A stretch of DNA of 36,062 nucleotides, from NCBI GenBank assembly GCA_903922465.1, contig CAIXTV010000096.1:1-36062 (forward strand). The letters are read 5' to 3'. Numbering within the stretch: position 1 is the stretch's first letter; each line of letters opens with the position of its first letter. The notes under the pieces were generated by a model, which saw only the letters and a program-made list of their open reading frames with translations, made no database searches and was not told where the DNA came from. Source of the DNA: an uncultured bacterium. Its GTDB lineage: Bacteria; Bacteroidota; Bacteroidia; Bacteroidales; CAIXTV01. A program made the translations under genes and the position numbers. Positions 1 to 36,062 of this stretch are shown here, one piece after another.

Positions 1-2979
1 CCATTAGCAACAACAGTTGGAACTCTCTATTATTATTGTGAAGTAAGCGGAGATTGCGGAATACCACAATCCACTGCAGTGTCGGGAGCATTTATTGTAA
101 ATACAATACCTGATACTCCATCCAATACTACGCCTCTCGCTAATCAAACAATTAATAGTGGACATTCTACTATCCTTTCTGCAAGTGGCACAGGCACACT
201 AGGCTGGTATAGTGCATCAACCGGTAATGAATGGTTGGGAGGCGGAGTAAATTATACAACTCCTGCATTAACTACCAATACTACTTATTATGTGCAGGAT
301 AGCACTATTTGTGGAGTAAGTGCAACAAGAACTGCTATTGCTGTAGAAGTAGTATGCATTGTAAATATCCCTGATACAAACTTTAAAACAGCATTATTAG
401 CAATAGCAGGACTTGATGCAAACAGCGATGGCGAAATTCAATGCTCTGAAGCAACGGCTTACACTGGAACAATAAATGTAGATGCTAAAGGGATTGCAGA
501 TCTATCAGGTATTGAATCTTTTACCAGTATTGCTAATTTGATTTGTAGCAACAATAGTTTGAATGCTTTAAATCTTTCATCCAATTCGCTCCTTACTTAT
601 CTTGATTGTTCCTTCAACCAGCTGACAAGTCTGGATGTTTCATCCAATACACATCTGACTAATCTGCAATGCGGTTACAATAGTTTAACCAGTTTAAATG
701 TTTCTTCTCTTACTTCTCTTAATGAATTGGCATGTAATGCAAACCAACTGACAAACCTCAATTTGTCATCCAATACAGCACTTACAAAATTAGAATGTAG
801 TTCAAACGCCTTAACTAGTTTAAATGTTTCAGGTCTTACCCTGCTTGTTGATTTATATTGTTTCAACAATCAATTGACAAATTTATATGTTTTAGCCAAT
901 GCATCGATTGGTATTTTAGAGTGTGATCAAAATTTATTAACCAGTTTAGATGTTACAGGCCTGACTTCTTTATATTATGTAACCTGCTATAACAATCAAC
1001 TTACAACTTTAGATTTTTCTTCAAATACTTCGCTTAGAGGATTGTATTGTAACGACAATTTATTAACAAGCTTGAATGTGAAAAATGGTAACAATACCAA
1101 CTTTCCGTACTTTGACTTTGATGCAACATACAATCCCGGCTTAAGCTGCATACAGGTGGATAATGCAGCATATTCAACTGCCAACTGGACACAAATAGAT
1201 GCCGGAGCAAGCTTTAGTACTAACTGCACACCGCCATGTATTGTAAACATCCCTGATGCAAATTTTAAAGCACAATTGTTGGCTGATGTAACTATCAATA
1301 CAAATAACGATGGCGAAATTCAATGCTCTGAAGCAACTGCTTTTACAGGTGTAATTCATGCTTACACTGAGGGTGAAAACGTTGCTGATATGACCGGTAT
1401 TGAAGCATTTACAAATGCCACTGAATTATATTGTGGTGGAAATACTTTTACAACTATAAATCTTTCATCAAATACAGCCCTCCAACGTTTATATTGTAAC
1501 GATAATGATTTAAGCACTTTAGATCTTTCATCTAATACAGCTCTTGAATATCTCGATTGTAACTCAAGTTCATTAACAAGTATAAATGTTACCGGACTAA
1601 CATCTCTTACTTATATTGATTGCTCATACAATCAACTCACAGGGCTTGATGTTTCAACCAATACAGCTCTACTAACACTCAATTGTAAAGACAATTCATT
1701 AACAAGCCTGAATGTTTCAGGTTTTACAGCACTTACATCTATTAATTGCTCATACAATCAACTCACAGGGCTTGATGTTTCAACAAATTCAGCTCTCCAA
1801 ACACTCAATTGTTACACCAATTCATTAACAAGTTTGAATGTTTTGGGTCTGAATAATCTGATTGAGATTAACGTTGGACATAACCAACTTTCAACTTTAA
1901 ATCTTTCTGGACTAACTTCACTTAATAAGATTGTCGTTTATTACAACCAACTAGCATCTATAAATCTTAACGGTTTTACTTCTCTTGCTTACATTGATTG
2001 CTCGAGTAATCAATTTTCAAATTTGAATTTTTCCGGGATTGGTCTTACTTCTCTTACTGAGATTTACTGTAACTCAAATCTGTTAACCAGTCTAAATGTT
2101 TCTGGTCTTACAACTCTCAATGAAATTGATTGCTACAATAATCAATTGACGAATTTAGATTTTTCTTCTAATACAGCTATACAGTATTTGTATTGTATGA
2201 ATAATTTATTGACAAGTTTAAATGTGAAAAATGGATATAATACAATTATGTCAGATTTCAGAGCAACCAATAATCCTAACTTAAGTTGTATTCAGGTGGA
2301 TGATGCAGCTTATTCAACTGCCAACTGGACAAATATTGATGCTGGAGCGGGTTATAGCACCAATTGTGCACCCACAACACGTACATTGAATCTGAAACTA
2401 TTTCTGGAAGGTCTTTATGCTGGAAACGGATTGATGAACGAAGCTATGGATGGGAATACCGGGGCACCTCAATGGGGTGATGGAATTGCTGATAAAATCC
2501 AGGTAGACCTGTATGAAGAAAATGCACCCTATGCACCCATTGGGGTGAGTATTAGCGGCATTAATTTGGCTGATAGCGGCTTTGCCTCTTTCAATGTTGC
2601 TCAAACCCTTAATGGTAATTACTTCATCAAAGTTAGCAATCGTAATCATTTACAAACATGGTCTGCAATTGCCATACCCTTTAATACCAATCCTGTTGTT
2701 TATGACTTTACTTCAGATATGATGCAAGCTTATGGCACTGACGCACAAGTTATGATTGCACCAAATATATATGCTTTCTATTTAGGCGATTTAGATCAGG
2801 GAGGCTGGGTTGATGCAGATGATTTTAATTTATTTGAGCCGGATCTTACAATGGGAGCAACCGGATTTTATATTTCTGATTTTAACGGCAGTGGATGGGT
2901 CGATGCGGATGACTTTAACCTATTTGAGCCAAGATTAACAATGGGAGTGGCTGCACAATATCCGGCGAAAAAGAAATAA
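1..2979 (+). CDS. Secreted leucine-rich-repeat protein with dockerin-like C-terminus (5' partial)
   Basis: The reading frame is open from base 1, so the gene starts outside the window; the GTG at 79 is only an internal valine codon. About 992 codons are visible. An Ig-like segment (bases 1-350) is followed by two copies of one module. Each begins with an NIPD-NFK cap containing DGEIQCSEATA (near 355 and 1237) and continues as leucine-rich repeats of 21 residues (LTSL-V-x-NT-LxxLxC-x-NQ). Each ends in a cap containing LSCIQVD-AAYSTANW. The last ~70 residues hold two near-identical acidic loops, DLDQGGWVDADD and DFNGSGWVDADD, which resemble dockerin or EF-hand calcium loops. The protein ends AAQYPAKKK with no T9SS sorting domain. 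It is probably a cell-surface adhesion or scaffold protein; the LRR assignment is firm, the function is inferred. Confidence 0.85.
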   Translation, partial: PLATTVGTLYYYCEVSGDCGIPQSTAVSGAFIVNTIPDTPSNTTPLANQTINSGHSTILSASGTGTLGWYSASTGNEWLGGGVNYTTPALTTNTTYYVQDSTICGVSATRTAIAVEVVCIVNIPDTNFKTALLAIAGLDANSDGEIQCSEATAYTGTINVDAKGIADLSGIESFTSIANLICSNNSLNALNLSSNSLLTYLDCSFNQLTSLDVSSNTHLTNLQCGYNSLTSLNVSSLTSLNELACNANQLTNLNLSSNTALTKLECSSNALTSLNVSGLTLLVDLYCFNNQLTNLYVLANASIGILECDQNLLTSLDVTGLTSLYYVTCYNNQLTTLDFSSNTSLRGLYCNDNLLTSLNVKNGNNTNFPYFDFDATYNPGLSCIQVDNAAYSTANWTQIDAGASFSTNCTPPCIVNIPDANFKAQLLADVTINTNNDGEIQCSEATAFTGVIHAYTEGENVADMTGIEAFTNATELYCGGNTFTTINLSSNTALQRLYCNDNDLSTLDLSSNTALEYLDCNSSSLTSINVTGLTSLTYIDCSYNQLTGLDVSTNTALLTLNCKDNSLTSLNVSGFTALTSINCSYNQLTGLDVSTNSALQTLNCYTNSLTSLNVLGLNNLIEINVGHNQLSTLNLSGLTSLNKIVVYYNQLASINLNGFTSLAYIDCSSNQFSNLNFSGIGLTSLTEIYCNSNLLTSLNVSGLTTLNEIDCYNNQLTNLDFSSNTAIQYLYCMNNLLTSLNVKNGYNTIMSDFRATNNPNLSCIQVDDAAYSTANWTNIDAGAGYSTNCAPTTRTLNLKLFLEGLYAGNGLMNEAMDGNTGAPQWGDGIADKIQVDLYEENAPYAPIGVSISGINLADSGFASFNVAQTLNGNYFIKVSNRNHLQTWSAIAIPFNTNPVVYDFTSDMMQAYGTDAQVMIAPNIYAFYLGDLDQGGWVDADDFNLFEPDLTMGATGFYISDFNGSGWVDADDFNLFEPRLTMGVAAQYPAKKK

Positions 2980-3030
2980 TGGTAGAAGTTTATCAACATA
3001 TAAAAAGTTAACCTTAGTGTTAGCAAGTAA

Positions 3031-3083
3031 GGCTTCGACAAGCTCAGCGACCGAATGCTGGTGGTTGAACCTGTCGAAACCAC
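3031..3083. repeat. REP-like pair of inverted palindromic repeats
   Basis: GCTTCGACAAGCTCAGCGAC (3032-3051) and TGGTTGAACCTGTCGAAACC (3062-3081) are imperfect inverted copies of each other. A third single copy lies at 3460-3483. Elements of this type are dispersed in many Bacteroidota genomes. The pair sits exactly where the orphan sorting-domain ORF begins. Confidence 0.75.
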
Positions 3084-3396
3084 TTCTTATGAATTCGCTT
3101 TCACATCAGAAAACATTGTGGGTAGATTCTTCATCCGCTTCGGTGACATCAATGTTCCATTAAGTGTTTCAGATGTAAAAGTATATACTAATGACCATGA
3201 ATTACACATCATTGCACAGACAGGAGAAGAAATCCAACAAGTAGAAGTCTATTCATTGACCGGTGCTTGTGTGTATTCATCTAAACTTGCTGGAAGCAAT
3301 GTGTTTAATTCAACATTAGATTTATCGGCTGACATTTACCTTGTGAGAGTTAAAACATCTTTAGCAACTCAGAATGTGAAAGTGAACTGGAAATAA
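3055..3396 (+). pseudogene. Orphan T9SS sorting-domain fragment
   Basis: This 113-codon frame has no signal peptide. Its ATG lies inside the REP-like element, whose translation gives the first ~10 residues. After that it reads like the end of a T9SS cargo: a beta strand ending GRFFIRFG, then a C-terminal domain with VEVYSLTGACVYSSKL, a DLSADIYLVRVKT strand and the end NVKVNWK. It shares the frame of the upstream LRR gene, but stops at 2977, 2983, 3001 and 3028 separate them. Without a secretion signal it cannot be exported. The likely reading is the 3' remnant of a gene whose 5' part was lost. Fusion to the LRR gene by read-through is less likely. Confidence 0.65.
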
Positions 3397-3417
3397 TTCC
3401 TTGCATTATCCTTCAAT

Positions 3418-3454
3418 AAAAAAAGAGCGACATTTTCATGTCGCTCTTTTTTTT
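3418..3454 (+). terminator. Intrinsic terminator
   Basis: A perfect 13-bp stem, AAAAGAGCGACAT (3421-3433) with ATGTCGCTCTTTT (3438-3450), has the loop TTTC and is followed by more T. It lies 22 bases after the sorting-domain fragment. Confidence 0.9.
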
Positions 3455-3678
3455 CGTGCGGTGGTTGAGCTTGTTGAAACCAGTCTGTGACGAAGCAATG
3501 ACGGTAGGAATTAGGATGGATGAAAGCGTAGCGGGACGCTACGCTTAAGAGGGGCAAATGAAAGCGTTTTCATTCAATCTGCAGTTGCAGATAATGCTCA
3601 AACAAGTGTTTACACCCTTTTCGGGATAGTGTCATTAAAATATCCTTAGACCCCAGCCAATAGGGGAATGGCTAAATT
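3455..3678. repeat. Intergenic region with REP-like copy and a second hairpin
   Basis: A single REP-like copy (3460-3483, containing GGTTGAGCTTGTTGAAACC) is followed by sequence of a common dispersed type (GTGACGAAGCAATGACG, 3486-3502). A perfect 10-bp hairpin follows, AAGCGTAGCG / CGCTACGCTT (3524-3546, loop GGA). No T-run follows on either strand, so it is not a convincing terminator for the minus-strand dehydrogenase. No gene was seen. Confidence 0.6.
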
Positions 3679-4668
3679 CTATATCATACTTGCATCATCC
3701 CACTGCCGGAAAGGATCGTTAAAGGCTAAACGAATTTTCTCAGCCAACACAAGCGAAAGCTTGACCTTGGATTCTTGAGTCCATCCTGCAATATGAGGGG
3801 AAAGTATTACCTTTTCGCTCTGCAACAACCATTGGAAGTCCTGTGGCAATGCGGTAGAGGCAAGGTTCTCGAATGAATGACTTTCGTATTCGAGTACATC
3901 GAGAGCTGCTCCCAATATCTTCCCGGATTTTAGGTTGGAAACAAGATCGGTGGTCTTCACCACCTTGCCACGTGAGGTGTTGATAAGGTAGATGTTTTTC
4001 TTAAAACGATTGATAAAAGCATCGTCTACCATATAGTGGGTTTCATCGGTTAGGGGCACATGCAGGCTGATGATGTCGGCAGTTTCAAACACTTCTTCGA
4101 GACTCACTTCTTTTACCGATTTATTAGAATAATTGAATTTGTATTTATCAAAAGCAATGATGTTGGGTTTAAAACCCAGCAAACGTTCTGAAAAGGCGGT
4201 GCCCATATTGCCGTAGCCAATAATGGCAACGGTTTTGTTTTTAATCTCGGTTCCACGATTGCCTTCGCGGTTCCAAATGCCTTTACGTACTTCGCGGTCG
4301 GCATTTATCAGGTGATTTAGCATCGCCAACAACATTCCCATGGCATGTTCCGCCACAGCATCCCGGTTGCCTTCCGGCGAATTAAAACACTCTATGTTCT
4401 TGCTTTTGGCATAGGCTTCATCAATGCTTTCCATACCCGCACCGACTCTGCCAATAAACCGCAGATTATGCGCTTTTGATAAGATTTCTTCATCAAGCAA
4501 AATACGGCTGCGAATGATAATGCCATAGTATTCGCCTATTATCTCCATCAATTGTTCGCGCGTTATTTCAGGAATATGCTCGCTCTCGAAACCAAGTTCA
4601 TTAATGTCATCAATGAGTTGTGGATGGGCAGAGTCGACAAAGAGTACCTTTTGTTTTGGGAGAATCAT
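3679..4668 (-). CDS. D-isomer-specific 2-hydroxyacid dehydrogenase (phosphoglycerate-dehydrogenase-like)
   Basis: This 329-residue NAD-dependent oxidoreductase has the two-domain fold of the family. Visible are the nucleotide-binding loop GYGNMG (151-156), the acidic residue D174 after the second strand of the NAD fold, and the family catalytic trio R233 (in NTSRGK), E262 (in DVLEYE) and H292 (in SPHIAGW). It lacks the C-terminal ACT domain of long serine-regulated PGDHs. 3-phosphoglycerate is a plausible substrate, but glyoxylate, hydroxypyruvate or another 2-keto acid cannot be excluded. Its ATG overlaps the TGA of the upstream flippase by four bases (ATGA, 4665-4668), so the two genes are probably translationally coupled. 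Confidence 0.85.
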   Translation of the reverse strand: MILPKQKVLFVDSAHPQLIDDINELGFESEHIPEITREQLMEIIGEYYGIIIRSRILLDEEILSKAHNLRFIGRVGAGMESIDEAYAKSKNIECFNSPEGNRDAVAEHAMGMLLAMLNHLINADREVRKGIWNREGNRGTEIKNKTVAIIGYGNMGTAFSERLLGFKPNIIAFDKYKFNYSNKSVKEVSLEEVFETADIISLHVPLTDETHYMVDDAFINRFKKNIYLINTSRGKVVKTTDLVSNLKSGKILGAALDVLEYESHSFENLASTALPQDFQWLLQSEKVILSPHIAGWTQESKVKLSLVLAEKIRLAFNDPFRQWDDASMI

Positions 4669-6146
4669 TTTGAATGAATTAATTGATGAAGATTCCGTTT
4701 TTCAACAAACCAGATAATTGCAGCATAGACAATCAGCAGTAATCCGTTTAGAATTAATTTTAAGGCGATGTGAGGCAGGAATTGCGCATACCAAAGACTA
4801 AAGAAATAAAAGATAACCGACAGCAAAATGAAGGAAACCAACTTAACTACATTATAGGGTATGGGATAGTGTTTCTGCCCAATGATAAACGAAACGACCA
4901 TCATCGAGAGATAACAAATAAAGGTAGTCCAAGCGGCTCCTAAATATCCAATAAGGGGGATTAAAATGAAGTTGAGAATAAGTGTAAGCAGGGCGCCGCC
5001 TATTGAGATATAGGCACCATAAGAGGTTTTATCGGTCAATTTATACCATACCGAAAGGTTATAGAATATACCCAGAAAGATGTTTGCTAATAGCAATATG
5101 GGAACGATTTTCAAACCTTCATAATATTCCTTTCCTACAAAAAACTTTACCAATTCCATCATCAGGGTTATGCCCAGAAACATAAACGAACAGGCTATGA
5201 CGAAGTATTTCATCACTTCAGCATAGGTCTTTTGAGCATCTGCAAACTTGGCTTGGGAAAAGAAGAAAGGTTCGGCTGCATATTTAAAAGCCTGAATAAA
5301 GATGGTTATCATGATAGATATTTTATAACAAGCACTGTAGATGCCCACCTGAGCCGAGGCTATCTCTTGTGGCGAAAGGTACTTTATCATGATGCGGTCG
5401 AAGGTTTCGTTTACTATTCCTGCCAGGCCGAAGATTAATAGTGGAAAGGCATAGGTAAACATCTTGCGGAATAGCGTATAATCGAACTTTAAGGAAAAGC
5501 TGACAATGTCGGGCAGAAGTAAAACAATGGTGAATAAACTGGCAATAAGATTGGCAATGAAGATATAACCCACCCCAATGGAAGGGTGATAAATAAAGCT
5601 CACAATGCTGGTGAGTATGTTGTTTTTCAACAACCAAGGGCAAAGTAAAAGGAAGAATACATTCAGGCCAACATTCATTCCAATGTTCAGCATTTTGATG
5701 GTGGCAAAACGTTTGGCTTTATTCTGCTGCCTTAATAAGGCAAAGGGGATGGATGAGAAGGCATCTAAAGCAATTACAAGGGCAAACCACACAATATACT
5801 CGGGATGCTGAGGGTAGTGTAAAAGATTGGCAATGGGTCCAGAGAAGGATAACATCACAACGATAAATAACACACAAACGGCAAATATTGAAGTTAAGGT
5901 GGTAGAATACACCTTATGTAAGTCGTTTTCTTTCTCAGCAAAACGGAAGAAAGCTGTTTCCATCCCAAACATCAGAATAACATATAATAATGATACGTAA
6001 GCATACATTTCTCCTACCACTCCATATTCAGTAGGGATGAAGATGCGTGTATGAAGAGGCACCAATAAATAGTTGAGCAAGCGTCCTAAGATGCTGCTTA
6101 CGCCATAAACGGCTGTTTGTCCTGCAAGTTTCTTAATTGAATTCAA
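4665..6146 (-). CDS. Polysaccharide/lipid-linked oligosaccharide flippase (Wzx/MOP family)
   Basis: This 493-residue integral membrane protein has about 12-14 hydrophobic segments. Its N-terminus (KKLAGQTAVYGVSSILGRLL, then LVPLHTR-F) is characteristic of Bacteroidota MOP-superfamily flippases, which move lipid-linked sugar units across the inner membrane. The frame has no ATG near the expected N-terminus. A TTG at 6144-6146 gives the usual family start, and a TAnnTTTG box at 6172-6179 leaves a short leader of roughly 20 bases. A non-ATG start would keep expression low. It is the first gene of a two-gene operon with the dehydrogenase. No glycosyltransferases adjoin it, so its substrate is unknown. 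Confidence 0.85.
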   Translation of the reverse strand: MNSIKKLAGQTAVYGVSSILGRLLNYLLVPLHTRIFIPTEYGVVGEMYAYVSLLYVILMFGMETAFFRFAEKENDLHKVYSTTLTSIFAVCVLFIVVMLSFSGPIANLLHYPQHPEYIVWFALVIALDAFSSIPFALLRQQNKAKRFATIKMLNIGMNVGLNVFFLLLCPWLLKNNILTSIVSFIYHPSIGVGYIFIANLIASLFTIVLLLPDIVSFSLKFDYTLFRKMFTYAFPLLIFGLAGIVNETFDRIMIKYLSPQEIASAQVGIYSACYKISIMITIFIQAFKYAAEPFFFSQAKFADAQKTYAEVMKYFVIACSFMFLGITLMMELVKFFVGKEYYEGLKIVPILLLANIFLGIFYNLSVWYKLTDKTSYGAYISIGGALLTLILNFILIPLIGYLGAAWTTFICYLSMMVVSFIIGQKHYPIPYNVVKLVSFILLSVIFYFFSLWYAQFLPHIALKLILNGLLLIVYAAIIWFVEKRNLHQLIHSK

Positions 6147-6171
6147 AAAGTGATGGTTTTCAAAATGAAGG

Positions 6172-6179
6172 CAAAGTTA
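6172..6179 (-). promoter_or_regulatory. -7 promoter box (TAACTTTG) for the flippase operon
   Basis: This is an exact match to the Bacteroidota TAnnTTTG box, 25 bases before the proposed TTG start on the minus strand. No clear -33 TTTG was found. The region is divergent with gap. Confidence 0.55.
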
Positions 6180-6247
6180 GGGAATTTATTATTCTAGCCT
6201 AATTTCAATATTATTAATACTATTATTTTAATTGAATGAAAAAATGT

Positions 6248-6255
6248 AATTTTGC
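6248..6255 (+). promoter_or_regulatory. -7 promoter box (TAATTTTG) for gap
   Basis: This is an exact TAnnTTTG match 33 bases before the gap ATG. A degenerate TTTT at 6226-6229 stands in for the -33 box at an 18-base spacing. Confidence 0.6.
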
Positions 6256-6264
6256 AGCCAATAA

Positions 6265-7293
<1,029 letters not shown>

Positions 7294-7352
7294 AAGAAAG
7301 ACTTTTAGGCTGAAGACTTTTAGCCTATTAGAATGGAAATATATTTTAAGTG

Positions 7353-7393
7353 AAAAAGGAAAGGCTGTCCATCGAGACAGCCTTTCCTTTTTT
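7353..7393. terminator. Bidirectional terminator between gap and the rubrerythrin gene
   Basis: A perfect 17-bp stem (7353-7369 with 7376-7392) has the loop CATCGA, with A-runs on the left and T-runs on the right, so it works in both directions. It directly abuts the TAG stop (7394-7396) of the convergent minus-strand gene. Confidence 0.93.
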
Positions 7394-8413
7394 CTATGGT
7401 TGAAGTATCTTGATATATTGCTTTTTAGAAGTAGAGCATATATCACATTCATTTGGGGCTCCTTTGCTTGAATAAGTAGCACCACACTTGGGGCATACGT
7501 AATATTCTAAGGAAAGGGATTTCACATCATTCTTATCAAGTGCTTCGAGGGCCTTTTTGTACAAATCCTGATGCTGCATTTCTACATCATGAGCATACAA
7601 AAAAGTAATTCCAGCATTTTTTATACTTTCTTTTTCGGCATCCTTCATAAAATTAGGATACATTGTTTCAACCTCATAAGTTTCACCTTTAAGGGCATCT
7701 TCAAGGTTTTCTTTTGTCGATTTTATGTCGAAGGGAGGAGCAACAAAATCATCAGGAGTAACTCCCAATTGTTTTAGCACTTCTTTGTGATTGGCTGCAT
7801 GAATTTCTTCGGCTTTTGAAGTGGCAGCAAATAAAGCAGCAATTTGAGCAAAGCCTTCATCTTTTGCTTTAGCTGAATATGCTTTATACTTTGCTGAAGC
7901 AGTAGATTCTCCCTTAAAAGCATCTTTTAAATCCTGAATGGTGCTCGATGCCTTGGTAGTATCAGAAGCGATAGTGGTATTTCCTGAAAACCCAATTAAA
8001 TGGTCATACACTATCTTTCCACCCAAATAGCCTGTGATGCCCACTGATATAGTCCCTACGAAAACTAAGGAAAACACCAGCCATTTAAGTGGCGACTGTT
8101 CTTTTTTCTTTATTAGAAGATAAATGCGCAACGCGCTTGCAGCAAGCATGACAAACATGGTGATTTTTGCAAACAGCTCGTGGTTTTCTTTTAATTCGCC
8201 TGCAGCGCCTTTAAATTCGGGAGTGAAAAACTCACCCGTAAAGTATCCTGCAAAAGCGCCCAGGGTTCCTAATACCAATAGATAAAGCCCTGCTTTAGAT
8301 AAACAATGTTCCTTTTTATAAAAAAGGTAAACGAAATCAAATACAAACCCTGTAATCAGCAAAGCAACAGGGAAGTGTACGATGAGTGGATGGAAATGGC
8401 TTGTGTCGAACAT
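7394..8413 (-). CDS. Membrane-anchored rubrerythrin (DUF2231 domain fused to rubrerythrin and rubredoxin)
   Basis: In this 339-residue fusion, residues 1-140 form a DUF2231-type domain with four membrane segments. It begins HPLIVHFPVALL and holds four histidines (H8, H13, H78, H138) that could be metal or heme ligands. After a short linker, residues 160-295 form a rubrerythrin diiron bundle: E169 in KGES, E202-x-x-H205, E244 in KGET and E278-x-x-H281. The C-terminus is a rubredoxin-like knuckle, C307PKC310 and C323DIC326. Rubrerythrins reduce hydrogen peroxide using electrons that reach the diiron site through the rubredoxin centre. Here the enzyme is tethered to the inner membrane, so electrons might come from the quinone pool; that is inference. 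Monocistronic. Confidence 0.87.
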   Translation of the reverse strand: MFDTSHFHPLIVHFPVALLITGFVFDFVYLFYKKEHCLSKAGLYLLVLGTLGAFAGYFTGEFFTPEFKGAAGELKENHELFAKITMFVMLAASALRIYLLIKKKEQSPLKWLVFSLVFVGTISVGITGYLGGKIVYDHLIGFSGNTTIASDTTKASSTIQDLKDAFKGESTASAKYKAYSAKAKDEGFAQIAALFAATSKAEEIHAANHKEVLKQLGVTPDDFVAPPFDIKSTKENLEDALKGETYEVETMYPNFMKDAEKESIKNAGITFLYAHDVEMQHQDLYKKALEALDKNDVKSLSLEYYVCPKCGATYSSKGAPNECDICSTSKKQYIKILQP

Positions 8414-8535
8414 AATAAATTGGTTTTAAAATTAATGCTATAAAATTAGGGGAAATATTCATCATCAAGACATTTCGCTTGAAATATATTTTTAATTTTG
8501 ATTTAAACGGCATTGATAGGTATTAATATAAAGAA

Positions 8536-8568
8536 AAAGATTCCATCTTTTCGAAAGAGGGAATCTTT
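8536..8568 (-). terminator. Intrinsic terminator of the P1 gene
   Basis: AAAGATTCC (8536-8544) pairs with GGAATCTTT (8560-8568), with an inner TCTTT/AAAGA extension across one mismatch. Read on the minus strand it is followed by TTTTTCTTTAT. It lies about 40 bases past the P1 stop. Confidence 0.8.
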
Positions 8569-8604
8569 GCCAGCTACTAAAGCCAAATGCCTAAAGCCTA
8601 ATAT

Positions 8605-9582
8605 CTAATTAACCACATCAATTACGATTTCACCATCATCGGTGGTGCTCGTATTGGCAATAAAGAAAAAGCGGTTTGTTATTAAACCGAGTGTACTCAT
8701 CTCGATATCAAATTCTTCTTCAGGATGTAAAATATAAGGTTCTTCCGGAATAACAGGATTTGCCTTGGTGGCTCCTGTGAATAATGCTAAGTTGGTAATC
8801 CCTGAATTGTAAACTCTGATTTTTGTAGTCGGTAAAAATGCAAAGCCGGCTTCTTTAATAGTATTCTTAATAAGTTCGATAGTTAACTCTTCACTTTCGC
8901 CGCCATCGGCTTTGGGTGTCGATTTGATAATTTCTTCCAAATCAAAATAGCTGCAAATGGTGTCAGGTTTATCAGGATAATTTTTAATAAGATCGCCTAA
9001 AGTGGAAAACATAGCCGATGCACAAATCTTCCTTTTTGATTTTAATAAAGCCGACAAATCTCTCACCAATTTTTGCTTGGCTACATGTTCGGCGCTTAAA
9101 GTGCCATAATCAGTTAAAAAAGCATTCACCAATGCTTTGGCATCGTCTAGCGAACCGTCAATATCACAAGCTTTATGCAAGGCTTCAATAAATGTAATGC
9201 GTTCGGCATAGCTTCCTGTCCTGAAAGGCTCGTGCCCATTGGGGAAAATAGAATCATGCTTTTTCGAATCTTTAGGATACACTTTTTTAACTGCTGTATC
9301 CCAAGCATCATAGCCTGTTGCAGACGCATCCTTCCACATCTTTACGATGGCTTTGGTGGTGCCTTGCGAATCGTTTAAAGCAAATTTATAAGAAACATAG
9401 GTATCGTGAAAACTGATACGAATAGGATGAAAAATAGTATACATAGGACCAATGATGGGATCCAAAGGAATGGCGCCCAATTTTAAATCGAAATCCAAGG
9501 AAATCTTTTCCATTTTTTTACAGCTATTTTTAGTGGCCGATTCAATAGGGTTTCTTGCGTATATCCAAATTAACTTTGACAT
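8605..9582 (-). CDS. Unknown protein P1: helical domain plus C-terminal beta domain, next to the 41-bp array
   Basis: This 325-residue protein belongs to no family I can name. It has no signal peptide or membrane segment. Residues ~60-250 look helical (alternating charged and aliphatic stretches such as EHVAKQKLVRDLSALLKSKR). They include FPNGHEPFRTGSYAERI (113-129) and YFDL (212-215). Residues 253-325 are beta-rich (TKIRVYNSGITNLALFTG ... RFFFIANTS ... GEIVIDVV). P2 at 21512-22459 has the same length, YFNL at the same residues 212-215 and a matching beta tail starting at 250. I infer that they are distant paralogs or analogues. P1 has its own promoter box and terminator, and a tandem array lies 263 bases upstream. 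Function unknown. Confidence 0.8.
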   Translation of the reverse strand: MSKLIWIYARNPIESATKNSCKKMEKISLDFDLKLGAIPLDPIIGPMYTIFHPIRISFHDTYVSYKFALNDSQGTTKAIVKMWKDASATGYDAWDTAVKKVYPKDSKKHDSIFPNGHEPFRTGSYAERITFIEALHKACDIDGSLDDAKALVNAFLTDYGTLSAEHVAKQKLVRDLSALLKSKRKICASAMFSTLGDLIKNYPDKPDTICSYFDLEEIIKSTPKADGGESEELTIELIKNTIKEAGFAFLPTTKIRVYNSGITNLALFTGATKANPVIPEEPYILHPEEEFDIEMSTLGLITNRFFFIANTSTTDDGEIVIDVVN

Positions 9583-9626
9583 AAATTTATTTTTTATTAC
9601 GATTATTTAATTTAAAAATTTGTTGG

Positions 9627-9634
9627 CAAAGTTA
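9627..9634 (-). promoter_or_regulatory. Promoter of P1: TAACTTTG -7 box with upstream TTG/TTTG
   Basis: This is an exact TAnnTTTG match on the minus strand. An ATTG lies 18 bases upstream (9653-9656) and a TTTG 23 bases upstream (9658-9661). The start codon is 44 bases downstream. The promoter lies between the array and the gene, so P1 does not need read-through from the array. Confidence 0.65.
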
Positions 9635-9845
9635 AACTTTTATTTCGAATAACAATACAAACAATGAAAAATGTTATTTTTTTTTATCAACAATGCTAAT
9701 CTCCCCCTTAGATAAATTATCAGAAGAGCGCTTTAAGCAAACTTCAGCATCATTTGAATTCATCAATAAATAATCATCTATAAATTTTTAATTAATTGAT
9801 ATACTGACACAAAGTGTGGGAAATAAAACAAAAATAAAGAATGAT

Positions 9846-10025
9846 GTCGGAGTTTTTCGCGAAAAATATCGTGTCTTATGCCGGCAAAAAACTCAATCTG
9901 CGTCGAGAAACGTGTATTATGTCGGCAAAAAGCTCATACTGCACCGGAAAACGTGTTTTTTGCCGGCAAAAAACTCATTCTGCGCCGGGAAACGTGTATT
10001 TTGGCGACGAAAAACTCAATCTCTG
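9846..10025. repeat. Array 1: tandem 41-bp degenerate repeat
   Basis: Three complete 41-bp units start at 9880, 9921 and 9962, and a partial one starts at 10003. Each begins G(C/T)CGGCAAAAA and carries CTCA near position 13 and AAACGTG near position 29. Units differ at about a quarter of positions but keep exact length. At the left edge (9846-9872) GAGTTTTTCGCG is an inverted match to the AAAAACTC part of the units. Because 41 is not a multiple of 3, all three forward frames stay open and encode rotated versions of one peptide. This is a property of the repeat, not evidence for a gene. Confidence 0.85.
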
Positions 10026-10263
10026 GGAACAATTGCTTCTTGCGAAATCAAAAAACACGTTTGCAGAAAACAATTGGCAAATATTTATAGTGGATTATTA
10101 ATGCCTAAAATTAAAAATGGTTCAGTAATATTTTTTAATAATGTGTTTGAAATTAAATTATGTGTATTTTTACAATGTATTTAGGTGGAGCTGAAAACCA
10201 CTTGAAAAAACAGGGCGGAACCTGAAAAGCCTTATGATTAGGGGGAAATAATGAATCAAAATA

Positions 10264-10728
10264 ATGAAAAAAAGCGTATTATTATTTATCTTGCTTATAT
10301 TTAGTATTGCAAGTTTTGCTCAAAAGAAAAATTACACAACAAAAATAGTAGGTAATTGGAAACTGGAAAAATTTCCTGTTCATTATTTTATTTCACCAGC
10401 CAAGGTCTTTAAAGAAAATACTGCACAAAATCACAGATTAGGGGAATATCATGAAGTTGATAAAAATGGAGAAGCAAATGGGTTATATGTTTTAATGAGA
10501 GCAAATGGAATAAATCCTAGTTATGCTTCTTATACTTATAAAGGAGTAATAGTATATAGAGCTAATTTTTTCCCAGGATCAAATATAATTCAAAAAATTC
10601 AAAATATGAATTCAGATGACATATTAGATGGTCCTCAAATTGAGCGTACTTTGAAAGATGGTGGTGGATATAATGAAGTAGTCACTGTATATGTTAATGG
10701 TGATATAAAACCTACCTACAAGAAATAA
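10264..10728 (+). CDS. Small secreted protein of unknown function
   Basis: This 154-residue protein has a clear signal peptide: MKKS, a hydrophobic stretch LLFILLIFSIAS, and a cleavage site FAQ-K around residue 20. There is no lipobox cysteine. The mature part contains a GNWKLEKFPV segment, reminiscent of small beta-barrel or lipocalin-like proteins that open with a G-W motif, and several Tyr-rich strands. That resemblance is weak and no function is assigned. It opens an AT-rich run of three same-strand genes (to 12103) with gaps of 62 and 17 bases, which may be an operon. The in-frame start is the ATG at 10264; the ATG at 10251 is out of frame. Confidence 0.75.
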   Translation: MKKSVLLFILLIFSIASFAQKKNYTTKIVGNWKLEKFPVHYFISPAKVFKENTAQNHRLGEYHEVDKNGEANGLYVLMRANGINPSYASYTYKGVIVYRANFFPGSNIIQKIQNMNSDDILDGPQIERTLKDGGGYNEVVTVYVNGDIKPTYKK

Positions 10729-10790
10729 TCTGAATAACAAGATATAAAACATTTTTTAAATATAATTAAAACCGAAAAAAATTAGATACC

Positions 10791-11489
10791 ATGGAAATTA
10801 AATTAGAAAAAAAGATAATAAGTAAATTAAATAAAATATTTTCGGATTACCCTAAAACATCTAAATTTAAGAATTTGGTTGACCGAGGTTATCTTTTCTC
10901 AAAAATTGAATCAAAAAAAGTTCTTTTTGTTGGAATAAATCCTTCTTTTACCAAAGAAGCAAAAAGTGAAAACGGTTCTTTTGATCCAATTGTTGCTGTA
11001 AAAAAATATCCTCGTTTTTTTAAAAAATTTAATGATATAGCTGAAAATTGTGGTTTTTCTAATGATTGGACTTATCTTGATTTGTTATATTTACGTGAAA
11101 CTGATCAAACACAAATTAATGAAATAGTTAAATCTAAACAAGACCTTAATTTTATATGCGATCAATTAATATTGTCAATGGATTTAATTGAAGAAATTCA
11201 ACCTAAAATAATTATTGTTTGCAATAGTAGTGCAAGAAAGTTTTTTGGGAAAGATGTTATTATAGATAAAAATATTTGGATGGGATATCAATTTGAATTT
11301 GATAATAATTGTGGAGTTGATGTTATAAAAGGTATCAATTCAGAATCAATTAATGAGAAAGTTAAACAAACAAAACTTATAAACGTTCCTGTTCTTTTTA
11401 CAAGTTCTTTAACGTATGTGGATATTTCTACTAAAATAAGATTATTATGGCAAATAAACCTTATTTTAAAGACATTAAAAATAAAATAA
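10791..11489 (+). CDS. Uracil-DNA-glycosylase-superfamily-like protein
   Basis: This 232-residue cytoplasmic protein carries VLFVGINPSF (44-53), which matches the first motif (GINP-type) of the uracil-DNA glycosylase superfamily. A central hydrophobic strand IIIVCNSSARKFFG is typical of the fold's second half. Near the C-terminus, FTSSLTY takes the place of the usual HPS-type motif, so the catalytic histidine loop is not canonical. The protein could be a degenerate or specialised member that binds rather than cleaves DNA bases. Codon use is extremely AT-rich compared with gap or the atp genes, which fits recent acquisition. It lies 62 bases after the secreted unknown and 17 bases before the FISUMP gene. 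Confidence 0.6.
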   Translation: MEIKLEKKIISKLNKIFSDYPKTSKFKNLVDRGYLFSKIESKKVLFVGINPSFTKEAKSENGSFDPIVAVKKYPRFFKKFNDIAENCGFSNDWTYLDLLYLRETDQTQINEIVKSKQDLNFICDQLILSMDLIEEIQPKIIIVCNSSARKFFGKDVIIDKNIWMGYQFEFDNNCGVDVIKGINSESINEKVKQTKLINVPVLFTSSLTYVDISTKIRLLWQINLILKTLKIK

Positions 11490-11506
11490 CTTTTTAAATT
11501 ATAAAA

Positions 11507-12103
11507 ATGAAAAAATTATTTATCTGTTTAATTTTAACCCTTTTTCCTTTTTTTATATTTTCTCAAATTACAGCTACAATGAAAGATAAAAGGGATGGTA
11601 AAATCTATAAAACAATAAAAATTGAAGATCAAATATGGATGGCTGAAAATCTGAATTATGATACTATTGGCGCATGTTGGTGCTATGATAATAATTCAAT
11701 AAATTGCGCTAAATATGGTCGTCTTTATAATTATGAAACTGCCAAAAAGATTGCACCTATTGGGTGGCATCTACCTACGAAAGATGAATATAAAATTCTA
11801 TTAAAAAATATTGCGGATAGTACAAGTGCTCGATATGATAATTTAATTGTTGGAGGATCATCAGGATTTAATGTAAGATTATGTGGTAAACGTCAACCTA
11901 CAGGTGGTTTTGTAAAATATAAAGCTGGCGAACATAAAACTTATGAAGAAATTGAACTCTTTTCATATTTTTGGTTTATATCAATTGATTATTCTGGTAT
12001 TGATAAAGCTTGGGCAATATATGTTGATAAAACATCAAAAAAAGTTAGCTCTAATCCATACATAAAAAGTAGTGGATTTTCTGTACGCTATATTAAAGAT
12101 TGA
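11507..12103 (+). CDS. FISUMP-domain secreted protein
   Basis: This 198-residue protein has a signal peptide (MKKLF, hydrophobic core, cleavage near FSQ-I at ~20). The mature part follows the pattern of the FISUMP domain (Fibrobacter succinogenes major paralogous domain): DGKIYKTIKI, then QIWMAENLNY, a Cys-rich CWCYDNNSINCAKYGRLY, then PIGWHLPTKDEY, and a closing GFSVRYIKD. These proteins are abundant paralogs in Fibrobacteres and Bacteroidota, usually extracellular, with unknown biochemical role. The length fits a single domain, with no T9SS tag or lipobox. The ~63-bp intergenic repeat starts immediately after its stop codon. Confidence 0.88.
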   Translation: MKKLFICLILTLFPFFIFSQITATMKDKRDGKIYKTIKIEDQIWMAENLNYDTIGACWCYDNNSINCAKYGRLYNYETAKKIAPIGWHLPTKDEYKILLKNIADSTSARYDNLIVGGSSGFNVRLCGKRQPTGGFVKYKAGEHKTYEEIELFSYFWFISIDYSGIDKAWAIYVDKTSKKVSSNPYIKSSGFSVRYIKD

Positions 12104-12166
12104 CTCCTTCTCCCTGGAGTTTAAAAAACAACTAATAATCCTGTCTTCGCGAAGTATTCACTTTCT
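12104..12166 (+). repeat. Cassette-type intergenic repeat, copy A
   Basis: This 63-bp element contains AACAACTAATAATCCTG and CTTCGCGAAGTATTCAC. It begins on the base after the FISUMP stop codon. Copies B (13070-13131) and C (13732-13794) share the same order of blocks. The core CTTCGCGAAG is a perfect palindrome here. Confidence 0.8.
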
Positions 12167-12265
12167 CAAATTATTGAGATTTTAATGATAATTAAAGCGC
12201 TATTTACTGATTTATAAAGCTTAAAAACTTAATTTGAAAAGACTAATAACAAATATCAATTTTAA

Positions 12266-13051
12266 ATGAGCAATACCATCTTATTTCAAGCTGAAACAAA
12301 AACAATTGTATTAATATTGTTTTTGTTTCTTACAATCATTTATTTCTTTGGCTTTAAGCTTAGGAGAATTTTAGTAAAGAAAAAACTCATTGAAGAAAGC
12401 GATGGATTAGGAACAATTGAAGGAGTAATGCTTAGTTTATTTGCATTTTTCTTAGGATTTACGTTTAGTATGTCTGGTTCAAGGTTCGATTATAGGCGAC
12501 AAACCATTATATCCGAAGCAAATGCAATTGGGACAGCCATTCACCGTGCTGATTTATATCCTGATAGCACTAAAAATAAAATGAGAACATATTTCAAGGA
12601 ATATATTAATTATCGCATTGCATATTTTGATGCAGGAGCAGATGAAGAGAAAATCAAATCTGCCTTAGCACAATCGAATAATTTAGCAGAAAAAATATGG
12701 GCAATTGCTTCAAAATTAGCACAAGATCCAAAGTATTCTGATGCTACGAGACTAATGATTCCTGCCTTAAATGAAATGATAGATGATGTTACGACAAGAG
12801 ATGCTGCAAAAAATGCAAAAGTTCCGGAACCAATTATTTGGGTAATGCTTATTCTAAGTTTATGTTCTAGTTTTATTGTTGGGTATAGTACAAAAGCTGC
12901 ACACTTAAATTATATAGTCGGTATTATTTATATTGTGATGATTTCTATGTCAATATATTTAATTATAGATTTAGACCGCCCCAGGCGCGGCTTAATAACA
13001 ATTGAAGATGCAAACAACAAAATAATAGAATTAAAAGAGATGTTCCATTAA
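12266..13051 (+). CDS. DUF4239 (bestrophin-like) membrane protein
   Basis: This 261-residue protein has two N-terminal membrane segments (~12-32 and ~52-70) and two C-terminal ones (~188-208 and ~212-232), separated by a helical soluble domain. The second segment runs LFAFFLGFTFSMSGSRFDYRRQ and is followed by EANAIGTAIHRADL. Both are hallmarks of the DUF4239 family, which is distantly related to bestrophin-type channels. Ion transport is possible but not demonstrated for the family. It is a single gene flanked by copies A and B of the intergenic repeat, so it looks like a discrete inserted unit. Confidence 0.83.
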   Translation: MSNTILFQAETKTIVLILFLFLTIIYFFGFKLRRILVKKKLIEESDGLGTIEGVMLSLFAFFLGFTFSMSGSRFDYRRQTIISEANAIGTAIHRADLYPDSTKNKMRTYFKEYINYRIAYFDAGADEEKIKSALAQSNNLAEKIWAIASKLAQDPKYSDATRLMIPALNEMIDDVTTRDAAKNAKVPEPIIWVMLILSLCSSFIVGYSTKAAHLNYIVGIIYIVMISMSIYLIIDLDRPRRGLITIEDANNKIIELKEMFH

Positions 13052-13069
13052 TGTTTGTTTGCATTAAAT

Positions 13070-13131
13070 CTCCTGCTCTCTGACGTTAATAAACAAGTGA
13101 TAGTCCTGGCTTAGCGAAGTATTCACTTTCT
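13070..13131 (+). repeat. Cassette-type intergenic repeat, copy B
   Basis: This 62-bp copy starts 18 bases after the DUF4239 stop. It contains AAACAAGTGATAGTCCTGG and CTTAGCGAAGTATTCAC and matches copy A over its full length with roughly a dozen differences. Confidence 0.8.
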
Positions 13132-13223
13132 TGAATTAATTCGGGTATTTGCTGTATTTCTATGTTCGCCTGTACCTAAAAAGAAAAATATCCTGTATAA
13201 AACATCAGGAAATATATTTTGAG

Positions 13224-13231
13224 TATATTTG
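13224..13231 (+). promoter_or_regulatory. -7 promoter box (TATATTTG) of the toxin/antitoxin operon
   Basis: This is an exact TAnnTTTG match 16 bases before the antitoxin ATG at 13248. It lies inside the longer frame that could start at 13149, which argues for the 13248 start. Confidence 0.6.
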
Positions 13232-13247
13232 TAAAAAAAATAACCTT

Positions 13248-13430
13248 ATGTTGACCAAAGAAAAAATTCATTATACCATTGATGCCTTGCCCGATAATTT
13301 TACTGTTGATCAGGTAATTAGCGAAATGATATTATTAGATAAAATAGAACAAGGAATTAAAGATGCCAATGAAGGCAAGGTTTTTACTACTGAAGAAGCA
13401 AAAAGCAAATTGAAAAAATGGTTAAAGTAG
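13248..13430 (+). CDS. Antitoxin of a ParE/RelE-type module
   Basis: This 60-residue protein starts MLTKEKIHYTIDALPDNFTV and ends EEAKSKLKKWLK. An ATG at 13149 would add 33 residues, but that extension has no family-like content and covers the promoter box at 13224-13231, so the 13248 start is preferred. The pattern of a short acidic/hydrophobic middle (VDQVISEMILLDKIEQGIKD) followed by a basic tail is common in small antitoxins paired with ParE toxins in Bacteroidota. The middle part probably dimerises and the tail binds the toxin. Its stop overlaps the toxin start by 13 bases, as usual for such operons. The antitoxin family is not assigned further. Confidence 0.8.
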   Translation: MLTKEKIHYTIDALPDNFTVDQVISEMILLDKIEQGIKDANEGKVFTTEEAKSKLKKWLK

Positions 13431-13714
13431 TTTGGACCCAGCGAGCTTTATACGATTTGGAAGACATTGGTGATTATATATCAAAAGACTCCTTTAAATA
13501 TGCAAAGCTTACATTGGAGAAACTTATTGATACTGCTTCATTAATTGAGCAAAATCCATTATTAGGAAGAAGGGTGCCTGAGTCTAAAGATAAGACCATA
13601 AGGGAGATTATTAAAGGGAATTACAGGGTGATATACCAAATACGAAATGAAAGCTCTGCTTTTATTTTGACGGTTTTCCATACTGCAAGATTATTATCAG
13701 AAAAAAACTTATAG
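13418..13714 (+). CDS. ParE/RelE-superfamily toxin
   Basis: This 98-residue protein matches the ParE pattern: VVWTQRALYDLEDIGDYIS at the N-terminus, a helical hairpin, PLLGRRVPE, then the core REIIKGNYRVIYQI and FHTARLL at the end. ParE members poison DNA gyrase and RelE members cleave mRNA on the ribosome. The sequence looks closer to ParE because it lacks an obvious catalytic RelE set, but the target is not certain. It overlaps the antitoxin by 13 bases. It is the third unit in this region to be followed by the ~63-bp repeat. Confidence 0.88.
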   Translation: MVKVVWTQRALYDLEDIGDYISKDSFKYAKLTLEKLIDTASLIEQNPLLGRRVPESKDKTIREIIKGNYRVIYQIRNESSAFILTVFHTARLLSEKNL

Positions 13715-13731
13715 CATATCTTACAAAGCGG

Positions 13732-13794
13732 CTTTCCCCTACTCACCGAAGTTTATAACAACTGATAAATCTCGCTTAGCGAAGTATTCACCCT
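13732..13794 (+). repeat. Cassette-type intergenic repeat, copy C
   Basis: This copy starts 17 bases after the toxin stop and contains TATAACAACTGATAAATC and GCTTAGCGAAGTATTCAC. Its first 20 bases have diverged more than those of copies A and B. A weak hairpin, TGTGTAAA/TTTACACA (13809-13831), follows between it and the convergent ferritin gene. Confidence 0.75.
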
Positions 13795-13842
13795 AAAAAG
13801 AAACTATATGTGTAAAATAATCCTTTACACAACTCTCCGCAA

Positions 13843-14352
13843 TTAAACTGCCGTAATAGGAGCCAGGGCAAGAGTTGCCAATTCCTTATCAATCAAAAAA
13901 TATCCTGATTTATCTTCACCTAACAATGCCATTTTATCGATAATGGAACGCATGGTGCTTTCTTCTTCAATTTGTTCGGTGATGAACCATTGCAGAAAAG
14001 TGCTGGTGGTATAATCTTTAGCTTTAATGGTTACACCATAGAGGGTGTTGATGGATGCCGTAACAAACTCTTCGTGTTTCAACACTTTTTCGAAAACTTC
14101 TTTTAAGGATTTGAACTTGGTTTGTGGAGCCTTCAGCTCTTTTATTTGAGCACTACCGCCACGGTCGTTAAGGTATTTGATAAATTTCAATAGATGCATT
14201 CTTTCTTCTTCTGTTTGACGATAGAGAAAAGCTGCAGCGCCTGGAAATCCTTTTGTTTCTAACCAAGAGGCCATAGCAAGATAAATTCTTGAAGATTCTT
14301 CTTCAACTTTAATTTGCGCATTGATTGCATTTTCAACTAGTTTGCTTATCAT
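13843..14352 (-). CDS. Bacterial non-heme ferritin
   Basis: This 169-residue iron-storage protein is full length for bacterial ferritins, which form 24-subunit cages that oxidise and store Fe. The ferroxidase ligands are visible: E17 or E18 and Y24 in the first helix, E50-x-x-H53 in EEERMH, a glutamate in LKHEEFV, and glutamine/glutamates in EQIEEES. The four-helix pattern and the short fifth helix at the C-terminus fit FtnA-type proteins. It is monocistronic with its own TAnnTTTG promoter box. A Dps or rubrerythrin identity is ruled out by its length and the lack of a rubredoxin tail. Confidence 0.95.
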   Translation of the reverse strand: MISKLVENAINAQIKVEEESSRIYLAMASWLETKGFPGAAAFLYRQTEEERMHLLKFIKYLNDRGGSAQIKELKAPQTKFKSLKEVFEKVLKHEEFVTASINTLYGVTIKAKDYTTSTFLQWFITEQIEEESTMRSIIDKMALLGEDKSGYFLIDKELATLALAPITAV

Positions 14353-14372
14353 AATGATTGTATTTAGTTCTA

Positions 14373-14380
14373 CAAATGTA
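14373..14380 (-). promoter_or_regulatory. -7 promoter box (TACATTTG) of the ferritin gene
   Basis: This is an exact TAnnTTTG match on the minus strand, 20 bases before the ferritin ATG. No -33 box was seen at normal spacing. Confidence 0.5.
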
Positions 14381-14454
14381 ATACTTTTCTGAATAATGAA
14401 TGTAAAGCAAATGAATTATTGCAGAAAAAAATTTTAATTTCAAAAAATGAACTA

Positions 14455-14595
14455 CCCAGAGGCAGAGCCTCTAGGTATCTTTAAAAACAAAATTAGCCAC
14501 AGATTCACTGATTGGATTTTCAATTATAATCTTTTCTCAAAAAAAATAATCTGATAATCTGTGGCAAGTATTTTTCACCCCGCAGCAGAGCTGCG
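14455..14595. repeat. Nested palindromic element between ferritin and atpG
   Basis: Two short hairpins, each with the loop AGA (AGAGGC-AGA-GCCTCT at 14458-14472 and CGCAGC-AGA-GCTGCG at 14581-14595), bracket a larger imperfect inverted repeat. That repeat has the arms GCCACAGATT (14496-14505) and AATCTGTGGC (14556-14565). Sequences of both kinds are dispersed in Bacteroidota genomes. The whole looks like a non-coding mobile or REP-type insertion. No T-run makes it an obvious terminator of the atp operon. Confidence 0.65.
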
Positions 14596-14623
14596 AGGAA
14601 TTCTTTTGATTAAAAGAAGAAAA

Positions 14624-15505
14624 TTATCCTTTTAAAGCCTCGGCACCACTTACGATTTCGAGAATTTCTTTAGTAATAGAAGCCTGACGTGCTTTATTAT
14701 AAGTAAGTTTCAATTCGCGAAGCAAATCATCGGCATTATCGGTTGCTTTATGCATGGCAGTCATGCGAGCACCATGTTCAGAAGCAAAAGAATCGAGAAG
14801 GACTTTGAAAAGTTGAATTTTTAATGATTTCGGAATCAATTCCTGCAGTATTACTTGCTTATCGGGTTCGTAAATATAATCCGCATTTTGCTTTACGGGA
14901 GTATCAGTCACAATTGTTGAAAGGGGAAGAAATTGTTCGCTAGAGAGCACTTGTGTGGCTGCGTTTTTATATTGATTATAAATGACTTCAACGCAATCAA
15001 ATTCTTTATTTGCAAATTTAGCCATTATCATATCGGCTATTTTAGATGCATTTTCGAAATTTAAGTTTTCATAAACGGAATCAAATATACCTATGGAAGG
15101 GAAGTTCCTTTTAGTGAAATACTCACTGGCTTTTTTCCCTATAGTAAGCAGTTTAAGATCTCCTTTTTTATGCTGAGCCGAATATTTTTCGTTAATAAGA
15201 ATAATGGTCTTCTTGATAACGTTCGCATTAAAAGCACCACAAAGACCTTTGTTGGATGCAACTACAACCAATAAAACCTTCTCAGGAGTGCGAACTTGTG
15301 AATAGGGACTTTCAACAGCATCATTTTCTCCGGCACTCACATTTTGCATGATTTCTTTGAGCTTATTGGCATAAGGTCTCAATTTAACAATGGCTGTCTG
15401 TGCTTTGCGAAATTTTGAAGCAGAAACCATTTTCATGGCACTGGTAATCTGTTTTGTTGAACTAACAGAGGTTATTCGGGTTCTGACTTCTTTTAGATTA
15501 GGCAT
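14624..15505 (-). CDS. atpG: F-ATPase gamma subunit
   Basis: This 293-residue protein is the central rotor shaft that couples c-ring rotation to catalysis in F1. The N-terminal helix reads EVRTRITSVSSTKQITSAMK, the central GLCGAFN motif is intact, and the C-terminal helix MTAMHKATDNADDLL ... LTYNKARQASITKEILEI is typical. It is the last gene of the atpB-E-F-H-A-G cluster, 23 bases after atpA. No atpD or atpC follows; the beta and epsilon genes must lie elsewhere, as is common in Bacteroidota. Confidence 0.97.
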   Translation of the reverse strand: MPNLKEVRTRITSVSSTKQITSAMKMVSASKFRKAQTAIVKLRPYANKLKEIMQNVSAGENDAVESPYSQVRTPEKVLLVVVASNKGLCGAFNANVIKKTIILINEKYSAQHKKGDLKLLTIGKKASEYFTKRNFPSIGIFDSVYENLNFENASKIADMIMAKFANKEFDCVEVIYNQYKNAATQVLSSEQFLPLSTIVTDTPVKQNADYIYEPDKQVILQELIPKSLKIQLFKVLLDSFASEHGARMTAMHKATDNADDLLRELKLTYNKARQASITKEILEIVSGAEALKG

Positions 15506-15528
15506 AATGACAGGTCTTTATCAATAAA

Positions 15529-17112
15529 TTAATCCTGATATTTTCTTGAAATTTCAGAGGCAACTTGGGTGAGGGTTTCAATTACTTCATCAGTAAGATT
15601 ACCATTACGAAGGGTTTCAAGTACTGAAGCATGTTTCTCTTCGAGATGCAGCAAATATTCTGTTTCGAAATCATGGATTCTTTTCTGAGGAACTTTCATC
15701 AACAAACCACGGGTTCCACAAAATACAATTGCAATTTGTTTTTCAACTGACATTGGTGAATACTGAGGTTGTTTCAGGATTTCAACATTACGTACTCCTT
15801 TTTCGATAACAGCTTTAGTAGCGGCATCTAAATCAGAACCAAACTTTGAAAAAGCTTCTAACTCTCTGAATTGTGCCTGGTCGAGTTTAAGCGTACCAGC
15901 AACTTTTTTCATAGATTTAATCTGAGCATTTCCACCTACTCTGGAAACAGAAATCCCCACATTAATAGCAGGACGAATCCCTGCATTAAAAGAGCTGGTT
16001 TCCAAAAAGATTTGTCCGTCAGTAATAGAGATTACATTGGTTGGAATATAGGCTGATACGTCACCAGCTTGTGTTTCTATAATTGGTAAGGCTGTTAGCG
16101 ATCCTCCACCTTTCACCATATGGCGAATTGATTCAGGTAAATCGTTCATCTTTGCTGCAATTTCATCAGATTTAATAACCTTTGAAGCGCGTTCGAGCAA
16201 GCGTGAATGTAAATAGAAAACATCACCAGGATAAGCTTCACGACCAGGAGGACGACGAAGCAATAATGAAACTTCGCGATAGGAAACGGCCTGTTTTGAA
16301 AGGTCATCATAGATAACTAATGCAGGACGACCTGTGTCGCGGAAAAACTCTCCAATAGCTGCACCGGTGTAGGGTGCAAAAAATTGCATAGCTGCAGGGG
16401 CTGAAGCTGTTGCTGATACAATTACGGTATATTTTAAAGCATCATGTTCCTGTAAGGTATTCATGATGTTAGCAACGGTGGAACCTTTTTGTCCAACGGC
16501 CACATAAATACAAAACACAGGTTCACCTTTTTCGAAATTTTCTTTTTGATTAATGATGGTATCAATGGCAATAGCTGTTTTACCAGTTTGACGGTCGCCA
16601 ATGATTAACTCACGTTGACCTCTTCCGATAGGAATCATAGCGTCGATAGCCTTTATCCCCGTTTGAAGTGGTTCGGTAACAGGTTGACGAAAAATTACAC
16701 CAGGAGCTTTGCGTTCCAAAGGCATTTCGTAAGTAGGTCCTGTAATAAGACCTTTACCATCGATAGGTTCTCCAATAGTATTGATAACCCTGCCTAACAT
16801 CCCTTCGCCTACCATAATAGATGCGATTTTACCGGTACGTTTCACGAGGTCGCCTTCTTGAAGTTCGTTTGATTCACCTAACATAACTACCCCAACATTG
16901 TCTTCTTCAAGATTGAGCACTATACCTTTTACTGCACCTTTTTCAAATTCAACCAATTCGCCTGATTGAGCATTGTTGAGGCCATAGATACGGGCAATAC
17001 CATCACCTACTTGTAATATGGTGCCTATTTCTTCGAGTTCGGTTTCCATCTTGAAACCTGATAATTGTTGTCTGAGAATTGCAGAAACCTCTGCAGGTTG
17101 TATTTCAGCCAT
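15529..17112 (-). CDS. atpA: F-ATPase alpha subunit
   Basis: This 527-residue, full-length alpha subunit of F1 binds nucleotide non-catalytically and supplies the arginine finger to the beta active site. Visible are the Walker A motif GDRQTGKT (172-179), the Walker B strand LVIYDD, and the arginine in [10 protein letters not shown]. The N-terminal segment [13 protein letters not shown] binds delta. It lies 11 bases after atpH and 23 before atpG. Nothing is unusual. Confidence 0.98.
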
Positions 17113-17123
17113 AATTCTATTTA

Positions 17124-17690
17124 TTAAAATCCTTTTTGGTAAATGTTAATATTAAATTCTTCTTTCAACGATTTAAGTCTGGTGCGCACACTTGCATCGA
17201 ACAGCTTGTTATCATATGAATAAATAAATCCTCCAATTAGTTTCGGTGAAACCTCTTCTTCGAGTTCGATTTTTGATTGGGTGATTTCTTTGAATAATTC
17301 TACGAATTGTTCTCTTTCGGTTTTACTTAGTGGCGTTGCCGTTTTAAGTTCCACCGTTTTAATTCCGTTGAAGGCTCTGTATAATTGAATAAATTGTTCA
17401 GAAATTCCATCAATCAGCATTTCTCTTCTTTTACGAACTACCAAATGAACAAATTTCAATGAAAGTTCATTAAAATGTTTTGCGAAAATGGCTTCGAGCA
17501 CTTGCGATTTCTTTACTGATGTTATTATAGGACTGTGCAACATCGATACGAATTCGGTATTTTCTTTACATACCTTAAGCAACAACTCCATGTCGTTCAT
17601 CACAAGAGGAGAAACATTGAGTTCGAGGGCCAGGTCGAAGAGAGCCTTTGCGTAGCGGGAAGTAATTTTAAGATATTTGACAGAGAACAT
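17124..17690 (-). CDS. atpH: F-ATPase delta subunit
   Basis: This 188-residue subunit belongs to the peripheral stalk and joins the alpha/beta crown to subunit b. The N-terminal helical domain contains [13 protein letters not shown] and the C-terminal part ends in a typical [23 protein letters not shown] segment. It starts 3 bases after the atpF stop, so tight coupling is likely. Confidence 0.95.
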
Positions 17691-17693
17691 AGT

Positions 17694-18188
17694 CTAATTC
17701 AGTTTAATGTCTTTCATTAATGTTTCTATCAATGCTTTTTGTTTTTCGGGTTCCGAAAGTTCTTTCATAATAACCTTTTCGGCTATTTCGATTGATAGCT
17801 GGGCAATCTGATTTTTAAGTTCAGTCATTGCTGACAGCTTTTCGTATTGTATGCTTTCTTTAGCAGCTTCAACTATGCGTTGGGCTTCTTCTTTTGCTTT
17901 AAGTTTTGATTCTTCGATGATGCTGTCTTTTATTTTGCGGGCTTCGCGCAGAATTGAATCGCGTTCTTCTTTTGCTTGATGCAAGAGAGTTTCGTTGCTG
18001 AACTTAAGTTCTTTCATTTCTTCGCGTGCTTTATTGGCCATATTAAGGGCTTCATCAATAGAGTCTTCGCGATCGTGAAGCATACCCATGATGGGTTTCC
18101 ATGCAAACTTACGCAATACAAACAAGAGGAGCATGAATGCCAATAGCATCCAAAAAACTAATCCAATTTCGGGTTTAACAAGTTCCAT
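17694..18188 (-). CDS. atpF: F-ATPase subunit b
   Basis: This 164-residue peripheral stalk subunit has one N-terminal membrane helix (about 8-26, GLVFWMLLAFMLLLFVLRKF). A long charged coiled coil follows (residues ~40-150), rich in Glu/Lys/Ala with hydrophobic heptads. It is encoded once, so a homodimeric b stalk is expected. It is separated from atpE by 77 bases that contain a strong hairpin. Confidence 0.95.
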   Translation of the reverse strand: MELVKPEIGLVFWMLLAFMLLLFVLRKFAWKPIMGMLHDREDSIDEALNMANKAREEMKELKFSNETLLHQAKEERDSILREARKIKDSIIEESKLKAKEEAQRIVEAAKESIQYEKLSAMTELKNQIAQLSIEIAEKVIMKELSEPEKQKALIETLMKDIKLN

Positions 18189-18215
18189 TTGTTCTTGATT
18201 TATTGTTTTAAAGAT

Positions 18216-18253
18216 AAAAACTTTACACTATAACCAACCGTTATAGTGTAAAG
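18216..18253 (-). terminator. Hairpin with T-run between atpE and atpF (attenuator-like)
   Basis: A perfect 14-bp stem, CTTTACACTATAAC (18221-18234) with GTTATAGTGTAAAG (18240-18253), has a 5-base loop. On the transcribed minus strand it is followed directly by TTTTTATCTTT. It therefore looks like a partial terminator or an mRNA 3' stabiliser just after atpE, within the operon. Confidence 0.8.
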
Positions 18254-18265
18254 CATTCAGGTTTG

Positions 18266-18541
<276 letters not shown>

Positions 18542-18547
18542 TTAGTA

Positions 18548-19657
18548 TTAATGAATAATTTCTTCGTGTTGATGATGTTCTTCGGAGGCCATTCCAATGT
18601 ATAAGGCCGATAGTAGGGTGAACACATAAGCCTGAATGAAGGCAACTAATAGTTCGAGTAGGCCCATAAATATTGCAAATGCAATAGACACTACCGATAC
18701 GCCATAGCCTGCCACGAGGCTCATCGAGCCAAAGATAAAAATAAGGCTCATGAAACCTAATACAATGATGTGTCCTGCCATAATGTTGGCAAAGAGTCGC
18801 ACCATAAGAACAAAGGGTTTTGTTATTACTCCTATGAGTTCGACAATAGGCATCAGGGGTATAGGAAATTTAAGCCACCAGGGAACGCCCGGTGCATTTA
18901 CTATATGTGCCCAATACTGACGATTTGCCGAAAAAGAAGTAATGAAAAAGGTGAATAAAGCCAACACCAGTGTAACTGCAATGTTGCCCGTAACGTTGGC
19001 TCCTCCAGGAATAAGTGGAATAAGCCCTAATAAGTTATTGAACAGTATGAAGAAAAACAAAGTCAGTAAAAAGGGCATATATTTTTTATATCGCTTTTCG
19101 CCTATTGAAGGTTTAACAATATCGTCTCTTACAAATAAAATTAAAGGCTCCATCATCGATTGTAAACCTTTAGGAGCACTGTTGGGATTTCTTTTAAAGC
19201 GTCGTGCAACGCTGATAAATATTAAACAAAGCATGGCAACGGTGAAGAAGATTGATACCACGTTTTTCGTTATCGATAAATCTAAAGGAAGGGCAGCTTC
19301 TTTGTCAACACTCACGCCATCAGCTGCAAGCTTTACGATTTTGCCTTTATGTTCGCCTTCGGTTTCGAGTTTGTAACCTTTGTAGATTTTGGTGTGATGA
19401 TCGAAATTGGACGAAAGAAAGCATTCGAATTTCCCATTGTCCCATAATATAATAGGCAATGGAATTGCAATAGGAGTTTCGCCAAGGGTGGCGATATGCC
19501 ATTCGTGATTATCGACAATATGTTCGACTATCATTTTACCGGCATTAAACTTCTCGGGCCCTTTAGTTTCGGGTTCCGATTCGTTGGTGTTTGCAACTGC
19601 TGAAATGCAAAAGCTCAGCCACAAAGCAATAAGGGTTATCAGGTATTTAATTCGCAT
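18548..19657 (-). CDS. atpB: F-ATPase subunit a with long N-terminal extension
   Basis: At 369 residues this is much longer than the ~270 of E. coli. The extra ~130 N-terminal residues start with a signal-peptide-like segment (MRIKYLITLIALWLSFCISAV) and form a soluble, charged region before the first membrane helix (~135-150). Bacteroidota AtpB proteins commonly carry this extension. The core is standard: the essential arginine in the LMVRLFANIMAGH helix and a final helix AFIQAYVFTLLSALYI, together forming the proton half-channels against the c ring. It is the first gene of the cluster. No atpI-like gene precedes it inside the window. Confidence 0.96.
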   Translation of the reverse strand: MRIKYLITLIALWLSFCISAVANTNESEPETKGPEKFNAGKMIVEHIVDNHEWHIATLGETPIAIPLPIILWDNGKFECFLSSNFDHHTKIYKGYKLETEGEHKGKIVKLAADGVSVDKEAALPLDLSITKNVVSIFFTVAMLCLIFISVARRFKRNPNSAPKGLQSMMEPLILFVRDDIVKPSIGEKRYKKYMPFLLTLFFFILFNNLLGLIPLIPGGANVTGNIAVTLVLALFTFFITSFSANRQYWAHIVNAPGVPWWLKFPIPLMPIVELIGVITKPFVLMVRLFANIMAGHIIVLGFMSLIFIFGSMSLVAGYGVSVVSIAFAIFMGLLELLVAFIQAYVFTLLSALYIGMASEEHHQHEEIIH

Positions 19658-19719
19658 ACAACAGGATACGGTTACATTTATTCATTATATAATGCGCTTT
19701 TTCTTTTATAAAGAGTTTG

Positions 19720-19727
19720 CAAAGGTA
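19720..19727 (-). promoter_or_regulatory. -7 promoter box (TACCTTTG) of the atp operon
   Basis: This is an exact TAnnTTTG match on the minus strand, 62 bases before the atpB ATG. The -33 region is an A/T tract without TTTG. Confidence 0.55.
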
Positions 19728-20006
19728 AAAAAAAACTTGAATTTGTGCCTATTCCCATGAAAAAAGTAGTCTGATTTGTGGGTTTAAGCTTTGCATCCCC
19801 AAGAATTTTAATAAGTCCTACATTATTATTTATAATTTTTTGATGTTTTTAAATCAAATACTTACATAATGACTTCGTCCCAAGATAGACTTGCAATAGG
19901 CAAATTCTTAACTGAGCTCTACGAAAATAATTGCATTTCGCAATACGTCAAAATCTAATATTGATTTTTTTCATGGCTAAACCCGTTTAGAATTCAATTT
20001 AATTAG

Positions 20007-20014
20007 TATTTTTG
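20007..20014 (+). promoter_or_regulatory. -7 promoter box (TATTTTTG) for the small T9SS protein gene
   Basis: This is an exact TAnnTTTG match 63 bases before the ATG at 20078. Confidence 0.5.
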
Positions 20015-20077
20015 GTAGCTGTTTTTGAGCATCAGATTTTGTAATTAAACCGGAATATCAATATTAATACATCAAAC

Positions 20078-20740
20078 ATGAAAAAAGTCTACAATTTTAA
20101 CATTAACACAAATCAATTTGCACATCCAATTCAAAGAATGATGCTTATTGCTTTTGTATTACTAATGGGCTTCTCGCTGAAATCCAATGCGCAAGTACCA
20201 TCTCCACCCACTTTTATTAATTGCACAGCAGTATCTTCTACCCAAGTTAATGTCGACTGGGAGGCTTGCACCGGTGCTTTTGATTATTATGTGCAAATCG
20301 ATAATTCAAACCCTTATTCGGTGTGGGGTATTGGCAGCGGAATCAACCACGTTTACGCCCCAACTATTAGCAAAACCTTCACAGGCCTCACTCCGGGAAC
20401 TACCTATTATGTCCACGTTGCCGCAGTAAATAGTACCTGGGAATATACCGGAGTTACCACCTCTGCAGGATGTGCAACCCTTATGGGGGTAGACGAAACC
20501 GAAAACACCCTTTCGCTTAAGGTGTATCCAAATCCAACCATTAACGAATTGACGATTGAAATCAAGGGAAATTCACAAAACACCCGCCTCGAAATTTATA
20601 ATTCGATAGGCGAACTCCTTTATAATAGAATGATGACCGAAAAAATCAGCATTCCTACCACCAATCTACCTGCCGGAGTCTATTTGATTAAACTTGATGA
20701 TGGCAAAAGCATCAGCTTTAAGAAATTCGTAAAGGAATAG
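20078..20740 (+). CDS. Small secreted protein: fibronectin type III plus T9SS sorting domain
   Basis: This 220-residue protein has a signal peptide with a long n-region; the hydrophobic core (MMLIAFVLLMGFSL) ends at SNAQ-V near 40. Residues ~42-135 form one FN3-like domain (PPTFINCTAVSSTQVNVDW ... FTGLTPGTTYYVHVAAV). The last ~80 residues are a T9SS type A sorting domain (LKVYPNPTINELTIE, LEIYNSIGELL, LPAGVYLIKL, KKFVKE). The cargo is exported by Sec, then by T9SS across the outer membrane. The FN3 domain closely resembles one near the N-terminus of the giant protein at 29949-35426 (LTPGTTYYIHVAAVKS), which suggests domain exchange within this locus. Role is probably adhesion; inferred. Confidence 0.9.
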   Translation: MKKVYNFNINTNQFAHPIQRMMLIAFVLLMGFSLKSNAQVPSPPTFINCTAVSSTQVNVDWEACTGAFDYYVQIDNSNPYSVWGIGSGINHVYAPTISKTFTGLTPGTTYYVHVAAVNSTWEYTGVTTSAGCATLMGVDETENTLSLKVYPNPTINELTIEIKGNSQNTRLEIYNSIGELLYNRMMTEKISIPTTNLPAGVYLIKLDDGKSISFKKFVKE

Positions 20741-20763
20741 GCGAGGGCTTAAGTTTTTTAAAT

Positions 20764-20881
20764 TTTCACTGCCAAGGCCATAAAATCTTTAATGGCCTTT
20801 ATGGGGAAAAAATGCCCCGGCGGCAATTTTTTTGTCCTTTTTATCATTACAAAATTTATTTTTTGGCATTTGGCAGTGAAA
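20764..20881. repeat. Inverted-repeat element (MITE-like or REP-like)
   Basis: The 12-bp arms TTTCACTGCCAA (20764-20775) and TTGGCAGTGAAA (20870-20881) enclose about 94 bp. That interior includes a second palindrome, GGCCAT...ATGGCC. No coding capacity. Confidence 0.65.
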
Positions 20882-21007
20882 TTCTAAAAAAACCTTCCAC
20901 GCCATATTAAACCTCAGGATGGCTCAAAGTGAAATTTCTTAGAAATACTACGTTTGAATTAGGCCTCAAAATATTGCTTTTAAATGCGTATTTTGTGTTA
21001 GTATAGC

Positions 21008-21312
21008 TCAAAATAATTGTAGAAGACTATCCTAGAAGTTTAGCATGCTTCTCAACAACTGTTTTTGACTATCCCAAAGTTTTAGTATGGTTCAAAAACT
21101 TTATTTTACGCTATACAGAAATCCGGCATAGTCCAAAATTAGTATTTTGAACCATACTAAAAAGTTAGGAGCTATATCTACAACTATTTTGAACTATGCT
21201 AAAAAATTAGGAACTATATATACAAGTGTTTTGAACTATGCTAAAGAGTTAGGATATGTAAAAATAAGTATTTTGAAGCATACTAAAGAAATAGTATACT
21301 TATATACAAAAA
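21008..21312. repeat. Array 2: 42-bp tandem repeat with an inverted left block
   Basis: Four units of exactly 42 bp start at 21145, 21187, 21229 and 21271. Each starts TTTTGAA and carries TATGCTAAA or CATACTAAA, and the first three have TTAGGA. The GAACTAT motif recurs about every 21 bp (alternating 20 and 22), so each unit is two half units. To the left (21008-21144) similar units run in the opposite orientation. TTTTAGTATGGTTCAAAA (21080-21097) is a perfect 18-bp inverted match to 21145-21162. A transcript or single strand could fold back on itself. Confidence 0.87.
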
Positions 21313-21452
21313 TCGCGACTTTTTAAACGCCGACTACCATTTTAACATGCAATATATGAGGTGATTACGATTTTGTTATTATTTCAATTATTTTAATTTT
21401 AAAATTATAGACCAAAAAAATAAAAAAAATGAGAAGTAATCAAAATACAATG

Positions 21453-21460
21453 TATATTTG
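21453..21460 (+). promoter_or_regulatory. -7 promoter box (TATATTTG) of P2
   Basis: This is an exact TAnnTTTG match 51 bases before the P2 ATG and 140 bases after the end of array 2. Confidence 0.55.
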
Positions 21461-21511
21461 TCGCATTAAATAATAAATGATACAGTACATAAAAATCAAA
21501 AATTAAAAATC

Positions 21512-22459
21512 ATGATCAATTTACAAGTCTTTTTTGATGGCTTATTCCTCGATTTAGCCATAACCTATTTACGTTTAAGTATTTTCACCAGAGATGTTTT
21601 GTTGAATTTAACCAATAACAATCCAGGAGGAATTTACACCGATTCTATTAACGCAACACAATCGGCTAACAATAATCTCGAATCGATTATGTTGGCAAAA
21701 ACCAGCGACTTAGGCACTCGTGCTGGAGGTGTAAGTGCCAAAAACATCGCCCGCCGCAACTTAGAAATTTATTGCGCCAACCACATCGGCTGGGCAAGAG
21801 CACTATTTGGCGGCAAAGACGACCCACGTTTCATTGCCACCTTTCCAAAACTCACCAAAGCATTCTATAATGTGGCAGGACCTGTATTCGAAGTCAACAT
21901 AGAAGCACTTATTAGCAAAGCACTCCTCTATTCATCGGTCTTAGGCCCAGAATTCGAATCCGATTTAACGGAATTATATGCCGCCTACACCTCAGCCGAC
22001 GAAGCCCTTGGCTCTTCAAAAAGCGCAGTTCGCACCGATATCGTAACCGAACAAATGGCCGCAGAGGTGCTCTCCGACCAGCTTACCGATGTTGTCCTAT
22101 TAGTTGCTCGCAACAACAGAAAAAGCCAAACAGCTGCTAAACTATATTTTAATCTCGATTTATTATATCCACACACCGGAAAAGAAATTCACAAAGGCAA
22201 AATAGCAGCCCACGCCGAGGCTGAAGTTTGCCCAATTGACTATAGTCATGGCAAGCGCACACATATTTACATAACAGGTGCAACTCGCCTCACTTTCGGG
22301 ATGAAGCTCAACGGTGTTAAAGTTGGCGAAACCATTAGCCTCGATCATGGCGAATCTGGAAATGAACCCTTCAGTTTTTATTTCACAAATGGCACTAGCA
22401 TTTATGTTATTAACGATACCGCAATCGAAGGTATGTATCAGTTGGATATCATTGCATAG
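21512..22459 (+). CDS. Unknown protein P2: helical domain plus C-terminal beta domain, next to the 42-bp array
   Basis: This 315-residue protein has no recognised family. Residues ~1-225 look helical and alanine/leucine-rich (LESIMLAKTSDLGTRAGGVS; KNIARRNLEIYCANHIGWAR; EVLSDQLTDVVLLVARNNRK) and include YFNL at 212-215. Residues 250-315 are beta-rich (THIYITGATRLTFGMKLNGV ... FSFYFTNGTSIYVIND ... MYQLDII). This matches P1 in length, motif position and domain order. No signal peptide or membrane segment is obvious, although the first 25 residues are fairly hydrophobic. It has its own promoter box and terminator. Codons end in C more often than in the neighbouring T9SS genes. It is a stand-alone gene with array 2 ending 199 bases upstream. 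Function unknown. Confidence 0.82.
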   Translation: MINLQVFFDGLFLDLAITYLRLSIFTRDVLLNLTNNNPGGIYTDSINATQSANNNLESIMLAKTSDLGTRAGGVSAKNIARRNLEIYCANHIGWARALFGGKDDPRFIATFPKLTKAFYNVAGPVFEVNIEALISKALLYSSVLGPEFESDLTELYAAYTSADEALGSSKSAVRTDIVTEQMAAEVLSDQLTDVVLLVARNNRKSQTAAKLYFNLDLLYPHTGKEIHKGKIAAHAEAEVCPIDYSHGKRTHIYITGATRLTFGMKLNGVKVGETISLDHGESGNEPFSFYFTNGTSIYVINDTAIEGMYQLDIIA

Positions 22460-22495
22460 TCGACCTCAGGGCATTCGTTTGCTGCTATCATAATC

Positions 22496-22532
22496 AAACC
22501 CTGACTGTTTCCCAAAAGCGGTCAGGGTTTTT
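22496..22532 (+). terminator. Intrinsic terminator of P2
   Basis: A 10-bp stem AAACCCTGAC (22496-22505) / GTCAGGGTTT (22521-22530) with a 15-base loop is followed by TT. It lies 36 bases after the P2 stop. Confidence 0.85.
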
Positions 22533-22541
22533 AATTATCTA

Positions 22542-24461
22542 TAAACCACTCCTTATATATATAGCATCTACACCACAAACGAGGCTGTCAGCGCCAAGTC
22601 CAAAATTACATATGTAAAAGATGTAACCATAAGAAGAACAATTGATCATACATGTGTTTCGCCAACAACCACCCTTACGGTTGATGCGCAACCTCTAGTT
22701 TCGGCAACTCCAACGGCTAACACACCACAATCATTTTGCATTGGTTCAAATGTAAATTCTTTGGTAGCTAAAGGCACAGCTATTAATCGGTATGCTGTTG
22801 CAAGTGGAGGCACAGTATTGTTAGGAACACTAGTTTTGGCCAATAATCATTATTACGCAAGCCAAACTATTGTTGGTGAGTGTGAAAGTACAACCAGAGT
22901 GAATGTATTAGCAAGTGTAAGCACAACTGTCAATTGGCTAGGTACAACAAGCAGCGATTGGAGTGTTGCCAGTAACTGGTGTAGTGGCGTTCCAACACCC
23001 ACATCCAACGTTCTTATTCCCTCAGGAAATGTTCATATAACAACAGCTTTAAGTAGCCCGACAGTATGTCATAATTTGACTATTAGTTGGGGTGCTGTTT
23101 TAACTATTGATGCAGGAAAAGCGCTTACAGTAAATGGAATTTTAACCAATAATGCAGGAACTACTGGCTTGATAATAAAATCAGATGTTTCAGGTGCTGG
23201 CTCCTTAATTAATAATACAAGCGGAGTAAATGCAAGTGTTGAACTCTATTTAGCTCAAGGAAGTGGGATCAGGCATCATTATATTTCCTCTCCAATAACG
23301 GCAGCCTCCAGTAATATGTTTTCAGGGTATTATGTTTATAGGTATGATGAACCAACAACTGCTTGGGTAAATATGCTGGCAAACCAAACTCTCAGCGCTA
23401 TGACTGGCTATAGTGTTTATAAACCCAATACCTCTGCAATCACTAAAACGTTTATCGGGACATTAAATACAGGTTTAATAGGAACAGAACAAAATGTTAC
23501 GTTTTTGAATACAGGTTGGAATTTGGTGGGGAATCCTTATCCTTCAGCGATAGACTGGAACTCAGCTTCTTGGACTAGAACCAATGTTTTGTTATCTTTT
23601 TATACTTGGGATCAAACAATGAAAAGATATACTTCTTATGTAAATGGAGTAGGAGCTAATGGAGGAAACAATATTATTCCATCTATGCAAGGCTTTATGG
23701 TTAGAGTGGACACATTAGGTGAATCTACAGGAACATTAATTATGACAAATGCAATTAGGGTTCATAATAATCAGGCTTTTTGGAAGAATAATATTCATAA
23801 CCAACTACGTTTAACAGCTTCAATTGTTGGGTTCGAAGATGAAACAATAGTTCGTTTCGAGGACCAATCAAGTAATGAGTTCGATTCAAAATGGGATGCC
23901 TTAAAGCTGATGGCTGATCAAGGAGGAGCACAGTTATATACAAAAGCAGGAAATAAAGATTTATCGATAAATACTCTTCCTTTAATTAGTAATGATTTGA
24001 TTATCCCCCTTCAGCTCAAAATTAATCAAAATGGACAATATCAGATATCTGCCACCGAATTGGAAAGTTTTGATGCTGGAACCTTTATTTATCTTGAAGA
24101 CCTCCGTTTAAACAGTATGATAGACTTGATGGAATCACCAGTTTATGTTTTCAGTGGAATAATTGGTGATAACTCAGATCGTTTCAGATTACATTTTAAT
24201 TTAACTCCACAAAGTATCAATAGTGAAACCAGAGGCAATATTTCAGTTTATAGCTATGATAACAAATTGTATGTCAAAACCCCGAAAAACGCACAGGGAA
24301 ATGTTGAAGTTTATGATGTTTTAGGGAAACAGCTTTATGTGTCACAATTAAAAAATACCACATTAAATACTTTTGTGCTGAATAATCTTAGCACAGGGTA
24401 TTATATAGTGAAAGTAAATAATGTAGATAAAGTGATTTCGGAAAAGATTTTGATAAAGTAA
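22542..24461 (+). pseudogene. Headless T9SS cargo: C-terminal module and sorting domain without start or signal peptide
   Basis: The frame opens after a stop at 22539-22541 and has no ATG before the conserved domains; the first usable alternative start (TTG, 22761) falls inside an Ig-like domain. Content: an Ig-like domain (TPQSFC ... YYASQT ... CESTTRVNV), a start-of-module segment WLGTTSSDWSVASNWCSGVP, and the ~400-residue conserved module (LTVNGILTNNAG, HHYISSPI, GWNLVGNPYPSAIDW, IPSMQGFMVRVD). It ends in a T9SS sorting domain (VEVYDVLGKQLY, LSTGYYIVKV, SEKILIK). All of this is intact and matches the ends of the two following giants, so the 3' part seems unmutated while the 5' part is gone. 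It could be a silent donor for recombination; that is inference. Confidence 0.75.
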
Positions 24462-24481
24462 ATTAAGTCCGCACTATATTT

Positions 24482-24516
24482 AAAAAGGCCACTCGTTATG
24501 AGTGGCCTTTTTTGGT
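24482..24516 (+). terminator. Intrinsic terminator after the headless T9SS gene
   Basis: A perfect 13-bp stem AAAAAGGCCACTC (24482-24494) / GAGTGGCCTTTTT (24500-24512) has the loop GTTAT and is followed by T. It lies 20 bases after the stop. Confidence 0.93.
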
Positions 24517-24860
24517 TTTTTAAAATCAATACAGATTCAAAAGTAAAGATTATTGTAGGGAAAAGCTTTCATGAAAATCAGACATTTCCTACAAATATTT
24601 AATCCAAACCCTACAGCCATTGTTCTTGGCTGTATCTAATTTTGCTTTTTGAAAAAGCTAAAAACAATAAACAAATTTTTTAATGACTTTCTTACAATTA
24701 GGATGTTCAAAAATAGGACTTCCAATGTGTTTTGGTTCTGTGATTTTGGGACTATTGAGGGAGTAAATACTACTGTATTCCTATATACTTCAGTTATCCA
24801 AAAATAATACTCAGAATTTGAAATGTCGTAAATGAAAACTAGAAATAACAATCAAATATT
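24517..24860. other. Intergenic region upstream of the metalloprotease gene
   Basis: 344 AT-rich bases. A 7-bp hairpin ACAGCCA/TGGCTGT lies near 24613-24633. A TAATTTTG box at 24637-24644 with a TTG 14 bases upstream could be a promoter with a ~210-base leader (low confidence). Nothing else was seen. Confidence 0.4.
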
Positions 24861-27800
24861 ATGAAAACAAAAAGAATTCAATTGTATTTAATAGCTCTAT
24901 TGATTTTTTTAATAGCGTTATTACCAAACAACATATTCGCTGTTACAGCTAATCCTAATCCAATTAGGTATGTGCAGCCCGATGGTTCAGTAATTACCAT
25001 TTTGCTAAAAGGTGATGAATTTATTCATTGGGCTGTCAGTTCAGATGGGTATACTTTGCTGTCAAATAAAAATGGCACTTATGAGTATGCTAAAATATTA
25101 GCAGATGGCAAATTGGGTTTTTCTGGAATACAAGCGAATGAGCCTAATGTAAGAGGGGGTAAAGAAATTGAATTTCTTTCCAAAATCTCAAAAGGAATTT
25201 TCTTTCCAAAATCTCAAATTAGTCAAATGAAGCAGGCTGTGAGCCTTACGAGTGGACAGGGAATTCAGCAGTCTGGAGGATTCCCTTCTGGAGGGACTCG
25301 AAAACTTTTGGTTATACTTGCAAATTTCTCAAATACAAGCGTGACATATCCTCAAGCCAATTTTGATAATTATATGAATCAGGTTAATTATAACGGGACA
25401 GGAAGCTTTAGGGATTATTATATAGAAGTTTCATACGGTCAACTTATAGTTAATACAACGGTAACGGCATGGGTTACTCTGCCCAATACTCACGATTTTT
25501 ATGGACCACAATCTATGTGGGGGCAATTTGCATTCGATGCTATTACTGCAGCAAATAATCAAACAGCTGTTAATTTTGCAGATTTTGACAATGACAATGA
25601 TGGGATTGTGGATGGAGTTGCCATATTTCATCAAGGACAAGGACAAGAAGAATCCGCAATTATTACTGATGTTTGGTCTCATAGTTGGGAACTTTCATCT
25701 GCAGGGTATACAAGCACTCAAAGGTCATTTGATGGGGTTATGGTTGATTCCTATACCACGATGCCTGAACGTAATGCGACAAGCATGGGAACCATTGGCG
25801 TAATGTGTCATGAATTTGGACATAATCTGGGTGCTCCTGATTTCTACGATACCGATTATTCAACAAACGGATTTTATAGCGGTACAGGGAATTGGGATAT
25901 AATGGCAAGTGGGTCGTGGAATGGTAATATAGGAGATAAACCGGCACACCATAATGCATATACCAAAGCTTATGTTTATGGATGGACTACGCCAACTGTA
26001 TTGAGTACTGCGCAATCAATAACCATTAGGAGATCAGAAATTTATTCAGATGTAGTTCGGTTTAATACCTCAATAGCTAATGAGTTTTTTATATGTGAAA
26101 ATCGGCAACAAGTGGGCTTTGATGCAGGAATTCCAGGTCATGGTTTGATGATTTATCATGTAGATGGAAGTTATATTTTGGCTCACTCAAATCAAAATAA
26201 TATTAATGCTGGATCACATCAAGGTATGTATCCTGTTTGTGCAACTGCAAACGGGAATCCACCAACTGTCTATGGGACTATCAGTGGAGGAGGCTGTCCT
26301 TTTCCTGGCACGGGTAATAAAACTGGTTTTTCTGATGTTACATTGCCCAATTCTAAATCATGGGCCGCTACAAATACCAATTATCCCCTAGCGAATATTA
26401 CTGAAAATAATGCATTAAAAGAAATTTCATTTTGCTTTATTAATTGCATCACCCCAGATGATCCTGTTAATTTAACTGCCACAACTGTAAGTCCTAGTCA
26501 GATTAATCTTAATTGGGCACAAAATGCAAATAATAACGCAGTTTTAATTGCATACAACACTACTCCGGTTTTTGGAATACCTGTGACTGGAAACAATTAT
26601 TTTTCAGGAAATGCAATCCCCGGAGGAGGTACAGTGATTTATAATGGTGCAAATTTAATGTTTAGTCATTCTGGAATAAATCCCAGTACTACTTATTATT
26701 ATAAAGTGTGGTCGATTTTGACAGGAGTCGCTTATTCTTCGGGAATTATTGCTAATGCAACTACTTTATGTTCAGTTGTTGGCTCTCTTCCGTTCATCGA
26801 AGGTTTTGCCAATACAGCAATGCCCGATTGTTGGACACAATTAGATAATCAGGGGAATGGTCAAATTTGGCAATTTGGAACTACCTCAGGTCAATCTCCA
26901 AATCCAATTTTAAATGGAAACTATGCATACTTTAATAGTGATGCTTATGGATCGGGCAATACTCAAAATGCAGACCTGATTACCCCAACAATTAATTTAA
27001 CCAATTATTCTAATGTAACATTAGCATTTAATCATTATTTCAAATCATATTCTGGTTCCTCAGGAAAACTGTCCTACAGCATTAATAATGGGTCTACATG
27101 GGTTAATATATCTACATTTACTGCAACTTCTGCTTCAAACCCGGTAGGATTTAGTCAAATTATTGCTGCTGTTGCAGGTCAAACGCAAGTGAAATTCAAA
27201 TGGAATTATACAGGAACATGGGGTTATTATTGGGCAATTGATAATATTTCTTTGACAGGTGTGTGTAATATACCTGCTAATGCCAGTACTATTGTTGGTT
27301 CGTCAACTGTATGTCAGGGGGCGGCTTTAGTAACTTATTCAGTTCCTGCGATTCTAAATGCCTCCGCTTACATTTGGGAATATTCAGGTACAGGCGCTGT
27401 AATTGCAGGTTCTACAAACAGCATTAATATAACTTTTGCATCGAATGCAACTTCAGGAATACTTACAGTAAAAGGTCATTCACAATGTGGTGATGGAAGT
27501 TTATCAAGCTTAGCAATTACAGTTAATAATTTACCTCCTCCTCCTGTAGTAGACACAATAATTCAACCTGATTGTATTGAAGCTGGAAGTGTTGTTTTAA
27601 AAGGCTTACCTGTCTCAGGGGACTGGATGCTTACAAAAGTACCAGGTGGAAATACTATTACTGGAACAGGAAGTAGTTTGACGATAACCGGACTTTTTAA
27701 TGGAAACTTTAGCTACACTATAACAAATAGTTTTGGTTGTAGTTCAACAGAGTCAGCATATATAGTTATCAATCAACAGCCTTTACAAGTTTCAGCTCCT

Positions 27801-29570
27801 AATGGGGCTGCAACTCAATCCTTCTGTTCGGAAAATCATCCAAGTGTTGCTAATTTAACCGCTTCTGGGTCTAACATTCAATGGTATCAAGATTCTATTG
27901 GAGGGAGTCCTTTAATTGCTTCAACCACATTAGTAAATGGATTTCATTATTGGGCAAGCCAAAAGCTAAATGGTTGCGAAAGCACATCACGATTTGATGT
28001 GTTAGTTATTATAAATACAAATGGCACATGGCTTGGAACTTTAAGTAGTGACTGGTATGATTCATCAAACTGGTGTGGGGGTGTTCCAATAATCTCAACG
28101 GATGTAGTTATAAGAACAGGGACCGTGCAAATTAACACCTCTGTGCTTTCTGCAATATGTAATAATCTAACAATCAATTCAGGGGCATGTTTAGATATTG
28201 GGGCAGAAAGCGATCTGACTGTCACAGGATCCTTCATCAATAATGCTGGTAATAATGGGTTAATATTGGAGTCTAACTCAAATGGGACTGCCTCATTATT
28301 ACACCATTCAGCAGGCGTTGCAGCAACAGTAAAGCGATGTTTGGTCCAAGCTAACATGGTTAGGTATCATTATATTTCTTCTCCAATCACTTCAGCGCCA
28401 ATAACAACGTTTTCGGGATTTTATGTGTATCGATTTAATGAATCCACAAATGCATGGATAAATATGACAGATAATCAGAGTTTTGGAGTATTGAAAGGCT
28501 ATTCGGTCTATAAGCCTTTAACAACTTCTACGGTTAAAACATTTACCGGTATTCTGAATTGTGGTTCTGTTGGTGCTATTGTTTCTCGAACTGATGCATC
28601 AAAGGGGTGGAATTTAATAGGAAATCCCTATCCTTCCTCTATTGATTTGGATGCTTTAAATGGTTGGACAAAAAACAATATTGCTGGTGCAGCATATTTT
28701 TGGAACCAAGATAGTAAAACATATGCATCCTATATTGCGGGTTTTCCTCAAGGAACACCTGGTATAGGATCCCCATTTGGAACTTCAGGGATAATACCTG
28801 CTATGCAGGGTTTTATGGTGAGAGTAGTTGAAGGCCAGGCTTCAGGCACGATTCAGATGAACGATAGCGTAAGGGTTCATAGTGATCAAACGTTTTGGAA
28901 AACGAATATGCCGAAATTACTCAGAATTTCTGCTGCTAATGGGGATTTTTCAGATGAAGCTGTAATTCGATTTAGCCCTCAAGCTTCATTTCAGTTCGAT
29001 GAGAAAATGGATGCACAAAAACTGATGTCTGAAGAAGCAATGGCTCAATTATATACAAAAAAAGGAAATCAGGATTTATCCATTAATTCTTATCCTGAAA
29101 TAGATAAAAATTTGATAGTACCTCTTAATATTAAAATCAATCAAAGTGGAGAATATAGAATTACTGCAAGTGATTACGCTACACTTGATTTTGGTGTTTA
29201 TCTGGAAGACATTCTCTTACATAGTGTGACAAATTTGATTGAAACACCGATTTATGTTTTCAGTGGATTAAAGGACGATAATCCTTATAGATTTAGATTA
29301 CACTTTAGTGTGAAACCACAAATCCTTAATAATTGTAGTAATACTAAGATCAAGATTTATAATTCCGAAAATACTTTATTTGTTATATCAAATCAAAATT
29401 CAACGGGTAAGGTTGAGATGTATAATGTATTAGGTGAGATGCTTTTCTCTTCTAGTTTGCAAAACACTACTTTGAATTCTTTCAACTTGTCTAATTTAAG
29501 AACAGGTTATTATATTGTGAAAGTTCAAAATGCGAGTGAAGTTATTTCGGAAAAAGTATTTGTAAAGTGA
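24861..29570 (+). CDS. Secreted M6-type metalloprotease with modular C-terminus and T9SS sorting domain
   Basis: A 1569-residue protein. A signal peptide (1-28) is followed by a propeptide-like region starting NPNPIRYVQPDGS. The zinc protease domain (~145-500) carries H317-EFG-H321-NLGAPD with D327 as likely third ligand, an IMASGSWNG Met-turn and GIPGHGLMIYHVD, the pattern of M6/InhA peptidases. Next come an FN3-like domain (~535-635), a MAM/jelly-roll-like domain (~642-804, FIEGFANTAMPDCW ... YYWAIDNISL), PKD/Ig-like domains (~815-1050), and the shared module from ~1054 (GTWLGTLSSDWYDSSNWCGG ... RYHYISSPI ... GWNLIGNPYPSSID). A T9SS sorting domain (VEMYNVLGEML, LRTGYYIVKV, SEKVFVK) ends it. 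It is probably an extracellular or surface peptidase that degrades protein substrates. The active-site residues are intact. Confidence 0.93.
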   Translation: MKTKRIQLYLIALLIFLIALLPNNIFAVTANPNPIRYVQPDGSVITILLKGDEFIHWAVSSDGYTLLSNKNGTYEYAKILADGKLGFSGIQANEPNVRGGKEIEFLSKISKGIFFPKSQISQMKQAVSLTSGQGIQQSGGFPSGGTRKLLVILANFSNTSVTYPQANFDNYMNQVNYNGTGSFRDYYIEVSYGQLIVNTTVTAWVTLPNTHDFYGPQSMWGQFAFDAITAANNQTAVNFADFDNDNDGIVDGVAIFHQGQGQEESAIITDVWSHSWELSSAGYTSTQRSFDGVMVDSYTTMPERNATSMGTIGVMCHEFGHNLGAPDFYDTDYSTNGFYSGTGNWDIMASGSWNGNIGDKPAHHNAYTKAYVYGWTTPTVLSTAQSITIRRSEIYSDVVRFNTSIANEFFICENRQQVGFDAGIPGHGLMIYHVDGSYILAHSNQNNINAGSHQGMYPVCATANGNPPTVYGTISGGGCPFPGTGNKTGFSDVTLPNSKSWAATNTNYPLANITENNALKEISFCFINCITPDDPVNLTATTVSPSQINLNWAQNANNNAVLIAYNTTPVFGIPVTGNNYFSGNAIPGGGTVIYNGANLMFSHSGINPSTTYYYKVWSILTGVAYSSGIIANATTLCSVVGSLPFIEGFANTAMPDCWTQLDNQGNGQIWQFGTTSGQSPNPILNGNYAYFNSDAYGSGNTQNADLITPTINLTNYSNVTLAFNHYFKSYSGSSGKLSYSINNGSTWVNISTFTATSASNPVGFSQIIAAVAGQTQVKFKWNYTGTWGYYWAIDNISLTGVCNIPANASTIVGSSTVCQGAALVTYSVPAILNASAYIWEYSGTGAVIAGSTNSINITFASNATSGILTVKGHSQCGDGSLSSLAITVNNLPPPPVVDTIIQPDCIEAGSVVLKGLPVSGDWMLTKVPGGNTITGTGSSLTITGLFNGNFSYTITNSFGCSSTESAYIVINQQPLQVSAPNGAATQSFCSENHPSVANLTASGSNIQWYQDSIGGSPLIASTTLVNGFHYWASQKLNGCESTSRFDVLVIINTNGTWLGTLSSDWYDSSNWCGGVPIISTDVVIRTGTVQINTSVLSAICNNLTINSGACLDIGAESDLTVTGSFINNAGNNGLILESNSNGTASLLHHSAGVAATVKRCLVQANMVRYHYISSPITSAPITTFSGFYVYRFNESTNAWINMTDNQSFGVLKGYSVYKPLTTSTVKTFTGILNCGSVGAIVSRTDASKGWNLIGNPYPSSIDLDALNGWTKNNIAGAAYFWNQDSKTYASYIAGFPQGTPGIGSPFGTSGIIPAMQGFMVRVVEGQASGTIQMNDSVRVHSDQTFWKTNMPKLLRISAANGDFSDEAVIRFSPQASFQFDEKMDAQKLMSEEAMAQLYTKKGNQDLSINSYPEIDKNLIVPLNIKINQSGEYRITASDYATLDFGVYLEDILLHSVTNLIETPIYVFSGLKDDNPYRFRLHFSVKPQILNNCSNTKIKIYNSENTLFVISNQNSTGKVEMYNVLGEMLFSSSLQNTTLNSFNLSNLRTGYYIVKVQNASEVISEKVFVK

Positions 29571-29948
29571 TTTTTTATTTCATGAGATATTTCCTACCGC
29601 TAAAAAACTCATCAATTCAATTTGATCAAAAGCTGAATATAACTAGCGTTTCCAGAATTTTTAGTAAGCATTTTGTCTTTTTATCCTATTGTTGTTAATT
29701 TGACAAAGACGTACTAAAGATGTGGCTTTGTTCAATTCTTCTAACTGATTGATAAGCAAGAATAAAATTACATAGATTGATTGTTAATTAAGGATAAATT
29801 AGAATTACACTATAAGCTATCTGAATTTTTTGTATTATCTTTGCTGAATAGAATGATTTCCCATCATTTTACAAATGAACAAATTAGATAATAGGATGTT
29901 ACATATTTAGGATCCGGAGAATTGGATCTTCAAAAAAATAATAATAAA
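29571..29948. other. 378-bp intergenic region between the two giant T9SS genes
   Basis: AT-rich, with no terminator hairpin found after 29570. A TATCTTTG box at 29836-29843 is the likely promoter of the downstream gene, giving a leader of ~100 bases. No coding frame or repeat was seen. Confidence 0.55.
29836..29843 (+). promoter_or_regulatory. -7 promoter box (TATCTTTG) of the giant CUB/GEVED protein gene
   Basis: This is an exact TAnnTTTG match 105 bases before the preferred ATG at 29949. No -33 box at normal spacing. Confidence 0.45.
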
Positions 29949-32900
29949 ATGAAATTTAGATACGATTTTATATTGGCCCCAGAAAGAGGATTATTTTTAT
30001 TTGATTTTAATTCAATAAAAGCAATTTCCTCGTTTTTAAAAGCTTCAATTATTGCGATTAGCATTATGATTGGTTTTGCAGGTGAAACTATTTCCCAGAC
30101 CTTAATCCCAATCTCATCAAACAATTCTGTAAATAGTAATACAACCTTATGCACACATGCCGGTTGTGGAATTAACTATAATAATAATGCAGATGGATAT
30201 ACAGTACTCAGTGCAGTTTTATCAAATACAATTACAATCATAGGCTCCTTTGCTACTGAATTTAATAATGATTTGATTAGGATATATCAAGGGGTGGGAA
30301 CAGCCGGAACTTTATTGAGGACTTATAGTGGAAATGATACAATTAATTATAGAGGATCTGCTGGGCAAGCCCTCACCGTGCGGTTTAGTTCAAACGGCAG
30401 TATCGTGAATACAGGCTTAAATGCAACAATTACTTATGCTCCAGTTCCACCTTCATCAGTTAGTGGTTCTGTAGTTTCTTCTACTCAAATTGATGCATCT
30501 TGGTCGGCAAGTGTTGGAGCAGATCATTATTTTGTTCAAATTGACACCTACTCTTCTTTCATTGGGTGGGCTCCAGGATTTGTAAACTTAAGTGCCCCTA
30601 TTTCTCTCTATTCATTTACAGGTTTGACTCCCGGAACAACCTATTATATTCACGTGGCTGCAGTGAAAAGTGATGGTTCATGGAGTGGAACAACCACCTC
30701 TGCTGCTCATGTTACAGTCAATCTGGGAGAAAATGCATCTAATGCTCAAGATTTATCTTTATATGTTAGTCCTTATTCTGGAACTACTCTAGGATATGTT
30801 GATGATATGATTACTTGCAAAACTGGTTCTCCTGATCGGGTATTTTATAAGAATGTTCCTAATGGAAATTCAATAGATATTTGGCAATCGATTAACAATT
30901 TTGATTCATATCATTATATGGGATATGGCCTGCCCACCGAGAACAATTCTAACTTCCCAGGCACTCAGATTTTCTGTGTAAATGACCCTGACGATCAGCA
31001 TAATTATTGGACAAACTCTACAGGTGCTACCCAAAGAGTTTGGTTTATTATTGACGGAAATAATGATGCAGGGACATTTACTTTGAATTGGTCTGAAGTT
31101 GAACCTTGTCCAAAACCCTCTATTTCTGGTGTCCCTTGTTCTATTGCCTATGTGTCAAACGTTACAACAACTGGAGGTGTGACCAATTTTAATAATACTT
31201 CATCTTGTTCATCTGTTTACTATACTGATTATAGTGCAACCTATTCTGCTTCCCAAATGCAGAGTGGACTTGTTAATATGAGTTTCACATCAACTGGGCA
31301 GGCGATGAATTATGCCGTTTGGATAGATTTTAATAATGATTTAATTTTTTCAACTTCAGAGAAGGTGCTTTCTTATAATAACTCTGCTGGTAACCTTACC
31401 GTAAACACCAGCTTTACTGTACCTATAGGAGCTGCTCTTGGAACACATAAAATGCGGGTTCGATCGGAGTTTTATTCATATCCTGTCCCCTCCGATCCAT
31501 GTGCAGCTGTCATTTATGGTGAAACAGAAGACTATTCTTTCGAGGTAGTTTGCGTTACACCAGCCGCTCCTGTAAGCTTAAGTAGCTTTGTTACAGGTAT
31601 AAGCACTGCAAATATTTCATGGTCAGCTGGTGTGCCAGCAGGTACCTCTGTTAATTATTTCTGGAAAGCCTATACTCAAGGAGGAACCCTTGTAAGTAGC
31701 GCAAGCACTTCTTCAACTTCAGCTAGTATCAGTGGTTTAACGGCAGGAACATCCTATTATTTTACTGTATATGCTAACACACTTTGCAATGGAGCTACTT
31801 CTCCAACGGCAACAAGTTTTAACTTTACAACCTTTCCTTCTGACCCAACTTCTATTAGTGCAACTCTTACCTCAATTTGTTTAGGTAGCCCAACTAGTCT
31901 TACAGCTAACGGTGCATCTGGGTCTGTTTATTGGTACACCGGAAGTTGCGGCGGAACCTATGTGGCTACAGGAAACCCCATTACAGTTTCTCCCCTAGCA
32001 ACCACTACATATTATGCCCGAAATAATAATGGAAACTTTAGTAGTGGCTGTGCTTCTATCATCATTTCGGTTCCAGCTTTACCTTCTGCTCCCACTTTGG
32101 TGAGTGCTTCTCCTTCAGATTTTTGTGTAGGTGCTTCATCCAATTTAAATGCTACTTCTAATGGAAGCATTATTAATTGGTACACCGACCCAACTGGAGG
32201 CACTCTTATTGGGTCAAGTGAAAGCGAAGTCGATTATTATATTAATCCTGCAAGCAGTGCAACTTATTATGCAGAAGCAATGTCTATTGGTGGAGCCAGC
32301 GGATCTCAAACCTTCGACTATTCCGGCTCTATTGTTAACTTCACGGTGCCCGTGGGTATTACAACTTTGCAAATAGAAGCTAGAGGTGCTCAAGGTGGAT
32401 CTGGTGGAATAAACTCAGGGGGCCAAGGTGCTCGTATTAAAGGCGATATCACAGTTACTCCTGGTCAAGTATTAAAAATTCTTGTTGGACAACTAGGTGG
32501 AAGTCAAGGTTTCTTTAACGGAACGGGAGTTGGTGGTGGCGGAGGTGGAACCTTCGTAACCGACAACAGCAACAATCCCCTAATCATTGCTGGTGGGGGT
32601 AGTGGCGGTGGCGGTTTTAATTCTCCTGCAAATGGCAATCCTGGTTTGATAACTACTTCTGGAGGCAACACCTTATGTTGTTCTGGCGGAACTGCAGGTT
32701 TTGGAGGCGGAGCAGGTATCGGATCAACCGGTGGTGGAGGCCTCAATACTAACGGAGCTACAACAACCTGTGGGTTAAGTGCTGGATTAAGTTTTGTTAA
32801 TGGTGGAAATGGTGGCAGTGCTTGCAGTGGTGGATATGGCGGTTTTGGAGGTGGTTCAGGTGGCGAATGGTGTTGTGCTGGTTCTCCAGGCGCAGGCGGA

Positions 32901-35426
32901 GGATATTCTGGTGGAGCAGGCAGCAACGGCACTGGTGTTTCTGGTGGTGGTGGATCAATTAACAACGGAATCAATCAAACAAACACCTCAGGTTTTCAGG
33001 CAGGAAACGGCCAAGTTCTCATTACCTGGTCTGCTGGCGCTTCTTGTCCTTCTGCTAGTAGGACAGGAGTTGTAGTAACCGTAAATCCCATACCTGTTTC
33101 AGCTACATTATCACCTACCCCAACAGCCGGAGCTATTTGTTCAGGAGTTAACGTATCTGCTGTTGTAACAGCTCCAGGAACTGGTGGAATCGGAACCATT
33201 GCTGAAATCCTTCAATATCGTTTTGATGGTGGTGAATGGGCAACCTATACTTCAGGAACTGTACTTTCAACATCTGGACATACTTCTGTCGACATTCAAA
33301 CATACCGTACCGCAACCGGCTCAGGATGCACAACTTCAACCCCCAACATGAAAAGCTGGACAGTGAGTCCTCTTCCTTTAGCCATAAGCTTAACCGGAAG
33401 CAGCATCTGTGCAAGCCCGGGGGGCAATGGAACCATCACCTCAAACACTTCCGAAATTGGCGTAAACTATCAATTATATACTGCTGCTAATTCAGCCGTA
33501 CAAACCCCAAAACCAGGCACAGGAGCCGCAATTGTGTGGTCAACTATTTCCGCTGGCAACAATTATTATGTCAGAGCAACAAACACTACAAGCTTTTGCA
33601 CTTCAACAAGTTCAACAGCAAACGTAACACCTATCGCCAATCCTATTGCTCCAACCGGACCCACGCCTCAATCTTTCTGCAATGCTGCAGGTTCAACTGT
33701 AGCAAATTTATCGGCCACAGGCACCGCAATCAAATGGTACGCTACCTCATCAGGTGGAACAGCATTGTTACCAACGGTCATCTTGCTTAATAACATTCAC
33801 TATTACGCAAGTCAAACTAGCACTTTAACAGGTTGCGAAAGCACTTCTAGGCTCAATGTTACCGTTGTAATGAATTTAGGAATATGGTATGGCACTGTTA
33901 ACACCGATTGGAATAATGCCGCAAATTGGTGTGGGGGCATCCCAACCGCTTCAACTCATGTTGTGATTTCTTCAGGAGCAGTCAATGTAACTTCCGACAT
34001 CGCAAGTCCTGCTGCCTGCAACAATTTAACCATAAGTGCAGGGGCAAGTCTAACGATTAATGCTGGGAAAGCCCTTACTGTTAATGGCATTCTCACCAAC
34101 AATGCCGGAACATCAGGCCTTATAATAAAATCAAATGCCACCGGAACAGGATCTCTCTTGAATAACACTGCAGGTGTCAGTGGAAGTGTCGAAAAATATA
34201 TAACTCAGGGCGATCTTGTCCGACATCATTTTATATCCTCCCCAATTGCTGCTGCAACAACCAATTTGTTTTCAGGTTATTATATGTATCGTTTCGATGA
34301 ACCATCCAATGCTTGGGTGAACATGGCGGCTAATCAATTAATGGGAATTATGGAAGGATACAGTGTCTACAAACCCAATTTCCAAAACAGTTCTATTGTT
34401 AAAACATTCGTTGGAGCTTTGAATGTAGGCTCAATTGGCACCGAGCAAAACCTCTATCGACTTAGCAGTGGAATAAGCGGAGGTTGGAATTTGGTCGGAA
34501 ATCCTTATGCTTCCGCCATTGATTGGAATTCTGAATCCTGGACCAAAATCAACATTGCTAATTCCGTTTACACATGGAATCAAGCCACTAATAACTATGC
34601 CTATTATGTTAATGAAATTGGCGCAAACGGAGGAACCAACATCATTCCCGCTATGCAAGGCTTCATGGTGAAAGTAGACAGCATCGACAATCGCGGAACT
34701 TTAATGATGACCAATGCCATACGAGTCCACGACGCCCATGATTTCTGGAAAACCACACCACAAAAAGTCCTTCGTCTGACCGCTTATTGCGAGGACTTTA
34801 AAGACGAAACTGTGCTTCGCTTTGATGCTCGGGCATCCTCAATTTTCGATTCAGAATGGGATGCACATAAACTCATTTCCCCCGAAGGTAATGTTCAGAT
34901 TTACACTACTTACGGAGGCTACGATTTAGCTATCAACAGCCTTGCCGAAGTCAGCAAAGATCTCATAATACCTTTGTCATTAGTCGTAAATCAAGATGGA
35001 GAATACACAATCACCGCCACCGGAGCCAACAATTTAGAGGAAGGCACAACAGTTTACCTCCAAGATCTCCTCCTGAACAAGATTACCAATCTGAACGAAA
35101 AGCCCGCCTATGTCTTCAACAGCAAAATCGACGACAAACCCCAACGCTTCCGTTTGTTATTTAATCACGATGACCAAAATACCGCTACTCAAGACGCATC
35201 GCCTAGTATGATATATTCCTTTGAAAACTCTGTGTATATAAACACGCTTCAGAATGCAGTGGGTCGAATTGAGGTTTACGATGTATTAGGGAAGAAACTT
35301 TTCTCAGAGACCTTGCAAAACACAACGCTAAACATCTTCAATTTAAACACATTAGCCACTGGATATTATGTGGTTAAACTATACAATTTAAACGAAACTA
35401 AATCCGAAAAAATATTCATCAAATAG
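29949..35426 (+). CDS. Giant modular surface protein: CUB-like, FN3, GEVED, glycine-rich and T9SS domains
   Basis: About 1825 residues. The frame could start at a TTG (29922), but the ATG at 29949 (MKFRYDF) is preferred; the signal peptide has a long n-region before ASIIAISIMIGFAGETISQT. In order (approximate residues): a CUB-like beta domain (55-160), FN3 (165-260), an unassigned beta domain (260-385), a GEVED domain ending YGETEDYSFEV (395-540), FN3 (540-635), Ig-like repeats (635-785), and a glycine-rich domain like that of ALK/LTK receptors (790-1027). Two or three Ig-like domains follow (to ~1310), then the shared module (WYGTVNTDWNNAANWCGGIP ... GWNLVGNPYASAIDW). A T9SS sorting domain (IEVYDVLGKKLFSE, LATGYYVVKLY, SEKIFIK) closes it. 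No catalytic motif was seen; an adhesin or matrix role is inferred. Confidence 0.9.
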   Translation: MKFRYDFILAPERGLFLFDFNSIKAISSFLKASIIAISIMIGFAGETISQTLIPISSNNSVNSNTTLCTHAGCGINYNNNADGYTVLSAVLSNTITIIGSFATEFNNDLIRIYQGVGTAGTLLRTYSGNDTINYRGSAGQALTVRFSSNGSIVNTGLNATITYAPVPPSSVSGSVVSSTQIDASWSASVGADHYFVQIDTYSSFIGWAPGFVNLSAPISLYSFTGLTPGTTYYIHVAAVKSDGSWSGTTTSAAHVTVNLGENASNAQDLSLYVSPYSGTTLGYVDDMITCKTGSPDRVFYKNVPNGNSIDIWQSINNFDSYHYMGYGLPTENNSNFPGTQIFCVNDPDDQHNYWTNSTGATQRVWFIIDGNNDAGTFTLNWSEVEPCPKPSISGVPCSIAYVSNVTTTGGVTNFNNTSSCSSVYYTDYSATYSASQMQSGLVNMSFTSTGQAMNYAVWIDFNNDLIFSTSEKVLSYNNSAGNLTVNTSFTVPIGAALGTHKMRVRSEFYSYPVPSDPCAAVIYGETEDYSFEVVCVTPAAPVSLSSFVTGISTANISWSAGVPAGTSVNYFWKAYTQGGTLVSSASTSSTSASISGLTAGTSYYFTVYANTLCNGATSPTATSFNFTTFPSDPTSISATLTSICLGSPTSLTANGASGSVYWYTGSCGGTYVATGNPITVSPLATTTYYARNNNGNFSSGCASIIISVPALPSAPTLVSASPSDFCVGASSNLNATSNGSIINWYTDPTGGTLIGSSESEVDYYINPASSATYYAEAMSIGGASGSQTFDYSGSIVNFTVPVGITTLQIEARGAQGGSGGINSGGQGARIKGDITVTPGQVLKILVGQLGGSQGFFNGTGVGGGGGGTFVTDNSNNPLIIAGGGSGGGGFNSPANGNPGLITTSGGNTLCCSGGTAGFGGGAGIGSTGGGGLNTNGATTTCGLSAGLSFVNGGNGGSACSGGYGGFGGGSGGEWCCAGSPGAGGGYSGGAGSNGTGVSGGGGSINNGINQTNTSGFQAGNGQVLITWSAGASCPSASRTGVVVTVNPIPVSATLSPTPTAGAICSGVNVSAVVTAPGTGGIGTIAEILQYRFDGGEWATYTSGTVLSTSGHTSVDIQTYRTATGSGCTTSTPNMKSWTVSPLPLAISLTGSSICASPGGNGTITSNTSEIGVNYQLYTAANSAVQTPKPGTGAAIVWSTISAGNNYYVRATNTTSFCTSTSSTANVTPIANPIAPTGPTPQSFCNAAGSTVANLSATGTAIKWYATSSGGTALLPTVILLNNIHYYASQTSTLTGCESTSRLNVTVVMNLGIWYGTVNTDWNNAANWCGGIPTASTHVVISSGAVNVTSDIASPAACNNLTISAGASLTINAGKALTVNGILTNNAGTSGLIIKSNATGTGSLLNNTAGVSGSVEKYITQGDLVRHHFISSPIAAATTNLFSGYYMYRFDEPSNAWVNMAANQLMGIMEGYSVYKPNFQNSSIVKTFVGALNVGSIGTEQNLYRLSSGISGGWNLVGNPYASAIDWNSESWTKINIANSVYTWNQATNNYAYYVNEIGANGGTNIIPAMQGFMVKVDSIDNRGTLMMTNAIRVHDAHDFWKTTPQKVLRLTAYCEDFKDETVLRFDARASSIFDSEWDAHKLISPEGNVQIYTTYGGYDLAINSLAEVSKDLIIPLSLVVNQDGEYTITATGANNLEEGTTVYLQDLLLNKITNLNEKPAYVFNSKIDDKPQRFRLLFNHDDQNTATQDASPSMIYSFENSVYINTLQNAVGRIEVYDVLGKKLFSETLQNTTLNIFNLNTLATGYYVVKLYNLNETKSEKIFIK

Positions 35427-35664
35427 TTCTGATGTTTAAAAAAAGAATGAAGCAACTCCTCCTTTCTTAATTCCTCGTCAGCTTACCGTTTTATAGGCCT
35501 AACAATATATATGCCCACAGCAAGCCTTGCTGTGGGCATCGCTCCCCTGAAAACCCATCTTGTCCCCGTTCAAAACAACATCCCTCATTAGCATTTCATC
35601 TGCATTTTTGATGAATTAAATAAAAATCACCCTATCCTAAAATAAACACCGCTTCTTATCCCAA
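35427..35664. other. Intergenic region after the giant T9SS gene
   Basis: It contains a strong palindrome (35511-35539: ATGCCCACAGCA pairing with TGCTGTGGGCAT, 12-bp stem, 5-base loop) without a T-run, probably a REP-like element or transcript-end structure. The stretch 35540-35643 shows nothing else. A degenerate first unit of array 3 may start at 35644. Confidence 0.6.
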
Positions 35665-36062
35665 GCGCTCCCAATGTCTTATTAAGCTTTCCCAATGTCT
35701 TATTAAGCTTTCCCGATGTCTTATTAAGCTTTCCCGATGTTCCATTAATGACGCGGAGTGTAATAAAAATGCTTCGGAGTGTAATAAAAATGTCGCGGAG
35801 TGTAATAAAAATGTCGCGGAGTGTAATAAAAAAGTTGCGAGATGTAATGAAAAAGACGCGGAGTGTAATAAAAATGTCGCGGAGTGTAATAAAAAAGTTG
35901 CGAGATGTAATGAAAAAGACGCGGAGTGTAATGAAAAACTTTCCGGATGTTCTGTTAATGAGTCAGAATGTAATGAAAAACTTTCCGGATGTTCTGTTAA
36001 TGAGTCAGAATGTAATGAAAAACTTTCCGAGCGTAATGAAAATGTCACCCAGTGTAATAAAA
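35665..36062. repeat. Array 3: 21-bp tandem repeat, at least 19 units, continuing past the window
   Basis: Nineteen consecutive units keep exact 21-bp spacing with no insertion or deletion. Unit families change along the array: GCTTTCCCGATGTCTTATTA types (35665-35748), then TGTCGCGGAGTGTAATAAAA types (35749-35937), then alternating ACTTTCCGGATGTTCTGTTA and TGAGTCAGAATGTAATGAAA types. Higher-order repeats are visible: a three-unit (63-bp) block and a two-unit (42-bp) block each occur twice. Because 21 is divisible by 3, the minus strand shows an open heptapeptide-repeat frame, which is likely an artefact. Confidence 0.93.

Follow-up and report, generated by a model that had tools for sequence, protein, structure and literature searches.

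The DNA stretch analysed here, 36,062 nucleotides long and referred to below as the window, carries two genes, P1 and P2, each with a tandem repeat array and a promoter-like element upstream, and it raises the question of whether protein and repeats belong together or merely happen to stand side by side. A sequence-only reading had taken the same layout at two independent loci to make chance less likely. Its interpretation is supported by the analysis described below; a dyad within the repeat unit and the presence of arrays elsewhere without a family gene were observed in addition and had not been foreseen. Protein and repeats look like a matched pair, the purpose of which is unknown.

Relationship of P1 and P2

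On the evidence of profile comparison, P1 and P2 are homologues and their loci are paralogous: hhalign of separately built subfamily alignments gave a probability of 95.2 and an E value of 2.5e-8 over 242 columns. The lack of similarity that would have refuted the sequence-only reading was therefore not found, and the ORFs have the similar lengths it described (325 and 315 aa), but the two loci cannot count as independent, since they are homologous. Searches of the own genome at E <= 0.001 gave four more places with P2 and six with P1, and a gene on contig C217 was reached from both; the own-genome paralogues of P2 share 70, 50, 45 and 22% identity with it. Neither P1 nor P2 matched Pfam or NCBIfam, and a 19-row family profile compared with the PDB by sequence found no match (best E 0.071).

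AF2 models of the two proteins (pLDDT 92.8 and 92.5, from 66- and 55-row alignments) predict a common order of elements, two helices of 56-59 residues followed by a beta domain; the models were not superposed. The predicted long helices span residues 43-99 and 146-201 in P2 and 44-99 and 143-201 in P1, the last helix covers 208-212 and 215-219, and the first beta strand begins at residue 225 and 233, respectively. The proposed succession of helical and beta-rich parts is thus borne out in both models, with the beta part beginning somewhat earlier than the residue 250/253 given for it. The motif Y-F-[D/N]-L lies where it had been placed, with residue 212 the first of YFNL in P2 and of YFDL in P1. 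In fold searches, in which the helical domain was not queried alone, the beta domain resembled jelly-roll, GOLD and cupin domains (PirA: Z 11.6, rmsd 2.6, 98 aligned). The helical part matched the McpS ligand-binding domain in the search with P2 (Z 9.9, rmsd 3.3, 189 aligned) and APPL BAR in the search with P1 (Z 7.7, rmsd 4.4, 126 aligned); judged from predicted models, these matches fall in a range that may reflect only a common arrangement. Large toxin chains were present in the fold-search lists at low Z and were not accepted as relatives.

Each gene has the TAnnTTTG element ascribed to it, TATATTTG 59 nt before the ATG of P2 and TAACTTTG 52 nt before that of P1, the former fitting the consensus of the Bacteroidota -7 promoter element. 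Across the family, 27 of 69 genes have TAnnTTTG no further than 100 nt from the ATG, where shuffles would give 4.2 (proteins shorter than 180 aa were excluded from this set of 69). The 42-bp array upstream of P2 was recovered by TRF and a repeat search, with 42-bp units at 21143-21310 (and 41-bp units at 9870-10022 in the P1 array), but it is longer than had been stated. The features of the window are collected in Table 1. By eye, the first ORF of the window also contains coding 126-bp tandem repeats, at 1522-2372, that resemble the leucine-rich-repeat type.

Table 1. Positions of family genes, promoter-like elements, arrays and dyad sites in the window
Feature	Position	Strand	Description
P1	8605-9582	-	325-aa ORF, paralogue of P2
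TAACTTTG promoter-like element of P1	9627-9634	-	TAnnTTTG pattern, 52 nt before ATG
P1 array	9845-10056		41-bp period; unit with GCCGGC-centred palindrome; 93% copy on C91 without P1
P2 array	20991-21325 (approx.)		42-bp period; left part inverted relative to right part
Dyad site 1 (TATCCTAGAAGTTTAGCATG)	21028-21047		PWM score 19.6
Dyad site 2	21070-21089		PWM score 19.0
Dyad site 3	21153-21172		PWM score 13.1; 83 bp after site 2
Dyad site 4	21195-21214		PWM score 13.1
Dyad site 5 (TATGCTAAAGAGTTAGGATA)	21237-21256		PWM score 18.2; one of two exact TATnCTA(N6)TAGnATA places in the genome
Dyad site 6	21279-21298		PWM score 12.4
TATATTTG promoter-like element of P2	21453-21460	+	TAnnTTTG pattern, 59 nt before ATG
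P2	21512-22459	+	315-aa ORF, family protein; predicted long helical bundle to ~212, jelly-roll-like beta domain 225-314
Third array	35644-36062		21/42-bp period, cut by contig end; relatives on C305, C67 and C275

Extent and composition of the family

The family to which P1 and P2 belong is uncharacterised and consists of about 230 helical residues, usually with a beta domain added. At least 18 members are encoded in the own genome, where a search with a 12-row profile at E < 1e-13 returned 18 places, including the 12 sequences it was built from; the same profile matched 1 of 59 other relatives. With the 19-row profile, matches were obtained in 18 of 393 genomes of the order and in 3 of 395 genomes sampled across the phylum, the own genome being counted in both; one order-level match (G203) was judged false and removed. 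The family is present also in other Bacteroidota, and a homologue of 52% identity occurs in the MAG uncultured Bacteroidetes bacterium Kiruna_bin-09093. Iteration from the protein on C305 recovered 73 of the 74 main-profile hits and added four, and the distant members therefore belong to the same family. Members in G558 and G215 and one in G372 have 228-258 aa and lack the beta domain. In the member on C195 (L043), which has a 43-bp array, a CarboxypepD_reg-like domain takes the place of the usual C-terminal beta domain.

Ten Pfam families were listed at E <= 0.1 for 19 members, none of them a transposase, an initiator or a ToxN-like endoribonuclease; one helical-only member matched GlfT2_domain3 at E 0.0024, below the cut-off of that model, and PADLOC returned for the 19 members one weak hit in one member (PDC-M68B, E 0.0095). 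No DNA-binding domain was recognised in the family. The net charge of the helical part averaged +0.6 (SD 4.9) over 69 proteins and is -3 in P2, with a helical pI below 6 in 19 and above 8.5 in 29 of the 69. Six pairs gave dN/dS values of ~0.09 to 0.47, which indicates purifying selection on the proteins. A phage or plasmid origin was considered and rejected, as a plasmid search with P2 gave no hit and none of 73 candidate stretches in viral contigs was related to the P2 subfamily. Clustering of neighbouring genes revealed no constant partner: the largest non-family cluster comprised 16 loci, which we take by eye to encode surface proteins of the secretion-signal type, and the next ones 7, 5 and 4. 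Two related members without arrays, L047 (C254) and L048 (C98b), lie divergent to genes that by eye resemble type I restriction HsdR subunits.

Association of arrays with family genes

The association was assessed for 71 family genes, from which C105 (40-aa frame), G297_C133 (79-aa frame) and G203_C21 (a 64-residue match in a frame with a stop, false by eye) had been excluded; three have less than 200 nt upstream and could not be tested, which left 68. An array was called where windowed self-identity reached at least 0.70 at lags 15-65 in the 700 nt upstream, and for background genes the same criterion was limited to periods of 21n +/- 1. A non-coding array was found upstream of 54 of the 68 family genes, with periods of 42 (36 arrays), 41 (10), 43 (5) and 21 (3) and no other, compared with 19 of 287 background genes in the own genome and 11 of 253 in other family-carrying genomes (together 30/540; Fisher p 4e-42); in genomes without the family the count was 1 of 232. 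Because the 540 background genes contain at least four distant members (C60, G151:C49, G097:C153 and G320:C34), this control is conservative. An earlier control gave an array at 11 of 258 other ORFs, P1 and P2 themselves included. The design shared by P1 and P2 thus recurs across the family at a rate beyond chance.

The association is directional, with arrays upstream of 54/68 family genes versus downstream of 5/68. Fourteen of the 68 have no upstream array, among them G106_C382, G558_C2 and G558_C1_1863839, which lack it but have an array of period 41-42 downstream. Four of five distant members are preceded by a 21- or 43-bp array (C60, C305, G151:C49 and G097:C153; G320:C34 is not), and upstream of the Kiruna_bin-09093 homologue stands a 42-bp array of 12 sites.

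A dyad in the arrays of the P2 subfamily

The repeat unit of the P2 subfamily contains a 20-bp dyad, roughly TATnCTAnnnnnnTAGnATA, which recurs mostly each 42 bp in seven arrays from three genomes, namely those of P2, C53, C125, C122, G151_C201 and the Kiruna_bin-09093 MAG and the gene-less array on C9. Without C9, the information content of the dyad in the remaining six arrays was 14.5, against 8.35 +/- 0.83 (maximum 10.6) in 60 random sets of six, and an alternative null gave the P2 clade a z of 8.4 for content and 7.6 for dyad symmetry. The exact pattern occurs in the own genome only in the P2 array and in its gene-less relative on C9, which retains five dyad sites. Sites are exactly 42 bp apart in the MAG (L254; 12 sites), C125 (6) and C122 (6), while C53 has degenerate sites, the weak ones of which break the regular spacing. 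The inversion of the left part of the P2 array is accounted for by the palindromic unit, and the register is held across it to within one base (83 = 2 x 42 - 1) because the site itself is palindromic.

At its fourth base the half-site is variable, but the two halves do not covary there (Watson-Crick fraction 0.39 versus 0.35 expected, 49 sites in seven arrays), which suits a pair of protein half-sites more than an RNA stem; pairs 5 and 6, where paralogues differ in both halves at once, are compatible with either. The 49 sites were, however, chosen by a matrix that was built on the same sequences and symmetrised. Among 12 protein clades, motif conservation exceeded z = 3 in three (P2, 8.4; G012a, 3.9; C150, 3.5), the G012a clade including a near-identical pair, and the other nine lay between -1.6 and 1.9. 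Site sequence accordingly follows protein subfamily strongly for that of P2 and weakly elsewhere.

Properties of the repeat units

Array sequences are mostly unlike between paralogues and the period hardly varies; unit similarity nevertheless follows protein similarity (Mantel r 0.29, p 0.0005, 53 arrays). Arrays in cis to family genes have units that diverge 21-23% from their consensus. G012a and G151_C94, from different families of the order, encode proteins of 95% identity (dS 0.37) and have nearly the same unit, in 7.5 and 10.6 copies. Palindromes in the unit consensus exceeded shuffles at p < 0.05 in 18 of 54 cis rows (Fisher chi2 240 on 108 df), in 5 of 16 background arrays of 41-43 bp and in 1 of 18 of 21 bp; the count of 54 still includes G206_C12, whose picked stretch reads N and which was dropped from later array-sequence tests. 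Folding was more stable than in shuffles (z < -2) for 30 sense and 33 antisense strands of 53 arrays, with a null that inflates z for tandem arrays, and showed no strand preference, the sense strand being the more stable in 20 of them and the antisense strand in 28.

A coding role of the arrays was rejected: 3-base periodicity of substitutions at p < 0.05 was limited to 2 of 37 cis 42-bp, 1 of 16 cis 41/43-bp and 0 of 33 background arrays, and periods of 41 and 43 bp exist. Open frames outnumbered those in column-permuted arrays (33 versus 17.9 expected in the 42-bp set), and since the excess is also seen in the 41/43-bp arrays (6 versus 1.2) it is not evidence of coding. Intrinsic curvature, computed from wedge values, was 0.55 versus 0.47 and 0.67 versus 0.56 degrees per bp relative to column-permuted arrays, with p <= 0.05 in 7 of 53 and 6 of 33 arrays; so modest an excess is not a convincing explanation, though curvature is not excluded. 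TRF reported 0% indels for 64 of 87 arrays, a figure that is biased, as the arrays were defined by ungapped self-similarity, and that was not used as evidence. Contigs C88, C71, C125 and C195 of the assembly end inside arrays, as does the contig of the window.

Arrays without family genes

Arrays are not confined to family genes. The own-genome background (560 kb) contained 33 non-coding arrays, 31 of them of period 21n +/- 1, compared with 12 (11) in the 389 kb sampled from other family-carrying genomes and 3 (2) in the 361 kb from genomes lacking the family. Family-carrying and family-less genomes differ in rate at p 0.016 if the own genome is left out and at p 0.0001 if it is included. This comparison may be biased, since sampling was not random: 24 of the 40 own-genome regions lie on contigs already listed by array-relative searches (mostly chance hits), and the family-lacking genomes were picked for few contigs, with 2 of 20 regions shorter than 1.3 kb. 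The main profile found no family member in the own-genome background. With a wider profile two came to light there, C60, which lies 30 nt downstream of an array, and another at a contig end; the background of other genomes yielded three, two of them with an array. Several background arrays lie between convergent genes and not at promoters.

Relatives of individual arrays were also found apart from the corresponding gene. The P1 array and its flank have a 93% copy of 391 gapless bases among other genes on C91, without P1; on C9, where no P2-like gene is present, lies a 71% relative of the whole P2 intergenic region, promoter included; and the C125 array has a 79% relative on C78, with the likeness limited to the array. 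The C305 relative of the third array of the window adjoins a distant family member. No relative in the compared set was found for 34 of 53 non-coding arrays (862 kb of own-genome loci). A DUF805 RNA (Rfam RF03081) at 10180-10248 of the window adjoins the P1 array. Two further copies of this RNA lie on C146 near another array-bearing family gene, and the C91 copy has by eye an apparent GC-rich hairpin insertion within the DUF805-like RNA (L251:1863-1895). Because the P1 array lies upstream of the DUF805 RNA and was copied together with that flank, it is possibly not P1's own.

Alternative explanations

One alternative, unlikely in our judgement yet by no means negligible, is that the arrays are minisatellites in mobile or formerly mobile elements like BrickBuilt/PgRS and that family genes adjoin them for other reasons such as hitchhiking, without protein binding. 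Arrays are indeed widespread without a family gene, the C91 copy and the C9 relative lack P1 and a P2-like gene, and 23-nt and 41-nt tandem repeats inside MITEs are described in the available part of PMC4596501. Hitchhiking, however, hardly explains a frequency of 54/68 versus 30/540 or the preference for upstream over downstream positions, nor does it explain a P2-subfamily dyad conserved across organisms. In P. gingivalis, as far as the accessible text of PMC4596501 goes, each element type has one sequence, whereas 34 of 53 arrays here are without a relative in the sample, and the restriction of C125-C78 similarity to the array also argues against a mobile element. As to the terminal inverted repeats and target duplications of a MITE, three array pairs aligned with their flanks, without a systematic scan for such ends, showed likeness whose extent varied from pair to pair.

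We give little credence to a second possibility, that the array is transcribed into a repeat RNA which the protein binds, as with ToxI RNA and ToxN in type III toxin-antitoxin systems. A tandem array upstream of the gene, the palindromes above chance and the many arrays that fold more stably than shuffles would suit it, but folding favours no consistent strand, the fourth dyad pair does not covary, the period stays at 41-43 or 21 whatever the sequence, a promoter-like element stands no more than 100 nt from the start in 27/69 genes, and the protein is in AF2 models a long helical bundle plus beta domain, not a ToxN-type barrel. Improbable, in our estimation, is that the arrays are variable-number promoter switches in which copy number tunes expression with no dedicated binding protein. 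Their location upstream of promoter-like elements and the difference in copies between the near-identical orthologues G012a and G151_C94 are what such switches would show; unit divergence of ~21% speaks against frequent recent slippage in most arrays, and the dyad and the gene-less arrays are left unexplained.

Comparison with known systems

In RAYT/REP systems the gene is flanked by its own repeat type and relatives of the repeat occur elsewhere without the gene, the RAYTs being TnpA-REP transposases. The present arrays likewise have dispersed gene-less relatives (P1 on C91, P2 on C9, C125 on C78), but Pfam assigned none of 19 members to a transposase family and the repeats are tandem phased arrays. 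Iterons of plasmid replication origins and operator or centromere arrays present sites phased at about two turns (20-22 bp) that are bound cooperatively by a protein encoded next door; unlike these, the arrays described here lie on chromosomal contigs and accompany many paralogues with unlike sequences, and no initiator-type Pfam match was seen in the 19 members. Type III toxin-antitoxin loci (ToxIN) also carry a tandem repeat array upstream of a protein gene, from which our loci differ in protein fold, in the separate promoter-like element and in the absence of a strand-specific RNA folding signal.

Among the nearest described counterparts, and likewise from Bacteroidota, are the MITEs BrickBuilt and PgRS/464 of Porphyromonas gingivalis, which contain 23-nt (BrickBuilt) or 41-nt (PgRS) tandem repeats, BrickBuilt occurring 19 times in ATCC 33277 (PMC4596501, available part). 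These elements are likewise intergenic; they have one repeat sequence per type and IS5-type terminal inverted repeats, and no linked family gene was seen in the portion of that paper available (PMC4596501), unlike the present arrays, whose period is 21 or 41-43, whose sequence is array-specific and which often adjoin a family gene. TAACTGA direct repeats, with a 7-base unit, are abundant between genes in Beggiatoaceae, Cyanobacteria and some Bacteroidetes and reach 43 copies in some Bacteroidetes and Cyanobacteria; they are a single fixed heptamer, discussed as a possible post-transcriptional signal, with no linked protein family in the part of the source at hand (PMC4679880). To the extent that these sources were available, each compared system lacks, or is not shown to share, a defining feature of the family/array pairing.

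Proposed explanation and implications

We tentatively favour, with somewhat less than even confidence, the explanation that the arrays are rows of protein sites in phase with the helix, to which the product of the adjacent family gene probably binds; this binding, any transcription of the arrays and their function are at the level of inference. With four helical turns to each 42-bp unit, the palindromic sites, one per unit, would all face the same side of the DNA, and successive sites would be filled cooperatively by a protein dimer, for which the neighbouring family member is the likeliest candidate. Array occupancy could then set the protein's own expression via the promoter between array and gene, and the same protein would also dock at the related arrays that lack a gene. 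The neighbouring protein is the first candidate because in the P2 branch the site follows the subfamily and because the association is with this family, and auto-control is plausible because of the excess of TAnnTTTG near the start of family genes.

Several observations stand against binding: no DNA-binding domain is recognised, and many members, P2 included, are neutral to acidic in charge. Motif conservation is weak outside the P2 subfamily, 14/68 members have no upstream array, most own-genome background arrays adjoin no family gene and several of them lie between convergent genes, the 21-bp background arrays show no palindrome excess, and the C53 site is degenerate with broken spacing. The P1 array, moreover, may not belong to P1, the DUF805 RNA flank having been copied along with it.

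An open-access literature search recognised no paper that describes these arrays with this family. What would be new is the pairing of the family with phased, paralogue-specific arrays, less so if the arrays are ordinary MITEs. A more far-reaching possibility, speculative and on present evidence rather unlikely, is a new protein/DNA-array class in which one genome holds about twenty paralogous proteins, all using a 21-bp ruler but each paired with an array type of its own, besides dispersed arrays that would number a few hundred by extrapolation (31 were counted in 560 kb). The arrays would serve as orthogonal address labels for organising or regulating the chromosome, or would be spread by the proteins. 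In many genomes phased repeat arrays go with a protein family that neither Pfam nor NCBIfam models, and array density among the sampled genomes is higher where the family is present than where it is absent. The P2-subfamily dyad makes the matter directly testable with one protein and one oligonucleotide. If the proteins do read the arrays, they would constitute a natural set of matched protein/site pairs on one ruler and a new mode of DNA recognition, and they could provide an explanation for a large class of intergenic repeats in Bacteroidota.
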